Below are positions 1 to 64,000 of a stretch of 64,000 nt of DNA, in pieces (positions within the stretch are counted from its first letter, which is position 1; the number at the start of each line of letters is the position of its first letter). Under the pieces are notes generated by a model, which saw only the letters and a list, made by a program, of their open reading frames with translations, was not told the origin of the DNA and did no database searches. A program made the position numbers and the translations under genes. Source of the DNA: Alcaligenaceae bacterium. GTDB lineage: Bacteria > Pseudomonadota > Gammaproteobacteria > Burkholderiales > Burkholderiaceae_B. Location of the stretch: positions 186,001-250,000 of the forward strand of contig JACCEP010000001.1 of NCBI GenBank assembly GCA_013416395.1. Direction: 5' to 3'.

Positions 1-279
1 CGCGATCTGCGCCCGCTCACCGGGCGCGACGCACCTGTGGCCCAGTGGCTGGCGCAGTTTGGCATTGTCGAAACCATGATTGAAGACATTGCAGGCTTTA
101 TACGCCGCTGGCTACCCATGTATATGCAGGACACCCGCAATTACCTAACTGTCGCCATTGGCTGCACAGGAGGAAAGCACCGCTCGGTTTATGTAACCGA
201 ACAGTTGGCCCTGCGCTTTTCTGATCACTCACCCCTGTTGATAAGGCATCGCAACCAGCCGCCGCCCGAAACCCCATGA
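1..279 (+). CDS. rapZ: RNase adapter protein RapZ, C-terminal part (5' end outside window)
   Basis: The reading frame is open from base 1 to the stop at 277-279 and gives the last 92 residues of a protein of about 290 residues. The C-terminal stretch contains the family signature GCTGGKHRSVY, in the RNA/GlcN6P-binding C-terminal domain. RapZ is known to bind nucleotides (N-terminal Walker box, not visible here) and, in E. coli, to guide the GlmZ small RNA to RNase E to control glucosamine-6-phosphate synthesis. In betaproteobacteria it usually sits near hprK and ptsN, which would lie to the left. The stop overlaps the start of the next gene by four bases (ATGA at 276-279), so the two are probably translationally coupled. 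Confidence 0.93.
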   Translation, partial: RDLRPLTGRDAPVAQWLAQFGIVETMIEDIAGFIRRWLPMYMQDTRNYLTVAIGCTGGKHRSVYVTEQLALRFSDHSPLLIRHRNQPPPETP

Positions 280-1589
280 CGCTGATCCGCCCTTTTCTCG
301 CCCTCAGCCTGTCTCTGTGCGTGGCCATTTTGGCTGGGTGCGCAGGCACAGACACATCGGGCAAGGGGCGGGCAGTCAGCAAATCTGGAGGGGGGTACTA
401 CAAAGATGACGGCCCTGGCGATCATATTCCTGCCAATATCGCGGCCATCCCTAATGCCGTACCCAAGGTCGAAACCCACCGCCCTGCCAACTTCAGGCCT
501 TATACCGTGCTGGGCAAGCGCTATGTACCGGTCAGCGATGAGCGGCCCTTCCGGCAGACTGGCCATGCCTCATGGTACGGGCGCAAGTTTCATGGTCAGC
601 ACACCGCCACCGGCGAAAAATACGATATGTATGCCATGACGGCGGCACACCCCACCCTGCCTTTGCCCAGCTACGCACGGGTCACTCGTGTCGCCAACGA
701 CAGGTCAGTCATTGTGCGCATCAACGACCGGGGGCCGTTTCACAGTTCACGCATTATTGACCTTTCGTATGTAGCAGCTGCAAAACTGGGCTTGATTGCA
801 CCGGGTAGCGACAAAGTCGTCATCGAAGCGATCACCAACCAGGACATTCGCCAAGGCGCTGTACCGCGTGCCACGCCTATCCCACCTGCCATGCCCTTAC
901 CCACACCCACGCTGGTTACTGACGCATCACCCACCCCCAGCCTGCGTATCCGCGAAGCATCCGCACGCCCCCAGCTGGGTAACTCAGGCAGCCAACCGCA
1001 TGCGCCGGCCAATATAGCTGCGCATAACGGGACAACGGGGCAGCCCTATGCACCGGCCAGCGCCAGCACAGCCAGTGTATCCAGTACGCCAAATTCAGAC
1101 CCGCTGACACAATGGCTATCTGCGCGCAATAGCGCCTTGGCCAACGCCACAGCCGATACGGTAGCGGTTGCCACTGTCGAAAGGCCCGTTCACGCGGCTG
1201 CAACAACCCCATCAACCACTGCAACAGTCTCTGTGCCCGGCACAGAACCACACGTCAGCATGGCATTACGCAGTAATGCGCCGGCGGCCACCAGCATGCT
1301 GGCCAATGCCCCTGAAAATGCCAGAGATGCCGCACAGCATGACAACGAGGCCAATCAACTGCTTTACCTGCAATTCGGGGCATTCAGCGCCGTCCAGTCG
1401 GCCGACCAACTGGCAAGCAAGCTAAATGCACAGATTGCGCAGGTCGAATCACGCAACGCAACCGTGCAAGCAGGCAGCAGCCTTTATCGCGTGCGCATAG
1501 GGCCTTACCCGTCGCGTACCGCCGCCGTCAACGCGGCTGTGCGTATTCAGGAAGCGACTGGCATGACGTCGACCATGGCGTCACGCTAA
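276..1589 (+). CDS. rlpA: RlpA-family septal ring lytic transglycosylase lipoprotein with SPOR domain
   Basis: A 437-residue lipoprotein. The N-terminus has a signal peptide ending in a lipobox (LAGC, acylated Cys22). A double-psi beta-barrel RlpA domain spans about residues 95-186; it carries GHASWYG and NDRGPF, whose Asp151 is the expected catalytic acid. A long Ala/Pro/Thr/Ser-rich linker covers about residues 190-355, and a SPOR domain for binding denuded septal peptidoglycan covers about 360-437. RlpA proteins cleave glycan strands lacking stem peptides during daughter-cell separation. The linker is long for the family and of low complexity. The start at 276 overlaps the rapZ stop and has no clear ribosome-binding site, which fits coupling. 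Confidence 0.9.
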   Translation: MTLIRPFLALSLSLCVAILAGCAGTDTSGKGRAVSKSGGGYYKDDGPGDHIPANIAAIPNAVPKVETHRPANFRPYTVLGKRYVPVSDERPFRQTGHASWYGRKFHGQHTATGEKYDMYAMTAAHPTLPLPSYARVTRVANDRSVIVRINDRGPFHSSRIIDLSYVAAAKLGLIAPGSDKVVIEAITNQDIRQGAVPRATPIPPAMPLPTPTLVTDASPTPSLRIREASARPQLGNSGSQPHAPANIAAHNGTTGQPYAPASASTASVSSTPNSDPLTQWLSARNSALANATADTVAVATVERPVHAAATTPSTTATVSVPGTEPHVSMALRSNAPAATSMLANAPENARDAAQHDNEANQLLYLQFGAFSAVQSADQLASKLNAQIAQVESRNATVQAGSSLYRVRIGPYPSRTAAVNAAVRIQEATGMTSTMASR

Positions 1590-1630
1590 CGCGCCACGCC
1601 CGGTCATTACCCATCTCTTTCGATGTACTT

Positions 1631-1786
1631 TGGGCGTAAGCACCAAAGCTGGGCCTGCACTCAGTCGACACCGTCTCCGTTCTTTTGCCCGCTGCCCTTG
1701 CGACTAAGCCCCAACGCTGCGCCCCCACTTAGTCGGCGAGGTCTTCGTTTTTGTGCGTGTTGCCCTTGCGGCTTAGCGCCAGCGCA
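1631..1786. repeat. Imperfect tandem repeat, 68-bp period, covering the rsmI 3' end
   Basis: Three stretches align at an exact 68-base offset: 1631-1698, 1699-1766 and a partial copy 1767-1786. The shared blocks include a core around TAAGC.CCAA.GCTG.GCC and the motif CACT.AGTCG (1659-1667 and 1727-1735). The right-hand copies contain the last codons and stop of rsmI, so the repeat looks like a tandem duplication of the gene's 3' end that has since diverged. 68 is not a multiple of three, so extra copies are not read in frame. Confidence 0.75.
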
Positions 1787-2682
1787 TACAACGTATCTCT
1801 GGGCAGGCCCGTAACCTTGGCGGCCACCCGGGCAGCATCCCGCAGCGAAAGGCTTTCAAGCAGCGCATCAATCAACACCACCGTCGAAGCATCCGTGTGC
1901 TCAACGGCTGCGTCAGGTGCCTGATGCACAATAAGCACAAACTCGCCCTGGCTACGATGGGAATCTTCCGCCAGCCAGCTTGCCGCATCAGCGGCCCGCA
2001 CGGTATGGATTTGCTCAAACCGTTTGGTGAGCTCACGCGCAAAGGTAATGTTGCGGTCAGGCCCGCAAACACTGGCGATGTCTCTGACGGCTGCTTCCAG
2101 CCGATGAGGAGACTCAAACATGACCACAGGTGCGGCAATGGCACACCAGTGTTGTAGCCATTTTTGTCGTGCGGTGGGCTTGGGGGGCATGAACCCGGCA
2201 AACACAAAGGCCGGGTTTTCATCGGTGGTAACGCCCGAACCCATCAGAGCAGCAATAACAGCACTGGCACCCGGGATGGGCGTTACGCGATAACCCGCTT
2301 CGCGCACGGCCCTGACAATGCGTGCGCCGGGGTCGCTGACGGCGGGCGCTCCTGCATCCGAAACCAGCGCCACCCGCTCGCCCGCGCTCAAGCGTGCCAA
2401 AATGGCCTGTGCAGCCTCTGCTTCGTTATGGCGATGTGCGGCAACAAGCGGTGTTGACACACCCCATGCATCTAATAAAGCACGGCTTGACCGCGTGTCT
2501 TCGGCAGCAATCACGTCACAGCGCAGCAGCGTTTGCCAGGCCCGGATACTGAGATCGCCCAGATTGCCTATAGGTGTTGCCACGACATAAAGCGTTGACG
2601 CCGGCCATTGCTGGTCGTGCATGCGCTGGGTGAGACGATTCCATGTCGATTCGGAGCCGATGTTGTCTGAGAGTTCATTCAT
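1729..2682 (-). CDS. rsmI: 16S rRNA (cytidine1402-2'-O)-methyltransferase RsmI
   Basis: A tetrapyrrole-methylase-fold SAM methyltransferase of 317 residues. It methylates the ribose O2' of C1402 in 16S rRNA and acts with RsmH at the decoding centre. Visible signatures are LYVVATPIGNLGDLS near the N-terminus, AEDTR, LVSDAGAPAVSDPG and PGASA. The open frame extends upstream to 2868, but that extension (rich in Cys/Arg/Phe) is unlike the family and overlaps the divergent yraN gene. I therefore start at the Met before NELSDNIGSES at 2682. The C-terminus ends inside the 68-bp repeat. It is divergent from yraN, as is common around rsmI. Confidence 0.93.
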   Translation of the reverse strand: MNELSDNIGSESTWNRLTQRMHDQQWPASTLYVVATPIGNLGDLSIRAWQTLLRCDVIAAEDTRSSRALLDAWGVSTPLVAAHRHNEAEAAQAILARLSAGERVALVSDAGAPAVSDPGARIVRAVREAGYRVTPIPGASAVIAALMGSGVTTDENPAFVFAGFMPPKPTARQKWLQHWCAIAAPVVMFESPHRLEAAVRDIASVCGPDRNITFARELTKRFEQIHTVRAADAASWLAEDSHRSQGEFVLIVHQAPDAAVEHTDASTVVLIDALLESLSLRDAARVAAKVTGLPRDTLYALALSRKGNTHKNEDLAD

Positions 2683-2718
2683 ACTATTGAAATGTAGCCT
2701 ACCTGGAGTCACGGCAAG

Positions 2719-3210
2719 GTGACGGACGACGCAATTGTGTATCAGTTGGCGCTGGCCGCACGCCAGAAAAAGCGGCGCAAACGCCCCAAAAGCCTGGCCA
2801 GCCCGCAGCAGCGGGCAACACCACAACGCCTGCCTGAAGAACGGGGGTACTCGCCTGCGCAAAGACAAGGCCGCCAGGCAGAAGACAGGGCACTGGCCTT
2901 GCTCGAGGCAGAGGGGCTGCGCATACTTGGGCGCAACCTGTGTTGCAAGGGTGGTGAAATCGACCTGGTTGCCTTAGACGGCAACACCCTGGTGTTCGTC
3001 GAGGTGCGACATCGCACCCATTTGCAGTTTGGCAGTGCCGCCGCCAGTGTAAACCTTCAGAAGCAGCGGCGGCTCGTACGGGCGGCGCATTATTTTCTGC
3101 CCACTCTGGCCAGACGCCATTTTGGTGGCCATATGCCTCGCTGCCGTTTTGATCTGGTTTGCGACGAACCCGGGGGCCTGACATGGTTACAGCATGTTTT
3201 CAATGAATAA
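2719..3210 (+). CDS. yraN: YraN/UPF0102 family nuclease-like protein
   Basis: A 163-residue protein of the UPF0102 family, which has a restriction-endonuclease-like fold. The core carries GRQAEDRALALLEAEGL, GGEIDLVALD and FVEVRHR, the E/D/ExK-like signature of the fold; the usual VKxR lysine appears here as Arg (VEVRHR). The start is GTG at 2719. The first roughly 45 residues are basic and Pro/Gln-rich and go beyond the family core, so a later start is possible. It sits between rsmI and diaA as in E. coli. Its cellular function is not established. Confidence 0.88.
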   Translation: MTDDAIVYQLALAARQKKRRKRPKSLASPQQRATPQRLPEERGYSPAQRQGRQAEDRALALLEAEGLRILGRNLCCKGGEIDLVALDGNTLVFVEVRHRTHLQFGSAAASVNLQKQRRLVRAAHYFLPTLARRHFGGHMPRCRFDLVCDEPGGLTWLQHVFNE

Positions 3211-3273
3211 GCACAAGCCCTTCTGTGCTTTCCGTTACGACTCTTAAAGCCGTTTCTAGCTGAACATGAGATA

Positions 3274-3876
3274 ATGTCAGACATGGACATGACCTCTCAT
3301 ATGACTAGTCATTTCGATGACGCAATCGACACAATCAAGGCGAGCGCCACCGAACTGGCTTCGCCGCTTGCTGCGGCTGTCGACATGCTTTTTTCCGCGC
3401 TTGCCAACAATGCCAAAATACTGGCTTGCGGCAATGGCGGTTCGGCGGCCGACGCACAACACTTTATTGCCGAACTGGTAGGGCGTTTTGAACGCGACCG
3501 TCTGCCGCTGGCAGGCATCGCGCTCAATACCGACACCTCCATCCTCACGGCAGTGGGCAACGACTACGGCTTTGACAGCATCTTCGAGCGCCAGGTCACT
3601 GCCCTGGGTCAGCCTGGCGACGTGCTGCTGGCCATTTCCACCAGCGGCAACTCGCCCAATGTCATCAAGGCCATCGAAGCGGCCCATGACCGCGAAATGT
3701 CCATCGTGGCGCTTACCGGCAAAAATGGTGGTCTTATCAGCGAGCTGCTCTACGAAACTGACATTCATTTATGTGTTCCGCATGACCGCACCATGCGCAT
3801 CCAGGAGGTTCATATTGTCCTGCTGCACGCGCTCTGCGACGGCATCGACGCGCTACTTCTCGGAGATATCCTCTAA
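3274..3876 (+). CDS. diaA: SIS-domain protein, DiaA/GmhA family
   Basis: A 200-residue sugar-isomerase (SIS) domain protein. CGNGGSAADAQHF (residues 52-64) and STSGNSPNV (122-130) form the phosphosugar-binding loops. Annotation pipelines often call this phosphoheptose isomerase. The ALNTD...LTAVGNDYGF region and the position between yraN and a dolP-like gene match DiaA, the tetrameric DnaA-initiation-associating protein, better than GmhA. That choice is inference from motifs and synteny. The stop overlaps the next start by one base (TAATG). Confidence 0.85.
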   Translation: MSDMDMTSHMTSHFDDAIDTIKASATELASPLAAAVDMLFSALANNAKILACGNGGSAADAQHFIAELVGRFERDRLPLAGIALNTDTSILTAVGNDYGFDSIFERQVTALGQPGDVLLAISTSGNSPNVIKAIEAAHDREMSIVALTGKNGGLISELLYETDIHLCVPHDRTMRIQEVHIVLLHALCDGIDALLLGDIL

Positions 3877-4574
3877 TGCCTGCACGCACTAACACCCAAC
3901 GTCTGCTTCTTGCCAGCCTTGCCTTTGCATCCCTGGCCACCGTCTCGGGCTGCGGCCTGCTGGTGGTGGGCGGGACGGCGGTGACTACTGCTGTCGTTGC
4001 CACAGACAGACGCACAACAGGCGAGCAGGTTGAAGACCAATCCATAGAATTGAAAGTCGCTGCCGAAATGCGCCGCCTGTTCGAAGATCGTGCACGGGTT
4101 GCAGCCACGTCTTATGCTGGCCTGGTCCTGCTTACGGGCGACGTGCCTACCGAGGCTGACAAACAAAAGGCGCAAAGTGCCGCTGCGGGTGTCGAAAAGG
4201 TCAAAAAAGTCATTAACGAACTGCATGTTGGCGAACTCGCGTCGCTTAGCGTGCGCTCCAACGACACCTGGATTACCTCCAAGGTACTCACTACGCTCAT
4301 CAATACCAAAGAAGTCCCTAGCCGTACCATCACGGTGCAAACCGAAAGAGGTATCGTCTATCTGTTGGGCAAGGTCACTCAAGACGAGGGGCAGCGCGCT
4401 GCCATTGCTGCCTCGCGCGTCAGCGGCGTCAACAAGGTAGTAAAATTGTTTGAATACGTTGCGGCAGAAAGCCTGGCCCAGCCTCTTGCTCCTGCTACCC
4501 CGGCCCCGGCTGCCAACTCCGGCGCTTCACCTGAAGCAGCAACGGAAGACGTCCAATCAATGCCAGTGCAATGA
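3876..4574 (+). CDS. dolP: BON-domain outer-membrane lipoprotein, DolP (YraP) family
   Basis: A 232-residue lipoprotein with a signal peptide and lipobox (VSGC, Cys26). Two BON domains follow, about residues 50-120 (ending VKKVINEL) and 130-200 (ending VNKVVKLFEYV), then an Ala/Pro-rich tail. In E. coli DolP binds anionic phospholipid at the division site and supports outer-membrane integrity. It is coupled to diaA upstream and overlaps the next gene by four bases (ATGA at 4571), so yraN-diaA-dolP-tlpA is probably one transcript. Confidence 0.88.
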   Translation: MPARTNTQRLLLASLAFASLATVSGCGLLVVGGTAVTTAVVATDRRTTGEQVEDQSIELKVAAEMRRLFEDRARVAATSYAGLVLLTGDVPTEADKQKAQSAAAGVEKVKKVINELHVGELASLSVRSNDTWITSKVLTTLINTKEVPSRTITVQTERGIVYLLGKVTQDEGQRAAIAASRVSGVNKVVKLFEYVAAESLAQPLAPATPAPAANSGASPEAATEDVQSMPVQ

Positions 4575-5065
4575 AAAAAATTCTCATAAGCCTTGTCGCG
4601 GTTGCTGCCATTGTGGCTGCTGGCCTGTGGCAGTTTCAGGGCTCGGCGCAAGCCGCACCCGACGTCACATTTACTTCGCTCAGCGGCCAAAAAATCACCA
4701 TGCAAGATCTGCGCGGCAAGGTGGTGCTGGTCAAGTTCTGGGCCACCAGCTGCACTACATGCATTGCGCAAATGCCGGGCAATATTGCGCGCTACAAAGA
4801 ACTGTCGCCCCAGGGCTTCGACATCATTGCGGTGGCCATGCAGTATGACCCGCCCAATTACGTAAAAAACTACGCCGACACCCGCGAGCTTCCCTTTCCT
4901 GTCGTCATTGACGCCCAAGGAAAGCTCGCCAAGGCCTTTGGCGATGTAAAACTTACACCCACCGCTTTTCTCATCGACAAGCAGGGGCATATCATCAAGC
5001 GCTATCTTGGCAATTATGACGAGATAGCATTCATGAAAACCGTTAAACAGGCATTGGCCAGCTAA
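4571..5065 (+). CDS. TlpA-like periplasmic thioredoxin-family protein
   Basis: 164 residues: an N-terminal signal or anchor (residues 1-28), then a thioredoxin/AhpC-TSA-like fold. The redox motif is Cys61-Thr-Thr-Cys64 in WATSCTTC, and the conserved cis-Pro lies in TPTAFLID. Such proteins reduce disulfides in the periplasm, for example in cytochrome c or cofactor assembly; the substrate here cannot be told. The active-site dipeptide Thr-Thr is less common than Glu-Pro or Pro-Pro. It overlaps dolP by four bases and ends four bases before argB. Confidence 0.85.
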
Positions 5066-5069
5066 GCAC

Positions 5070-5969
5070 ATGACATCTTCGTCCGACCCCGGCGGTTACC
5101 CCGCCAGCGTCAAGGCAGACGTACTTTCTGAAGCACTGCCTTATATCCGCCGTTTCCATGGCAAAACCGTCGTCATCAAGTACGGCGGCAATGCCATGAC
5201 CGAAGAATCACTTCAACGCAGCTTTGCACACGACGTGGTGTTGCTCAAGCTGGTAGGGCTCAACCCCGTCGTCGTCCACGGTGGCGGCCCTCAAATTAAT
5301 GCCGCCCTCAAGCGTATCGGCAAAGAAGGTACGTTTGTACAGGGCATGCGCGTCACCGATGCCGAAACCATGGAAGTGGTCGAGTGGGTGCTGGGCGGCC
5401 AGGTACAGCAAGACATCGTCATGATGATCAATGAGGCCGGTGGCAAGGCAGTAGGCCTCACGGGCAAAGACGGCAGCCTTATCCAGGCCAGAAAAAAAAT
5501 GATGGCTGATGCCGACAACCCTGGCCAGTGGCTCGATATTGGCTACGTTGGCGACATCACACGGGTAGAACCCGCCGTCGTCAAAGCCCTGCAAGACGAC
5601 CAGTTCATACCTGTCATCTCGTCCATAGGTTACGGCGAAGACGGCCGTGCCTACAATATCAATGCCGATGTGGTTGCGGGCAAAATGGCCGAGGTGCTGG
5701 GCGCAGAAAAACTCGTCATGATGACCAACACCCCGGGGGTGCTCAACAAAAACGGCGAACTATTGCGCAGCCTTTCTGCCCAGACCATTGACGAGCTCTT
5801 CGAAGATGGCACAATTTCTGGCGGTATGCTGCCAAAAATTTCGTCTGCACTCGATGCCGCCCGTAACGGCGTCAATTCGGTACATGTTGTTGATGGCCGC
5901 GTCCCACACTGTCTGCTGCTAGAGATCCTTACTGACCAGGGCGTCGGCACCATGATCAGCTCGCACTGA
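5070..5969 (+). CDS. argB: N-acetylglutamate kinase
   Basis: A 299-residue amino-acid-kinase-fold enzyme that phosphorylates N-acetyl-L-glutamate in arginine biosynthesis. Motifs seen are KYGGNAM (phosphate-binding Lys), VVHGGGPQI, the substrate region following [11 protein letters not shown], and [24 protein letters not shown]. The length is normal. No other arg gene is adjacent; it sits in a cluster with a thioredoxin-like gene and a HAD hydrolase. Confidence 0.97.
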
Positions 5970-5973
5970 GCTT

Positions 5974-6726
5974 ATGCCTACCTTACGTGTTCCACGGCGG
6001 CTGCACCGCATGCCAGCCGCCGTCGGGTCACACGCACCCATCTGGCTGTTTGACCTCGATAACACACTGCACGACGCCTCCAAAGGCATTTTCGGTGCAA
6101 TAGACGGTGCCATGTCACACACTGTGGCAGCTATGCTGGACGTCGACGCAGACACCGCCGACCGATTACGCAAAGAATACTGGAAACGCTACGGCGCCAC
6201 GGTTATCGGTATGGTGCGCCATCATGAGATCAAGGCATCGGTATTTCTCGAACGTACCCATGACTTTGACGTGGCTGCACTGGTGCATTCAGAAAATGGC
6301 CTGAAGCGTAAACTGGCCTGCCTGCCCGGGCGAAAAATTCTGCTGACCAATGCGCCACTTGATTATGCCTGGCGTGTGCTTAAGGCATTGGGCATTGCAC
6401 GGCATTTTGAGTGTGTATGGTCTATTGACCACATGGCGCTTCAGGGCCGCCTGCGCCCCAAGCCTTCGGCCGCCCTCATGCGCCAGATTCTGGCAAAAAT
6501 CGGCGCACCAGCACAACAGGTTGTGCTGGTTGAAGACACGCTACGCAATCTTCGCAGCGCACGCCAGGTAGGCATGCGTACTGTGCATGTATTTCATGCG
6601 GGCACGCCATTTTCTGCACCCTATAACGGACGCAGTCAGTATGTTGATGTACGCGTTACGTCGGTGGGGCAGCTGCTGTCTGGCCAGGGTGGTCACCGCA
6701 TACGGCGCATAATGGGTCACGTTTAA
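5974..6726 (+). CDS. HAD-superfamily hydrolase, pyrimidine 5'-nucleotidase-like
   Basis: A 250-residue haloacid-dehalogenase-type phosphatase. Motif I is WLFDLDNTLHDAS (nucleophile and acid Asp), motif II is LLTNA, motif III has KPS, and motif IV is VEDTLRNL. The long helical cap resembles the SDT1/PHM8 pyrimidine 5'-nucleotidase group, so a nucleoside monophosphate is a plausible substrate. It starts four bases after argB, probably in the same transcript. The last 71 bases overlap the 3' end of the convergent moeB gene. An alternative start at Met13 (6010) is possible. Confidence 0.85.
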   Translation: MPTLRVPRRLHRMPAAVGSHAPIWLFDLDNTLHDASKGIFGAIDGAMSHTVAAMLDVDADTADRLRKEYWKRYGATVIGMVRHHEIKASVFLERTHDFDVAALVHSENGLKRKLACLPGRKILLTNAPLDYAWRVLKALGIARHFECVWSIDHMALQGRLRPKPSAALMRQILAKIGAPAQQVVLVEDTLRNLRSARQVGMRTVHVFHAGTPFSAPYNGRSQYVDVRVTSVGQLLSGQGGHRIRRIMGHV

Positions 6727-7435
6727 ATCGCACCGTCTGCCACTGCATGGACAAGGCATCCAGGCATAACAACCGCCCGACGGCGGGCTCACCCATACCA
6801 GCAATAAGCTTGATCGCTTCAGCCGCCTGCATGCTGCCAATAATGCCTACCAACGGCCCCAGCACACCCGTAGTGGCGCAGCGCAGTTCTTGTGCACCGT
6901 CAGATTCTGGAAACAGGCAATGGTAGCAAGGCGATTGAGGCTGACGCGAGTCATAAACACTAACCTGCCCTGAGAACCGTATGGCTGCCCCTGACACCAG
7001 AGGCTTGCTGTGCTTGACGCAGGCACGGTTGACCGCATGGCGTGTGGCAAAGTTATCACAGCAGTCAAGCACGAGGTCAGCCTGAGCGACGGCATCTTCC
7101 ATGGCCTGACCTTCAAGACGCTCAACCAGAGGGATTACACGCACCTCTGGGTTAATTTGTTGCAGCATGTACTGGCCCGAATCAGCCTTGGGCCAACCCA
7201 GCCGCTCTGTAGTATGAAGAATCTGGCGTTGCAGGTTACCCAGATCAACTTCATCATCATCGGCCAGTACTATCTGGCCCACACCTGCAGCGGCCAGGTA
7301 GCTGGCAGCCGGAGAGCCCAGGCCGCCGGCACCCACGATGAGCACGCGGGCCGCCAGCAGTTTCTCTTGGCCCTCCACACCAAACTCGTCGAGCAAGATG
7401 TGGCGGGCATACCGCATTAACTGCTGGTCGTTCAT
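6656..7435 (-). CDS. moeB: HesA/MoeB/ThiF-family adenylyltransferase (MoeB-like)
   Basis: A 259-residue E1-like enzyme that adenylates the C-terminal glycine of a small sulfur-carrier protein (MoaD or ThiS type). Features are the nucleotide-binding GAGGLGSPAASYLAAAGVG, the following DDDEVDLGNLQRQ with the conserved Arg, CDNFATRHAVN, and two zinc CxxC pairs (CYHC and CAVC). MoeB acts in molybdopterin synthesis; ThiF-type activity in thiamine synthesis cannot be excluded from sequence. It is the last gene of gpmA-envC-ctpA-moeB, overlaps the ctpA stop by four bases, and its 3' end overlaps the HAD gene on the other strand. Confidence 0.88.
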   Translation of the reverse strand: MNDQQLMRYARHILLDEFGVEGQEKLLAARVLIVGAGGLGSPAASYLAAAGVGQIVLADDDEVDLGNLQRQILHTTERLGWPKADSGQYMLQQINPEVRVIPLVERLEGQAMEDAVAQADLVLDCCDNFATRHAVNRACVKHSKPLVSGAAIRFSGQVSVYDSRQPQSPCYHCLFPESDGAQELRCATTGVLGPLVGIIGSMQAAEAIKLIAGMGEPAVGRLLCLDALSMQWQTVRFKRDPLCAVCGDHPGQTAAAPPT

Positions 7436-8997
7436 TGCTTCAGGGGCACCAGCCCGTTTGGCGTGATCTTAAAACGCTCTATCTGCTCACCGTTTCCGGT
7501 CATTGGCGTTTTTTTTTCAGCCGCCTGAGTTTTCTTGCTGTCTTTTGCCTTGGTTTTATCAGTGGCTTTGTCAGTGGCTTTGCTGCTCTTGGCCTCGTCC
7601 GCTTTTGGTTTGTCGGCGTTGGCAACCAGACTGGGATCATTGCGCATTACAACGCGCCCTTCAAGCAGATTGATGGCCTGTTGCAGCTGGAAGTCATCAC
7701 TGCCGCCGAACTCAAACATTTTGGCTTCGGCTTCAGGCGCGTCTTCGCTGGGGGTCTTGTTTTCACCCTCGGCAAAACTGGCGTTAGACAGGTGACGTTC
7801 GAGATCAACCTCACGTGGCAGGCGGAACAGATTGCCTTTTGCCGTGTCGTCGACCGTTACGTCAGGCTCAACCCCGGTGACCTGGATGGAGCGCCCCGAT
7901 GGCGTGTAGTAGCGTGCTGTTGTCAGCTTAATGCCGGTGTCGTCGCTGAGCGGCAGCACGCTTTGCACTGAGCCCTTGCCGAAGGTGCGATTGCCAAGCA
8001 CTTTGGCGCGATGGTGATCTTGCAGCGCGCCTGCAACAATTTCGGAAGCCGATGCAGAACCTACGTTGACCAGCACAACCATGGGTACCGTTTTAGCCCA
8101 GTCGGAAACCTTGGCACCCGATTGAGACGCTGCGTCGTCGAAATAGCCACGCATGTAGTCGGCAGGCTTGGCATAGTACTCACGGTTTGATGAAGGAATA
8201 CGACCTTTGGTCGACACCACCAGCACATCGGGTTTCAAAAATGCGGACGACACACCGATGGCGCTATCGAGCAGACCACCTGGATCATTACGCAGGTCGA
8301 GAATAAGCCCTTTTGGCTTTTTGTCTGCACTGAGCGTACCCAGCGCCTTGGTCAGGTCTTCGACCGTGCGTTCCTGGAATTGCGCAATGCGCACGTAGGC
8401 GATGTCATCGGCCAGCATTTTGCTGCGCACGCTGCGCACCTTGATGATGTCACGCACAATGGGCACTTCAAGCGGCTTGTCGCGACCGGCGCGTTGTATG
8501 GTGAGCACAATACGGGTATTGGGCTCGCCACGCATGAGCTTGATGGCGTCGTTAAGCGTCATGCCTTTGGTGGGCTTGCCGTCAATTTTGGTGATAACGT
8601 CGCCGGCCAGAATGCCCGCCCGTGCAGCGGGGGTATCTTCAATGGGCGAGATGACCTTGGGCATGCCATCTTCGCTGCCGATTTCTATGCCCAGCCCGCC
8701 GAAGCCACCTTGCGTAATGGCTTCCATCTCTTTAAACGCATCTTCGTCGAGGTAAGACGAATGCGGGTCGAGATCGCTGAACATGCCTTTGATGGCGTCG
8801 TTGATAAGTTGTTTATCGGTTACGGGCTCAACGTAGCTGCCTTTGATCGCGGCAAAGACGTTGGCAAATTGCTGCAATTCTTTAAGCGGCAAAGGCCCGC
8901 CCCGCTGCGCTGCGGCCGTCAAGCCAAGGCTGATCAAGACACCACCCAGCGCCCCTACCAGAACCAATCCGAATTTGCCTAACCTACGAGTGCCCAT
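7432..8997 (-). CDS. ctpA: C-terminal processing peptidase, S41 family (CtpA)
   Basis: A 521-residue serine protease of the tail-specific type. It has an N-terminal membrane anchor or signal (about residues 8-30), a PDZ domain (about 90-170, containing GLGIEIG and AGDVITKIDG), and the S41 core with the catalytic Ser in GSASASEI and the general-base Lys in FGKGSVQ. A Lys/Asp/Thr-rich low-complexity tail follows. I start at the Met before GTRRLGKFG (8997): GGGAAC lies just upstream, and the ten residues before it in frame are atypical. The protein probably degrades or matures cell-envelope proteins and lies between envC and moeB, an arrangement conserved in the group. Confidence 0.93.
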   Translation of the reverse strand: MGTRRLGKFGLVLVGALGGVLISLGLTAAAQRGGPLPLKELQQFANVFAAIKGSYVEPVTDKQLINDAIKGMFSDLDPHSSYLDEDAFKEMEAITQGGFGGLGIEIGSEDGMPKVISPIEDTPAARAGILAGDVITKIDGKPTKGMTLNDAIKLMRGEPNTRIVLTIQRAGRDKPLEVPIVRDIIKVRSVRSKMLADDIAYVRIAQFQERTVEDLTKALGTLSADKKPKGLILDLRNDPGGLLDSAIGVSSAFLKPDVLVVSTKGRIPSSNREYYAKPADYMRGYFDDAASQSGAKVSDWAKTVPMVVLVNVGSASASEIVAGALQDHHRAKVLGNRTFGKGSVQSVLPLSDDTGIKLTTARYYTPSGRSIQVTGVEPDVTVDDTAKGNLFRLPREVDLERHLSNASFAEGENKTPSEDAPEAEAKMFEFGGSDDFQLQQAINLLEGRVVMRNDPSLVANADKPKADEAKSSKATDKATDKTKAKDSKKTQAAEKKTPMTGNGEQIERFKITPNGLVPLKQ

Positions 8998-9059
8998 GCA
9001 CGTTCCCGAAAAATTGCAAAAAATCACGCATTCTGCGTGTCAGGTAAATAGTAACGAAA

Positions 9060-10568
9060 TTAGCGCGTTATCCAAAGCAGAGGATTTACGGGTATGCCCT
9101 TATGGCGTATTTCGAGATACAACCCCGGCTCGACCTGCCCGCCTGTTGCGCCAACGGTCGCGATATTATCACCCGCTGCCACGATATCACCCACTTTCTT
9201 CAGCAGGCTTTGGTTATAGCCATAGACGCTAAGATAGCCTGCGCCGTGATCCACAATCATGATGTTTCCAAACCCCGAGAGCCAGTTTGCATACACGACA
9301 CGCCCGGCTGCAATGGCGTGCACCGAAGTACCCTCGGCGGTGCGTAACACAATGCCACGCCACAAGCCGCCTTCAGGCCGCTCGGCACCGAAGCGCCCCT
9401 GAACTTGGCCCTGGACGGGATAAGGCAGGTTTTTGGGCAAACCCTGAAACCCACCTTGCGGCGCCAGACGTTGTGAAGACCCGGCACCCGTGCCCGCTAT
9501 GGTACCGCGAATTTTTGTGGGTGCCTGTTCGGCTACCTTTCGCTCGCGTTCTTGTGCCTCACGCCGGGCCGTACGTGCCTGGGCTTCGGCCTCACGTTGA
9601 CGGGCCCGCGCCTGCTCGACCTGTTGTCGCGCCTGCTCTGCCTCTTTCTGGGCTTTTTCACGCTGAGCCCGTACCTGGGCTGCGCGCGCTGCCAGCTCGG
9701 CTTCACGAGCCTGCTCACGTGCGCGCTCTATGTCTGCCAGGCGCTGCGCTTCAGCCGCGCGCCTGGCTTCTTCTTCACGACGGGCCTGCTCGGCCTTGCG
9801 TCTGGCCTCTTCAGCGCGAAGTCGGGCCTCCTCAGCTTGCCGGGCAATTTCAACATCGAGATCGCCAATAAGTGATCCCAAGCGCTTGTCATTTTGCGTA
9901 AGGCGCTCGGCTTGCCCGCGCTGCGCCACCAGCGTTGCCTCAATGCGTGCCAGTACCTTTTGACGCTCTGCCTTTTGTGTTTCCAGTGCCTGCTTCTCGG
10001 ATACGGTTTTTTCTTGCACTGCTGCGAGTTCCTGATGGCCTTCTTGAGCCCGGGACTGCAAAACGGCAAGTTTATCGATTACCTGCCTGACAGCACGCAC
10101 GGCGTTGGCCTGGGCGTCTGTAACATAGCCCAGATAACTGAGCTCACGACCTATGGCCTGGGGGTCGTTGCCAGAAAGCAAGGCCGTCCAGGGGGACAGC
10201 CCTCCGGCATACTGCGCACGCAACTGATCAGCAAGCTCGTGTTGGCGCTGTGCCAGTTGCTTCTTGCTCTGGACGGTTTGCGCCGCAATGTCTTTTAGTT
10301 CGGCCTCGATGTCACGCTCGCGTGCAGCCAGCTCGGCCAGCCTTAGATTAATATCTGAAATAGCAGACTCTGACGCCCGCAGTTCATTGGCGGCATCACG
10401 ACGGGAGGACTCCTGGCTGTCTATCTGCTTTTGCAGCGCTTCGATGCGTGTCCGCAGGTCAGTCTGCTGGCGACGTGCCTCGGCCTGCCTCTCGGCTAGG
10501 CCGGGTTCCGCCGCGCAAGCCAGACCAACCCACATTACTGCAATGACTGCACCGAAGCGATAGCGCAT
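9060..10568 (-). CDS. envC: Murein hydrolase activator EnvC (coiled coil plus degenerate LytM domain)
   Basis: 502 residues: a signal peptide, a very long Arg/Glu/Ala-rich coiled coil (about residues 22-340), and a C-terminal M23/LytM domain (about 385-502). The zinc ligands of active M23 peptidases appear lost: the first His/Asp position reads FGAERPEGG, the HxH motif reads LYLEI, and the second-histidine region reads VYGYNQ. This matches EnvC, which does not cut peptidoglycan but activates AmiA/AmiB-type amidases at the septum. It follows gpmA by two bases and ctpA follows it. Confidence 0.92.
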   Translation of the reverse strand: MRYRFGAVIAVMWVGLACAAEPGLAERQAEARRQQTDLRTRIEALQKQIDSQESSRRDAANELRASESAISDINLRLAELAARERDIEAELKDIAAQTVQSKKQLAQRQHELADQLRAQYAGGLSPWTALLSGNDPQAIGRELSYLGYVTDAQANAVRAVRQVIDKLAVLQSRAQEGHQELAAVQEKTVSEKQALETQKAERQKVLARIEATLVAQRGQAERLTQNDKRLGSLIGDLDVEIARQAEEARLRAEEARRKAEQARREEEARRAAEAQRLADIERAREQAREAELAARAAQVRAQREKAQKEAEQARQQVEQARARQREAEAQARTARREAQERERKVAEQAPTKIRGTIAGTGAGSSQRLAPQGGFQGLPKNLPYPVQGQVQGRFGAERPEGGLWRGIVLRTAEGTSVHAIAAGRVVYANWLSGFGNIMIVDHGAGYLSVYGYNQSLLKKVGDIVAAGDNIATVGATGGQVEPGLYLEIRHKGIPVNPLLWITR

Positions 10569-10570
10569 GC

Positions 10571-11320
10571 TTAAGCCTGAGCCTTGCCCTGGCTGGCGAC
10601 GGCGGCGGTTGCAGCATCAATTTCGGCTGCATCAGCCAGATAGTAGTGACGCAAAGGCTTGAGGTTTTCGTCGAGTTCGTACACCAATGGCTGACCTGTG
10701 GGGATATTGAGCCCGGCGATGTCTTCGTCAGAAATAGCGTCAAGATGCTTGATAAGCGCTCTGAGGCTGTTTCCGTGCGCCGTAACAATGATTCTACGCC
10801 CAGACTTGATGGCGGGGGCAATGGAATCATTCCAGAAGGGCAACACGCGCTCCACGGTGTCTTTCAGGCACTCGGTTGCTGGCAGCCGGGCCGGGTCAAC
10901 TTTGGCATACCGGCTGTCAAAGCGCGGATGGCGCGGGTCGTCAATAGCCATTGCCTCTGGCGGGGTGTCGTAAGAACGTCGCCATACCAACACTTGCTCT
11001 TCACCGAACTTTGCAGCCGTCTCGGCCTTGTTCAGGCCCTGCAGGGCACCGTAATGGCGCTCGTTAAGGCGCCAACTGAGGCCTATGGGCGTATACATGG
11101 CATCCATGGCATCAAGCGAAATCCAGAGTGTGCGTATGGCACGCTTAAGCACTGAAGAAAACGCCAGATCAAATTCAAAACCTTTTTCTTTGAGCAGCTG
11201 ACCAGCCTTCCAGGCCTGCTCCCGACCAGCCTCGGAAAGATCAACATCTTTCCAGCCTGTAAAGCGGTTTTCGAGGTTCCACTGGCTCTCGCCGTGCCGC
11301 ATCAAAACAAGTTTGTACAT
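10571..11320 (-). CDS. gpmA: 2,3-bisphosphoglycerate-dependent phosphoglycerate mutase
   Basis: A 249-residue glycolytic enzyme interconverting 3- and 2-phosphoglycerate. The phospho-histidine motif [10 protein letters not shown] (His9) is at the N-terminus; the second catalytic His is in [24 protein letters not shown] and [14 protein letters not shown] are typical of the dPGM family. It heads the reverse-strand run gpmA-envC-ctpA-moeB, with a two-base gap to envC. The promoter must lie in the 90-base divergent region 11321-11410. Confidence 0.97.
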
Positions 11321-11360
11321 GATAAAAATTCGCCTAAAAGTTGAAATTCCCAGACCATTT

Positions 11361-11366
11361 TATAAT
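11361..11366 (+). promoter_or_regulatory. Candidate -10 box (TATAAT) for the rhodanese-grxC-secB-gpsA run
   Basis: A perfect TATAAT lies in the divergent intergenic region, about 45 bases before the preferred start of the rhodanese gene. A TTGAAA at 11341-11346 is only 14 bases away, shorter than the usual 16-18, so the -35 assignment is unsure. Confidence 0.4.
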
Positions 11367-11410
11367 TCTCTGATTCTGCTCCGTTTTCAGGGGCATATTT
11401 GGGAACAATC

Positions 11411-11821
11411 GTGGACTTTTTTCTTGAACAAACCAACCTCCTTTTGGTATTTGTTGCGGTCGCAGCTGGCATCATGCTGCTTCTTCCAACTATCCTCAAG
11501 GGCAACGCCAAATCCGTAGGCGTACAACAAGCCGTACAGCTCACCAACCAAAGTCAGGGCATCTTTATCGATGTCCGCTCTCAAGAGGCCTTTAAAGCTG
11601 GCAGCATACCTCAGGCGCGTAATGTGCCCGCAGCCGACATTCAGGCTAAACTGGCTTCACTGCCCAAAGACAAGCCTATTATCATTGTTTGCGAACAAGG
11701 GCGCGACTCCACGAACGTGGCGGGCTCTCTGCGCAAGCAGGGCTATGATCAGGCAGTCAGCCTCGAAGGTGGCCTGCGCGCCTGGATGTCGGCAGGCATG
11801 CCGGTATCAAAAAAGCACTGA
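11411..11821 (+). CDS. Rhodanese-like domain protein with N-terminal membrane anchor
   Basis: About 136 residues: one N-terminal transmembrane helix (LLLVFVAVAAGIMLLLPTI), then a single rhodanese domain with IFIDVRSQEAF and an active-site loop CEQGRDS, where the Cys would carry the persulfide. I choose the GTG at 11411 because GGGAA sits five bases upstream. A TTG at 11399 in the same frame would add four residues. Single-domain rhodaneses move sulfane sulfur; the acceptor is unknown. The gene leads grxC, secB and gpsA in a conserved betaproteobacterial order. Confidence 0.88.
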   Translation: MDFFLEQTNLLLVFVAVAAGIMLLLPTILKGNAKSVGVQQAVQLTNQSQGIFIDVRSQEAFKAGSIPQARNVPAADIQAKLASLPKDKPIIIVCEQGRDSTNVAGSLRKQGYDQAVSLEGGLRAWMSAGMPVSKKH

Positions 11822-11863
11822 CACATACAAACCTCACTACCCATTGCGCCCACAAGGAAGTAA

Positions 11864-12121
11864 ATGGCCAACGTAACTATGTATAGCACCGCCGTCTGCC
11901 CATACTGCATACGCGCAGAAATGCTGCTCAAGCAGCGAGGCGTGACCGAAATTCAGAAAATCCGCATCGATATCGACCCCTCGGAGCGCGATGCCATGAT
12001 GCAACGTACGGGTCGTCGCACTGTGCCCCAGCTTTTTATTGGTGACACGCATGTGGGCGGCTATGATGACCTCGCTGCGCTTGACCGCGCCGGCAAGCTC
12101 GAGGCTCTGCTTGCCGGGTAA
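11864..12121 (+). CDS. grxC: Glutaredoxin 3
   Basis: An 85-residue dithiol glutaredoxin with CPYC (Cys12, Cys15), the cis-Pro motif TVPQLFI and the GGYDDL glutathione-binding segment. It reduces protein disulfides and mixed disulfides with glutathione. An AAGGAAG lies upstream of the ATG. It is flanked by the rhodanese gene and secB in the usual order. Confidence 0.96.
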   Translation: MANVTMYSTAVCPYCIRAEMLLKQRGVTEIQKIRIDIDPSERDAMMQRTGRRTVPQLFIGDTHVGGYDDLAALDRAGKLEALLAG

Positions 12122-12169
12122 TGCCGCGCGCATTCTCACTAATTTATTAACATTTAAAACGGAAACACC

Positions 12170-12688
12170 ATGGCCGAACAGCAACCCAACAGCCAGGACC
12201 AAGAAAACAGTGCTCCCAGCTTCAGTCTGCAGCGTACTTACGTAAAAGACTTGTCCATAGAAATGCCCAACGCGCCACAGATCTTCCTTGAGCAGGAAGC
12301 ACCGGCCGTCGAGGTTTCCATTAATGTGTCCGGTCAGCGCCTGGCCGAAACCGTGTACGAAGCAGCGGTTACCGCCACTGTCACCACACGTATTCAAGAC
12401 AAGGTGCTGTATCTTGTCGAGGCAACGCAGGCGGGCATCTTCGAAGCCGCCAATATTCCTGCCGATCAGCTCGACCCGCTCATCGGCATTGTGTGCCCCA
12501 CCATGCTCTACCCTTACCTGCGTGCCACGATCGCTGACGCCATCAACCGCACGTCGTTGCCTGCCTTGCATCTCACCGAAGTCAACTTCCAGGCGCTGTA
12601 CGAGCAACGCCTGGCAGAAGCCGGTCAAGCGCAAGAAGAAGAAAAAGACTCCGGTCTTTACGTGCCTCCTGGCGCTACACGTCAATAA
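12170..12688 (+). CDS. secB: Protein-export chaperone SecB
   Basis: A 172-residue homotetrameric chaperone that keeps preproteins unfolded and hands them to SecA. It shows the family core [19 protein letters not shown] near residue 22 and [19 protein letters not shown]. The acidic N- and C-terminal tails are typical. It lies between grxC and gpsA, the standard proteobacterial order. Confidence 0.97.
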
Positions 12689-12700
12689 AGGCAGCAAGCT

Positions 12701-13753
12701 ATGAGCACCCAGGTATCGCGACCGCGCGTGGCGGTGCTGGGGGCAGGCAGCTGGGGCACCGCCCTCGCTGCCCTGGCCTGCGCCCAGGCTGACACGCTGG
12801 TGTGGGCCCGGCGCGCTCAGGTGGCTGACGCCATCAATCATACGCATGCCAACCCACGCTATCTTGAAGGCGTCGTCCTGCCGTCGGCCTTGCAGGCCAC
12901 GACAGACCTCGCGCAGGCCATTAACCACGTCTGCACGCCGTCCAGACCAGACGGCCTCATTATTCTTGGCGTTCCTGTAGTTGGCCTGGCTGACACCTGT
13001 CATGAGCTCGCTGGCCTACTCGCCGCGCGGCCTGACTGTGCGGCACATGTGGTCTGGACATGCAAAGGCTTTCAGCCAGAAAGCGGCCAACTACCGCATG
13101 AAATCGCACAAAATGCATTCGCCGCGCTGCCTGGCGTCGGGCTGGGTATTCTATCGGGCCCCTCATTCGCGCGTGAAGTAGCTCAGGGCTTGCCTGTCGC
13201 GCTCACTATTGCCACGCAAAGCGACGCCACAGCGCAGGCCACCATCGCCGCATTACATGGCACCCTTGCCCGCATATACAGCAGCCACGACCTCATCGGT
13301 GTCGAAGTAGGCGGTGCCCTTAAAAACATCATGGCCATCGCTTGCGGGGTGTCTGATGGGCTGGGCCTGGGCACCAATGCTCGTGCAGCACTCATTACGC
13401 GCGGCCTGGCAGAAATTCAACGCCTGGGGCTTGCCATGGGCGGCAAGGCAGAAACGTTTTCAGGCCTTACCGGCCTGGGCGACCTGGTGCTAACGGCGAC
13501 CGGGCCCCTGTCCCGCAACCGGCAGGTAGGCCTGGCCATCGGCCAAGGCAAAACTCTGGAGCAGGCACTGCACGGAGGTGTTACGGCCGAAGGCGTTCGT
13601 TGTGCGCAGGCAGCACTGGCGCTAGGCCGTCGCTATGGCGTCGATCTACCCATCACCGAAGCAGTCTGCCGCATTCTGTTCGAAGGCCTGGCCCCGCAGC
13701 AGGCTGTCTCAGGCCTGCTCGCGCGTGAAGCCAAATCTGAAATATCCCACTGA
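12701..13753 (+). CDS. gpsA: NAD(P)H-dependent glycerol-3-phosphate dehydrogenase
   Basis: A 350-residue enzyme making sn-glycerol-3-phosphate for phospholipid synthesis. The N-terminal Rossmann motif is [12 protein letters not shown]. The substrate/catalytic region has [13 protein letters not shown] and [21 protein letters not shown] with the catalytic Lys, followed by [11 protein letters not shown]. It starts 12 bases after secB. Right of it the conserved housekeeping order is broken by the accessory block at 13779-18668. Confidence 0.97.
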
Positions 13754-13778
13754 TTACCCCTACACTCAAGGAACAACC

Positions 13779-14780
13779 ATGGCTGGATCCCTTTCTTCCT
13801 TTCGTCTGCTATCCAGGCTGCTGGTGGGCGTGGCAGGTGCCAGCGCACTGATGATGTCGCTTTCGGCACATGCGGCATCGTGGCCTTCACGGCCCATTCA
13901 AATGGTTGTACCGTTTCCACCTGGCTCTTCACCCGACGTTCTGGCGCGCGCCATCGCCGAGCCATTGTCTAAAGATCTGGGCCAGCCTGTAGTGGTTGAA
14001 AACAAGCCTGGAGCGGGCGGTAATATCGGCACTCGCTACGTCAGCCGTGCCAAGCCCGACGGCTACACCATATTGCTGACGATTAACGGGCCGATGGTGA
14101 CTGCACCCGCCCTGTACAAAAAGACACTGGGCTACGACCCGTTGAAAGACCTTGCACCCATCAGCCTGATCGGCACCAGCCCCAACGTACTGGTGGTTCC
14201 CGAGGCCCTCCCGGTAAAAAATGTTAAGCAGTTCACTGCCCTGGCCAAAGAAAAACCGGGCGAGCTCAACTATGGCACGGTAGGCCCGGGCAGCTCGTCG
14301 CATCTGGGTATGGCCATGCTTGAACACCAGGCGGGCATTCAGTTGCAGCAAATTCCTTACCAGGGCTTCCCGCAAGTGATCACCGCCATTGTGTCGGGCG
14401 ATGTACAGGCCGGGTTCATGGTGCCGGGCATTGCCATGCCGCAGGTCAGCGCCGGAAAAGTCAGGGCACTTGCCGTAACCAGCCTGGAGCCCAGCGATGT
14501 GTTGCCCAACATTCCCACCATGTCGGCAGAAGGTTACCCCGGCTTTGAGTCCATATCGTGGGATGCCATGTTTGCACCTGCTGGCACGCCCGATGACATC
14601 ATCACCCGGTTGAACACCTCTATTACCAAGGCGCTCAAGCGCGACGATGTACGCCGGCAAATGGCAACGCTGTACTTCACACCCGCTGGCGGCACACCTC
14701 AAGCACTCACCAAGCTGATTGTTGACGAAACAGCCCGCTGGGGCGAGGTCATAGATCGGCTGAACCTGTCGCTGGATTAA
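13779..14780 (+). CDS. Tripartite tricarboxylate transporter (Bug-type) substrate-binding protein
   Basis: A 333-residue periplasmic binding protein of the Bug/TctC family. The signal peptide ends at about SAHA-ASWPSRP. Family features are IQMVVPFPPGSSPDVLARAIAEPL, the ligand-loop GAGGNIGTRYVS, GYTILL, and LNYGTVGPGSSSHLGM. Ligands in the family are usually carboxylates; the one here is unknown. The start at 13779 has AAGGAAC upstream; the frame stays open further left inside gpsA but that part is not a signal sequence. No TctA/TctB membrane partner is adjacent, as is usual for Bug receptors. It may be read from the gpsA promoter. Confidence 0.92.
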   Translation: MAGSLSSFRLLSRLLVGVAGASALMMSLSAHAASWPSRPIQMVVPFPPGSSPDVLARAIAEPLSKDLGQPVVVENKPGAGGNIGTRYVSRAKPDGYTILLTINGPMVTAPALYKKTLGYDPLKDLAPISLIGTSPNVLVVPEALPVKNVKQFTALAKEKPGELNYGTVGPGSSSHLGMAMLEHQAGIQLQQIPYQGFPQVITAIVSGDVQAGFMVPGIAMPQVSAGKVRALAVTSLEPSDVLPNIPTMSAEGYPGFESISWDAMFAPAGTPDDIITRLNTSITKALKRDDVRRQMATLYFTPAGGTPQALTKLIVDETARWGEVIDRLNLSLD

Positions 14781-14781
14781 G

Positions 14782-14972
14782 GCCTGATCCGGCCACAAGC
14801 GCAGGCCTGTGTTTACGACCAAACTACCGCCTGAGCCTGTGGACCGGCCAAGAACTTAATTGGCCGCTGCGCTAAAACCGGAGCCTGTCGACGGGCTCAA
14901 GCCTACGTCTGTCACCAGTACAAGGCCTGAGTCTGCTGCTACCCTAAGGCTCTGATACTTCGCCGGATCAAG
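14782..14972. repeat. Degenerate tandem repeat, ~24-bp units, after the Bug gene stop
   Basis: Starting two bases after the stop codon, units beginning GCCTG and often ending AAG recur at 14782, 14805, 14829, 14883, 14901, 14925 and 14949, mostly 24 bases apart. The 14853-14879 stretch is more diverged. No open frame or RNA gene was recognised in 14781-15033. Confidence 0.6.
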
Positions 14973-15033
14973 ACTTCACCTATTTATTCAAACCCAGCCA
15001 ATAGCCTCGCGCATTGGCCTTATACATCGCATC

Positions 15034-16476
15034 ATGACCCTCGATACGCAATCCCTGGCTGAGACCACAGGCCTGGACGCGCTGGAACAACGTCTGGCGC
15101 AAGATCTGGCATGGCTGGAGCTGCCAGCGCAGCCCTGGGTGCCTCAAAAATCCATTCATGGCCATCCCTTGCTGGACGCCGTCATTATTGGTGGCGGTAT
15201 GGCTGGCCTGGCCGTTTCGGTAGCATTAACCAACATAGGCGTACGAGCGCCCATTTTTGACAGCGCACCTGAAGGTTACGAAGGCCCCTGGGCCACGACA
15301 GCCCGCATGGAAACGCTGCGCTCGCCCAAGCAGCTCACAGGGCCTGCAATGGGTTTGCCAGCCCTGACCTTTCGTGCCTGGTACGAGGCCCAGTTTGGCC
15401 TGCAAGCCTGGGCAGAACTGGACAAGATTCCGCGCCTGCAATGGATGGATTACTTGCGGTGGTATCGACGCGTTATGCGCATAGATATGCACAACGAACA
15501 CCAGGTGGTAAACATTACCCCGCACGCTGACTATGTGCAGCTAGACGTACAAACGCCACAAGGCGACAGGTCTGTTTATGCTCGCCGGGTCGTGCTGGCC
15601 ACCGGCCGCGCCGGGCTGGGCGGCGCCAGTGTCCCCGATTTCATCCAGGGCATAGCCCGCTCACGTTGGGCGCACTCCTCGGACGACACCGATTACGCCG
15701 CACTGCGCGGTTTACGTGTTGGTGTCGTGGGCGCTGGCGCATCGGCCATGGACAGCGCCGGCACCGCGCTCGAACACGGCGCCGGACGTGTTGATCTGCT
15801 TATACGCCGCCCTGACCTGCCTCGCGTCAACAAAAGCAAGGGAGCCGGGCACGCTGGCTATGTGCAGGGCTTTGTTGACCTGCCCGACCACTGGAAGTGG
15901 CGGCTGCGGCATTACATCAATGTTAAGCAGGTGCCACCACCACGCGCCAGTGTGTTGCGCGTATCCCGCCATGACAACGCCTATTTCCATTTCGCGTCGC
16001 CAATACTATCGGTAAAAGACAACGGCAGCACGCTAACGGTCACGACACCACACAAAAATTTTGAGTTTGACTTTCTGGTTCTATCCACCGGCTTTCGCAT
16101 CGACTGGAGCCGTCGACCCGAGTATGCAAACATCGCTGCGCACTTGCGCGTCTGGTCTGACCGCTTCGAGCCAGACGAAGGCGCAGACGATGCAGAGTTG
16201 CGCGACTCACCCGATCTTGGCCCCGTGTTTGAGTTTCAGGAAAAAACGCCAGGCACCATACCCGGTCTTTCACGGGTGCATTGTTTCTGCTACCCGGCAA
16301 CCCTTACTCACGGCACGGTGTCAGGCGATATCCCGGCCATCAGTGATGGCGCGCAACGACTGGCACGCGGTATGGCCAGCCTGCTGCTCAATGAAGACAT
16401 CGACACACACTTTGAACTGCTGACCGCCTACGCCGACCCTGAAGTGTTCGGCGATGAATGGGTACCGGCGCGCTAA
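15034..16476 (+). CDS. FAD/NAD(P)-binding flavoprotein (FMO/thioredoxin-reductase-like)
   Basis: A 480-residue two-dinucleotide-binding flavoprotein. The FAD Rossmann motif IIGGGMAGLAVSVAL lies near residue 51. The second, NAD(P)-type motif VGVVGAGASAMDSAG is near residue 230, and LVLSTGFRIDW is the ATG/TGF-like motif of flavin monooxygenases. About 48 residues precede the first Rossmann motif. A monooxygenase or oxidoreductase role is likely; the substrate is unknown. It is followed at 32 bases by a CMD-domain gene and an AhpD-like gene, with Bug receptors on both sides, which suggests uptake and oxidation of an organic acid or related compound. Confidence 0.82.
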   Translation: MTLDTQSLAETTGLDALEQRLAQDLAWLELPAQPWVPQKSIHGHPLLDAVIIGGGMAGLAVSVALTNIGVRAPIFDSAPEGYEGPWATTARMETLRSPKQLTGPAMGLPALTFRAWYEAQFGLQAWAELDKIPRLQWMDYLRWYRRVMRIDMHNEHQVVNITPHADYVQLDVQTPQGDRSVYARRVVLATGRAGLGGASVPDFIQGIARSRWAHSSDDTDYAALRGLRVGVVGAGASAMDSAGTALEHGAGRVDLLIRRPDLPRVNKSKGAGHAGYVQGFVDLPDHWKWRLRHYINVKQVPPPRASVLRVSRHDNAYFHFASPILSVKDNGSTLTVTTPHKNFEFDFLVLSTGFRIDWSRRPEYANIAAHLRVWSDRFEPDEGADDAELRDSPDLGPVFEFQEKTPGTIPGLSRVHCFCYPATLTHGTVSGDIPAISDGAQRLARGMASLLLNEDIDTHFELLTAYADPEVFGDEWVPAR

Positions 16477-16508
16477 CGACACCGCTTATTTTTTTCAGGA
16501 AGGGTTTC

Positions 16509-17048
16509 ATGACCACGACGTCCACGCCATCCAGCCCGCCCCAGACCACTGGAGCAGACCTGATCGACACCCTGGTAGGCCTTGACCCTGCCAGTGCCCT
16601 GTACGCCACGCGGCATGCCCGCCATAAGGTCGTCAATGCCACTCAAGCCAGTCAAGACTTGTTCTTTTCGTCGCACACCGACAGCCTGCCACGGCACGAA
16701 CGCCTTCTGATTGCACTTTATGCCAGCCTGCTCTCGCGCTCACAAGCCATGGCGACGTATTACAGACAGGAACTCGCTGAGTCAGACGCGGCCACCGTCG
16801 TGTCCGACGCCGTTGAGGCCGACACGGTCGACTGGCTGCCGGCTTCTCGCATTAAGGCAATGTTGGTATTTACGCGAACACTGATTACCCGACCCATAGA
16901 CGGCGACAAGGCTGCTCTGACGACATTGCGCGAGGCAGGCGTTTCTACACCCGACATCGTGACGCTCGCGCAACTGGTCGCCTATCTTTCCTATCAAATT
17001 CGCGTTGTTGCAGGCTTGTCAGCCATGAAAGCACTGGAGTCAGCATGA
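16509..17048 (+). CDS. CMD-domain protein, Avi_7170-like
   Basis: A 179-residue, all-helical, cysteine-free protein. Its layout (PRHERLLIALYASLLSRSQ and a second helical repeat with TLREAGVSTPDIVTLAQLVAYLSYQIRV) fits the carboxymuconolactone-decarboxylase-like family that I recall being paired with an AhpD-like partner (Avi_7170/Avi_7169 type). The start at 16509 has a strong AGGAAGGG upstream. The stop overlaps the partner's start by four bases, so they are translated together. Without the CxxC of AhpD it is probably structural or a non-redox subunit; that is inference. Confidence 0.75.
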   Translation: MTTTSTPSSPPQTTGADLIDTLVGLDPASALYATRHARHKVVNATQASQDLFFSSHTDSLPRHERLLIALYASLLSRSQAMATYYRQELAESDAATVVSDAVEADTVDWLPASRIKAMLVFTRTLITRPIDGDKAALTTLREAGVSTPDIVTLAQLVAYLSYQIRVVAGLSAMKALESA

Positions 17049-17644
17049 CCACGATTATCAAGAAAAACGGGTTTACCAACGAAACGCTAGACTGGAAAGC
17101 ATGGCTGGATGTGGTTGACCCGAACACGGCCACCGCAGAGCAGGTCAGCGTACTCGAGATGAGCCACCCCAAGGCCAAGGTTTCAGACTACTACCTGTTT
17201 CTGGTGCACCAGCCAGCCATTCTGCAACAGCGGTCAGAAGCCTTCAATGCCATCATGTATGCGCCTGGCGGCTTGCCCAGGGCAGAACGCGAGCTGGGCT
17301 CACTGGTTGTGTCGTGCATTAACGGCTGCGTTTACTGTGCGTCGGTACACGCACAGCGATTCGAGCAGCTAGCCAAACGTGCCGACACCGTAGAACAGGT
17401 TTTTGACAACCCGCGTACCGCTGGAACCAACGAGCGCGAGCAAGCCATTGTGGCGTTTTCTGTGCGGATTACCGAAGAACCCGAAAACATCGGCCCGGAC
17501 GACATCCAGGCCCTGAAAAATGTGGGCCTGGATGATGCAGAAATACTGGACCTGCTGCATGCGGATGCCATTTTTGCCTGGGCAAACCGCTTGATGCTCA
17601 ATCTGGGCGAGCCCGTGTTCCCGCAGGAACAGGCTGCAGACTGA
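17045..17644 (+). CDS. Alkylhydroperoxidase (AhpD-like) domain protein, Avi_7169-like
   Basis: A 199-residue protein with an AhpD core. Glu82 in RAERELG, Cys95-Val-Tyr-Cys98 and His102 form the usual AhpD proton-relay/disulfide pattern ExnCxxCxxxH. It may reduce peroxides or carry electrons for the neighbouring flavoprotein. It is coupled to the CMD-domain gene (ATGA overlap) and converges with the next Bug gene, whose stop lies ten bases away. Confidence 0.85.
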   Translation: MTTIIKKNGFTNETLDWKAWLDVVDPNTATAEQVSVLEMSHPKAKVSDYYLFLVHQPAILQQRSEAFNAIMYAPGGLPRAERELGSLVVSCINGCVYCASVHAQRFEQLAKRADTVEQVFDNPRTAGTNEREQAIVAFSVRITEEPENIGPDDIQALKNVGLDDAEILDLLHADAIFAWANRLMLNLGEPVFPQEQAAD

Positions 17645-17654
17645 GCCCAACCGC

Positions 17655-18668
17655 TTACTGGGGCGTGAGGCCTGCGGCCTCAACGACCCCAGCCCACTTG
17701 CTGCGGTTTTTATGCACCAAATCGCGAAACGCGTCAGGCGACGAGACATGAACCGTATTGCCTGTACTTACAAGACGCGTGGCAACATCGGGGTTCTTCA
17801 GGGCCTGGGTGGCCGCCGCGTTGATTTTGGTTACCAGCTCAGGGCTCATGCCTTTCGGGCCAAAAAGCCCAAACCATATATAGCTGTCAAAGCCGTCAAT
17901 GGCCTGCTCAGCAATCGTGGGCACTTCTTTGACGACATCGATACGCTTGGCCGTCGAAACACCTAACAAACGCACTGTGCCAGCCTTATGCTGGCCCAAC
18001 ACCGTCTGCACCTGATTGAAAATACAGCAGGTTTCACCCTTGACCACTGACTGCAGCGCCTCAGGCCCACCCTTGTAGGGCACATGCACCATTTTCAGAC
18101 CCGCCCGGGCGTTGAACTCTTCGAAGGCAAGTTGAGTACCGGTACCAATACCTGTGGACGCAAAATAATACTTATCAGGGTTGGCCTTTACTTCGGCGAT
18201 AAACTCACCAACCGTATTGACGTCGATAACCTTGGGGTTAATGGTCAGCACATTTGACACATCTACCAGCGGCGCGATGGGTGTGAAATCGTCTTCGACA
18301 TCGAAGGGCAGGTCTTTGTAGATCGCCGGGTTAATACCGTGCGTTGCCGCTGTGCCCAGCAAGAGTGTGTAACCATCGGGCACGGCACGTGCGACTGCGG
18401 CCGATGCCAGGTTGCCGCCAGCACCCGGGCGATAATCAATGACCACTGGCACACCCAGCGCCTCTTGCAGAGGCTCTTGTATGCTGCGCGCAATAACGTC
18501 AACGCCTGAACCCGCTGAAAACCCCATCATGAGGGTAATGGGGTGGTCAGGCCACGTGGCCGCAAAGCTGGCCGTGCTTGCGCACAAGGCGGCAACGGCG
18601 GTGAGCTGTTTGGCAAGCCGGGGAAGTCGGGAAAGTGTTTTGGTAGAGCCAGAGGATGAGGTAGCCAT
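17655..18668 (-). CDS. Tripartite tricarboxylate transporter (Bug-type) substrate-binding protein
   Basis: A 337-residue Bug/TctC receptor with a signal peptide ending near ASFA-ATWPDHP. Features are ITLMMGFSAGSGVDVIARSIQEPL, GAGGNLASAAVARAVPDGYTLLLG and FASTGIGTGTQ. A CC pair (GETCCIF) in the second lobe is unusual for the family. I start at the Met before ATSSSGS (18668); a Met eight codons upstream is also possible. It faces the AhpD-like gene. With the receptor at 13779 it brackets the flavoprotein cluster. Confidence 0.92.
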   Translation of the reverse strand: MATSSSGSTKTLSRLPRLAKQLTAVAALCASTASFAATWPDHPITLMMGFSAGSGVDVIARSIQEPLQEALGVPVVIDYRPGAGGNLASAAVARAVPDGYTLLLGTAATHGINPAIYKDLPFDVEDDFTPIAPLVDVSNVLTINPKVIDVNTVGEFIAEVKANPDKYYFASTGIGTGTQLAFEEFNARAGLKMVHVPYKGGPEALQSVVKGETCCIFNQVQTVLGQHKAGTVRLLGVSTAKRIDVVKEVPTIAEQAIDGFDSYIWFGLFGPKGMSPELVTKINAAATQALKNPDVATRLVSTGNTVHVSSPDAFRDLVHKNRSKWAGVVEAAGLTPQ

Positions 18669-18846
18669 TTTTAGGTTCTTGACACGGATCAAATTGAATG
18701 AAGATGCAACATTAACAGGCGTCAGAGAAATGAGCCACGACTTACTGAACCAATGCTTATAACCAAAAGAAATAATAAAATCATGCTAATTGGATAATCG
18801 GCTTAACCACTGCAGCCGACGAAGGGGTCGGAAGCCTGGAGGCCTG

Positions 18847-18916
18847 GGCGGTGCGCTACGAACAATGAGCTAAGAGCCATGAGCTATGGACTGCCGACTA
18901 CCGACCGCCAAGAGGG
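18847..18916. repeat. Degenerate tandem repeat, 14-bp period
   Basis: Five units of 14 bases start at 18847, 18861, 18875, 18889 and 18903. Each has a core near ATGAGCTA (GTGCGCTA, ATGAGCTA, ATGAGCTA, GCCGACTA, GCCAAGAG). The first three are the clearest. It lies in the 365-base gap 18669-19033 between the Bug gene and trmL; nothing else was recognised in that gap. Confidence 0.5.
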
Positions 18917-19033
18917 CCTGGCTTCCATGATGTAACGAACAAGTGTGCGTCTGGCACGGGCCACCTTGCGCCGGCAGCCTCGCGCCAAACACGGTTCAGA
19001 TTTCGTGATGGCACAGGCTTGTGGTGCAAACAC

Positions 19034-19504
19034 CTATACGGAGCCGGCGTAATCGGCCTGACGCCACGCTTCGAATAGTGTTACGGCGACGGCATTGGAT
19101 AGATTAAGGCTGCGCTGCTGCGGCACCATGGGCAGGCGCAGGCGTTGCCCGGGCGCAAACAACGCAAGCTGCTCAGCCGATAAGCCCGCCGTTTCACGAC
19201 CAAACACAAACACATCACCCGGCTGCAGCGGTGTTTCGCCCAGACGCTGCTCTGCTTTGGTGGTGAGCGCAAAACAGCGCTCAGACGGCACACCCAGGCT
19301 GCTGAGCGCGGCCTCCAGCGACTCATGCACCTGCAGCCTTGCCCACTCGTGGTAGTCAAGCCCCGCCCGCTTGAGCTTTTTGTCATCAAGCTCAAAGCCC
19401 AATGGCTTGACCAGGTGCAGATAGGCCCCGGTATTGGCAGCCAGACGTATGACGTTACCAGTATTCGGCGGGATTTCAGGTGAAACCAGAACAATATGAA
19501 ACAT
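19034..19504 (-). CDS. trmL: tRNA (cytidine/uridine-34 2'-O)-methyltransferase TrmL
   Basis: A 156-residue SPOUT methyltransferase with the knot motifs PPNTGNVIRLAANTG, FGRETAGL and LNLSNAVAVTLFEAWRQ. It methylates the wobble ribose of tRNA-Leu isoacceptors. Length and motifs are standard. It lies 11 bases after comF on the same strand. In relatives it is usually near gpsA; here an accessory block separates them. Confidence 0.94.
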   Translation of the reverse strand: MFHIVLVSPEIPPNTGNVIRLAANTGAYLHLVKPLGFELDDKKLKRAGLDYHEWARLQVHESLEAALSSLGVPSERCFALTTKAEQRLGETPLQPGDVFVFGRETAGLSAEQLALFAPGQRLRLPMVPQQRSLNLSNAVAVTLFEAWRQADYAGSV

Positions 19505-19515
19505 GGGTAATCCAG

Positions 19516-20364
19516 TTATTCTAAGCGTGCAGGTGGGCGAGGCGTGCGGGCAAGCGCCAGGCCATATACGGTTGCCGCGCCAGCGCGCTTGAGCAGCGCC
19601 GCAATCGCGTGCAACGTGCTGCCCGTGGTGATGACATCGTCAACCACGGCAATGTCGGCGTGTGGCACGCTGATCGGGCAGCAGTATAAATGCTGCACGC
19701 CGCGCATGCGCTCAAGCTTGGGTAAATAAGCCTGGCGAACGCCTTCGCGGCTACGTTGCAGCAACGAAGGCTTGCATGCAAGGCCGAGATCGCGGGCCAG
19801 ATAACGAGCAACTTCGGCGGCGGGGTTAAAACCACGCCGACGGATGGCGGCACGGCTAGACGGTACCGGCACCAGTATTGTAGAGCGAGGTAGTGGTGGC
19901 GCTGCAGTGCGCACGGCATCTGCCAACAGCCCCGCCAGCATGGGTGCGTCAACAAAACAGCCACGCTTGAAGCGCTGGATCAGCAGATCACCCGGGTTGT
20001 CATAGTCGAACGCCGCAATAACCCGATCAAAGGCCGGGCGACGCGCCTGACAGTCGGGGCAACTTCCGTCTGGGTTCAGGGCCAGCGCGCATACGGCACA
20101 GCGCGAAGTCGTCGCGTCGCGCAGCGAGTCAAGTACATCTGTTTCGCACTGCTGACACAGCCTGCCACCGCGCGACGTGCACTGACACAGGCTGCATTCG
20201 GTGGGGATGCTAGAAATGATGCGCCGCCAGGCCCGGTACAAATAGGCGTCTGCAGGCAGTGCGTGGCTGCTGCCTGGCTCACCAGGCATGACGGGAAACC
20301 GGCCGGGCATAGCCCGGTCAGCAAGGCGGCGTGCGCATTCGCGCAAGACAGTAAGATGGGCCAT
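19516..20364 (-). CDS. comF: ComF-family phosphoribosyltransferase-like protein
   Basis: A 282-residue protein. An N-terminal zinc region has four CxxC-type pairs (CSLCQC, CQQC, CAVC, CPDC). The C-terminal type I phosphoribosyltransferase domain carries the PRPP motif VVDDVITTGST and FNPAAEVARYLA. ComF proteins are needed for DNA uptake in competent bacteria; their biochemical role in other bacteria is not settled. dprA elsewhere in the window (28548) is another competence-type gene. It is divergent from the methyltransferase gene. Confidence 0.9.
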   Translation of the reverse strand: MAHLTVLRECARRLADRAMPGRFPVMPGEPGSSHALPADAYLYRAWRRIISSIPTECSLCQCTSRGGRLCQQCETDVLDSLRDATTSRCAVCALALNPDGSCPDCQARRPAFDRVIAAFDYDNPGDLLIQRFKRGCFVDAPMLAGLLADAVRTAAPPLPRSTILVPVPSSRAAIRRRGFNPAAEVARYLARDLGLACKPSLLQRSREGVRQAYLPKLERMRGVQHLYCCPISVPHADIAVVDDVITTGSTLHAIAALLKRAGAATVYGLALARTPRPPARLE

Positions 20365-20443
20365 AATAAGCGTTTTGCCAAGGCGAGCCAGCCGTTATCT
20401 GAACACATCATGTGTCAGTGGCACCATCCCTTTGTAGTCATAC

Positions 20444-21388
20444 ATGTCACTACCACCCTCTTTACCCATCGATCCGCGCCACGTCAATCTGCAATTTAGT
20501 CGGCGCCGGCCGCTGGATGCCGCCCAGTTTCTGTACGGAGAAATCGCACAGCGCATGCTGCAGCGGCTAAGTTATATACGTCTTACACCTACCTGCGTAC
20601 TCGATGCGGGTTGTGGGGCCGGGCATGCTATTGAGCCCCTGCGCGCACGCTATCCGGGCATGGACTACACCGGCCTTGATGCCTGCGCCCCCTTGCTTGA
20701 GGTTGCGCGTGAGCGGTATGAAACCAGGCCTAGCTTCTGGCAGAAACTGCGCAACAAGCCCACGCTGCCCGTGCATTTTATGCAGGCAGATCTGGCTGAC
20801 ACCGGGCTACCCTCAGAACATACTGATCTGGTCTGGTCAAATATGGCCTTGCACTGGCATGCCGAGCCCCACCGCGTGCTGGCAGAATGGCGCCGCATTC
20901 TGCGCCCAGGTGGTCTGGCCATGTATTCGTGCCTGGGCCCAGGCTCATTAATTGAGCTGCGCCAGGCGGTTACCGACGCGCACGTTGACACCACGGCAAT
21001 GGAATTCGTCGACATGCACGATTTTGGCGACCTCATGCTGGTAAACGGCTTTGCCGACCCCGTCATGGATCAAGAAATTATCACCCTGACGTACCGCACA
21101 CCCGAAAAACTGCTAGAAGACATTAAAGCTTTGGGCGGCAACGCCAGCGCCAACCGCCGCAAGGGGCTGGCAGGGCGAAAATGGAAACAGCGCCTGCTTG
21201 ACGCACTAAATGCGCGGCGCAATCTGGACGGCACCATACACCTTACCCTTGAGGTCGCATATGGCCATGCTTGGCGTACCGATGCCAAATTTACGCCATT
21301 TGGCGGGGCAGACGGTTCAGCAGGGTCGAAAGGCCGCAAAGGCCCGGATGGCCCAACAGTGCGGCCACGCGACGCCGACAGCAACTAA
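20444..21388 (+). CDS. SAM-dependent methyltransferase, BioC-like
   Basis: A 314-residue class I methyltransferase. Motif I is VLDAGCGAG, motif II has YTGLDACAPLL, and the post-motif region has ADLADTGLPSEHTDLVWSNMALHWHAEPHRVLAEWRRILRPGG split over residues 115-160. This layout is typical of BioC (malonyl-ACP O-methyltransferase in biotin synthesis) and relatives. No other bio gene is adjacent, so the biotin role is uncertain. The Gly/Lys-rich C-terminal tail is probably disordered. Confidence 0.78.
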   Translation: MSLPPSLPIDPRHVNLQFSRRRPLDAAQFLYGEIAQRMLQRLSYIRLTPTCVLDAGCGAGHAIEPLRARYPGMDYTGLDACAPLLEVARERYETRPSFWQKLRNKPTLPVHFMQADLADTGLPSEHTDLVWSNMALHWHAEPHRVLAEWRRILRPGGLAMYSCLGPGSLIELRQAVTDAHVDTTAMEFVDMHDFGDLMLVNGFADPVMDQEIITLTYRTPEKLLEDIKALGGNASANRRKGLAGRKWKQRLLDALNARRNLDGTIHLTLEVAYGHAWRTDAKFTPFGGADGSAGSKGRKGPDGPTVRPRDADSN

Positions 21389-21467
21389 GAAAACGGGCCG
21401 GCCGACACGCCAACCCACCATGTTGCTGTTATGTTTCGCCCACCCACGAACCGCCGCAGCAGAACAC

Positions 21468-21486
21468 AGGCACCATGATGGCGCCT
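21468..21486. terminator. Candidate bidirectional terminator hairpin between convergent genes
   Basis: AGGCACC and GGCGCCT form a 7-bp stem with one mismatch around the loop ATGAT, between the convergent methyltransferase and ntrX genes. There is no strong T-run on either side, so this is a weak call. Confidence 0.35.
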
Positions 21487-21552
21487 GTTATTGCAGCCCC
21501 CGATGACAGCGCGGCGAGCGGCACACGCGCTTATATACAGGCCATTATCGCG

Positions 21553-22248
21553 CTATTGATTGGTATTGCGCTTGCGCGAAGAGTCAATGCCAAGCTGCTT
21601 GAGTTTGCGATAAAGATGTGTACGCTCAAGCCCGGTTTTTTCGGACACCCTGGTCATGCTGTGGTTTTCACGCCCCAGGTGGTATTCGAAATAAATGCGC
21701 TCGAATTCATCGCGCGCCTCGCGCAGCGGCTGGTCAAGCGGAATACTGCCCAACCTGGAGTTATCGACCTCAGCCACCGGTTCTGTATGACCAGCACTGA
21801 TGGGCGTGGTGGTTAGCGGCTGGTTAACGCCGGTGCTACGCTGATCAGGGATGGAAACCGTGCTCGCTGCCATGGGCGACACCACCGGGCGCGCCAGCGC
21901 ACTGGAGATGGTTTTAAGCAGCTTTTGCAAGGTAATGGGCTTTTCGAGGAAGTCTACAGCGCCAATGCGCGTAGCCTCGACCGCAGTGTCAACCGTGGCA
22001 TGCCCACTCATCATGACAACCGGCATGTCGAGCAAGCCTTGAGAGTTCCATTCTTTAAGCAAGCTGACCCCGTCTGTGTCGGGCATCCAGATGTCCAACA
22101 GCACAAGATCAGGACGCGATCGCAAGCGTGCTGCACGCGCCTGCGCGGCGTTCTCGGCCAGCTCTACCGTATGACCTTCGTCGTACAGAATTTCTGACAA
22201 CAGCTCACGAATACCGATTTCATCATCAACAACCAGAATTCTGGCCAT
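21553..22248 (-). CDS. ntrX: NtrX-like response regulator lacking the AAA+ domain
   Basis: 231 residues: a receiver domain (phospho-acceptor Asp52 in LLDIWMPD, conserved MSGH and FLEKP), a Pro/Thr-rich linker of about 60 residues, and a Fis-type helix-turn-helix (about 195-225). The sigma-54-interacting AAA+ module of classical NtrX/NtrC is absent, so it cannot activate sigma-54 promoters by ATP hydrolysis. It lies 11 bases after the sensor kinase gene and is presumably its partner. I use ntrX by context; regulatory targets are unknown. Confidence 0.82.
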   Translation of the reverse strand: MARILVVDDEIGIRELLSEILYDEGHTVELAENAAQARAARLRSRPDLVLLDIWMPDTDGVSLLKEWNSQGLLDMPVVMMSGHATVDTAVEATRIGAVDFLEKPITLQKLLKTISSALARPVVSPMAASTVSIPDQRSTGVNQPLTTTPISAGHTEPVAEVDNSRLGSIPLDQPLREARDEFERIYFEYHLGRENHSMTRVSEKTGLERTHLYRKLKQLGIDSSRKRNTNQ

Positions 22249-22259
22249 ATGGCATCACC

Positions 22260-24647
22260 CTATCTATTTTTCGCATTATCGTACCCCTGCGTTTGTTCGT
22301 CCAGCGAAGAGCCTGTATCGGCAAGCCGTGTAAAGAGAATAGAGACTCGCGCCCCCCCTTCACGACGGTTTGAAATGTCGATACGCCCTCCGTGCTCCTC
22401 GACAATTTTTTTAACTATAGCAAGACCGAGGCCTGTTCCGCTTGCTTTGGTGGTTACGTAGGGCTCGAATACCCTCGTTAACACTTGCGGCGCGAACCCG
22501 GAGCCGTTGTCGGCAACGGTTAGCCGTACCGCCAGCAAGCTGGATTCATCCTCGCCTTTCGAGTGAGTTAGTGTCGTACTTACATACACGTACGCCTCGT
22601 CAGCCGGTCGGTCTTGTGTCGCTGCGTCACGCGCATTGGCAAGCAGATTATGAATGATCTGGCGCAATTGTGTCAGATCGCCCAATACCAACGGCAGCGC
22701 TTCGTCCAAATGAGGCTCAATGTGCACGCTCTGGCCGTGGTCGCGTGCCATGCCGCCCACGGGATCCCACCCATAAAGCGCCAGCACATCGGACACCAGT
22801 GCATTGAGGTCAACAGGCAGCATTTGCGCTGGCGGCGTGCGCGCATACTCGCGGAAGTCATCGACCATCTGCTTCAGTGACGCGACCTGATTAACGATGG
22901 TATTGGTAGATCGCACAAGCATGGCCCTGTCATCCTCACCAAGGCGGTCGGCCAGCTTCATGGCCAGGCGTTCGGCCGAAAGCTGTATGGGCGTTAGCGG
23001 GTTTTTGATCTCATGTGCCAATCGTCTGGCAACCTCACCCCAGGCCACGGTACGGTTGGCCGAAATAACCTCGCTGATGTCATCAAACACCACCAGGTAG
23101 CCTGTGCCACGCCCGTCTACCGTAAGGTGCGTGCCGCGCGCCAGCAATGTGACCACATGCTTTTTGCTTTCGTTGTCAGTGGCGACATCGCGCTCAAGCT
23201 CAAATTGTTGCTGCCAGAAATGGCGCTCTGAGCCTACGGCAGCATGGGCGGCAAACGCTCGACGTATAAGTTGCGATAAATCGAAGGCGCCGTCAACGGT
23301 CTCAAGCGGACGGCCTTTCACCGAGCGCAGATCAACATGAAGAATATCTTGCGCTCCCTGATTGAACAGGGTTACACGGAAGGTTTCGTCGAACACCAGC
23401 ACGCCTGACGACATGTGGCTCAGGACTGATTCAAGATAAACGTTGGAGCGCTCGATTTGCTGCCGGTTGTTTTCGACCATTTGACGGGCTTCGTCGAGCT
23501 GTCGCGTCATCGCATTGAATGAACGCGTAAGCTGCCCCACTTCGTCTTTTTCGGGCGGCTCAGGCAGTGGCCGGTAGTCGCCCACGCCCACAGCCTGTGT
23601 ACCCGCCGCCAGTGTCAGCAAGGGGCGGACCAGTCGGCGTGACACCGACAGGGCAACCACCATGGCCGCGAACACGGCAAGAATGAGGCCTAACGTTAGC
23701 GTAATACCGTACAGCTTGCGCAGCCCAAGCCGGGAGAGCGCCAGTTCTTGATAATCGCGAAAGCCCTGCTGTACTTGGTTGGCATTACGGGCGATTTGCT
23801 CTGGCACAGCCTCTATAACCTGCAGCCAGCGCGTGTCTGTCGACACCCCCAAATTGGCCACAAGCCGATCAGGCGTATCTATGGGCACGACAACACGAAG
23901 GTGCAGACCTGTGGACGCCGGCCCGTCGGAGTCTGCAGGTTCAGGGTTTTCGTCAGCCTCGGCAGCCGCATAGGTGCCTGAAACGCGCAACTGGTTCAGT
24001 ACACTGGAGGGAGGCATGTCGGGCAGCAACTGGCCATAGGCGGATGACGAAAACGCCACCAGACGACCATTTCCGGTAAATGCCATGGCCTCTGAAACCC
24101 CACTGCTTTCGCGCAGCTGCGTAATAACCAGTGCCATCTCGGCGTCGCTCGACTTGCCCAGACGCAGCGCCATTTCTCGAGCGCGCCCCTCGAGCTTGCC
24201 CAGCTGGGCGTCAAGGGCAGCACGACCCAGATTAAGCCCCGCCTCCAGCGCCGTGTCGACCCGCACGTTAAACCACGACTCGATGGAACGCGACATGAAC
24301 TGCACCGAGAGCAGGTAAATAATTGCGCCTGGCAATACCCCGATGAGGGCAAAGTAAAGCGCAAACCGCCCGGTCAGCCGGGCACCGAACTGCCGCTTGC
24401 GAATCTGATTGAGCAGGCGCGCGGCGAGCGCAACCACCCAAGTAACCAGCGCCACAGCCAGCACGGCATTGAGCAGGAGCAAGGTGTCGTACTGCTGCGC
24501 GTAACGCGAGGCGTTGCCGGTCGACCACACCAGCATGACCAGCAGAGCCAGCGCGCTACAGCCCGCGACAACAAGCGCAATACGTAGAGCCCAACGCACT
24601 AGTGCTGGAGCTCGTCGACGGAGATCGAAAAGGTGAAGTTTTTCCAT
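22260..24647 (-). CDS. ntrY: NtrY-like sensor histidine kinase
   Basis: A 795-residue membrane kinase: N-terminal transmembrane helices (about 18-40, 54-80 and 92-115), a periplasmic sensor region (about 116-310), another helix (about 312-336), HAMP (about 336-390), PAS (about 400-510) and a HisKA domain with phospho-acceptor His545 in ARRLAHEIKNPL. The HATPase domain has the N box (HNLLANARDA, 666-675), DNGSGFAP (713) and GTGLGLAIV (737). The layout matches NtrY, linked to nitrogen or redox sensing in other proteobacteria. It overlaps the upstream DUF4390 gene by 49 bases and precedes ntrX. Confidence 0.9.
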   Translation of the reverse strand: MEKLHLFDLRRRAPALVRWALRIALVVAGCSALALLVMLVWSTGNASRYAQQYDTLLLLNAVLAVALVTWVVALAARLLNQIRKRQFGARLTGRFALYFALIGVLPGAIIYLLSVQFMSRSIESWFNVRVDTALEAGLNLGRAALDAQLGKLEGRAREMALRLGKSSDAEMALVITQLRESSGVSEAMAFTGNGRLVAFSSSAYGQLLPDMPPSSVLNQLRVSGTYAAAEADENPEPADSDGPASTGLHLRVVVPIDTPDRLVANLGVSTDTRWLQVIEAVPEQIARNANQVQQGFRDYQELALSRLGLRKLYGITLTLGLILAVFAAMVVALSVSRRLVRPLLTLAAGTQAVGVGDYRPLPEPPEKDEVGQLTRSFNAMTRQLDEARQMVENNRQQIERSNVYLESVLSHMSSGVLVFDETFRVTLFNQGAQDILHVDLRSVKGRPLETVDGAFDLSQLIRRAFAAHAAVGSERHFWQQQFELERDVATDNESKKHVVTLLARGTHLTVDGRGTGYLVVFDDISEVISANRTVAWGEVARRLAHEIKNPLTPIQLSAERLAMKLADRLGEDDRAMLVRSTNTIVNQVASLKQMVDDFREYARTPPAQMLPVDLNALVSDVLALYGWDPVGGMARDHGQSVHIEPHLDEALPLVLGDLTQLRQIIHNLLANARDAATQDRPADEAYVYVSTTLTHSKGEDESSLLAVRLTVADNGSGFAPQVLTRVFEPYVTTKASGTGLGLAIVKKIVEEHGGRIDISNRREGGARVSILFTRLADTGSSLDEQTQGYDNAKNR

Positions 24648-25192
24648 GGAGTGGCCAGTGACCAGGCACTACTGTTAAAGGCATCTATCTGGAACGGACG
24701 CGCCAGCATCGACGTATCCAGACGCAAGCGTATGCGGCCTTGGTATTCTTTTCCGACCTCGAGGTCGGCGGTATCGGCAACCGCCCAGCCACGGATGTGC
24801 CGCACCACCGACAGCGCGTCATCGAGCGACGATTCAGGAAGAGAGAGCTCGCCCGATCCGGCGCGCCATTGCCGCGTAAGCGCGTTATACACAATACGCC
24901 AGGTAACTTGCTCGTCGACAACGGTTTTATCAAACCACCACCAGCGTCCGGTAACGATTTTGAGATCGGCGGTGAAATAAATGGGCACGCCTCGCGCCGC
25001 CACATTGCGCAGATCGCCGGTTACGTCGAAGTCGATATCAGCATTTATATAAAGCTTGCCGTCTTCAACAACCGGCTCGACCCGCACGACCTGCTCGCCC
25101 TGTTCGCCCTTTTCGCTTTGCGACGGGCCATCAGCGCCTGCATAAGTCGCCACGCACAGCGTAAGCAAGACGGAAAGCAATAGTCGCAGCAT
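24599..25192 (-). CDS. DUF4390-domain exported protein
   Basis: A 197-residue protein with a clear signal peptide (LRLLLSVLLTLCVATYAGA) and a DUF4390-like domain containing NADIDFDVTGDLRNVAARGVPIYF split around residue 55 and RQWRAGSGELSLPE. Function is unknown. In Burkholderiales it typically lies between rsmB and ntrY, as here, and may work with that kinase in the periplasm. The start is the ATG at 25192; a TTG one codon upstream is also in frame. Its 3' end overlaps ntrY by 49 bases. Confidence 0.82.
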   Translation of the reverse strand: MLRLLLSVLLTLCVATYAGADGPSQSEKGEQGEQVVRVEPVVEDGKLYINADIDFDVTGDLRNVAARGVPIYFTADLKIVTGRWWWFDKTVVDEQVTWRIVYNALTRQWRAGSGELSLPESSLDDALSVVRHIRGWAVADTADLEVGKEYQGRIRLRLDTSMLARPFQIDAFNSSAWSLATPWKNFTFSISVDELQH

Positions 25193-25242
25193 CAACTAAT
25201 CACCAAAAGGCTAAATGGGGCCAAACCGCTATTTTTGACGAG

Positions 25243-26601
25243 TCAGGCCTGCTTGGCAAACAAGGCATAAAAAAAGCCGTCATGTGCAACCCCTGTGCCA
25301 TCATTAAGCGGTAATAGTTGGCCAGGCGCCGACAAACGTACAGCATCGGAATGATGCTGTACAAACCAGGCGGCCTGCAGCTCGCCTTCTTCGGGAAAAA
25401 TGGAACATGTTGCGTAAAGCATATGACCGCCCACCTTGACAGTGTGCCACAGAGCACTGGCAATGGTGCGCTGCAAGGTGACGGTTCGTGCGATATCGGC
25501 TTCTCGGCGCAGCCAGCGTATGTCGGGATGCCTGCGCACAACACCGGACGCGGTGCAAGGCACATCGGCCAGTACGGCATCAAACGGTGTGCCATCCCAC
25601 CACGACGAAAGATCGGCGGCATCGGCGCATCGCACATCGACACGGCCCTGCGCGTCCAGGCCCAGCCGCGTGAGCGTAAGCGACACCTTTTCAAGACGCT
25701 GAGCGTCGGCGTCGAGCGCCGTCATGATAACGTCGGCGCGCTCAAGCATATGGGCCGTTTTTCCGCCCGGCGCAGCGCAGGCATCAAGCACACGCATGCC
25801 CGACTGCAGCGGCAACAACCTGGCCGCCTGTTGCGCCGCCAGATCTTGTACAGACCACCACCCCTCTTCAAAACCGGGTATGTCGTGCACCGGCTTGGGT
25901 TGCGTCAGCACCAGTGCATCGTGGCCAGCGTCAGCCGCCCCTATGCCGGCCGACGTGAGCGCACGCATGACGTCGCCCACCTCGGCACGGCGACGGTTAA
26001 TGCGCAAAACCATGGGCCCCGGAATATTCGCGGCCAATAACAAAGACTGCCATTGCGCTGGATAAGCACGGCGCAAACGCTTCACCCACCAGTGTGGATG
26101 GTTGTACAAGGCTTCGGGCTGATGTTCAATACGCTCAAGCAAGCCCGGCCGTTCACGCAAAAAGGTGCGCAGCACCCCATTTAACAAGGCCTTGTAGGGC
26201 TTGAGCTGCCGTTGCCCGCCTGCCGCCGTAACTGCCTGATCAACCACCGTATGGGGGGCATAAATCGGCGTATAACGGCGTTCAGGCGCGTCAGCAGCAG
26301 CCTCGTGCTGAAAGTGCACGGCGGCGTCGAGCAGGGCCAGCGACGTAAGCAGCAAGGCGTCAAACAAGGGGTTGGGTGGCGTGCGCTTGACCAGTTCAGA
26401 CCGAAAAGCCTTTGCCCGCCCTAACTGTCGCATGACATGAAAAGACACGGCTTGTGCGGGCGCGCGCAGCGTGGCGGGGGTGTCAGCCAGGCTGTCCGAC
26501 AACGACCGGCCGTCCAGCACCGCATGCACATTGCGGGCGCTGGCCAGGATGATGTCGGAGAGCGCGGCACTGCGAGATGAACCGGGAGAAGGGTCGGACA
26601 C
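25243..26601 (-). CDS. rsmB: 16S rRNA (cytosine967-C5)-methyltransferase RsmB
   Basis: About 452 residues: an N-terminal NusB-like RNA-binding domain (about 15-150) and a C-terminal SAM methyltransferase domain with DACAAPGGKTAHM, DVPCTASGVVRRHPDIRW (Cys) and YATCSIFPEE (catalytic Cys). It methylates C967 of 16S rRNA. I prefer the GTG at 26601, before SDPSPGSSRS, because family proteins begin close to the NusB domain. The frame is open to an ATG at 26706, which would overlap fmt by 19 bases and add a 35-residue atypical leader. It is downstream of fmt in the usual order. Confidence 0.9.
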   Translation of the reverse strand: MSDPSPGSSRSAALSDIILASARNVHAVLDGRSLSDSLADTPATLRAPAQAVSFHVMRQLGRAKAFRSELVKRTPPNPLFDALLLTSLALLDAAVHFQHEAAADAPERRYTPIYAPHTVVDQAVTAAGGQRQLKPYKALLNGVLRTFLRERPGLLERIEHQPEALYNHPHWWVKRLRRAYPAQWQSLLLAANIPGPMVLRINRRRAEVGDVMRALTSAGIGAADAGHDALVLTQPKPVHDIPGFEEGWWSVQDLAAQQAARLLPLQSGMRVLDACAAPGGKTAHMLERADVIMTALDADAQRLEKVSLTLTRLGLDAQGRVDVRCADAADLSSWWDGTPFDAVLADVPCTASGVVRRHPDIRWLRREADIARTVTLQRTIASALWHTVKVGGHMLYATCSIFPEEGELQAAWFVQHHSDAVRLSAPGQLLPLNDGTGVAHDGFFYALFAKQA

Positions 26602-26687
26602 GGGAAACCTGAAAAAAATATGTGGGTCCTGCACTTTATCATTTGCAGGCACTGCAGGGCACGCGCTATGCAACGCGTAAACCATCT

Positions 26688-27785
26688 TCAAGGCCGATGT
26701 TGCCAACCCTGCACGAATACACTGGCGGGCTGACGCTTACCACCGGCCTTCTGAAGCTCCAGCAGGCGCAACAGGCCATCAGCCGTGACGATGTCAATGC
26801 CATCAGGCCCGGCATGCGCCACGCTGCCCGGCGTCGCGCTTTCATTTGTGGCGGCCCCGGAGCAAGAGGCTGCCTCGGCTGTTCCTGCTGTTCCTGCTGT
26901 TCCTGCTGTTCCTGCTACTCCTGCCGCCACGTCAGCAACAGGGTCTGCAGATGTGGTGGCTGATGAGGACGCAGCGTGAACCAGGTTAGCGTCGCGTGAA
27001 GCGTCTAGCGCCACAGCATTCCAAACCTTGACGGGCTCAGGGATGCCCGGCAGATGCAGCGTTGCACCCGGCACAGGATTAAACGCCCGGACTCGCCGTG
27101 CCAATTCTTGTGCGGGCCGTGAGACGTCGAGCGGCGATTCAAGCTTGCTCAGCTTGTCGGCGTACGTCACACCCTGCTGAGGTTGCGGGACGGCCACCAA
27201 TTTGCCGTGCGCCAGCGTCTGAACCGCTTCAACAATGGCCCGCGCGCCTTCGGCCGCCAGTTCATCGTGCAGTACAGCCGCCGTGTGTTGGTCAGAAATG
27301 GGGATTTCACGCCGCAAAAGCATGTCTCCGGTGTCCAGGCCTTGATCCATTTGCATAATGGTGATGCCTGTATGCGTATCGCCCGCCTCAATAGCGCGCT
27401 GAATAGGTGCAGCCCCGCGCCAGCGCGGTAACAGGCTGGCATGAATATTGAAGCAGCCGTACGTTGGCAGCGTGAGCACCCATGACGGCAAAATAAGGCC
27501 ATATGCAGCCACTACCATGAGGTCGGGGTGCGCTTCGCGTAGTGCCTGCTGTGCCAATATTGCATCGTCGGGATACTTGCCATCAAGCCGCAAACTGCGG
27601 GGCTGGCAAACAGGAATTGCCGCAGCAGTGGCAGCCTGCTTGACGGCGCTGGGCGTAAGCTTGAGGCCCCGACCAGAAGGACGATCGGGTTGCGTTAATA
27701 CCAGCGGTACCTCGTGGCCTGCGTCGAGCAGGGCACTGAGCGCTATCCGTGCGAATTCAGGCGTGCCTGCAAATACGATACGCAT
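26688..27785 (-). CDS. fmt: Methionyl-tRNA formyltransferase with low-complexity insertion
   Basis: A 365-residue enzyme that formylates initiator Met-tRNA. Catalytic and binding motifs are present: [15 protein letters not shown] (Asn113, His115), DTGDM (Asp151) and the N-terminal FAGTPEFA. The C-terminal tRNA-binding domain holds an Ala/Gly/Thr/Ser-rich insertion at about residues 262-322, making the protein about 50 residues longer than usual. The insertion includes an AGT tripeptide repeat encoded by 9-bp DNA repeats (26881-26916). It lies in def-fmt-rsmB order. No Shine-Dalgarno sequence is visible before the ATG; a terminator-like hairpin is there instead. Confidence 0.95.
26881..26925. 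repeat. In-frame 9-bp tandem repeat inside fmt
   Basis: Four perfect copies of GTTCCTGCT (26881-26916) plus a diverged fifth (26917-26925). On the coding strand they encode repeated Ala-Gly-Thr in the linker-like insertion of Fmt. The 9-base unit keeps frame, so copy-number change would alter length without breaking the gene. Confidence 0.9.
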
Positions 27786-27790
27786 AATAT

Positions 27791-27818
27791 AAAAACCGGT
27801 TCATGGTGATGAACCGGT
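27791..27818 (-). terminator. Terminator-like hairpin immediately upstream of fmt
   Basis: A perfect 10-bp inverted repeat (27795-27804 and 27809-27818, loop GGTG on the + strand). In the def-to-fmt direction it is followed by TTTTATATT and then the fmt ATG, only nine bases from the stem. It has the form of a Rho-independent terminator or attenuator and replaces the expected ribosome-binding site. Confidence 0.7.
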
Positions 27819-27885
27819 CATATTACCAAGCATGGACACGGGTGTGGGCCCAAACGGCTTGCGGCCAGGGCGGCACACGCCAGCG

Positions 27886-28398
27886 TCAGGCCTTTAAGGC
27901 CTCGCGCTCTTGCTTGCGCAGACGCGTCTTGATGCGGTTTTGTTTGAGTACGGAAAGATACTCAACAAACACTTTGCCCAAAAGATGATCGAGCTCATGC
28001 TGCACACATACGGCCAGCAGGCCGTCAGCCTCGAACTCGAAGGGCTCGCCTTTTTCGTTAAGTGCCTTTACGCGAACGCTGGCTGCACGCTCAACCTCGT
28101 CATATATACCGGGTACCGACAGACAACCCTCTTCGTAAACCTGAACGTCGTCGCTTTTCCAGGTAATTTCGGGGTTAATGAGAACACGCAGGTCGTCGCC
28201 ATTTTCAGACACATCAATGACTACCACGCGCTCGTGCACATCAACCTGGGTAGCGGCCAGGCCGACGCCAGGCGCGTCGTACATGGTTTCAGCCATGTCA
28301 CGCACCAGTTGGCGAATGCGGTCGTCAACCACCTCAACGGGGCGGGCAACCTTGTGCAGGCGCGCATCTGGGTAGCGAAGAACGGGAAGAATAGCCAT
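27886..28398 (-). CDS. def: Peptide deformylase
   Basis: A 170-residue metalloenzyme removing the formyl group from nascent proteins. All three signatures are present: [17 protein letters not shown] (metal Cys) and QHELDHLLG (two metal His and catalytic Glu). It lies upstream of fmt, the usual pair, but the 100-base gap contains a strong hairpin. It is divergent from dprA. Confidence 0.97.
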
Positions 28399-28485
28399 TT
28401 AAAAGTCTCGATAATGCAGGTAATTTACGCTTATATGATAAATCAAACTTCAACTTTTGACTGGACAGTACGCAAGAAGTTCATA

Positions 28486-28503
28486 GCCGGCATGCTTGCC
28501 GGC
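28486..28503. other. Small hairpin in the def/dprA divergent region
   Basis: GCCGGCA and TGCCGGC form a 7-bp stem with a TGCT loop, 45 bases before dprA. There is no T-run. Its role is unknown; it could lie in the dprA leader. Confidence 0.35.
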
Positions 28504-28547
28504 GCTTGTATGTGTCACACTTAGACATATTCACACCTCAATAAGCC

Positions 28548-29735
28548 ATGCCTGTTCATTTGCCCATCGAAGAGCTTCGCGCCTGGATACGTCTTTCGCT
28601 CGAGCCGGGGCTTGGCCCCGTCCAGGCCAGGCAGCTACTGGCCACGGCCGGCCTGCCCCATGATGTGTATGCCCAGTCGGCTGCAGCGCTAAGCAAAGCC
28701 GTGCCTGAGGCTATGGCCCGGCAGCTGGCAGGCAGCGCTGATGCACGTACGCTGGCCACCATAGACGCCACGCTGGCCTGGCTAGCCCAGCCGCGCCACC
28801 ACATGCTGACGCTGGCCGACGCCAGTTACCCAACCAGTTTGCTCGACACCCATGACCCGCCCCTGCTGCTGTATGTCAACGGCGACCCTGCCCTGCTTTC
28901 ACGCCCGACCATTGCCATTGTAGGCGCACGCAGCGCCAGCCCCGCAGGCCAAGACAACGCGCGCGCTTTTGCCCAATTTCTGGCGGCCGAGGGCTGGTGC
29001 ATTATCAGCGGTCTGGCAGAAGGCATCGATGCAGCCGCTCACGAGGGTGCTCTGCTGGCCGGCCCCGAAGGCGGTGCCACGGTTGCGGTCCTGGGCACCG
29101 GCATAGACATTGTGTATCCAGCGCGCAATTTGCGCCTGGCCCACCAGATTGCCGAGCACGGCGCGTTGGTGTCTGAATTTCCGTTGGGCACCCGAGCCAT
29201 CAAACATCAGTTTCCACGACGCAACCGGCTGGTTGCCGGCATGGCCCGCGGCGTACTGGTGGTTGAAGCGGCCAGGCAAAGTGGTTCGCTGATTACCGCG
29301 CGTCTGGCCGGAGAACTAGGACGCGAGGTGTTTGCCATACCCGGGTCGATTCACTCTCCGCTATCGCGCGGTTGTCATGCCCTCATCCGCCAAGGCGCAA
29401 AGCTGGTCGAATCAGGCCGGGACATACAAGATGAACTCGGTCAGCCCCGCGCCAACACCTTGCCGCGCGATCGAGGCGCTGGCCACAACAAATCTGGCAA
29501 GCCGCACGGCCAGCACGCAACCCCGGCCAAGGCAGCCGCCCCATCTGACTATGCACCGGCTTCCGTGCCCGCCCAGGTTCTTGAAGCGCTGGGGCATGAC
29601 CCTGTGCATGTAGACCTTCTGGCCACACGCACGGGGCTTGCTCTGCCCGAACTGCAGGCAGCATTGCTAAAGCTTGAGCTGTCTGATGCCGTGGCACGCC
29701 TGCAAGATGGCCGCTACCAGCGCAGGCAGCCCTAA
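28548..29735 (+). CDS. dprA: DNA-processing protein DprA
   Basis: A 395-residue protein that loads RecA onto incoming single-stranded DNA in transformation. The N-terminal region (1-95) is SAM/HhH-like. The Rossmann-like core has IVGARSASPAGQDNARAFA, SGLAEGIDAAAHEGAL, VLGTGIDIVYPARN, FPRRNRLVAGMARGVLVVEA and GSLITARLAGELGREVFAIPG. A C-terminal winged helix follows a Lys/Pro-rich linker. It is divergent from def, as in related genomes. Confidence 0.95.
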   Translation: MPVHLPIEELRAWIRLSLEPGLGPVQARQLLATAGLPHDVYAQSAAALSKAVPEAMARQLAGSADARTLATIDATLAWLAQPRHHMLTLADASYPTSLLDTHDPPLLLYVNGDPALLSRPTIAIVGARSASPAGQDNARAFAQFLAAEGWCIISGLAEGIDAAAHEGALLAGPEGGATVAVLGTGIDIVYPARNLRLAHQIAEHGALVSEFPLGTRAIKHQFPRRNRLVAGMARGVLVVEAARQSGSLITARLAGELGREVFAIPGSIHSPLSRGCHALIRQGAKLVESGRDIQDELGQPRANTLPRDRGAGHNKSGKPHGQHATPAKAAAPSDYAPASVPAQVLEALGHDPVHVDLLATRTGLALPELQAALLKLELSDAVARLQDGRYQRRQP

Positions 29736-29875
29736 TGCGCCAACGGGCTCGTACCCGCCGCCGCAGCGTAAAGCCAGGAATGGCCGCCAGCGGCCTGTGC
29801 CCTCACTTACAGGCTAAAATCAGCTCAGGCGGGCTCGAGACACCCGCAGCACCGCATTATTAAAGGAATACAACC

Positions 29876-30784
29876 ATGTCATTGCCGGATAAAGTAAAAA
29901 TTGTCGAGGTGTCGCCGCGCGATGGCCTGCAAAACGAAAAAAACTTCATTGACACCGCTATAAAAATTGAACTGGTAAACCGGCTTTCACAGGCAGGGTT
30001 CGCCAACGTCGAAGCTGTATCATTTGTTTCTCCCAAGTGGGTGCCGCAAATGGCTGACGGGGCCGAGGTCATGGCCGGCATACACCGCCGCCCTGGCACG
30101 ATTTATTCAGCCCTAACGCCCAATATGCGCGGCCTGGAGGCAGCTCTGGCTGCTGGCGTGGATGAAGTGGTTATTTTTGGTGCCGCCAGCGAAGCGTTTT
30201 CGCAAAAAAACATTAACTGCAGCATTGAAGAATCCATCGCCCGGTTTGAGCCGGTAGCTCATGCCGCCAAAGAAGCCGGCCTGCGCTTGCGCGGCAGCAT
30301 CAGCTGTGCGCTGGGCTGCCCCTACCAGGGCGAAACCCCGATCGCATCCACGGTTAATGTTGCCCGCCGCTTTCTGGCGCTGGGCTGCGACGAAATCGAC
30401 GTGGCCGACACTATAGGGGTGGGCACGGCCCGCCGCGTGGGCGAAGTAATGCGCGCCGTTACCGAAGTGGTCGATGCCTCACGCGTCGCCGGTCACTTTC
30501 ATGACACCTATGGGCAGGCATTGGCCAACATTTTGGCCGCCATGCAAGCTGGCATACACATTTTTCACAGTTCAGTGGCTGGCCTTGGCGGATGCCCCTA
30601 TGCCAAGGGTGCGACGGGCAACGTCGCCACCGAAGACGTGTTGTACATGCTGCACGGCATGGGCATAGAAACCGGCGTTGATCTTGACGCCGTCATCGAC
30701 ATCGGCCAATGGATTTCTGGCCATGTCGGCAAAAAGCCCGCCAGCCGCGCGGGCAACGCAATGGCAGCCAAAAAAGCGGCCTAA
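29876..30784 (+). CDS. mvaB: Hydroxymethylglutaryl-CoA lyase
   Basis: A 302-residue TIM-barrel enzyme that splits HMG-CoA into acetyl-CoA and acetoacetate in leucine breakdown. It shows SPRDGLQNEKNF (catalytic Arg and metal Asp) and the family signature GLGGCPYAKGATGNVATED with the catalytic Cys. An AAAGGAA precedes the ATG. The other leucine-catabolic genes are not adjacent. A related DRE-TIM lyase substrate cannot be excluded but the signature is complete. Confidence 0.93.
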   Translation: MSLPDKVKIVEVSPRDGLQNEKNFIDTAIKIELVNRLSQAGFANVEAVSFVSPKWVPQMADGAEVMAGIHRRPGTIYSALTPNMRGLEAALAAGVDEVVIFGAASEAFSQKNINCSIEESIARFEPVAHAAKEAGLRLRGSISCALGCPYQGETPIASTVNVARRFLALGCDEIDVADTIGVGTARRVGEVMRAVTEVVDASRVAGHFHDTYGQALANILAAMQAGIHIFHSSVAGLGGCPYAKGATGNVATEDVLYMLHGMGIETGVDLDAVIDIGQWISGHVGKKPASRAGNAMAAKKAA

Positions 30785-30790
30785 TCACGT

Positions 30791-31267
30791 ATGCATCCGC
30801 ACCCGCCCGGCCCTCTTGCCGACGAACACGCCCAATTGCTTGAGCAGATTGGGCCTCTACCTATCAAGGGCAAAGCCTGGCCCACGTGGATCAAGGCTCT
30901 GGCTGTGGCTATTATGGTGCTGATAGGTTTTCAGATTGTATATACGGCCTCCGGCCCCATCGGGCGCACCATTAGCCCGATGGTGTCTGGCAGTATTATT
31001 TTGTGCTTTCTCGGCCTGGTCGTGCTTACCCGCTACATGCTGGTTTCCGAAACCACAATTACCGAATCCGGCATAGAGCAATCGTGGCTGGGCCGCCGCG
31101 AAGTGGCCTGGGAAGACATTCAATTTGCCAAATTTGTGCCGCTGCTGGCATCGAAGCGACTGATTTGCTTTACCCGCCGGGGCCGCCCGGTAAGCTTTCA
31201 GGCAGGCACGCGCGAATTGCAGACCGCCTTTGCCTATATTTCGCTGGTATACCGGCGTCGCCGCTAG
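30791..31267 (+). CDS. Membrane protein with PH-like domain, unknown function
   Basis: A 158-residue protein with two transmembrane helices (about 34-52 and 66-85). A short soluble C-terminal domain (ETTITESGIEQSWLGRREVAWEDI split near residue 95) resembles bacterial PH-type domains (EbsA/YdbT-like). It starts six bases after the HMG-CoA lyase gene and is probably co-transcribed. No function is known to me. Confidence 0.7.
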   Translation: MHPHPPGPLADEHAQLLEQIGPLPIKGKAWPTWIKALAVAIMVLIGFQIVYTASGPIGRTISPMVSGSIILCFLGLVVLTRYMLVSETTITESGIEQSWLGRREVAWEDIQFAKFVPLLASKRLICFTRRGRPVSFQAGTRELQTAFAYISLVYRRRR

Positions 31268-31299
31268 GCCACGCCGGTAGCAAATAACGAAGCGCTGCG

Positions 31300-32316
31300 T
31301 TACCTGATGGGCAGGCCGTACATAAGCCCGCCGTCTGTCCATAAGGCATTCAGGCCACGCTGTATTTTAAGCGGGCTACCCAAGCCTACGGTTCGATCAA
31401 AGCTCTCACCATAATTGCCAACCTGCTTGACGATGTTGTAAGCCCATTTTTCGTCAACGCCCATGTTTTTGCCAGCGCCTTCAGTAACCCCGAGCAGACG
31501 CATGATATTGGGGTTAGTGCTTTTAAGCTGCTCATCGACATTTTTGGAAGTAACGCCGTACTCTTCAGCGTTAATCATGGCATTGAGCGACCACTTTACG
31601 ATATTGAGCCAGCGGTCATCGCCCTGACGCACAAATGGCCCCAGCGGTTCTTTTGAAATAATTTCGGGCAGCACCTGGTAGTCATCGGGGCTGGACATTT
31701 TTGAGATACGAATAGACGCCAGGCCGGACGCGTCGGTGGTGAATACATCGCAACGCCCGGAAGCAAAGGCATTGACCACCTCATTAAACTGCTCAATGAC
31801 CACGGGCTGATACTTAACACCATTGGCGCGGGCCCAGTCAGCCATCGTGTTTTCATTGGAAGTGCCCGTCTGCATGCACACTGACGCACCGTCAAGCTCT
31901 TTGGCGCTCTTCACGCCCAGCGACTTATTGACCAGAAAGCCCTGGCCGTCATAAAAGTTGACGCCGGCTGCGATGGCGCCCAGTGCGGTATCACGCTGCT
32001 GGGTTACGGTGGTGTTGCGCGCCAGCAGATCGATTTCGCCAGATTGCAAGGCCGTAAAGCGTTGCTGCGAATTAAGAGGCACGGCCTTGAACTTGGCGGC
32101 ATCGCCCAGAACCGCAGCCGCCACCGCGCGGCACATATCGATGTCTAGCCCCTGCCACTCGCCTTTTGCATCGGGCGCAGAGAAACCCGCAAAGCCAGTT
32201 GTTACCCCGCAATGCAGAACGCCGCGGCTTTTAACAACGTCGAGTGTGTCGGCCTGTGCCGCCTGAAAGCCAGCCAGCAGCGCGACAGCGCCCACGGCAT
32301 ACCTGAAATAGCGCAT
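31300..32316 (-). CDS. Amino-acid ABC transporter substrate-binding protein (AapJ/BztA type)
   Basis: A 338-residue periplasmic protein with a signal peptide (YAVGAVALLAGFQAAQA). A type 3 solute-binding fold follows, with SRGVLHCGVTTGFAGFS, GLDIDMCRAVAAAVLG, LNSQQRFTALQSGEIDLLARN and FTTDASGLASI. Its length and motifs match general L-amino-acid (glutamate/aspartate-type) receptors. The start at 32316 has AGGGGAA upstream. No permease or ATPase gene is adjacent, so its membrane partners lie elsewhere. Confidence 0.88.
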   Translation of the reverse strand: MRYFRYAVGAVALLAGFQAAQADTLDVVKSRGVLHCGVTTGFAGFSAPDAKGEWQGLDIDMCRAVAAAVLGDAAKFKAVPLNSQQRFTALQSGEIDLLARNTTVTQQRDTALGAIAAGVNFYDGQGFLVNKSLGVKSAKELDGASVCMQTGTSNENTMADWARANGVKYQPVVIEQFNEVVNAFASGRCDVFTTDASGLASIRISKMSSPDDYQVLPEIISKEPLGPFVRQGDDRWLNIVKWSLNAMINAEEYGVTSKNVDEQLKSTNPNIMRLLGVTEGAGKNMGVDEKWAYNIVKQVGNYGESFDRTVGLGSPLKIQRGLNALWTDGGLMYGLPIR

Positions 32317-32423
32317 AACATTCCCCTTTTTTGAAAACACGAAAGTTTTCCTGAATGTTACTTCAATCGGCCCGGGCCGACAGTTTATAAGCTTATGCCA
32401 CGGGCCGAAGACGCCAAGGGCAC

Positions 32424-33704
32424 TTATTCGTAGCTTCTGACGTCGTCAATGACCTTGCCGTCGTTGGGCAGACTGCCTACGGCCACGGGCTCAATGTTGA
32501 CGCGCAACTTGGTCAGTTCGCGCACCGATTCTGCCAGATGATCGAGGGTTTCAGGCTTGACGCCGTCAAGCTCGGCCTTGAGCACCATAACGTCATTACC
32601 CATGCTGCCACTGACTACCAGACGAGCCTTGAGTACTTCGGGATGGCGCTTAAGCACGCCTGCTACCTGCCCAGGATGCACGAACATACCTCGCACTTTG
32701 GTGGTCTGGTCTGCCCTACCCATCCAGCCCTTGATACGCAGGTTGGATCGCCCGCAGGGTGATGTACCCTGCAAAAGGGCCGACAAATCGCCCGTGCCAA
32801 AGCGCACCAGAGGGTAATCAGGGTTGAGCGTTGTAACCACCACCTCGCCTACCTCTCCGTCTGGCACTGGCTCGCCCGTACCGGGCCGCACGATTTCCAG
32901 GATGATGTCTTCATTAACCACCAGCCCTTCCCGTGCTTCTGTTTCGTAGGCCATCATGCCCAGATCAGCGCTGCCATAGGCCTGGTAACCCTCTATGCCA
33001 TGCTCTGCGAACCAGGCACACAACGAAGGTGGAAAAGCCTCGCCGGAAAACAGCGCGCGTTTTAACGACGGCAGCTCCACCTGCATTTGTGCCGCCTTTT
33101 CCAGGATGATTTTCAGGAAGCTTGGTGTGCCGGTATAGGCGGCAGGCGCCAGATCAGCAATTGCCTGAACCTGCAGTTCAGTTTGCCCCACACCGCCCGG
33201 AAAAACAGTACAGCCCAATGCATGGGCAGCGGTCTCCATCATCGACCCCGCAGGCGTGAAGTGATAAGAGAAGCAGTTATAAACCAGGCCACCATGTTCA
33301 AAGCCTGCCGCATGGAGTGCCCGCGCAAACCCCCAATAATCCGGGCGGTGGCTTTCAGGCTCATAAATAGGGCCTGGAGAGGCAAACACGCGAGCGGCTT
33401 CGCCCCAGCCTATGGCCGAGAATCCACCGAAGACCCGTTCTCCTTCAGGCAAGTCGGCAGCACCTGCGCCCTGCCTTACCGCCAGTTGTGTCTGGAGCAG
33501 ATCGCTCTTGCGGATAACCGGGATACGATGCAGGTCAGACCGCTGTCGTATGGCCTCTGGGTCAACACCCTGAAGCTGCTGCGCAATCGCCGGCGCACGT
33601 TTCTTGGCGCGCTGCAGTGCTGCAGGAAGGCGTTCAAACAGCAAACGCTCGCGCTCGTCCAGGGGAGCAGCTTCGCGCTCCTCAAAAAAATGTCTCATGT
33701 TCAT
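32424..33704 (-). CDS. Phenylacetate-CoA ligase-like (PaaK family) AMP-dependent ligase
   Basis: A 426-residue member of the adenylate-forming PaaK-like family. It shows AYTGTPSFLKIILEKA, YQAYGSADLGMMAYE, RFGTGDLS and a C-terminal RIKGWMGRADQTTKVRGMFVHPGQV (A8-type region). It would activate an aromatic or other carboxylate to its CoA thioester. It is the last gene of the operon containing a Liv-type transporter and a long-chain acyl-CoA ligase, eight bases after livF. The substrate is unknown. Confidence 0.87.
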   Translation of the reverse strand: MNMRHFFEEREAAPLDERERLLFERLPAALQRAKKRAPAIAQQLQGVDPEAIRQRSDLHRIPVIRKSDLLQTQLAVRQGAGAADLPEGERVFGGFSAIGWGEAARVFASPGPIYEPESHRPDYWGFARALHAAGFEHGGLVYNCFSYHFTPAGSMMETAAHALGCTVFPGGVGQTELQVQAIADLAPAAYTGTPSFLKIILEKAAQMQVELPSLKRALFSGEAFPPSLCAWFAEHGIEGYQAYGSADLGMMAYETEAREGLVVNEDIILEIVRPGTGEPVPDGEVGEVVVTTLNPDYPLVRFGTGDLSALLQGTSPCGRSNLRIKGWMGRADQTTKVRGMFVHPGQVAGVLKRHPEVLKARLVVSGSMGNDVMVLKAELDGVKPETLDHLAESVRELTKLRVNIEPVAVGSLPNDGKVIDDVRSYE

Positions 33705-33712
33705 TCCTGTCG

Positions 33713-34543
33713 CTAGGCTAGCCAGCGTTTGCGTCGTCGATAGAACTTGGTGTCGCGGAAACTCTTGCGTTCGCCGCTGGACACACCGAGATAGAATTCT
33801 TTTACGTCTTCGTTTTCGGCCAGCTCTTTTGCTTCGCCGTCCATCATCACGCGGCCGTTTTCAAGAATGTAGCCGTAGTCTGAATAACGCAGCGCAATAT
33901 TTGTGTTCTGCTCGGCCAGCAAAAAGCTGACACGCTCACGCTGGTTAAGGTCGCGCACAATTTCGAAGATTTCTTCGACAATTTGTGGCGCCAGCCCCAT
34001 TGATGGCTCGTCGAGCAAAATCATGTTGGGGTTAGCCATCAGCGCCCGACCAATTGCCGTCATTTGCTGTTCGCCCCCTGAGGTGTAACCGGCCTGGCTG
34101 GTTCTACGCTGCTTTAGCCGAGGAAAATACTGATACACCTTGTCCAGTGATGCAGTCAACTCACCCCGGCTGATTTTGCGCGTGTACGCACCGGTGTACA
34201 GGTTTTCTTCAATGGTCAAATGGCCAAAGCAATGACGCCCTTCCATCACTTGCACGACGCCGCGCTTGACCAGGTCGGCAGGCGTCAGCTTATCGATGCG
34301 CTCGCCCCGATAATCGATACTGCCTTTGGTGACATCGCCCCGTTCCGCACGCAGCAGATTGGACACTGCGCGCAGCGTCGTTGTTTTGCCGGCGCCATTG
34401 GCCCCCAGCAACGCAACAATCTTGCCTTCAGGCACGCACAGCGATACGCCTTTGAGCACCAGGATAACGTGGTTGTAGATGACTTCGATCCCGTTGACGT
34501 TCAGCAGAATAGTCTGCTCCGGCGTCTCGACATTCGCATTCAT
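33713..34543 (-). CDS. livF: Liv-type ABC transporter ATP-binding protein (LivF-like)
   Basis: A 276-residue ABC ATPase: Walker A GANGAGKTTT, signature TSGGEQQMTAIGRALM, Walker B ILLDEPSMGLAPQIVEEIF. The C-terminal extension (about 30 basic residues) exceeds a typical LivF. It belongs to the branched-chain/aromatic acid uptake family (HAAT). The hairpin at 34573-34594 separates it from the binding-protein gene. Confidence 0.92.
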   Translation of the reverse strand: MNANVETPEQTILLNVNGIEVIYNHVILVLKGVSLCVPEGKIVALLGANGAGKTTTLRAVSNLLRAERGDVTKGSIDYRGERIDKLTPADLVKRGVVQVMEGRHCFGHLTIEENLYTGAYTRKISRGELTASLDKVYQYFPRLKQRRTSQAGYTSGGEQQMTAIGRALMANPNMILLDEPSMGLAPQIVEEIFEIVRDLNQRERVSFLLAEQNTNIALRYSDYGYILENGRVMMDGEAKELAENEDVKEFYLGVSSGERKSFRDTKFYRRRKRWLA

Positions 34544-34572
34544 GATTTGGGTTCCTGCCGTTGATTCGACCA

Positions 34573-34594
34573 GCCGCCGGAAAATCCCGGCGGC
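34573..34594. terminator. Hairpin 3' of the livJ-like gene (attenuator or RNA-stabilising stem)
   Basis: GCCGCCGG and CCGGCGGC form a perfect 8-bp GC stem with loop AAAATC, 18 bases past the binding-protein stop in the direction of transcription. There is no T-run. Such stems often stabilise the mRNA of abundant binding proteins relative to downstream genes. Confidence 0.55.
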
Positions 34595-34611
34595 CGGTTC
34601 AGCGCGTCAGC

Positions 34612-35943
34612 CTAGCCTTCGCTTGCGCAGTCGCGTACTGTCAGCTTCTTTTCCTGCGCGTATTTGGCGCTCAGGTCTTTGATCAGCGGATCGACATACT
34701 GCTTGTCGGACTGATACCAGTCAGAAACCACGTTGAACTTCTTGCCGTCCCACTGAATAATGCGCGCCCAGTCGTCGCCCATGTGGTTGGCGCATGAGGT
34801 TTTGACCGGCTGCATCAGCTTGGCAAAGCCTAGCTCTTCGAGCCGCTCTTTGGTGAGGTTGAGGTTTTCCATGCCCCACTGCACTTGCTCAGGCGTCATA
34901 TGCTTGCCCTTGCCGTACTTCTCTTGTGCTGTACGTATGGCTTCAACCTGCAGCATTGAGATCATGAGGCCGCGGGTGTAGGCGATGGTCCCAAAGTATT
35001 TGCCATCATCATCTGTGCCCTGACCCTTGTCGTACACATACTTTTTCAGGTCTTCATGCACTCGGCCATGCTCGGCACTGTTGTGGATAGTGATGCCGTT
35101 GTAGCCCTTGGCAACGTCACCCAGATCCTGTACGTCGTTTTCGGAACTGGCCCACCATATCGCATACATTTTGTCGCGCGGATACCCAACGGCCTGCGCC
35201 TCACGGATTGCCGTGGGCGTCATAATGCCAGCACTCCACAGCAGCACGTAGTCAGGACGCTCTTTGCGGATCTGCAACCAGGTTGATTTTTGCTCCACAC
35301 CTGGTGCTGTTACCGGATACAGCAAGAGATCAAAACCATTTTTCTCCGAACGGGCCTTCAACAAATGAATGGGCTCTTTACCGTAAGGCGAGTCGTGATA
35401 AACCAGCGCAATCTTCTTGCCCTTGAGTTTGTCTTCGCCCCCGACCTTCTTGGCAATGTCCTGGATCATGACGTCGGCGGCCGTCCAGTACGACCCGAGC
35501 AAGGGGAAGTTCCACTTGAACACCGAGCCATCGGCAGACTGCGACAGCCCGTAGCCCATGGTGACCACAGACACATGATCGTTAAAGGCCTTGTCGGTCA
35601 CGGCAAAGGTAATACCTGTGGACTGGGTATCAAAGCTCGATGCCCCGCCATTCTTGTCTTTTAGTCTTTCGTAGCACTCAACGCCTTTGTCTGTCGCGTA
35701 CGCGGTTTCGCACTCTTCGTAGACAATTTTTACGCCGTTAATGCCACCATCACGTGCGTTGACAAGCTTGAGGTAATCCATTTTGCCGTCCGCCCAAGGT
35801 ATGCCCAGTGGTGCGAACGAGCCCGTGCGGTAAGCGAGCAGCGGTATAAATTGCTCGTCGGCGGCGGCGGCCGGCAACGAGGCCGTCGCCAGCGTGCTAC
35901 CTGCGGCAAGCAGAGCAGCTGCCAATTTAATAGATAGTTTCAT
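34612..35943 (-). CDS. livJ: Liv-type ABC transporter substrate-binding protein
   Basis: A 443-residue type 1 periplasmic binding protein with a signal peptide (LAAALLAAGSTLATASLPAAAA). The body carries DEQFIPLLAYRTGSFAPLG, VNARDGGINGVKIVYEECE and YHDSPYGKEPIHLL. It is longer than leucine-binding proteins and resembles receptors associated with aromatic or fatty-acid-type ligands in betaproteobacteria; the ligand is unknown. The start at 35943 has AGGAG upstream (strong). It lies between livM and livF. Confidence 0.9.
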   Translation of the reverse strand: MKLSIKLAAALLAAGSTLATASLPAAAADEQFIPLLAYRTGSFAPLGIPWADGKMDYLKLVNARDGGINGVKIVYEECETAYATDKGVECYERLKDKNGGASSFDTQSTGITFAVTDKAFNDHVSVVTMGYGLSQSADGSVFKWNFPLLGSYWTAADVMIQDIAKKVGGEDKLKGKKIALVYHDSPYGKEPIHLLKARSEKNGFDLLLYPVTAPGVEQKSTWLQIRKERPDYVLLWSAGIMTPTAIREAQAVGYPRDKMYAIWWASSENDVQDLGDVAKGYNGITIHNSAEHGRVHEDLKKYVYDKGQGTDDDGKYFGTIAYTRGLMISMLQVEAIRTAQEKYGKGKHMTPEQVQWGMENLNLTKERLEELGFAKLMQPVKTSCANHMGDDWARIIQWDGKKFNVVSDWYQSDKQYVDPLIKDLSAKYAQEKKLTVRDCASEG

Positions 35944-36106
35944 CTCCTGGTCCTCCTGAAGGTGTCTCAATGCACCGTTTGTATGTGGCCGGTCGATCCG
36001 GGATGGCCCGGCCGGGTTGCTGCATTACTGACTACTAGAAAAGCTGTAGCGAACTGCGTAAAAATTTATAGGGCGTTGTGGCTTATTAATAACCCCTGGC
36101 CGCGCG

Positions 36107-37171
36107 CTAATGCGGAAAAGGCCAGAGTCTCAGTTTTTCTTTTCCTATGCTCCAGAGTCGGGCGAGGCCGTGCGGTTCAACAATAAGGAAGAACACAATC
36201 AATGCACCGAACACCATGTGTTCAATATGCGAAGCAGTGTCTACGCCCAGGTTAAGACCGAACATATGCGGGACGTTGGTAAGAAACACAGGCAGCAATA
36301 CCATAAAAGCCGCTCCGAAAAAGCTGCCAACAATGGATCCCAACCCGCCGATAATGACAATGAACAGTAGCTGCAGCGAACGTGTCAGGTCAAACGCCAG
36401 CGGCTCCCACGAACCCAGGTGAACGAATGCCCACAAAGCGCCCGCCACACCGATAATGAACGAACTTACGGCGAACGCGGTCAGCTTGGCATACATGGGG
36501 CGTATGCCGATAACGGAAGCCGCCACGTCCATGTCACGTATGGCCATCCACTGCCGTCCGATGGCGCCGCGCACCAGGTTCTTGGCCAGAAGTGCAAACA
36601 CGACGACAAAGATCAGCACAAACATATATCGCTGCACGGGCGTCTGCACGGGCAACCCGAACGCATACAGCGCGGGAACCGACACGTTGCCTGACGACGA
36701 ATAGTTGGTGAAATAAGGAATGCGCAGAAACGCCCAGTCCATGAAAAACTGGGCAGCCAGTGTGGTCACGGCCAGGTACAGACCGCGGATGCGCAGACTG
36801 GGTACGCCGAACACGACGCCAGCCAGGGTGGCAAACACACCACCAAGCAGTATCTGCAGCACCAGCGGCATGGCCGGAATGCGTACGCCGAAGTTCCAGG
36901 CTGCATACGCACCCACGGCCATGAAGGCGCCCGACCCGATAGAGATCTGACCGCAATACCCCACAAGAATATTCAGACCGATCGCTGCCAGCGACAGTAT
37001 CAGAAAGGGAATAAGTATGGCCTGCAAGAAGTAACTGGACGCAAGCAGTGGCGTTGCTATAAATGCCAGCACCAGCACCAGCAGCATGAACACCCTGTCC
37101 TGACGGATCGGGAAGATCTGCTGATCAGCACGATATGTACTCTTGAATTGGCCGTTTTCACGATAAAACAT
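36107..37171 (-). CDS. livM: Liv-type ABC transporter permease (LivM-like)
   Basis: A 354-residue inner-membrane permease with about eight to nine hydrophobic segments. It has the family region ILVGYCGQISIGSGAFMAVGAYAAW split near residue 70 and the EAA-like loop around GRQWMAIRDMDVAASVIGI. It pairs with the LivH-like permease 23 bases upstream in the transcript. Confidence 0.93.
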   Translation of the reverse strand: MFYRENGQFKSTYRADQQIFPIRQDRVFMLLVLVLAFIATPLLASSYFLQAILIPFLILSLAAIGLNILVGYCGQISIGSGAFMAVGAYAAWNFGVRIPAMPLVLQILLGGVFATLAGVVFGVPSLRIRGLYLAVTTLAAQFFMDWAFLRIPYFTNYSSSGNVSVPALYAFGLPVQTPVQRYMFVLIFVVVFALLAKNLVRGAIGRQWMAIRDMDVAASVIGIRPMYAKLTAFAVSSFIIGVAGALWAFVHLGSWEPLAFDLTRSLQLLFIVIIGGLGSIVGSFFGAAFMVLLPVFLTNVPHMFGLNLGVDTASHIEHMVFGALIVFFLIVEPHGLARLWSIGKEKLRLWPFPH

Positions 37172-37194
37172 AGTCTATTCCTGATCTTATGTCG

Positions 37195-38124
37195 TTAGAC
37201 GCGGTCAATGATTTTTTCGCCAAACAAACCCTGGGGGCGGAACAACAAGAACACCAGAGCCAGCATATAAGCGAACCAGATCTCGATACCACCGCCAACA
37301 AACGGTCCAAGATAGACCTCTGACAGTTTCTCACCCACACCGATAATCAGCCCGCCGACAATCGCACCCGGCACCGAGGTCAACCCGCCCAAAATGACCA
37401 CCGGCAGGGCGCGCAAGGCGGCGGTTGACAGCGTAAACTGCACGCCAAACTTAGACCCCCAGATGATCCCGGCAACCAGTGCCACCAGCCCGGCCACTGT
37501 CCAGACAACTACCCAGATTCGATTAAGCGGAATACCTATCGATTGCGCGGCCTGATGGTCGTCGGCGACGGCGCGCAATGCACGGCCTGTAGACGTGTAC
37601 TGAAAGAAGAATGCCAATGCCACTACGAGTAAGGCCGACACTGCTGCTGCCGTCAGGTCTTCGAGGCTGATCAGAATGCCGCCCTCAAACATGGATTCCA
37701 GAATGAATGCAGGGTCTTTGGGCATGCCAACGTCAATGGTGTAGACGCTGCTGCCGAAAATAAGCTGCCCCATGCCATCCAGAAAATAGCTGATGCCTAT
37801 GGTAGCCATGAGCAAGGTGGTGGGTTCCTGGTTGACCAGAAAACGCAACACCCAACGTTCAATGACGACGGCAATCAGCCACATGAAAAGGCCACTGACC
37901 ACAAACGCCAATATATTGCCCAGCAGCCCTTCCTCTATGCCCAGCCAGACGGGAATCCAGACCGAAAATCGCGCCATGCACAGTGCCGCGATGAGCACCA
38001 TGGCGCCCTGCGCAAAGTTAAAGACGCCTGACGCCTTGAAAATGAGTACAAAACCCAGCGCGACCAGCGAATAAAGCATGCCTGACATCAGGCCGCCAAA
38101 CAGGGTTTCCAGAAAAAAAGCCAT
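37195..38124 (-). CDS. livH: Liv-type ABC transporter permease (LivH-like)
   Basis: A 309-residue permease with about eight hydrophobic segments. It shows LVALGFVLIFKASGVFNFAQGA near the N-terminus and the cytoplasmic loop GRALRAVADDHQAAQSIGI, then PGAIVGGLIIGVGE. It follows livG by 15 bases and forms the channel with LivM. Confidence 0.93.
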   Translation of the reverse strand: MAFFLETLFGGLMSGMLYSLVALGFVLIFKASGVFNFAQGAMVLIAALCMARFSVWIPVWLGIEEGLLGNILAFVVSGLFMWLIAVVIERWVLRFLVNQEPTTLLMATIGISYFLDGMGQLIFGSSVYTIDVGMPKDPAFILESMFEGGILISLEDLTAAAVSALLVVALAFFFQYTSTGRALRAVADDHQAAQSIGIPLNRIWVVVWTVAGLVALVAGIIWGSKFGVQFTLSTAALRALPVVILGGLTSVPGAIVGGLIIGVGEKLSEVYLGPFVGGGIEIWFAYMLALVFLLFRPQGLFGEKIIDRV

Positions 38125-38139
38125 GTTCTTTTTCCTTGT

Positions 38140-38937
38140 TTAGTGGCCGGCGCCCAGATAGGCGCGAATGACGTCCGGGTTCTGACGAACCTGGTCGGGT
38201 ATGCCGTCGCCGATCTTTTTGCCGTAATCAAGCACCACAACGCGATCGGAGATGTCCATAACCACGCCCATATCATGCTCGATCAGCACAATAGTGGTGC
38301 CATATTCATCGTTTACATCGAGAATGAAGCGGCTCATATCCTGCTTCTCTTCGATGTTCATGCCCGCCATGGGCTCATCCAGAAGCAGAATGCGTGGCTC
38401 CATGGCCAGAGCCCGCCCCAGGTCGACCCGTTTCTGCAGCCCATAAGGCAACCGCCCCACAGGTGTCTTGCGAAAGGCCTGGATCTCAAGAAAATCAATA
38501 ATATTTTCGACGAACTCGCGATTCTTGATTTCTTCTCGTTCTGCCGAACCCAGCCTGAAAGCCTGCGCCAGCACACCGCTCTTCATGTGCAGGTTGCGAC
38601 CCGTCATAATGTTATCCAGCACACTCATGCCTTTGAACAGCGCCAGGTTCTGAAACGTGCGGGCAATACCCATTTCTGCGGCACGACGTGAGTTCATCTT
38701 CGTAAAACTCGCACCATCGAGCGTAATCTCGCCCTGCTGCGGCGTATATACCCCATTGATCACGTTAAGCATGGAGCTCTTACCTGCGCCGTTCGGCCCG
38801 ATAATGGCGCGAATCTCATGTTCTCTTACGTCGAACGAGATGTCGGTCAACGCCTTGACGCCACCAAACGCCAGTGAAATAGTGTTCAGATCGAGAATCA
38901 CATCCCCGATTCGTTGATCTCGTACGTCTTGACTCAT
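38140..38937 (-). CDS. livG: Liv-type ABC transporter ATP-binding protein (LivG-like)
   Basis: A 265-residue ABC ATPase: Walker A GPNGAGKSS, a degenerate signature LPYGLQKRVDLGRALA (normal for LivG proteins, which have a Tyr-Gly form), Walker B ILLDEPMAGMN, and the H-loop IEHDMGVVM. The start overlaps the stop of the acyl-CoA ligase gene by one base (TAATG), so the two are translationally coupled. Confidence 0.93.
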   Translation of the reverse strand: MSQDVRDQRIGDVILDLNTISLAFGGVKALTDISFDVREHEIRAIIGPNGAGKSSMLNVINGVYTPQQGEITLDGASFTKMNSRRAAEMGIARTFQNLALFKGMSVLDNIMTGRNLHMKSGVLAQAFRLGSAEREEIKNREFVENIIDFLEIQAFRKTPVGRLPYGLQKRVDLGRALAMEPRILLLDEPMAGMNIEEKQDMSRFILDVNDEYGTTIVLIEHDMGVVMDISDRVVVLDYGKKIGDGIPDQVRQNPDVIRAYLGAGH

Positions 38938-40919
38938 TACGCAGCCTTCCTGGTGGCATCGTGCACGGGCACTCTGGTTGCGGGCATGATTTTCAGATCA
39001 GCCGATATATGGCCAGACCTGCCATCTTCGAATTTCACTTCCGTTTCGATGTACTGGTTTGCCTTGCCTTCGAACAATGCGTCCACCAGCACGCCATATT
39101 TCTGGGCAATAAAGCCCCGGCGCACTTTGCGGGTACGGGTCAGTTCGTCATCATCAGGATCCAGTTCTTTGTGCAGAATCAGAAAACGGGCCACCTGTGA
39201 ACCCGCCAGCATGGGGTCTTGCGCCAGGTCAGCATTAACCTGATCGACACAGTCACGGATAAGCTCATAGACCTCAGGCTTGGCAGCAAGATCGGTATAC
39301 CCCGCGTAAGCAAGCCCACGGCGCTCTGCCCAGTTACCCACGGCCTCAAGGTCGATATTGATAAACGCACACACCTCGGTCATGCCATTGCCAAAGGCCA
39401 CCACTTCTTTGATGTGCTGAAAAAACTTGAGCTTGTTTTCGATGTACTTGGGCGCGAACAGGCTGCCATCAGCAAGCTTGCCCACATCTTTGGCGCGGTC
39501 AATAATTTTTAGCTGCCCATCGTCATCGAGGTAACCCGCGTCACCTGTGTGATACCAACCGTCTTCGGTATACGACTCGGCGGTCGCCTCAGGGTTTTGG
39601 TAATAGCCTGAAAACAGACCAGGGCTTTTAACCTGGATTTCACCGTTGGCGGCAACTCTAATTTCCACACCTCGTACGGGTGGCCCAACAGTGTCTGAAC
39701 GCACTTGGCCATTTTCTTGCACACATACAAATACCGAGGTTTCTGTAGAGCCGTACAACTGCTTCAGGTTGACGCCAATAGAGCGATAAAAGACGAACAG
39801 GTCAGGCCCTATGGCCTCGCCAGCGGTATACGCGACGCGCACGCGGCTCATGCCCAGGGCATTGCGCAGCGGCCCATACACCATCAAGTTCCCTATGCCA
39901 TAAAGAAGGCGGTCCCACAGGCCAATGCCCGGGTCTTTATCGAGGATGCGTACACCAACACGTTGCGCCAGACCCATAAACACTTGAAACATCTTGCGCT
40001 TGATGGCGCTGGCATCTTCCATGCGAATCATCACATGAGTGAGCAGCTCTTCAAGCACGCGCGGCGGAGCAAAATAGTAAGTCGGGCCGATGTCATGCAT
40101 GTCGATGGCAACGGTTTCAGGCGACTCAGGATGGTTGACCGTAAAGCCTGACACCAGAAACTGTGTATAAGAAAACATGTTCTGGCCTATCCAGGCGGGC
40201 GGCAGATACGCCAGCACATCCTCATGATCAGTGAGCCCTTCGAGGTCCTGGATGGCCTCGGCGCGATCGATCAGCGCATGGTGCGACAACACCACCCCCT
40301 TGGGCTTGCCGGTCGTACCCGAGGTATAAAACATGGCCGCCGTATCGCTGGGGTCTATGGCTGCGATCGCCGCATCGATGTAATCAGGATGCGACGCCGC
40401 AAATTCCTGGCCCAGCTCAATCAGGCGCTCGAAGGAAAACAGTTTTTCTTTATCGTAATGACGAAGCCCGCGTGGGTCGTCGTATACAACATATGTCAAC
40501 GAAGGGCATTGCTCTGCCACTTCCAGCATTTTGTCGACCTGCTCCTGGTCTTCGACCACGGTGACACGGACGTCAGCGTCCTGCAACACATAAAGCATTT
40601 CCTGGGCCACTGCGTCTTGATACAGCGGCACGGGTATGGCGCCCAGGCATTGAGCCGCCATCATCGACAAGTACAGACGCGGGCGATTCTCACCTACAAT
40701 AGCCACATGCTGGCCGGGCTTGACGTCCAGCGCTGCAAGGCCATTGGCAAGCGCTCGTACTTGCTGTGCCAGTTCGGCCCACGTCATGGTCTGCCAGATT
40801 CCAAGGTCTTTTTCACGCATGGCTGGGCGATTGCCCCGCACTCGTGCATGATGCATGACCAGCGCAGGAAATGTCTGCGGTCTGACTTGTGTGTCTTGCG
40901 TAGGCAGAGTCTGCGCCAC
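38937..40919 (-). CDS. Long-chain acyl-CoA synthetase-type AMP-dependent ligase
   Basis: About 660 residues, adenylate-forming. Motifs are AMFYTSGTTGKPKGVVLSHH (P-loop), LKQLYGSTETSVFV, DGWYHTGDAGYLDDDGQLKIIDRAKD and the C-terminal ENKLKFF. The length and motifs fit long-chain acyl-CoA synthetases. The start is GTG at 40919: GGAGGAG lies about six bases upstream, while the open frame to 41045 has no such signal and runs into the regulator's promoter region. It is the first gene of the operon feeding livG-H-M-J-F and the PaaK-like ligase, so import and CoA activation of one acid are likely linked. Confidence 0.92.
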   Translation of the reverse strand: MAQTLPTQDTQVRPQTFPALVMHHARVRGNRPAMREKDLGIWQTMTWAELAQQVRALANGLAALDVKPGQHVAIVGENRPRLYLSMMAAQCLGAIPVPLYQDAVAQEMLYVLQDADVRVTVVEDQEQVDKMLEVAEQCPSLTYVVYDDPRGLRHYDKEKLFSFERLIELGQEFAASHPDYIDAAIAAIDPSDTAAMFYTSGTTGKPKGVVLSHHALIDRAEAIQDLEGLTDHEDVLAYLPPAWIGQNMFSYTQFLVSGFTVNHPESPETVAIDMHDIGPTYYFAPPRVLEELLTHVMIRMEDASAIKRKMFQVFMGLAQRVGVRILDKDPGIGLWDRLLYGIGNLMVYGPLRNALGMSRVRVAYTAGEAIGPDLFVFYRSIGVNLKQLYGSTETSVFVCVQENGQVRSDTVGPPVRGVEIRVAANGEIQVKSPGLFSGYYQNPEATAESYTEDGWYHTGDAGYLDDDGQLKIIDRAKDVGKLADGSLFAPKYIENKLKFFQHIKEVVAFGNGMTEVCAFINIDLEAVGNWAERRGLAYAGYTDLAAKPEVYELIRDCVDQVNADLAQDPMLAGSQVARFLILHKELDPDDDELTRTRKVRRGFIAQKYGVLVDALFEGKANQYIETEVKFEDGRSGHISADLKIMPATRVPVHDATRKAA

Positions 40920-41002
40920 GGTGTCTCCTCCAGCCAGTAATCCGCCCTTTTGCAGGGCTGTGGTTTTCGTTAGCCAGGCGGTTATCGTCCCGGCTTCATG
41001 TA

Positions 41003-41029
41003 AGTTAACGGGTTGTCGTATCCTTAACT
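41003..41029. promoter_or_regulatory. Inverted repeat in the ligase/Crp-Fnr divergent promoter region
   Basis: AGTTAA and TTAACT are separated by 15 bases, with partly matching inner GG/CC. It lies 43 bases before the regulator's ATG and 84 bases before the ligase's GTG. It is a plausible operator for the adjacent Crp/Fnr-type protein; this is inference from position and symmetry. Confidence 0.4.
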
Positions 41030-41071
41030 GTCTCCAACATGACATTCACGTTTTTTCGAGGGTAAATCCCC

Positions 41072-41746
41072 ATGCTTCTGAAAGACTGTCTGCCTGATAA
41101 CGCGGCCTGGTTCAGTTTGCTTGATGCAAGCCAGCAAGACCGGGTATTGAGCGACGTCACGGTGACACGCTACCCTGCGGGAGCAATTATTGAGCGCAAA
41201 GGCGAAAAAGCCTACGCATGGATGGGTGTGCTCAGCGGCCTGGTCAAAGTGTCGGTTGGCAGCCGCGAGGGCAAGATGGCGTCGCTGACGGGGGTGCCGC
41301 CGGGCGGGTGGATAGGCGAAGGCTCGTTGTTAAAGTCAGAAGAGCGCAAGTACGATGTGGTTGCACTGCGCGACTGCGCCATCGCGCGCCTCCCTGCTGC
41401 CACCTTCAACTGGTTGCTCGACAATAGTATTCCATTTAATCGCTATTTACTGCACCAGTTAAACGAACGTGTTGGCCAATTCATTGGCAAGGCCGAATAC
41501 GACCGCCTGCTTGAGGCAGATGCTCGGGTAGCCCGATGTCTTGCAGAGCTATTCAACCCGCTGCTTTACCCTGGCAAAAACATGCGGCTGGACATTACCC
41601 AGGAAGAAATCGGCTACCTTGCCCGTACCTCGCGCCAACGCACCAACCGGGCGTTGCGCACGCTCGAAGATGCCAGGCTGGTCAAGGTTGAATATGGCGC
41701 AGTTCATGTTCTGAATTTAGAGGGGCTGAAGCAATATGGCCTTTAA
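41072..41746 (+). CDS. Crp/Fnr-family transcriptional regulator
   Basis: A 224-residue regulator: a cyclic-nucleotide-binding-like beta-barrel (about 20-130), a dimer helix, and a C-terminal winged helix with ITQEEIGYLARTSRQRTNRALRTLE. No FNR-type N-terminal cysteine cluster is present, and the phosphate-binding cassette is not conserved enough to predict cAMP. It is divergent from the acyl-CoA ligase/Liv operon and probably controls it. Confidence 0.88.
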   Translation: MLLKDCLPDNAAWFSLLDASQQDRVLSDVTVTRYPAGAIIERKGEKAYAWMGVLSGLVKVSVGSREGKMASLTGVPPGGWIGEGSLLKSEERKYDVVALRDCAIARLPAATFNWLLDNSIPFNRYLLHQLNERVGQFIGKAEYDRLLEADARVARCLAELFNPLLYPGKNMRLDITQEEIGYLARTSRQRTNRALRTLEDARLVKVEYGAVHVLNLEGLKQYGL

Positions 41747-41771
41747 TGGCCTTCATACCACGTGCACGCCG

Positions 41772-41888
41772 ACTGCCACACAAACCCGTTGCAACGCACT
41801 CTCAGACCGTCACACAGACCCGTTACAGCGTGCTCTCCAACTGCCACACAGATCGGTTACAACCTGCTCTCTAACTGTCATGCAGACC
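41772..41888. repeat. Imperfect tandem repeat, 34-bp period, 3' of the Crp/Fnr gene
   Basis: Units start at 41772, 41806 and 41840, with a partial unit at 41874. Each reads close to ACTGCCACACAGACCCGTTA followed by CAACG/CTGCTCTCTA. It begins 26 bases after the regulator's stop. No gene was seen in 41747-42034. Confidence 0.85.
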
Positions 41889-42034
41889 ATTGATACGACC
41901 CTAATATGACAGCAATCAGAAAACAGGGGACGCAATAGCGCAGCTTGTCCTAAAATACTCGCAAAACCCCTGGTGGGTAGCCACGTGGGTCACGCAACAA
42001 TTCTTCCATCTCCAACATCGCGCAAGGTCAAGTC

Positions 42035-43324
42035 ATGACAGAACATCCGACGCACGCCATCCCTTCCTATCTGAATGCAGAGGCTCTGGGGCCGTGGGGC
42101 AGCTACCTCGAACAGGTAGAACGCGTCACCCCCTATCTCGGCAAGCTGTCCAAATGGGTCGAAACCCTGAAAAGGCCAAAGCGCTCGCTGATCGTAGACA
42201 TACCCGTAGAACTCGACAACGGCACCATCGCCCACTTTGAGGGCTACCGTGTTCAGCACAATACGTCGCGCGGGCCTGGCAAAGGTGGTGTCCGGTTCCA
42301 TCAAGAAGTCACGCTATCCGAAGTCATGGCGCTGGCAGCATGGATGTCGGTAAAATGCGCCGCCGTCAGCCTGCCTTTCGGTGGTGCCAAAGGCGGCATA
42401 CGCATCGACCCACGCAACTATTCCCGGGGCGAACTTGAACGCATCACGCGTCGCTACACCAGCGAAATCGGCTCCATTATCGGGCCCAACAAAGACATTC
42501 CCGCCCCCGACGTCAATACCAATGCCCAAACCATGGCCTGGATGATGGACACGTACTCCATGAACGAAGGTGGCACCACCACGGGTGTGGTTACCGGAAA
42601 ACCTGTATCACTGGGTGGCAGCCTGGGCCGCGTTGAGGCAACGGGGCGCGGTGTCTATGTGGTGGGCTGCGAAGCCGCACACGATGCCGGTATCGCCATA
42701 GAAGGCGCTCGCATTGTCATCCAAGGGTTTGGTAACGTAGGCGGCACAGCCGCGCGGCTGTTTTATGATGCAGGCGCTAAAGTGATCGCTATCCAGGACC
42801 ACACAGGTGCCTTGCATAACGCCAATGGTCTTGATGTCCTGGCCCTGACCAAGCATGCGGAAGAAACCGGCGGTATCGCAGGCGCGCCCGATGCCGAGCA
42901 AATCAGCCCCGCTGACTTCTGGGCACTCGAAACCGAGCTGCTGATTCCGGCGGCACTTGAAAGCCAGATCAACCTCGAAAACGCCAACACCGTCCGGGCC
43001 AAAATCGTTGTTGAAGGCGCCAACGGCCCCACCACACCTGATGCCGACGACATTCTCACCAGCAAAGGCACCATCATTGTTCCCGACGTACTGGCCAACG
43101 CCGGCGGCGTTACCGTCAGCTATTTTGAATGGGTGCAAGATTTTTCCAGCTTTTTCTGGACAGAACCCGAAATCAATCACAGGCTTGAGGCCATGATGCG
43201 CACGGCGTACACGTCTGTTTCGGCCGTGGCCAAAGAACATGCGGTCAGTCTGCGCACCGCCGCGTTTATCACGGCCTGCACACGCATTCTCGAAGCTCGC
43301 GAAGTACGCGGTCTGTACCCCTGA
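42035..43324 (+). CDS. gdhA: Glutamate dehydrogenase (Glu/Leu/Phe/Val family)
   Basis: A 429-residue enzyme interconverting glutamate and 2-oxoglutarate plus ammonia. It has [24 protein letters not shown] (catalytic Lys), [14 protein letters not shown] and the nucleotide fold [15 protein letters not shown]. The length is of the hexameric small type. An AAGG precedes the ATG. It stands alone, with its own upstream region after the 34-bp repeats, and converges with treY. Confidence 0.96.
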
Positions 43325-43331
43325 TCAACCA

Positions 43332-43360
43332 GCGGGGTGGTATGACATAAGCCACCCCGC
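43332..43360. terminator. Bidirectional hairpin between gdhA and treY
   Basis: GCGGGGTGG and CCACCCCGC form a perfect 9-bp stem with an 11-base loop, seven bases after the gdhA stop and two bases from the convergent treY stop. There is no long T-run, but its position between convergent genes supports a terminator. Confidence 0.6.
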
Positions 43361-43362
43361 CA

Positions 43363-45900
43363 TTAACCAGACATCGGCGTCAGCAAGGCAACAGGCAAGG
43401 CCGACAACACATCAGACAGCAACAACCTTCCATCAGCATCGACGCCACTTAAGACTTTGCCAGCGCTGCCTGCCAGCACATCCGCAAACCGTGCACCTTT
43501 AAGCTGGGCGGGTGGCGTCACAGCGGTATCTTGCCACCAGGCAGGTTCTGGCATCGGCAATGCCGGCACCCTGGCCATGACAGCCTCTGCACATACGCGC
43601 GGCACAATAACCACAACACTCTGATCACGCCAGGTACGTATAAAGGCCAGTGCATGCTCTTTGCGTGCGCCGGACACGTCCAGCGGCAAATAACTGCCCA
43701 CATCAAAAAGCTCGGGCTGCTTGCAACGCAAGCCCAACACTCGGGCAATCAGCGCCTGTTTGATGGCTCCCGTACGCCACTCAGGCAGTAGCTGCGCCAG
43801 ATCAGTCGTCGCGTCCAACAATGCCAACATGGCTGAGCGGGCCGTAAAATCAACGGGACGACGGTTGTCGGGATCGACAAGACTGAAGTCCCAGCCTTCG
43901 GCCCCCTGATACAAATCAGGCACCCCGGGAACAGTAAGCCGCAATAGGGTCTGGGCCAGGCTGTTCATGGCGCCAGACGGTGCAATGCTGGCAGCAAAAC
44001 GCCCAATATCGCCAATAAGTGGCCGTTCGCTGCGGTCGAGCACCAGGCTTACCAGATAGTCTTCTGCTTTTTGCTCATACCATCGGTCAGGCACCAGCCA
44101 GCCCGAACTCTGTTTGGCCTCGCGCAAGGCTTTGAGCCGCCATTGCGCCAGGCGCTGCACGTAAGCAAGCAGACCCGCATGATCATCCGGGCTCAGATCA
44201 AGCGGCCATGCACCCACCATGGTCTGAAAAAGAATATAACGCTCCCCTGCCTGTAACTTGGAGGTCAATGGAAAGGCCAAACCCGGGCGATGCAGCCAGC
44301 TGCGACTGGCCTGTATCCAGGCAGCGGGGATTTCGCTTAGCACTGCCAGACGGGCACGCACGTCTTCACCGCGTTTGTGATCATGCGTAGCAGTCGCCAG
44401 CATACTGCGCGGCGCATGGCGCGCACGCCATACATTTGCCGCGTGAAAAGCCGCCGGCGACAACGCAATGGTATCTGGATCGGAACCCACTTCATTGCGC
44501 GAAATCAGTCTTCCATACCGATAAAACACGGTATCTTCCAGCGACTTTGCTGCCAGGGGCGGCGTCAGCTGCTGAAAGCGCTTGACGGCGTCACGCTGCG
44601 GCCCAGGCGGCATAGTATTCAGATCTATGTAGCTGCGATATACCGGTAAGGTACACAACACCCCATCAAGCATGGCAGCCGTCAGGGACGGCCCCCACGG
44701 CAGTGCCGGGCCACCGAAACGCTTGGACGCTTCAATGTTTTTCAACAGCGTACGGCGTTCGGCCACAAAGTGGCGTCGCAGCAAGCGTCGGCGCACCTGC
44801 CAGACCTGCTCGGCGGCATTGCATGGGTCTCCGGACACCTCTTGCCAGGCATGAGTAAGCGCGGTTTCACTGCAGGCATCATGCAACACGGCAGAAACCT
44901 GATCCATAAAATCATAGCCAGTGGTGCCGTCAGCCTTCCAGCTATCCGGCAGGTGTTCATCAGCTGCCAGGATTTTTTCGACCACTAGCCAGGCCTGATG
45001 ATGGCGCCGCCCCTCAGGCCGGCCTGGCGTGCGCACATCAAGCGCCTCCCGCAGGCGCTGGCAGTAACCGGACGGGTCAGCCAGCCCATCAACATGATCA
45101 ATGCGAACCCCATCAATAACACCCTCTTCATACAGCCGCAGCGTCAAGGCATGCACGGCATCAAACACAGACGGTTCCTCAACACGCACGCCGATAAGGT
45201 CGTTAATTTCGAAAAAACGTCGCCAGTTGATGCAACGCGCGGCGAGACGCCAGCCTGACAAACGGTAATGCTGACGCGCCAATAGCGCTTCAAGCCGATG
45301 GCGATTGGCAAGGGTATTGTTTTCGTACAGTTTCAGCGTATCTTGCGGGAACTCTCCATTCTCGTCGAGCGAGCCCGGTGCAATCGGGTAACGCATGCCC
45401 TCGGCCTCGATAAAAAAGGTTTCGTTGTCCTCGTCCAGAGCCAGGCGTATGCGGCCGGCAGCCAGCACGCTGCGGCACGAGCCAGACAGAAACGGGGCGA
45501 GCACACGCCCCTGCAAGGTATGCACAGGCGGCGCCCAGTCAATATCAAACCAACTGGCATAGGGGCTGTCGAGACCGTGACGCAACACGTCTGCCCACCA
45601 GACATTGTCGGGATGCGCCGCCATATGGTTAGGCACGATATCCAGAACAATTCCGATATCGAACGCGCGCGCTGACTCGGCCAGGGCACGCAGGCCGTGC
45701 TCGCCGCCAAGCGCAGGGCTTACCGCGCTGTGATCGATCACATCATAGCCATGGGTTGAACCTGGGCGCGCAGTGGAAACCGGTGACAGGTACAAATGGC
45801 TAATGCCCAGCGATGAAAAATAGCTCAGATGCTGACGCACGTCGGCAAATGTGAAGCCTGCGCTTAATTGCAGCCTTAATGTGGCTCTGACAAGACTCAT
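43363..45900 (-). CDS. treY: Malto-oligosyltrehalose synthase
   Basis: An 845-residue GH13 enzyme that converts the reducing end of alpha-1,4-glucan to an alpha,alpha-1,1 linkage. It shows SYFSSLGISHLYLSPV and GYDVIDHSAVSPALGG near the N-terminus, VLDIVPNHMA, and GVRIDHVDGLADP with the nucleophile Asp. The start at 45900 overlaps the treZ stop (ATGA), supporting this over the open frame to 45936. It is the last gene of glgA-treZ-treY. Confidence 0.95.
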   Translation of the reverse strand: MSLVRATLRLQLSAGFTFADVRQHLSYFSSLGISHLYLSPVSTARPGSTHGYDVIDHSAVSPALGGEHGLRALAESARAFDIGIVLDIVPNHMAAHPDNVWWADVLRHGLDSPYASWFDIDWAPPVHTLQGRVLAPFLSGSCRSVLAAGRIRLALDEDNETFFIEAEGMRYPIAPGSLDENGEFPQDTLKLYENNTLANRHRLEALLARQHYRLSGWRLAARCINWRRFFEINDLIGVRVEEPSVFDAVHALTLRLYEEGVIDGVRIDHVDGLADPSGYCQRLREALDVRTPGRPEGRRHHQAWLVVEKILAADEHLPDSWKADGTTGYDFMDQVSAVLHDACSETALTHAWQEVSGDPCNAAEQVWQVRRRLLRRHFVAERRTLLKNIEASKRFGGPALPWGPSLTAAMLDGVLCTLPVYRSYIDLNTMPPGPQRDAVKRFQQLTPPLAAKSLEDTVFYRYGRLISRNEVGSDPDTIALSPAAFHAANVWRARHAPRSMLATATHDHKRGEDVRARLAVLSEIPAAWIQASRSWLHRPGLAFPLTSKLQAGERYILFQTMVGAWPLDLSPDDHAGLLAYVQRLAQWRLKALREAKQSSGWLVPDRWYEQKAEDYLVSLVLDRSERPLIGDIGRFAASIAPSGAMNSLAQTLLRLTVPGVPDLYQGAEGWDFSLVDPDNRRPVDFTARSAMLALLDATTDLAQLLPEWRTGAIKQALIARVLGLRCKQPELFDVGSYLPLDVSGARKEHALAFIRTWRDQSVVVIVPRVCAEAVMARVPALPMPEPAWWQDTAVTPPAQLKGARFADVLAGSAGKVLSGVDADGRLLLSDVLSALPVALLTPMSG

Positions 45901-47732
45901 GGTTGCTCCGGCACAATGGTTGCCAGTGTGGAGCACGCTCGCAGTGTACGGTTACGCGCGTCGCACTGGCGGGGCCCCTCAAAAACCACGATTTCATCCA
46001 GGCGTGCTGCTTCTATAGCTATGTCTGCATTGGAAAGATTGCAGTACACACTCAAGACCGCGCCATTATTCAGTTTCCAGGACGCCTGTACAGCCATGGG
46101 GCCAAGCACCCGCGCCGACAGGCTGCAGGCACCGTTAAGATAAGGCGTGATGAATGCATGGCGCACCCGCAGCAATTGACCATATAGGGTACGCCATGCC
46201 CGATCGCGCTCCACCGACAGACCCGGAAGCGCCATGCAGGCGTCCCATGTTTTCTTGTCATTGGGGTCAGGCAATCCAAGTGGTGCACCATCCGGATGCG
46301 TGGCGTCGGCATGCTCGCGCTGACGTCCTTCTCGTATGGCTTGTACCAACCCTTCATTCTTGAAACTGGTGAAATAAAGAAAAGGGGCCAACGCGCCGTA
46401 CTCTTCGCCCATAAAAAGCAGTGGTATCTGGGGCGTCAGCAACTGCAGGGCTATTGCCGCCCTGAGCGCATCTTCATTGTGAACACATAGTGTGCGCAGG
46501 CGCTCACCCCATGGCCGATTACCGGTTTGATCATGGTTTTGCAGAAAGAAAACAAACGAGGTCGGCGGCAAGCCTGCCGACGGCTCACCGCGTCGACGGC
46601 CTGCACGAAACGGGCTGGGCTGGCCCTGGTAGTCAAACCCTTGGGCCAGGCATCGAGCCAGACGGGAGGCAGGCTCGTCGGCATAATCAGCGTAATAGCT
46701 TTGCGCTTCGCCGGTAAGCATGTGGTGCAGCACATGGTGCTCATCATCATTCCATTGCGCATCGAAGCCAGCCTGCAGCAGCGACGCGCAGTTGTCATCG
46801 TTCTCAACAACCAGATGCACATGACGTCCGGGCATGATGGCAGCGATTTCGCGGCGTACGAACGCCGCCATTTCAATCAGCCAGTCGCGGCTCTCAATTG
46901 CATGCACGGCATCAAGGCGCAGGCCATCAAAACGGTACTCTCGCAGCCAATACAGCGCGTTCTCGGCAAAAAATGCACGCACCTGGGGTTGGCGAAAATC
47001 AATGGCAGGGCCCCAGGGAGTCTGGATATCATCCCGAAAAAAGGCAGCCGCGTAGGTATGAAGAAAATTTCCTTCCGGGCCGAAATGGTTGTAAACCACA
47101 TCGAGAAACACCTGCATGCCCAGGCCGTGCGCCGTATCAATCAGTTCTTTCAGTTCGCCGGGGCTGCCATAAGAATTTTCTGGCGCAAAAGGCAGCACAC
47201 CGTCATAACCCCAATTGCGCGCACCTGGAAAATCAGCAATTGGCATCAGCTCTATCGCGGTAACGCCAAGATCAGCAAGATCAGGCAGACGCTCTTGCAG
47301 CCCACGAAACCCGCCGAGCAAACCCACGTGCACTTCATAAAGCACGGTTTCAGACCATGGACGCCCCATCCAGCCAGCATTACGCCAGGCATAATCAGCC
47401 ACATCCACGACCACGCTAGCGTCCTGCGGGTCGCCGTCCTGCAGACGAGAGGCCGGGTCAGGCACGGCAAGACCGCTATCAAGACGAAAACTATACTTGG
47501 TGCCCGGCGCACAGTCGACGTGAACTTCGTACATGCCGGCACCCACACCACACATGGGAATCGTCTCACCCCCCGCTACCTCAAGCGCAACGCCAGACGC
47601 ATCGGGAGCCCACAGCCTGAAACGCACCCGACCGTCGGCCTGAATGACCGGCCCGTGCGTGTACTCATAGCATGGCAACCTGGAAACCACGCCAGAAACA
47701 TGTAGTGGTTTGCTTACTGCTCGCAACGACAT
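45897..47732 (-). CDS. treZ: Malto-oligosyltrehalose trehalohydrolase
   Basis: A 611-residue GH13 enzyme releasing trehalose from the TreY product. An N-terminal CBM48-like domain (RFRLWAPDASGVALEV) precedes the barrel, which has GYDGVLPFAPENSYG, VFLDVVYNHFGPEGN, FDGLRLDAVHAI (nucleophile) and the acid/base Glu in LVVENDD. It starts 28 bases after glgA with AAAGG before the ATG. Confidence 0.95.
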   Translation of the reverse strand: MSLRAVSKPLHVSGVVSRLPCYEYTHGPVIQADGRVRFRLWAPDASGVALEVAGGETIPMCGVGAGMYEVHVDCAPGTKYSFRLDSGLAVPDPASRLQDGDPQDASVVVDVADYAWRNAGWMGRPWSETVLYEVHVGLLGGFRGLQERLPDLADLGVTAIELMPIADFPGARNWGYDGVLPFAPENSYGSPGELKELIDTAHGLGMQVFLDVVYNHFGPEGNFLHTYAAAFFRDDIQTPWGPAIDFRQPQVRAFFAENALYWLREYRFDGLRLDAVHAIESRDWLIEMAAFVRREIAAIMPGRHVHLVVENDDNCASLLQAGFDAQWNDDEHHVLHHMLTGEAQSYYADYADEPASRLARCLAQGFDYQGQPSPFRAGRRRGEPSAGLPPTSFVFFLQNHDQTGNRPWGERLRTLCVHNEDALRAAIALQLLTPQIPLLFMGEEYGALAPFLYFTSFKNEGLVQAIREGRQREHADATHPDGAPLGLPDPNDKKTWDACMALPGLSVERDRAWRTLYGQLLRVRHAFITPYLNGACSLSARVLGPMAVQASWKLNNGAVLSVYCNLSNADIAIEAARLDEIVVFEGPRQCDARNRTLRACSTLATIVPEQP

Positions 47733-47759
47733 AGTGCTCTGCGCCTTTCAGTTTATTTA

Positions 47760-49415
47760 TCAGGCGACAGACGGGCCGCGTTCTGTTATCGAATCTGACC
47801 TTATTCCGTGTGAGATACGGCGCGATGCCAATGCCGTAGCGCCACTCTGCGACGATGGCACGGCAACGAGCGTAGATGAGGCCTTTCCCAACTGCCAGTT
47901 GCGAGCAGAAAAAATACCACGCCGACGTTCTGGAATGCGATCCAGAGCCACGTCAGGCCGTAAGCTTTGGTAAGCACTTAGGTAGGCAGGTGCCACCCGA
48001 CTCCAGCTGAAATCAAGACGCATACCATTGGCCTGCATGGACCGCCAGATAGCTGGCCGGTCATAGAGCCCCACCGCCCGGCTTATGGCATTTATCATGT
48101 CATCTGGACGGTCTCCGCTAAACAGCACGCCGGTCGCCGCCTGCATAGACTGCACCGCACACTCGGGACCGGGGTCACGTATGGTATCGACCATACCCCC
48201 GACACGCGACCCTATCGGGATGGTGCCGTAACGCATCGAATACAGCGGGGTGAGCCCAAACGGTTCGAACCGGCTGCCATGGAGCAAGATATCACCCCCT
48301 GCGTGCAGCAAATGTGCACGCTGCTCGTTAAAGCCTATACGCACACCACACCGCCCAGGGTATCGCTCAGCCATTTCCTGCAGCGCCCGCTCAATAGCCT
48401 TGTCGCCTTGCCCCATAAGGCAGACCTGCAGGCGCGGATAGGCATCCAGCGCCATGGGCAAAGCGTGCAGCGCTACATCTGCCATCTTTTGTGTTGTCAG
48501 ACGACTGCCCATTATCAGAACAATACGCGAGCTATCCTCATCAACATCAAACACCCGCTGCAATTCAGCTTTGCAGAAAGACTTGTTTTCCATATGTCGG
48601 ATTGAAAATGGTCGATTCTTCAAATATCGGTCAGCCTGAGGGTTCCATAATGCCATGTCTATGCCGTTGGGAATGGCAATGGTCTGCGACCGTCTGTGTA
48701 GTAGATCTTCTTGAAGCCCGCACCCAAACTCAGGGGTGAGAATCTCTCTGGCATATTGATGGCTCACAACGGTGATCAGGTCTGAGCAACGTATGCCTGC
48801 CTTAAGAAAATTAATACGTCCATTGTGATCCAGACACGCTTCCTGCAGCAAGGCATCTTCGTTTATGCCTATACGTGATGCACGATCGACAGAAAAGTCT
48901 CCCTGAAAAGCAAGATTGTGCAAGGTAAGCACAGAACGAACGTCATCCACACGCAGCTGACGCATAAATAGCGGCGTCAGTGCGGCATGCCAATCATGAG
49001 CGTGTACCACGTGGGGGCGCGGTACCGAAGCAATGCCGCGCGCAAGCCGTGCCGCAGCACATGACAGTGCGGCATAACGTAAGTCGTTGTCATCAAAGCC
49101 TTCGCCATCAGGCCCCACATATAGCATATCGCGGTCATACAGGGCGTCGTTCACCAGTGCCAGCACAGGTATACCCAGCTCAGGGCAATCGCCAGACAGC
49201 AATACTGCATCACCACCCGGCAGGCCAGACAGTTTCGCGACTTCATGCACGCGCTCCAGTTGCTCCACCACGCCCCTGTAGGCGGGCAAGAGCAAGCGTA
49301 CATCTACTCCATCCTCAGCCAACGCATAGAGCATGCCACTCACGGCATCGCCGAGACCCCCTGTTTTTGCGAGAGGGTAAGCTTCGGCACTCACAGCCAG
49401 TACTTTTAGTGTCAC
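47760..49415 (-). CDS. glgA: Glycogen (starch) synthase
   Basis: A 551-residue GT5 enzyme extending alpha-1,4-glucan from ADP-glucose. It has the KTGGLGD motif (residues 17-23), HAHDWHAAL, NLAFQG, IPNGID and the C-terminal GSRFEPFGLTPLYSMRYGT. The last roughly 55 residues, after the usual end near YLSAYQSL, form an Arg/Ser-rich tail absent from most GlgA. The start is GTG at 49415 with AGGAGA upstream. It is the first gene of the operon; glgC, glgB and glgX are not in this window. Confidence 0.94.
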   Translation of the reverse strand: MTLKVLAVSAEAYPLAKTGGLGDAVSGMLYALAEDGVDVRLLLPAYRGVVEQLERVHEVAKLSGLPGGDAVLLSGDCPELGIPVLALVNDALYDRDMLYVGPDGEGFDDNDLRYAALSCAAARLARGIASVPRPHVVHAHDWHAALTPLFMRQLRVDDVRSVLTLHNLAFQGDFSVDRASRIGINEDALLQEACLDHNGRINFLKAGIRCSDLITVVSHQYAREILTPEFGCGLQEDLLHRRSQTIAIPNGIDMALWNPQADRYLKNRPFSIRHMENKSFCKAELQRVFDVDEDSSRIVLIMGSRLTTQKMADVALHALPMALDAYPRLQVCLMGQGDKAIERALQEMAERYPGRCGVRIGFNEQRAHLLHAGGDILLHGSRFEPFGLTPLYSMRYGTIPIGSRVGGMVDTIRDPGPECAVQSMQAATGVLFSGDRPDDMINAISRAVGLYDRPAIWRSMQANGMRLDFSWSRVAPAYLSAYQSLRPDVALDRIPERRRGIFSARNWQLGKASSTLVAVPSSQSGATALASRRISHGIRSDSITERGPSVA

Positions 49416-49555
49416 GATTATTCTCCTGTTTAGGCATCAATAGCCACGAATGTCGCCGAATGCTATGGGTCGCCTAAGACATCACGCCTGCCCAGGTGTC
49501 TGAGCTTTTTCCCTCGGCTGCACAATTTCTGCAAAAATTACCGGTAACGTAAAAG

Positions 49556-49592
49556 CTGTCGTGGCGATACGTCCCTTTATGCGGGGCGACAG
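49556..49592 (-). other. Inverted repeat in the glgA leader
   Basis: CTGTCG and CGACAG flank a GC-rich loop region, just inside the transcript predicted from the -24/-12 promoter. It could form a leader hairpin. The 557-base gap 49416-49972 otherwise holds the two divergent sigma-54 promoters and direct repeats listed separately. Confidence 0.35.
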
Positions 49593-49609
49593 TTGTATAC
49601 CTGGTATCA

Positions 49610-49625
49610 AGCAAGATTCATGCCG
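49610..49625 (-). promoter_or_regulatory. Sigma-54 (-24/-12) promoter for glgA-treZ-treY
   Basis: On the reverse strand the sequence reads GGCATGAATCTTGCTTGAT, with GG and GC ten bases apart as sigma-54 requires (GG at 49624-49623, GC at 49612-49611). The -24 box matches GGCA[CT] and the -12 box TTGC[AT]. Transcription would start near 49599, giving a leader of about 185 bases. The element is nearly the same as that before rpoN. Confidence 0.7.
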
Positions 49626-49645
49626 GGTGACGGCTGAACGCGCGT

Positions 49646-49760
49646 CGGGAAGTGCTTTTATTCTTTTCGGGAAGGTGCAGATTCACCCGCGAGGGGATGC
49701 GTGTGCGCTCCCTGCTGCAATGCTTTAAGGCGGGCTCCCTCCAGCGATGCTTTCACGTGC
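49646..49760. repeat. Direct repeats between two divergent sigma-54 promoters (candidate enhancer sites)
   Basis: Two pairs of direct repeats lie here: CGGGAAGTGC (49646) with CGGGAAGGTGC (49668), and two 27-base units starting at 49707 and 49734 that share GCTCCCT and ATGCTTT. The second pair lies roughly 85-140 bases upstream of the -24 boxes on both sides, a usual enhancer distance. Binding is inference. Confidence 0.4.
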
Positions 49761-49873
49761 CAAGATAACTTCAGCACACATGCCCAGCGCAATCATTCAT
49801 TACACGCTAAAGAGGCGCGAGTAACTGTCTGAAATGCCATATCCCATGGGTGAAAGCCCTCAGGCCTGAAGCT

Positions 49874-49889
49874 GGGCATGCAACTTGCC
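49874..49889 (+). promoter_or_regulatory. Sigma-54 (-24/-12) promoter for the small proline-rich gene
   Basis: The + strand reads GGGCATGCAACTTGCC. GG (49875-49876) and GC (49887-49888) are ten bases apart, with a GGCAT -24 box and a TTGC -12 box. A start near 49900 would give a leader of about 70 bases before the ATG at 49973. Confidence 0.6.
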
Positions 49890-49972
49890 TGCAGAACAGG
49901 ACGCGATCAAGGCTGACATTAGGATTCGGCCGATGATTCATCGACGCGGCATTTTTTTCGGGAGGCACAACC

Positions 49973-50173
49973 ATGCAGAAACACGTACAGCCCAACCATG
50001 AGACGCGGCCACACCCAGACTTTTTGCGGGCACATGTACCCGAACCGCCAGACTCAAACCCGGAGGTTCCTCCCGAACAACCACCTCAGCCAGCCCCGGA
50101 CAGGGAAGTAGACCTTCCCCCGCGAGAGGCTCCTGAGCGGATCAACGATCCGCAATCCGGCAAAATGAGATGA
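49973..50173 (+). CDS. Small proline-rich protein, unknown function
   Basis: A 66-residue hydrophilic protein, very rich in Pro, Glu and Asp, with no transmembrane segment or signal peptide and probably disordered. I consider it real because GGGAGG sits just before the ATG and a well-formed -24/-12 promoter lies upstream. It ends five bases before the convergent response-regulator stop. No family is recognised. Confidence 0.6.
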   Translation: MQKHVQPNHETRPHPDFLRAHVPEPPDSNPEVPPEQPPQPAPDREVDLPPREAPERINDPQSGKMR

Positions 50174-50178
50174 CCTAT

Positions 50179-51525
50179 TTATCGGATGCCAGAAGCTTCC
50201 TGGATGTCGTCTTCGTCGCTCCCGTATTCCTCAAGACGGTTATAAAGCGTCTTGAGGCTGATTCCGAGCATTTTCGCGGCTGTTTTCTTGACGCCGCCAC
50301 ACTGCTTGAGCGTGGCAAGAATAAGCTGACGGTTGGCTTCAGCCAACGAGACACCCACGGCAACCATGACATCGTTATCACGGGCTGGCGCGTATTCGCC
50401 AAGCCCAAAGAAGTTGGCATCGCTTTTTATGAGGTCATCGCTAAGTATGTAGCTGCGATACACGTAATTGCGCAATTCGCGGATATTTCCCGGCCACGAA
50501 TAAGCCTGAATGGCTTCGATGGTTTCAGGGGCAAATCGCTTGCGGGTTTTATGCTCTTCATTGATCCGGGCCAAAAAATGCTCGGCCAGCATCACCACGT
50601 CGCCATCACGTTCGCGCAACGGAGGAAGTTCCAGCGGAAACACGCTAAGCCTGTGGTAAAGGTCTTCGCGCAGCACACCGCTGTCTACGGCCTGCTCGGG
50701 GCTGCGGTTGGTGGCCGCAACAATACGGACGTCGGCTTCGATTTCTTCGTGGGTACCCACACGCATGAAACGCCCGGTTTCGAGCACACGCAGCAACCTG
50801 ACCTGAAGCTCCATCGACATTTCGGTAATTTCGTCGAGAAAGACGGTACCGCCTCGAGCGCGCTCAAAGTACCCCTTGTGCTGACGATCAGCGCCGGTAA
50901 AGCTGCCTTTCTCGTGCCCGAACAGCTCACTTTCGATCAAGTTGGGCGAAATTGCGCCACAGTTGATCGGCAAAAAGGGTTTGTCGTGCCGGGGGCTGGC
51001 CAAGTGTATGGCTTCGGCGGCCAGCTCTTTTCCGGTGCCGCTTTCGCCCACAAGCAGCACCGTCGCCTGCGTAGGCGCCACTTTTCCAATGTACGTGCGC
51101 AGCAACTGCATGGCCCGAGAGGCACCTATCATTTTGTCGAATGCCTCGCCGCTGCCCGGGGCGGGCGTGGACACAAACGACTTGAGATTGTCGAGGGTAG
51201 TGCGCAAACGCCTGAGGCTAACGGGCTTGGGCAGATAATCGGCAGCACCGCACCGCAGCGCCTCAATGGCACTGTCAACACTGGAATGGCCCGTCATAAA
51301 CACGACCTGGGTACCCGCCAAATCAAGGCCCTGCCAGAACTCCATGCCATTGCCATCGGGCAAATTCATATCAAGCAAGATGACGTCTGGCTGCTGTCGC
51401 TCTATTTGTATACGGGCTTGGCGGATATCTCCGGCCATCGCAGTGGTGTAGCTTTCATCGTTTGCTATCTCAGCGATCAGTTCTCTGATGGCGGTGTCGT
51501 CATCCACAATTAAGAGGTGAGCCAT
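50179..51525 (-). CDS. Sigma-54-dependent response regulator, NtrC family
   Basis: 448 residues: a receiver domain (phospho-acceptor Asp52 in ILLDMNLPDG), an AAA+ domain (Walker A GESGTGKE at about 160-167, the sigma-54 contact loop GSFTGA at about 207-212, Walker B TVFLDE at about 227), and a C-terminal Fis-type helix-turn-helix (MLGISLKTLYNRLEEYG). The usual GAFTGA has Ala-to-Ser, a tolerated variant. No histidine kinase gene is adjacent, so it is an orphan. It probably activates one or more of the nearby -24/-12 promoters. Confidence 0.92.
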   Translation of the reverse strand: MAHLLIVDDDTAIRELIAEIANDESYTTAMAGDIRQARIQIERQQPDVILLDMNLPDGNGMEFWQGLDLAGTQVVFMTGHSSVDSAIEALRCGAADYLPKPVSLRRLRTTLDNLKSFVSTPAPGSGEAFDKMIGASRAMQLLRTYIGKVAPTQATVLLVGESGTGKELAAEAIHLASPRHDKPFLPINCGAISPNLIESELFGHEKGSFTGADRQHKGYFERARGGTVFLDEITEMSMELQVRLLRVLETGRFMRVGTHEEIEADVRIVAATNRSPEQAVDSGVLREDLYHRLSVFPLELPPLRERDGDVVMLAEHFLARINEEHKTRKRFAPETIEAIQAYSWPGNIRELRNYVYRSYILSDDLIKSDANFFGLGEYAPARDNDVMVAVGVSLAEANRQLILATLKQCGGVKKTAAKMLGISLKTLYNRLEEYGSDEDDIQEASGIR

Positions 51526-51756
51526 ATTATCTTCTTGAAAAAACTTCTCCCTGGCGGAAAATACCGCTTACTTTACCTGCAAGGCTTTAAAAAATGTAAG
51601 CCTAAGCGTTCCACCTGCTCTACTGATTGCAATACAACTACCATTACACATATCGTACGCGGTTTGCACTTTGCAATGGCAAGCCAACCTTGAAATTTGT
51701 AAGAAAAAGCGAATTTTGATACAACAATTAGCGCCTACCCATCAAAGACAAAACAT

Positions 51757-52707
51757 ATGATCAAATCTTCTAAGATATTGGGCCGATCAGCCGCTGCATT
51801 CGACCTGGCAAGGTCGATTGTAAAAGCGGCGCCCACCGACGCGAGTGTACTAATTATTGGTGAAAGTGGCACAGGCAAAGAAATCGTTGCCCGTGCACTG
51901 CATAACCGTAGCAACCGAAGCGAACAAGCTTTTGTGGCCATAAACTGCGGCGCCATCACACCGACTCTGGCCGAGAGTGAGCTGTTCGGGCACGAAAAAG
52001 GCAGCTTTACCGGAGCAGCCGCCACCAGCATTGGCTGCTTTGAGCGGGCCAACAATGGCACGCTTTTTCTGGACGAAGTAACCGAAATGCCACTCGCCAT
52101 GCAGGTGCTGTTGCTGCGCGTACTGGAAAGCGGCTCCTACCACCGCGTGGGCGGTTCAACATTGCAGGAAGTGAACGTGCGCATTATTGCCGCGACCAAC
52201 CGAGACCCCAAAGAGGCGATTCAGGCGGGGATATTCAGATCTGATCTTCTGTACCGGCTTGCAGTCTTTCCGATCAGAGTGCCTTCGCTGCGCGAACGTA
52301 AACCTGATATCGCTTACCTGGCACAGCGATTTCTCGACGAATTCAACCTTCAAGAAAACACGCAAAAGACGTTTTCCGCCGACGCGCTTCAAAACCTGGA
52401 GGCGTATAACTGGCCCGGCAATATACGCGAGCTCAAAAACACAGTAATGCGCGCCTTCATTCTGGCAGATGACAAGCTGGCCATTGCGCCCATAAACCCT
52501 GTATTTAGCGCCACCCCTCCGGAAGTCAAACACGGCTACCTGAAGATACCTATTGGCACCCCACTGAATGACGCCCAACAAGCCATCGTTACCGCCACCC
52601 TGGAACACTACGATGGTGACAAGCGGCGCGCTGCGTTAGCACTGGGCATAAGTACCAAGACGTTGTACAACCGACTGGGCCAGCCCCACAATGCAAGCAA
52701 AGATTAA
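51757..52707 (+). CDS. Sigma-54 activator without N-terminal regulatory domain (PspF-like layout)
   Basis: A 316-residue enhancer-binding protein consisting of only an AAA+ domain (Walker A GESGTGKE 35-42, GSFTGA 82-87, Walker B TLFLDE 102-107, WPGNIRELKN) and a Fis-type helix-turn-helix (ALGISTKTLYNRLG). There is no receiver, GAF or PAS domain, so its activity must be set by expression or a partner protein. It is divergent from the response regulator at 51525 and directly upstream of rpoN. The ribosome-binding site is weak. Confidence 0.9.
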   Translation: MIKSSKILGRSAAAFDLARSIVKAAPTDASVLIIGESGTGKEIVARALHNRSNRSEQAFVAINCGAITPTLAESELFGHEKGSFTGAAATSIGCFERANNGTLFLDEVTEMPLAMQVLLLRVLESGSYHRVGGSTLQEVNVRIIAATNRDPKEAIQAGIFRSDLLYRLAVFPIRVPSLRERKPDIAYLAQRFLDEFNLQENTQKTFSADALQNLEAYNWPGNIRELKNTVMRAFILADDKLAIAPINPVFSATPPEVKHGYLKIPIGTPLNDAQQAIVTATLEHYDGDKRRAALALGISTKTLYNRLGQPHNASKD

Positions 52708-52710
52708 AAA

Positions 52711-52760
52711 TCATTTCAAAATGACTTATGTTTCGACTGGCATTTCTTACACCGATCGGT
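52711..52760. promoter_or_regulatory. Two palindromes upstream of the rpoN -24/-12 promoter
   Basis: TCATTTCAAAATGA (52711-52724) and ACCGATCGGT (52751-52760) are perfect inverted repeats about 100 and 70 bases upstream of the -24 box. Either could be an activator site. The first could instead be part of the upstream gene's terminator, as it begins four bases after the stop. Confidence 0.4.
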
Positions 52761-52824
52761 AAATATACGCCTTCTTGATACCTGTTTTCATGCGTTATCC
52801 CTTAGTTTCTCTGAAAAAAAACTG

Positions 52825-52841
52825 GCATGATTTTTGCTTGA
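52825..52841 (+). promoter_or_regulatory. Sigma-54 (-24/-12) promoter for rpoN
   Basis: TGGCATGATTTTTGCTT, with GG (52826-52827) and GC (52838-52839) exactly ten bases apart, is a close match to the consensus TGGCACG-N4-TTGC. Transcription would begin near 52851, about 43 bases before the rpoN start. It implies that sigma-54 drives its own gene. Confidence 0.8.
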
Positions 52842-52893
52842 TGTGTTGGTAGACATCGTTTTTTTGTCATTCAGAAAACACAGGAGATACAAA

Positions 52894-54384
52894 TTGGCAC
52901 AGATAAGCCATGAACTGCAGGCACGTCAGCAAACTTCACTGACGCCGCGCCTCCAACAGTCTGTCAAGCTGCTGCAGATGTCTACGCTAGACTTCAACCG
53001 TGAAGTGCTTCAGGCATTGGCAAGCAACCCTTTTCTTGAAGAGCCCGATGAAGAGGCCGCAGCTTCCGCATCCGAAGACGTAAGCGTCGACGACGGCGCG
53101 GCTCCTGCCGAGTTTGACAGCGCTCACGACACAAACGGCCGAGACAACGCTGAAAATCTGGGGGCGTCAGATCAGCCAGAGATACAGCAAATCGAAGCTT
53201 CGACCGACGGCCCCACTGAGTATTCGGGGGACTACCCATCGACCAGCCAACAAAGCCATGATGGCGCCGGCAGCGATGTGGGCGAGTGGGCTCGCAGTGA
53301 GACCAGCCTGCAGGAAGCCCTGCTGGCTGACCTGACCGGACGCGCACTCAGCGAGCGCGATCACCTTCTGGCACTCTATATAATTGAAGCCATCGACGAT
53401 GATGGGTATTTGAGGGTTCCATTTGAAGAGCTCGCCGCCCCCTCTCAGTTCCAGCCGCCCGTCCAAGCCCACGAATGGGAATGCGCGCTTTCGCTGGTTC
53501 AACATTTAACAACACCTGGTATCGCTGCACGTTCATTAACAGAATGCCTGACCTTGCAACTTGAGGCCATGCCCGACGACACTGCAGGCCGCGATGCAGC
53601 CTTGCGTATTGTTGATGGCGAGCTTGAGCGCTTGGGCAGGTGTGATTATGCGGGCCTGGCACGTTTTGCAGGATGCACCGAAGAACAGGCGCGCGAAGCC
53701 GGTATGCTCATACGGCAGCTTAGCCCTCGCCCAGGCCGAAACCATACAGCCATAGACCCTTCGACCTACATTATTCCGGACGTTATCGTGCGCAAAGTCG
53801 GTCGTTTGTGGGTCGCCACCAACAACAGGGAAGCGGCACCGCAGGCCCGCCTAAACCACGCCTATGCCCAGATGTTCCGTAAAACACGCTATGACGAACG
53901 CGGGCTGATGGCACAGGCTTTGCAAGAGGCCCGTTGGCTTATGCGAAGCCTGGAGCAACGTTCGCAAACCATACAACGTGTGGCCCAGGCTATTGTTGCC
54001 CGCCAGCAGACATTTTTTGACTACGGTGAGATCGCGTTGCGCCCGCTCATGCTCAGTGAAATTGCAGAAGAGCTCGGCATGCATGAATCCACCGTTTCAC
54101 GGGCAACCAGCCACAAATACCTGGCATCGCCACGAGGGGTATTTGAATTCAAGCATTTCTTTTCACGCGAGCTATCGACGCGCTCGGGGGGCACCTGTTC
54201 AGCGGGTGCCGTTCGCGCATTAATACAGGAAATGATTGATGCAGAAAACCCAAAAGAACCACTTTCGGATGTAACCCTGGCCAGCCAACTGGCTCGCGAA
54301 GGCATTGTCGTGGCGCGTCGCACCGTGTCAAAATACCGCGCCCAGATCAAGTACCCACCGGCAGAGCTGCGTCGGGCTCCCTAA
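52894..54384 (+). CDS. rpoN: RNA polymerase sigma-54 factor
   Basis: A 496-residue sigma-54. Region I (Gln/Leu-rich, LTPRLQQSVKLLQMS, NPFLEE) is at about 1-50. An acidic region II covers about 50-120. The core-binding and helix-turn-helix regions follow (LSEIAEELGMHESTVSRATSHKY). The RpoN box is ARRTVSKYR near residue 475, with a short unusual end (AQIKYPPAELRRAP). I start at TTG 52894, where AGGAGA lies seven bases upstream and the family N-terminus begins; an in-frame ATG at 52834 would overlap the -12 promoter element. The usual lptB and hpf neighbours are absent, so this may be a second, specialised copy. Confidence 0.93.
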   Translation: MAQISHELQARQQTSLTPRLQQSVKLLQMSTLDFNREVLQALASNPFLEEPDEEAAASASEDVSVDDGAAPAEFDSAHDTNGRDNAENLGASDQPEIQQIEASTDGPTEYSGDYPSTSQQSHDGAGSDVGEWARSETSLQEALLADLTGRALSERDHLLALYIIEAIDDDGYLRVPFEELAAPSQFQPPVQAHEWECALSLVQHLTTPGIAARSLTECLTLQLEAMPDDTAGRDAALRIVDGELERLGRCDYAGLARFAGCTEEQAREAGMLIRQLSPRPGRNHTAIDPSTYIIPDVIVRKVGRLWVATNNREAAPQARLNHAYAQMFRKTRYDERGLMAQALQEARWLMRSLEQRSQTIQRVAQAIVARQQTFFDYGEIALRPLMLSEIAEELGMHESTVSRATSHKYLASPRGVFEFKHFFSRELSTRSGGTCSAGAVRALIQEMIDAENPKEPLSDVTLASQLAREGIVVARRTVSKYRAQIKYPPAELRRAP

Positions 54385-54675
54385 ATCTTATCGTTAAACC
54401 TGGTAGCTTGGGGCAACACACTACAACCTGCGTGGGCTCTTCCTGGTTGCAGAGCAGAAAAGACTTGAAACATGCTCCTCGCCTTCGCGAGAGCGCTTAC
54501 GCCACCTGAACGGCAGAAATAGCTTCGCGCATGCAGCCTGCATTCTAGCCCTCGCCTGCACGCAGGAGTCAAGCTGCTTGCGCGAAAACTCCCCACGCTT
54601 TTGCTCCCACAAGAGCCGAAGATTCAAAACGATGAAGATGGCAAAATGACGGTTGCCGATTAAAAGGAAACCGCC

Positions 54676-55683
54676 ATGCAACGCCCCTCATTGCCCGTTA
54701 TCGCCCTGATTGGTACCGGTGGCACCATTGCGGCTACGGCTGATACACGCACTCAGCTTTCGAACTACACCGTCACTGAACCCGTTAATGCCTTGCTGCA
54801 CGCTGTACCGCAAATCTCTGCAGTCGCTTCCATACGAACACAGCAGGTATTTAACGTGGACAGTCGGGAGATCACCAGCACCATGCTGCTGCGTCTGGCC
54901 AGGTTAGTGCGTCGTACGCTGGCACAGCCCGATATCGATGGTGTGGTCATCACGCATGGCACAGACACACTCGAAGAAACCGCGTATTTCCTTAGCCTGG
55001 TCGTGCGCAGCGAAAAGCCGGTCGTGCTGGTAGGTGCCATGCGTCCGGCATCGGCCATTAGTGCCGACGGCCCACTTAATCTGCTTAATGCTGTACTCGT
55101 GGCAGCGTCACCCGGTGCGCGCGGCCTGGGCGTTGTGGTAACCCTTAATGATGAAATACACGCAGCTCGTTATGTAAGCAAGACAAATACAACGCGTGTT
55201 GATGCCTTCAGCTCAGGCCAGCAAGGCGCCCTCGGTACCGTTGACAACGGTGTCGTGCAGTTTGATCAGCTACCTGCGCGCGGCTGGCCGCTGGCTGTGT
55301 CGCCTGAAGAAGGCTTTGATCTGACGGGCCTGCGGCAACTACCCCGCGTGGATATTTTGTACGACCATCAAGACGCCGGACGCCACCTTTATGAAGCATC
55401 GATCAAAGCTGGCGTACAGGGCATGGTCGTTGCCGCATGCGGCAATGGTGGGCTCACGCCCCGCGCGTCCCTCGGTTTGCGTCTGGCGGCAAAGCACGGC
55501 ATTGTATGTGTGCGTGCCAGTCGCACCGGCTCTGGCATGGTGTCTTGCGCGCCCGATGACAGCCGCTACAACTGGGTAGCGGCCAATTCACTTAACCCGC
55601 AAAAAGCGCGCCTACTGCTTATGCTGTCACTCACTCGCACCACAGACTGCCGCATCATTCAAGCGTGGTTCGATCACCGCTAA
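54676..55683 (+). CDS. Asparaginase (L-asparaginase/glutaminase family)
   Basis: A 335-residue amidohydrolase. Both active-site segments are present: IGTGGTIAATA (catalytic Thr) and VVITHGTDTLEETA (Thr/Asp). Also seen is VGAMRPASAISADGPLNLLNA. The sequence resembles the type II family, but no signal peptide is visible, so it is probably cytoplasmic. AAAAGGAAA precedes the ATG. The 291-base gap from rpoN shows no clear sigma-54 element. Release of ammonia from asparagine would fit the nitrogen theme nearby, but a link is not shown. Confidence 0.9.
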   Translation: MQRPSLPVIALIGTGGTIAATADTRTQLSNYTVTEPVNALLHAVPQISAVASIRTQQVFNVDSREITSTMLLRLARLVRRTLAQPDIDGVVITHGTDTLEETAYFLSLVVRSEKPVVLVGAMRPASAISADGPLNLLNAVLVAASPGARGLGVVVTLNDEIHAARYVSKTNTTRVDAFSSGQQGALGTVDNGVVQFDQLPARGWPLAVSPEEGFDLTGLRQLPRVDILYDHQDAGRHLYEASIKAGVQGMVVAACGNGGLTPRASLGLRLAAKHGIVCVRASRTGSGMVSCAPDDSRYNWVAANSLNPQKARLLLMLSLTRTTDCRIIQAWFDHR

Positions 55684-55689
55684 GCCGGG

Positions 55690-55845
55690 CGCGTCACTTT
55701 GCAAACATGCCTGGCCGCGTCGCTTTACAAATATATCTGGTCGTACCGCTATACAAAGATGTCTGTTTACGCCGCTTTACAAAAATGTCTGGTTGCACCA
55801 CTGTACAAATGTGTCTGGCCGCACCCTGAACAGAAAACGCCTGCT
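55690..55845. repeat. Tandem repeat of six 26-bp units between convergent genes
   Basis: Six units start at 55690, 55716, 55742, 55768, 55794 and 55820. Their consensus is close to CGCACCGCTTTACAAAxATG followed by TCTGGT. The array starts seven bases after the asparaginase stop, and its last unit ends on the stop codon of the pseudouridine synthase gene. The units abut without spacers. Confidence 0.9.
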
Positions 55846-56774
55846 CAGCCCGCCTTGTCCCAGTCGAGCGAACGCTGACTCTCAAAGCGGCGCATGCTAC
55901 CCGTATAGGGGTCTTTAAACTCGATGGCACGAGACAACAACTGCAGTGGCCTGCTGAAATCATCAGCTTGCGCATACTCGCGCAGCACAGGGTAAAACCC
56001 GTCATTACATATGGGTATGCCCAACGCACTCATGTGCACACGCAACTGGTGCTTGCGCCCGGTATGCGGGTAAAGGCGATACAGGCCCAGCGCCGAGCGA
56101 TGCTCAGCCAGATCAATAAGGGTTTCGCTATTGGGTTCGCCCTCAATCTCTTCCACAACAAACTCGTCCACCTTGGCCTGCAAACGACTGCGATACACCA
56201 TTGGCAGCGACAGATCAGGCCTGATGGGCGCAATGGCCTCGTACTCTTTTTGCACGGCACGCTGTTGAAAAAGACTTTGGTACGCACCACGATGCTGCGG
56301 ATCAATGCAAAACATCAGCACCCCTGCAGTGTCGCGATCCAGCCTGTGCAACGGGCTAAGTAACGGCAGGTCAAGCGACTGCCGTAAACGTGTCAGCGCG
56401 GTTTCTTTCAGATGGCGTCCACCCGGTATGCTTGCAAGAAAATGGGGCTTGTCCACAACCACCAGGCAATCATCGCGATACAAAACAGGCAGATCAAAAG
56501 GTATGCTGACTTCGGCGAGCACCTCACGGTAGTACCACAGCCAGTGCAAAGGCATGTAGGGGCTGTCGAAGTGCTGTGCAGTGCCGTCCCCATCAACGAT
56601 CTCGCCGCGCGTCAGCCTGTCGAGCAACACCTGTGCCGGCATATACGGAAACCGCTGCACCAGAAAGTCACGCAACAATAGCCAAGGCCCCTTAGGCAAA
56701 AAAACCCGGCTGGGTGCCACCCCTTCGCGCACAGGCAAAGGGGGCGTAGACCCAGCCTTGTCGGGCATACTCAT
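55845..56774 (-). CDS. RluA-family RNA pseudouridine synthase
   Basis: A 309-residue pseudouridine synthase with the catalytic motif HRLDRDTAGVLMF (Asp), the KEYEAI strand and LIDLAEHRSALGLYRLYPHTGRKHQLRVHM in the C-terminal half. Like related proteins it has a short N-terminal S4-like region (AQVLLDRLTRGEIVDGDG). The target (tRNA or 23S rRNA) cannot be told. Oddly, its start is only six bases after the TRAP permease stop, so it may be transcribed with the transporter. Confidence 0.9.
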   Translation of the reverse strand: MSMPDKAGSTPPLPVREGVAPSRVFLPKGPWLLLRDFLVQRFPYMPAQVLLDRLTRGEIVDGDGTAQHFDSPYMPLHWLWYYREVLAEVSIPFDLPVLYRDDCLVVVDKPHFLASIPGGRHLKETALTRLRQSLDLPLLSPLHRLDRDTAGVLMFCIDPQHRGAYQSLFQQRAVQKEYEAIAPIRPDLSLPMVYRSRLQAKVDEFVVEEIEGEPNSETLIDLAEHRSALGLYRLYPHTGRKHQLRVHMSALGIPICNDGFYPVLREYAQADDFSRPLQLLSRAIEFKDPYTGSMRRFESQRSLDWDKAG

Positions 56775-56780
56775 GCTACG

Positions 56781-59414
56781 TCAGGCAACACTGGGCTGCG
56801 CGGCGCCAATACGACGACGCTGCTCGCGCCCGCCCTGCCTGAACCAGACCAGCATCAAAATAGCCAGTGCCGGTATATATACCCAGAACTCGGAGGGCCT
56901 GGCCTGGTTAGGCACCAGCACTTGGGCAATGTCCCAACCTTGCTCCCAGCCAGCCCGCCGCGCCTGACTTCCAAACCGTACCGACGCTATTTGAGCCTGA
57001 TCACCAAACGCCATGACTGTAATCCCCGCCGCCATCAGACGTTGCTGCGCAGCGCTGTCACCTGTAGCGGAACTGCCTTCAGGCAACAAAGGCAACGGCA
57101 CCGCGACTGTTTTTTCAAGCTCGTCACCCTCAATGTTCATGCCTTTGAGCACGGCAACCAGACGGCCTTTGGCCGGCATGTCTGCAACGATCTGGAGCAG
57201 CTGCGAAGCCGGCTCGGCTGTGTATTTGGCGTAAAGCTGGTTCATGAACCAATCTGGCCTGAACAGGGCAAAGGTAACCAGCAACAGCAACGCGATTTCG
57301 ATGACGGTTGCCTTGATGCGCATCCACCCCATGGTCGCCGCCGCGAAGGTCAATGACGCAATGGTTGCCCCGCTGACGACAAGAAACAGCTCCCACCAAC
57401 CTGTGACGTCGATGAGCAGCAGCATGGGATTAAAGATAAACATAAACGGCAACACGGCGGTACGCATGGCGTATGTCACGCCCTGAATACCTGTTTTGAT
57501 GGGATCTTCACCCGAAATGGCAGCGGCCGCAAACGTTGCCAGCCCTACCGGCGGCGTAATGTCCGCCATAATGCCGTAATAAAAGACAAACATGTGGACA
57601 GCAATAAGCGGGATCACCAGCCCGCTCTGCGCCCCCAACTCCACCACGACGGGCGCCATCAACGTGGCCATCAGAATGTAGTTGGCTGTGGTGGGCATGC
57701 CCAACCCCAGAATCAGGCAGACACCCGCTGTAAAAAACAGCATGGCCAGCACGCTGCCCATGGAGATGATTTCCACGAACGAGGTCATGCGCAGCCCAAG
57801 GCCAGTGAGCGTAATAGCGCCCACAATAAGCCCCGCCGTGCCGCACGCAATCGCGATACCTATCATGTTGCGCGCGCCCTCTTGCAGACCCAGAATGGCT
57901 TCCGACACCCCCTTCTTGATCGCCGGAGCAACCTGCTGTTTACGAAACCAGGCGATCAGTGGACGCTGTGTGAGCATCTGGAACAGCATGGCAACCACAG
58001 CCCAAAAGGCGGACAACCCTGCCGACAGGTTTTCAATAGCCAGACACCACACCAGAATGCCGATAGGAATCAGGTAATAAAGCCCGGCACGTACGGTAGG
58101 CCATGGCTCTGGGCGAACTGGGTTGGTAATGCTTATTTCAGTGGACAAGTCGGGATGCGACGCGGCAACGTAGAGCAGCCACACATACAGAACCAGCAGT
58201 ATGCCAAGCAGAATCCAGATGGCCGCCGCACCCGCAACGGCCTGCACGCCCATACCTATCCAGTAGATCAGGCCCATCACAATAAGCGTACCGGCAATAC
58301 CCATGCCCCAGCCCGCCATCTTCTGCAAGATGGTGCGAGGCTTGCCTGCGCCCATCATAGGCTGTATACCCAACTTGAGCGCCTCAATGTGCACAATGTA
58401 AAACAGGGCAATATAAGAAATCGATGCTGGCAACAAGGCATGACGAATAACATCGGTATACGGTATGCCCACGTACTCGATCATGAGGAACGCCGCCGCC
58501 CCCATCACGGGCGGCATAATCTGGCCATTGACCGACGACGCGGTTTCAATGGCACCCGCACGAATGCCACCATAACCCGCGCGCTTCATCAGCGGGATGG
58601 TAAAAATACCGCCAGTTACCACGTTGGCCACCGACGACGCCGAAACCAGGCCATTTACTGCCGACGACACCACCGCCACTTTTGCGGGGCCACCACGCAA
58701 ATGGCCAAGCAAGGCAAACGAGACCTGCATCATGTAATTGCCGGCACCACAGCGGTCAAGCAATGACCCCAGCAACACAAAAATAAATATATAAGACACC
58801 GAGACACCCAGGGCAACGCCGTATACCCCTTCCGTCGTCAGCCACATATGGGAAACCAGCCGCTCGATGGAAGCACCGCGATGCGCCAGCGCATCGGGCA
58901 GCCACGGGCCAAGAAACACATAGGCAATAAACACCATACCCAGAATCGCCATTGGCGCACCGAGCGAACGCCGTGTTACCTCAAGCAGCAGCACCAAGCC
59001 TATGGCCGCCACCGTGATGTCCATGGTGGTTGGGATGCCCGGACGCATGGCAAGCTCGTTGTACATGAGAAACAGGTATGAGCCGCACAACCCCGCAATA
59101 ATGGCCAGCACCCAGTCATGCCACGGCATGACATCGCGTGGTGACGATTTGCGTGCTGGATAGGCCATATATCCAAGAAACATGGCAATGCCCAGATGAA
59201 TTGCGCGCGCCTCAGTATCATTGAATATGCCAAAGCTGAACGTGAACGGCAGCGGCGATGCGAACCAGAGCTGAAACAGCGACCAGAGTACAGCGCCACC
59301 AAAAAGCACCGCGCCAGCAATGCCGGCGACGTCGCGTCCACCCCGATCTACGTCAGCAACGAGTTGCTCCAGGTGAGCATTAGCCTGCTCCTGCGTCTCG
59401 GATATCGTGCTCAT
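56781..59414 (-). CDS. TRAP transporter fused permease (4TM-12TM, TAXI type) with DUF3394-like tail
   Basis: An 877-residue inner-membrane protein with many hydrophobic segments. The large-subunit DctM-like core carries SSAVNGLVSASSVANVVTGGIFTIPLMKRAGY and GLGMPTTANYILMATLMAP, each split over two helices. A C-terminal region with a periplasmic stretch (about 725-840) and a last helix resembles DUF3394. It works with the TAXI binding protein encoded 246 bases upstream in the transcript, driving uptake with an ion gradient. The substrate is unknown. Confidence 0.92.
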   Translation of the reverse strand: MSTISETQEQANAHLEQLVADVDRGGRDVAGIAGAVLFGGAVLWSLFQLWFASPLPFTFSFGIFNDTEARAIHLGIAMFLGYMAYPARKSSPRDVMPWHDWVLAIIAGLCGSYLFLMYNELAMRPGIPTTMDITVAAIGLVLLLEVTRRSLGAPMAILGMVFIAYVFLGPWLPDALAHRGASIERLVSHMWLTTEGVYGVALGVSVSYIFIFVLLGSLLDRCGAGNYMMQVSFALLGHLRGGPAKVAVVSSAVNGLVSASSVANVVTGGIFTIPLMKRAGYGGIRAGAIETASSVNGQIMPPVMGAAAFLMIEYVGIPYTDVIRHALLPASISYIALFYIVHIEALKLGIQPMMGAGKPRTILQKMAGWGMGIAGTLIVMGLIYWIGMGVQAVAGAAAIWILLGILLVLYVWLLYVAASHPDLSTEISITNPVRPEPWPTVRAGLYYLIPIGILVWCLAIENLSAGLSAFWAVVAMLFQMLTQRPLIAWFRKQQVAPAIKKGVSEAILGLQEGARNMIGIAIACGTAGLIVGAITLTGLGLRMTSFVEIISMGSVLAMLFFTAGVCLILGLGMPTTANYILMATLMAPVVVELGAQSGLVIPLIAVHMFVFYYGIMADITPPVGLATFAAAAISGEDPIKTGIQGVTYAMRTAVLPFMFIFNPMLLLIDVTGWWELFLVVSGATIASLTFAAATMGWMRIKATVIEIALLLLVTFALFRPDWFMNQLYAKYTAEPASQLLQIVADMPAKGRLVAVLKGMNIEGDELEKTVAVPLPLLPEGSSATGDSAAQQRLMAAGITVMAFGDQAQIASVRFGSQARRAGWEQGWDIAQVLVPNQARPSEFWVYIPALAILMLVWFRQGGREQRRRIGAAQPSVA

Positions 59415-59574
59415 GAATGTTTTCCTGATGTATTGTTGGCGCTGTGGTCAGCACATTGCAGACAACAGGCGCACCTTACTGATGCGGGTGTTATTGCAGC
59501 ACACGGCAAATGGCGGCGTTGCCGCCAGGCGTGGCCCCAAAGCATGGCATGACAGCCCGGCCTAGAACACCGAC

Positions 59575-59593
59575 GGGCGGCCTGCAGCCGCCC
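59575..59593. other. GC-rich hairpin between TAXI receptor and permease genes
   Basis: GGGCGGC and GCCGCCC form a perfect 7-bp stem with loop CTGCA. Together with the hairpin at 59620-59648 it may protect or attenuate the transcript between receptor and permease. Confidence 0.45.
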
Positions 59594-59619
59594 GATGGCA
59601 AAACCATTTAAATGCTTAC

Positions 59620-59648
59620 CGGGGCGTGCCAAACGGCATTATGCCCCG
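59620..59648. terminator. Hairpin just 3' of the TAXI receptor gene (attenuator-like)
   Basis: CGGGGC-GTGCC pairs with GGCAT-GCCCCG around an AAAC loop with a three-base bulge, 12 bases after the receptor stop. There is no T-run. The position fits a stem that favours receptor over permease expression. Confidence 0.5.
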
Positions 59649-59660
59649 AACCTCTGACCT

Positions 59661-60659
59661 TTACAGCAGGCCTTTTTCTTTGAAGTATTTCTCAGCACCC
59701 GGATGCAGCGGTGCTGACAGACCGTTTCCGACCATGTCTTTGGCTTCAAGGTGACCAAAGGCAGGATGCAGCTTTTTGAAGTCTTCAAGATTGTCGAATA
59801 CCGCTTTGACGACCAGGTAAACGGTTTCGTCAGGTACGTCTGACGACGTTACAAAGGTTGCCAGCACGCCGTAGGTTTCGGTGTCATTTGGGTTGTTGGG
59901 GTACAGGCCAGCCGGTATGGCTACCTTGGCATAGTACGGGTAGCGATCAACCAGGGCATCCACGGCCGGGCCTGTCAGCGATACGAGCTGAGCAGCGCAA
60001 GTAGTGGTGGGGTCCTGAATGTTTGCAGATGGGTGACCTACACCGTAGAAAAAGCCATCGATCTTGCCGTCACACAATGCCGAGCCATGCTCATCAGGAC
60101 GCAGCTCGGAGGCCAGTGAAAAGAAGGAGTAGTCTGCGCCACGCTCTTTCAGCAGCATATCCATGGACGCGCGCGTGCCAGAGCCCGGGTTGCCGACGTT
60201 AAAGCGCTTGCCTTTGAAATCATCAAAAGACTTGATATTGGCTTCTTTGCGTGCCACAACGGTAAAGGGCTCGGGATGAAGTGAAAAAACCGAACGCAGT
60301 TTCTCGAACTTGCCCGCTTCTTTGAACTGACCTTCGCCGTTATAGGCGTTGTAGCCCACGTCAGACTGCACAACGCCAAGATCAAGCTCACCGGCCTTGA
60401 TGGTGTTTACATTGAACACCGACCCGCCGGTAGACTCGACGGAACAACGCACGCCGTGTTTGGCGCGGTCTTTATTGACCAGTCGGCAGATCGCCCCGCC
60501 CGCTGCATAATACACACCCGTTACGCCGCCCGTGCCGATACTGACGAACTTTTGCTGGGCCGCTGCTGGCAATGGTGACAGCATGGCGGCAAACATCGCT
60601 GCTGCCCCTGCCGTGAGTGCCAGTCGCTTATTGAGCGATGACGGAAAAAACTTACGCAT
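59661..60659 (-). CDS. TAXI-family TRAP transporter solute-binding protein
   Basis: A 332-residue periplasmic receptor. The signal peptide ends near [16 protein letters not shown]. Family motifs are [60 protein letters not shown] and [16 protein letters not shown]. Family ligands include glutamate and other carboxylates; this one is unknown. I start at 60659, with GGGAGA upstream; the open frame further upstream lacks a signal sequence. Confidence 0.92.
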
Positions 60660-60886
60660 AACGATCTCCCTATACTTTCTAATAAGCCGACTTATGTCAG
60701 CCAGTTGCGCCACATTTGCGCGTTTGGCCCAAATGCTTGCAAAACGTGCGGCGTGTGGCCACAAGAACAGCGATTTTCTCGCATGATGTATCCCCGACCC
60801 GTATGCTACCTCGACTATTCGCGCAACAACAAAGGTTTACATGAGGGTTTGTACGGAGAGTGTGGTGATTCTGTTGATGACCAAAC

Positions 60887-60930
60887 GCAGGCTGAAGGGC
60901 ACACCGGGAGACATGTGCCCTTCAGCCTGC
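60887..60930. repeat. Perfect 17-bp inverted repeat with 10-base loop
   Basis: Arms at 60887-60903 and 60914-60930 are exact reverse complements. It lies in the 342-base gap 60660-61001 between the biotin-carrier gene 3' end and the TAXI promoter region. It could be the terminator of the carboxylase operon, but there is no T-run on either strand. Nothing else was recognised in the gap. Confidence 0.75.
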
Positions 60931-61001
60931 AGCCCGACGCAAAGCCTCAGCGCGGTTTTAGTGTTTGCAAACGGAAGAAGACTGAGGATCCCCTCAACAT
61001 T

Positions 61002-61214
61002 TCAGCGAAATATGGCGATGTCTTCATCTTCTAAAACCGCTTGGCCCTCAACAACCAGTATCTCAGAGATCGTGCCCGCTTCTTCAGCTTCCACGGGGAT
61101 CTCCATTTTCATGGATTCAACGGTAATGATAACGTCACCCGGGTTTACTACCGTGCCAGGCGCTACACACACACGGGCAACAGCCCCCGAAACTATCGAT
61201 TTAATGGTATTCAC
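61002..61214 (-). CDS. Biotin/lipoyl carrier domain protein (BCCP, short form)
   Basis: A 70-residue biotin carrier with the biotinylation motif ESMKME (biotinyl-Lys) flanked by PGDVIITV and VEGQAVLEDEDIAIF. I start at the GTG at 61214 because the family's short form begins with (M/V)NTIKS, an AGAGA lies upstream, and it avoids overlapping the biotin carboxylase gene. The open frame reaches 61313. It would shuttle CO2 for an acyl-CoA carboxylase together with the upstream carboxylase subunit. Confidence 0.88.
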   Translation of the reverse strand: MNTIKSIVSGAVARVCVAPGTVVNPGDVIITVESMKMEIPVEAEEAGTISEILVVEGQAVLEDEDIAIFR

Positions 61215-61272
61215 AATTTTAATCTCTATAAAAAATGGAGCGTTACTCTTGCAGATAGAAAAATTGCCCGCG

Positions 61273-62679
61273 TCACTCTGGGCCAACTGTGGCGTTGTCA
61301 TGAACACTGGCAAGTATGCGATCCACTATCGTGATATCCAGCTGCCCATCGACATACTCTGGGAAATCTAGCGCTTGTAGAAGAAAGGGGATATTTGTTT
61401 TGATGCCATCGATCCGAAACCGGGACAGGGCGTCACGCAAAATCGACAAAGCCTCGTCCCGATCAGCACCGGTAGCGATCACTTTGGCCACAAGCGGATC
61501 ATAAAAACGCGGCACTTCGCAACCTGCCGCGTATCCGGTTTCGACGCGCACACCATCGCCTACTGGCGCTTCGAACCGTTGAAGCAGACCCGGAGAAGGA
61601 AAAAAACGCTTCGGGTCTTCAGCGTAAACACGCGCCTGGATAGCATGGCCCCGGGCTAACACGCTCTGCGGCAACACTTCATCAAGCCGTTCGCCAGCGG
61701 CTAGGCGAATTTGCGCCGCGACAATATCGACACCCGTAATCTGCTCTGTAATTGCATGCTCAACTTGCAATCGGGTATTCACCTCCAGAAAGCTGAAACC
61801 TGTTTCGGGGGTGTAGAGCATTTCCACCGTGCCGATCACGTCATAGCCGGCTTTGCCCAGCATGCCCTCCAGCTTACGTGCCATCGCATCCAGCACGGCA
61901 GTCTCGACATGGGGCGCGCGGGTTTCCTCAAGCACTTTCTGATGCCGACGCTGAACACTGCAATCGCGCTCAAACAAAGCCCGCACGTTGCCATGACGAT
62001 CGGCCAGAAACTGGAACTCTATATGTCGAGGTCGTTCAATGAGTTTTTCCAGATAGAGCGACGCCTCGCCAAAGCAGCGCTGGGACACTGCAGATGCCGT
62101 TCGCCATGCTGCCTCAAGCCCATGGGGGCCAGCGACCGGCATCATGCCAATACCGCCACCACCTGTTGCCGGCTTAATCAGCACAGGATAGCCAACCATC
62201 TCTGCTGCAGCCGCGACCACGCTCATATCATTAGGCAGAACCTCCGAGCTGGCCGTCTGCGGCATTCCCAGACTCTTCATAAAACGCCGTGCACCCGTTT
62301 TCTCACCCAGTTGCTCTATCCAGCGAGGGTCAGGCCCAATAAAACACATACCCGCCTCTTCCACTCGGCGGGCGAACCCAGCATTTTCTGACAAGAACCC
62401 ATATCCTGGATGAATGGCCTGCGCACGCGACTGCAAGGCGATATCGAGTAATGCATCCTGGTTTAGGTAAGTCGTGGCAGGCTCATTGCCTGGCAGCAGG
62501 TAAGCCTGAGTAGCTTGCTGAACATACGGCAATTGTGCGTCGATCTCCGAATACACCACAACCGACTCCAAACCCAATGTATTGAGCGCTCGTAGAATGC
62601 GCGCTGCAACGGCACCTCGGTTTGCGATTAATACCCGGTTCGGAAGCGCTGGAGCTTTCCATGCCAAAGCTGAGGTCAC
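61273..62679 (-). CDS. Biotin carboxylase subunit of an acyl-CoA carboxylase
   Basis: A 468-residue ATP-grasp enzyme carboxylating biotin on the carrier protein. It shows VLIANRGAVAARILRA, HPGYGFLSENAGFA, IKPATGGGGIGM (Gly-rich ATP loop), FERDCSVQRRHQKVLEE and FLEVNTRLQVEH. In many homologues the last reads FMEMNTRLQVEH. No carboxyltransferase gene is seen, so the complex must be completed from elsewhere. It follows the acyl-CoA synthetase gene by one base. It is probably a catabolic carboxylase, not the housekeeping AccC. Confidence 0.92.
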   Translation of the reverse strand: MTSALAWKAPALPNRVLIANRGAVAARILRALNTLGLESVVVYSEIDAQLPYVQQATQAYLLPGNEPATTYLNQDALLDIALQSRAQAIHPGYGFLSENAGFARRVEEAGMCFIGPDPRWIEQLGEKTGARRFMKSLGMPQTASSEVLPNDMSVVAAAAEMVGYPVLIKPATGGGGIGMMPVAGPHGLEAAWRTASAVSQRCFGEASLYLEKLIERPRHIEFQFLADRHGNVRALFERDCSVQRRHQKVLEETRAPHVETAVLDAMARKLEGMLGKAGYDVIGTVEMLYTPETGFSFLEVNTRLQVEHAITEQITGVDIVAAQIRLAAGERLDEVLPQSVLARGHAIQARVYAEDPKRFFPSPGLLQRFEAPVGDGVRVETGYAAGCEVPRFYDPLVAKVIATGADRDEALSILRDALSRFRIDGIKTNIPFLLQALDFPEYVDGQLDITIVDRILASVHDNATVGPE

Positions 62680-62680
62680 G

Positions 62681-64000
62681 TTAACACTCCCTTTTGATTA
62701 CAACCGCATCGACCACCACTGGTGGCGCAGTACGCGACACCAGTACCGGGTTTGCATCAACCGACAACAATGCACCCTGCTGGCTGGCGAACCAGTCCCC
62801 CAATCGCTGCACCATGCCGGCAAGAACCTGGGTATCAACAGCAGGCAAGCCCCGAGTTGCTGCGAACCCCCGTGCCATAAAAAGCTTCCCAATGGCGTCC
62901 TGCGCCTGCTGCCGAGAAAACGGTGCTACGAGAAACTGCGTATCTTTCATTACCTCAACCAAAACACCACCCTGTCCCACCATGATGACGGGACCGAACA
63001 TGTCATCCCAATGTGCACCGACTGCCAACTCGAAATCGCTACTGCATTGCTGCGCCACGAGCATGCCCTCAAACTCTACGCTTAGGCTACGCAAAATGGA
63101 CGTGTAATCATTCCAAGCCTGCCCCATCTCGGATATATCACGCACTCCCAACCGGACAAGTCCGTGGTCCGACTTATGCGTTACGGCTGCCGACACCCCC
63201 TTGAGAACAAAAGGCGCTTGCATGGACTTGTAGGCAGACTCAACATGATCAACATAACGACAGTACTGATGCGCCACAACAGGTAGTCCTGCCTCCGCGA
63301 GCAGCGCAAGACTATCGGGCTCACTCAGGGCAACCCCTGCCCCCGATTGCCGATCGCTCGTGATCATCCCTGACTGGGGCAGTGCCCTTCCCTTGCTATA
63401 TTCCGCCAGCAGCGCAAGCCCTCGCATAGCACGAAACTCGCTAGCGAAGACTGGGATGTCATACTTGTAAAATGCTGAGGCAACCCAATCTTGAGCAGCA
63501 CATACAGCCACCGGCACTCCAGTCTGCTCGACAAAATCTGCCGTCTGCGCAGCAAAACCGGACATGTCGTAACCTTCACCTCCGATGGGAAAACCAACAA
63601 AAAAGGCTTCTGCGGCACCACTCTTAGCGACTGCCCGTAATGCATCGCCGTATATGGCAGGCTGACCAAGTAGTGCAGTGGTCATGTCGATGGGGTTACG
63701 GGCCGCAACATACGAAGGGAGCACGGCGCGCAAAGCATGCACGTCATGGTCGGAGAATTCCGCTGCCTGCATTCCATTCTGCTCCATGGCATCGGCCGCC
63801 AGTACGCAGGTTGCCCCTGAATTGCTGATAGCAACGACCCTCCTTCCTTTTGGGCGTTCTCGCCGCTCGAAAAGTCGAGCGTATTCCACCAGTTCGTGAA
63901 AGTCCTGCACTCGAATGATATTGCGCTGGCGGAGAAATGCATCGGCCAACGCATCTTCGCTAGCCATTGCGCCGGTATGTGAGCTCGCGGTTAGCTGTCC
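62681..64000 (-). CDS. ADP-forming acyl-CoA synthetase / acetate-CoA ligase family protein (5' end outside window)
   Basis: The frame is open to the window edge, so only the C-terminal 439 residues or so are seen. The first visible part contains SSHTGA, the conserved segment of the succinyl-CoA-ligase-like CoA domain, followed by AISNSGATCVLAADA. The C-terminal ATP-grasp domain has APFVLKGVSAAVTHKSDHGLV, GPVIMVGQGGVLVEVMKD and a typical end. It would make or use an acyl-CoA with ATP and release ADP. It lies one base upstream of the biotin carboxylase gene, so synthesis and carboxylation of the same acyl-CoA are plausible. Confidence 0.9.
   Translation of the reverse strand, partial: GQLTASSHTGAMASEDALADAFLRQRNIIRVQDFHELVEYARLFERRERPKGRRVVAISNSGATCVLAADAMEQNGMQAAEFSDHDVHALRAVLPSYVAARNPIDMTTALLGQPAIYGDALRAVAKSGAAEAFFVGFPIGGEGYDMSGFAAQTADFVEQTGVPVAVCAAQDWVASAFYKYDIPVFASEFRAMRGLALLAEYSKGRALPQSGMITSDRQSGAGVALSEPDSLALLAEAGLPVVAHQYCRYVDHVESAYKSMQAPFVLKGVSAAVTHKSDHGLVRLGVRDISEMGQAWNDYTSILRSLSVEFEGMLVAQQCSSDFELAVGAHWDDMFGPVIMVGQGGVLVEVMKDTQFLVAPFSRQQAQDAIGKLFMARGFAATRGLPAVDTQVLAGMVQRLGDWFASQQGALLSVDANPVLVSRTAPPVVVDAVVIKREC

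Follow-up and report, generated by a model that had tools for sequence, protein, structure and literature searches.

An rpoN2 island beside a glycogen/trehalose operon

We analyzed a 64,000-nucleotide stretch of DNA from an Alcaligenaceae bacterium (hereafter, the window). Gene callers that worked by ORF length or were trained on long ORFs produced shadow genes or missed glgA, and were replaced by codon-usage calling; this missed the window's small gene, which we added by hand, and it retains some wrong starts and doubtful short ORFs (e.g., in loci L059, L076, and L189). The operon on the minus strand begins with glgA (glycogen synthase, 47760..49415; NF001899, 567 bits against a cut-off of 459), followed by treZ (malto-oligosyltrehalose trehalohydrolase, 45897..47732; TIGR02402, 634 against 539) and treY (malto-oligosyltrehalose synthase, 43363..45936, true start probably 45900; TIGR02401, 900 against 499). 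All three thus pass their NCBIfam cut-offs and are the genes that an earlier note on this DNA had named. The small proline-rich gene of that note (49973..50173, plus strand) is likewise real: its product has 66 residues, 26% of them proline, and can be aligned with 13 further sequences, with HVP and LPP invariant across all 14 rows.

Two sigma-54 activator genes follow, as claimed: (i) a response regulator with receiver, AAA+, and HTH_8 domains (50179..51525, minus strand), and (ii) a receiver-less activator with AAA+ and HTH_8 domains (51757..52707, plus strand). Both match PF00158 and PF02954, and each carries a GSFTGA loop. We considered this loop as a mark specific to RpoN2 systems, but it is not a strict one, because GAFTGA is found in L059, L060, L061, L063, and L070. 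No sensor kinase was recognized adjoining the response-regulator gene. Six further activators are encoded elsewhere in the genome.

The sigma-54 gene itself, rpoN2 (52894..54384, plus strand), was assigned from its three Pfam domains, its place in a tree, and its RpoN box. PF00309, PF04963, and PF04552 (the activator-interacting, core-binding, and DNA-binding domains) all score above cut-off. The start in the ORF list (52834) falls within the gene's own -12 element; TTG at 52894, preceded by AGGAGA, is the better start. The genome carries two rpoN genes, and RpoN1 and RpoN2 fall in separate clades, so the island's gene is a separate paralogue. The earlier note had suggested looking for a second rpoN next to lptB/hpf. 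That gene (rpoN1) exists, but lptB/hpf were not recognized within about 7 kb on either side, where neighbors were named by eye or Pfam and include a ferritin-family gene and prfC. The RpoN box near the C terminus of RpoN2, ARRTVSKYR, differs by one residue from that of RpoN1 in the genus (ARRTVAKYR), which is also the box of two RpoN2-type proteins from family f31. Three f31 genomes group with the window's RpoN2 in the tree, which was built by a quick method without named Ralstonia or Burkholderia sequences and in which they include one long branch. In the close relative L075, rpoN2 is 86% identical to the window's, and every one of 230 plasmid-borne rpoN records is below 60% identity.

The island is not a fixed unit. 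The glgA-treZ-treY operon adjoins it in four of five genomes of the genus, and in relatives other genes take its place; the usual company of rpoN2 there is activators plus carbohydrate or stress genes. Among 27 named loci, the fetched stretch contains both activators in 12, one in 7, and none in 8, several of the stretches being incomplete.

Sigma-54-type promoter elements are conserved and concentrated near rpoN2

We confirmed the three -24/-12 elements with GG-N10-GC spacing that the earlier note had placed before glgA (49625-49610, minus strand, CGGCATGAATCTTGCT), the small gene (49874-49889, plus strand, GGGCATGCAACTTGCC), and rpoN2 (52823-52838, plus strand, TGGCATGATTTTTGCT). The first two are of a class without T at -26 (non-T) and the third is of the T class. 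The string GGCATGAxTxTTGCTTGAT is truly common to the glgA and rpoN2 elements, but L075 does not retain the TTGAT at its end. We therefore rejected it as a special link between the two genes: it is not conserved, and the two elements belong to different classes. TTGCTTGAT is also present at a prpB-like gene.

The window alone makes a weak case: a loose pattern gave 33 matches against 28.1 expected (33 was reached in 22 of 100 shuffles), and, with the untrained sigma-54 matrix used for scoring here and below, 20 of the 24 sites scoring at least 11 lie inside genes. The loose pattern is not above chance and was dropped as evidence, and the score of the small-gene site (11.6) is within the window's noise. 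These counts fit an alternative in which the matches are chance or inert and the genes are transcribed from sigma-70 promoters. We consider that explanation very improbable, given the conservation of the elements and their roughly 17-fold enrichment, in the right orientation, over control regions.

What raises the elements above chance is their conservation upstream of the small gene, glgA, and rpoN2 in relatives. A site scoring at least 11.6 precedes the small gene in 10 of 11 distinct loci (the miss, L070, scores 8.8). The glgA element is kept in all nine distinct loci compared, or 8/8 in a stricter recount that drops L076, where the site sits under a doubtful ORF. By script, rpoN2 has its own element in 33 of 36 loci; of the misses, the L068 stretch begins at the gene, and the element scan gives a site at 13.8 in L059 and at 12.2 in L115. 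The loss of elements from relatives that keep the genes, which the earlier note had set as a refutation, was not seen. The elements thus have GG-N10-GC spacing, lie upstream of starts, and are conserved.

The 37 rpoN2 loci contain 283 noncoding upstream regions no more than 7 kb from rpoN2. A sense -24/-12 element leads 106 of them, compared with 4 of 181 control regions; the reversed matrix finds 3 of the same 283. The window's first 37 kb belong both to the "farther" set of this comparison and to its controls. Elements scoring at least 11 stand upstream of rpoN2 (35/37), glgA (8/8), the small gene (9/10), GT2 (9/10), BON (5/5), and sm116 (5/6). They are not general to rpoN2 neighbors, since none precedes ansA (0/11), the RluA-type gene (0/5), two TRAP genes (0/9 and 0/9), GDH (0/6), TDH (0/4), or KBL (0/3); among activator genes near rpoN2, only 2 of 41 have one. 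We searched 40 of the 66 family genomes that lack rpoN2: glgA was found in one, with no -24/-12 element upstream. Because the genomes and loci are related, counts and p values here and below overstate independence.

Two promoter classes differ at -26

T occupies -26 in 30 of 33 rpoN2 elements but in only 6 of 103 other island elements; one counted element, at L056, is an artefact (the repeat described below), and the element scan has a T-class element there. The classes differ most sharply at -26, and there are shifts at -10 and -11 too. We compared the classes genome-wide in 92 family genomes, all of 3 Mb or more. The non-T excess is 4.96 per Mb in the 55 genomes with rpoN2 and 2.25 in the 37 without, where it is reduced but not zero, compared with a T-class excess of 2.46 and 2.83, respectively. 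The non-T excess thus tracks rpoN2, and the T class does not. Six genera hold members with and without rpoN2, and five agree with this tracking (the six include g143, whose rpoN2-less member G371 is 89% complete). One genome without rpoN2, G374, still shows the non-T excess seen in its genus (6.18 per Mb versus 5.64). In the window's own genome, T is present at both -26 and -10 in the elements of rpoN2 and of three metabolic genes located close to other activator genes, a combination that the listed stress-type genes do not show; five stress-type genes do have T at -26. Of the 34 own-genome non-T sites, 21 are intragenic or have no start close downstream.

From these patterns, we infer that RpoN1 reads the T class and RpoN2 the non-T class. 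An alternative, which we regard as unlikely but the most serious of those considered, is that both sigma-54 proteins read all these promoters, with rpoN2 acting as a dosage copy and with activator or local constraints, not sigma specificity, accounting for the base at -26. The five exceptions with T at -26 and the persistence of non-T sites in G374 fit this alternative, as do two reports: Burkholderia pseudomallei rpoN2 restores amino acid use in an Escherichia coli rpoN mutant (PMC4745423, as excerpted), and glg/tre genes fall in a Pseudomonas fluorescens rpoN mutant (PMC8202526, as excerpted). Against it stand the non-T excess, which tracks rpoN2 when the T excess does not, and the near-complete split between rpoN2's own element and those of its neighbors. 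The RpoN boxes of the two proteins also differ, apart from the two f31 proteins.

A candidate activator site and the predicted regulon

Counts of 7-8-mers revealed an inverted repeat, for which a dyad search gave little. It occurs in the window only in the glgA leader (49535..49555, plus strand, AAATTACCGGTAACGTAAAAG), downstream of the promoter, and upstream of rpoN2 (52744..52765, minus strand), 79 bp from the -24/-12 element. It precedes rpoN2 in 27 of 37 loci at a score of 13 or more. In L075, L076, and L077, a related sequence is found at 75-77 bp from the glgA element; L076 and L077 have changes in the TTAC core. The repeat is a candidate site for the two island activators.

Near rpoN2 in relatives, or elsewhere in the window's own genome, elements lead genes for PRC-barrel, BON, DUF883, CsbD, DJ-1, Ku, hemerythrin, and ferritin proteins, which look like a general-stress set. 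In the own genome they also lead stress-type genes and unlinked glgE and treS-glgB-glgX-malQ genes, which are predicted targets. RpoN2 might instead control only the adjoining glycogen/trehalose operon and itself, a reading in keeping with the adjacency of that operon in most of the genus and with the repeat, which is present at glgA and rpoN2 and which a scan of further own-genome sites did not detect. Many relatives, however, have rpoN2 beside other genes with the same elements, and this, together with the unlinked own-genome genes, makes so narrow an island improbable.

We also searched for RpoS. Its model, TIGR02394, scores above cut-off in none of 121 family genomes, the window's among them; elsewhere in the order, 7 of 15 genomes pass it. 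RpoS and rpoN2-type genes do occur together outside the family.

Discussion

We propose, with a probability of roughly two in three, that a general-stress-type regulon, with glycogen/trehalose synthesis as a part of it, is under the control of RpoN2 and the two activators, in a cascade that probably starts from RpoN1. The earlier note's sigma-54 control of glycogen/trehalose is supported by the conserved elements but was too narrow, as this would be one output of a wider stress-type set. RpoN2-polymerase would sit on the variant -24/-12 element, mostly without T at -26. A signal would reach the response regulator and perhaps also the receiver-less activator, the two possibly forming mixed hexamers. 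They would then remodel RpoN2-polymerase and turn on glgA-treZ-treY, and the same activation would extend to the unlinked glgE, treS-glgB-glgX-malQ, the small proline-rich gene, and stress-type genes genome-wide. Both the signal and the physiological role are inferred.

Because rpoN2 itself is led by an ordinary-class promoter, the cascade probably begins there with RpoN1-polymerase, which would switch on rpoN2. The island is therefore probably not self-contained, as had been claimed: its rpoN2 element is of the T class, and Ralstonia solanacearum rpoN2, which has a T-type -24/-12 element (TGGCACAGCCTTTGCA) like the window's, needs rpoN1 for expression according to the cited part of PMC4371752.

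The circuit may do the job of RpoS in a family where no RpoS was found. A broader generalization is tentative, and we put it at somewhat under even odds: that in Alcaligenaceae a second sigma-54, using a promoter dialect of its own, has become the general-stress sigma. The response would be gated by ATP-dependent activators, lie downstream of the nitrogen-type sigma-54 in a cascade, and center on glycogen/trehalose storage and stress proteins. We found no description of an RpoN2 general-stress regulon in the open-access literature, to which our search was confined. If true, this would be a stress response gated differently, with a polymerase able to wait at the promoter for an ATPase activator to trigger it, and it would point to a way in which stress genes are controlled in a family that lacks RpoS. 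Second rpoN genes, that of Ralstonia for example, would also gain a role, and the base at -26 would be a simple promoter code that lets two sigma-54 proteins share one cell.

The known general stress responses are run by sigma-70-type factors. RpoS, SigB, and EcfG each direct a broad set of protective genes from one alternative sigma, and the gene types resemble those found here. These sigmas belong to the sigma-70 family and are controlled by stability, anti-sigma factors, or partner switching; the predicted circuit, in contrast, uses sigma-54, which needs an ATPase activator.

Closer parallels exist for single features. The earlier note knew of no standard case of sigma-54 acting on GlgA-TreZ-TreY, but one is on record: an rpoN mutant of P. 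fluorescens UK4 shows lowered expression of glgA, glgX, glgB, glgE, treZ, treY, and treS, an RpoN dependence like that predicted here, although the cited portion offers mutant expression data and gives no mapped promoter or dedicated adjoining second sigma-54 (PMC8202526). In B. pseudomallei, expression of the catalase gene katE needs RpoN2; katE has a predicted RpoN box, and RpoS is said to act on it too (PMC4745423). This is likewise a second sigma-54 with a protective target, although the excerpted text gives no stress island, promoter class, or glycogen/trehalose link, and the word "trehalose" never appears. A Bordetella sRNA paper was set aside as a parallel, as the part cited concerns another activator (PMC11722255). 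The role of R. solanacearum rpoN2 is called enigmatic by its authors, who assign no phenotype in the passages cited (PMC4371752). Finally, the promoters of the Rhodobacter sphaeroides sigma-54 paralogues are said, in the section cited, to differ at -11, beside the -12 element (PMC3162934), whereas here the difference is sharpest at -26, with the shifts at -10 and -11 accompanying it.

Results

The window (C11:186001-250000) comes from a 5.08 Mb genome whose closest named relatives are Alcaligenaceae (Allopusillimonas, Pollutimonas, and Candidimonas). All genes of the self-contained sigma-54 island proposed in an earlier note were present: the minus-strand genes treY, treZ, and glgA, a small proline-rich gene (66 aa), a receiver-type and a receiver-less activator gene, and the sigma-54 gene rpoN2, whose start should be shifted to 52894. 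The -24/-12 elements claimed for glgA, the small gene, and rpoN2 all have GG-N10-GC spacing. A loose -24/-12 pattern gave 33 matches in the window versus 28.1 expected, and 20 of 24 matrix matches scoring at least 11 lay inside genes; neither result is beyond chance, and the case therefore rests on comparison with relatives. Strong intragenic matches to TGGCAC-N5-TTGCA at 53909-53924 and 25285-25300, one of them within rpoN2, are presumably chance occurrences that show the noise level. Outside the island, an intergenic match, GGGCACGCGCTATGCA (score 14.0), lies at 26657-26672.

We scored sense elements (at least 12) in noncoding upstream stretches of at least 60 bp, using up to 250 bp. Here and in the -26/-10, repeat, and by-gene counts, L046, L049, and L071 were dropped as duplicates of loci L075, L078, and L076. 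Within 7 kb of rpoN2, elements occurred in 106 of 283 stretches from 37 loci (reversed matrix, 3), compared with 20 of 132 farther away and 4 of 181 in unrelated control regions (reversed matrix, 2). Counted by gene (at least 40 bp noncoding upstream, score at least 11), elements preceded rpoN2 in 35/37 cases, glgA in 8/8, GT2 in 9/10, BON in 5/5, the sm116 family and the SDR gene in 5/6 each, and the small proline-rich gene in 9/10, the window being excluded from this last count. At the same score, none preceded ansA (0/11), RluA-type (0/5), GDH (0/6), TDH (0/4), KBL (0/3), TRAP permease (0/9), or TRAP binding-protein genes (0/9), and just 2 of 41 activator genes carried one.

Two promoter classes were compared with the -26 base excluded from the score. 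Of the 33 rpoN2 elements, 30 carry T at -26 and 31 carry T at -10; the corresponding figures for other island elements are 6/103 and 24/103. One of the three non-T rpoN2 elements is an artefact (L056), and two belong to other families (L116 and L118). In the own genome, prpB-like, aldehyde dehydrogenase, and carboxyltransferase genes, each within ~1.5 kb of another activator gene, have T at both positions, as rpoN2 does; in five stress-type genes, T at -26 is combined with A or G at -10. Just beyond the window end, a sigma-54 activator gene (C11:253410-254718) lies near a T-class element ahead of a carboxyltransferase gene, a possible RpoN1 control promoter.

The second rpoN sought in the genome, rpoN1, was found at C11:456850-458211, and its product is 43% identical to the window protein over query residues 144-515. 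The earlier note suggested looking for it beside lptB/hpf; in the 16 kb fetched, we recognized a ferritin-family gene and prfC, and neither of those two. Both rpoN genes occur in all five genus genomes, own genome included. A quick tree of 64 rows (SH-aLRT only, no bootstrap) placed RpoN2 in a 31-row clade (support 100), separate from the other rpoN of the genus. Every row but one is labelled as the window's family, the exception (L062) being a record named Burkholderiaceae bacterium. A wider grouping of 37 rows (support 99) contains long branches and is less sure.

We called rpoN2 present at a best E of 1e-136 or lower (next best, 2.8e-115), which gave 55 of 121 family genomes with the gene and 66 without. 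Sites matching VGGCAYRNNNNTTGCW outnumbered its reversed pattern by 1769 to 491 in the 55 genomes, versus 576 to 270 in 37 rpoN2-less genomes of at least 3 Mb, a floor imposed on that group only (832 to 358 in all 66). The excess per Mb was 4.96 with rpoN2 and 2.25 without (rank test p 4.5e-9, kinship ignored). For TGGCAYRNNNNTTGCW, counts were 792 to 159 with rpoN2 and 471 to 86 without, an excess per Mb of 2.46 versus 2.83 (p 0.11, kinship ignored). Five of the six genera holding both kinds of genome agree with the trend; in the sixth (g150), genome G374 lacks rpoN2 yet has a non-T element count as high as the rest of its genus, perhaps through recent rpoN2 loss or an assembly gap.

The own genome has 34 non-T sites, 12 of them in noncoding DNA ahead of a gene: pyridoxamine-oxidase-like, glgA, a 123-aa protein, hemerythrin, treS, PRC-barrel, I78 inhibitor-like lipoprotein, proline-rich protein, glycine-zipper-like protein, ferritin, DUF883, and Ysc84 (this last site overlapped by a doubtful short ORF). 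One more is uncertain, since the nucleotidyl transferase gene that it precedes has an uncertain start, and the remaining 21 lie within genes or not close to a downstream start. An additional element, ending TTGCC, belongs to glgE, which adjoins a treS-glgB-glgX-malQ run. Such elements thus accompany each of the two alpha-glucan/trehalose gene sets identified in the genome.

Neighbors of rpoN2 were surveyed in 27 loci from named genomes, several of whose fetched stretches end early. The stretch covered both activators in 12 loci, a single one in 7, and neither in 8; by tblastn, L060 would be a thirteenth with both. The activator loop reads GAFTGA, not GSFTGA, in L059, L060, L061, L063, and L070 (both activators in L059, L061, and L063; only the receiver type in L070). 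Other neighbors vary. glgA-treZ-treY adjoins rpoN2 in 4/5 genus genomes, and treS-glgE-glgA in L050, L052, L053, L057, and L062. A glycan cluster (NodU-like carbamoyltransferase, heptosyltransferase-type genes, and GT4) lies beside it in L047, L048, L054, L055, L056, and L067 and partly in L051, replacing glgA-treZ-treY in Pollutimonas and Pusillimonas (L047, L048, L051, L055, and L067; also L054 and L056). Five of these seven loci have a BON-domain gene, and the BON gene heading the cluster has a -24/-12 element in 5/5 loci. DUF883 and PRC-barrel-type genes adjoin rpoN2 in L065 and L072, the latter also with CsbD. Near rpoN2-type genes in other families of the order are OtsA, DUF2383, BON, and DUF883 (L113) and Ku, LigD, and DJ-1 (L115). 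In three genomes of the window's family (G240, G367, and G408), same-kind elements lead sets, differing by genome, drawn from Ku-LigD, DJ-1, topoisomerase IB, short-chain dehydrogenase, glgA, endo/exonuclease-phosphatase, and small proline-rich relatives. We class the neighboring and element-led genes as general-stress-type by analogy with RpoS and EcfG regulons, not from tool output.

The own genome (contig C42, L124:2116-2484; no Pfam match) and relatives (L059:5511-5861, L060, L061, L063, L069, and L070) encode small, hydrophilic proteins that carry GRGNQ(F/Y)G motifs; -24/-12 elements precede the own-genome gene and 5/6 relatives. Some BON proteins (L047 and L055) share this motif, in their long N-terminal portion.

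Words enriched in element-bearing intergenic DNA yielded an inverted repeat, AAATTACCGNNNN(N)TGTAAGAA, found twice in the window, at 52744 ahead of rpoN2 and at 49535 in the leader of glgA, with a half-site at 51698 between the activator genes. Control regions (280 kb) held two matches, both of the lowest score. A looser scan, which also yields scattered matches within genes, found the repeat ahead of rpoN2 in 27/37 loci. In the same scan, all four glgA-bearing genus genomes had it at 75-77 bp from the glgA element, two of them with an altered core. No copy turned up at any other own-genome element that was scanned. Because the glgA repeat sits downstream of its element, it might function from that position, belong to the divergent small gene, or mediate repression.

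RpoS (TIGR02394) was over cut-off in 0/121 family genomes (E limit 1e-100) and in 7/15 other genomes of the order, three of them with an rpoN2-type gene. RpoN2 could therefore stand in for RpoS in the window's family, with both coexisting elsewhere. Among 40 searched of the 66 rpoN2-less family genomes, glgA reached E 1e-60 or better in one (G307), a single case whose 400 bp upstream has no -24/-12 element.

Discussion

The sigma-54 elements around this dedicated paralogue are a real, conserved set that extends beyond what the earlier note proposed. We infer the mechanism of the RpoN2 system from sequence. Searches of one open-access library turned up no stress island whose sigma-54 paralogue is described as a general-stress sigma. 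Related systems have been described. RpoN affects expression of glgA, treZ, treY, treS, and glgE in Pseudomonas fluorescens (PMC8202526), and RpoN2 is required for katE in B. pseudomallei (PMC4745423). In R. solanacearum, rpoN2 carries a -24/-12 site, and its expression depends on rpoN1 (PMC4371752); Rhodobacter sigma-54 paralogues differ in promoter preference at -11 (PMC3162934); and Campylobacter jejuni, without RpoS, depends on RpoN, as noted in a profiling paper. The parts of the RpoN2 system are of known kinds, and their combination appears to form a new variant.
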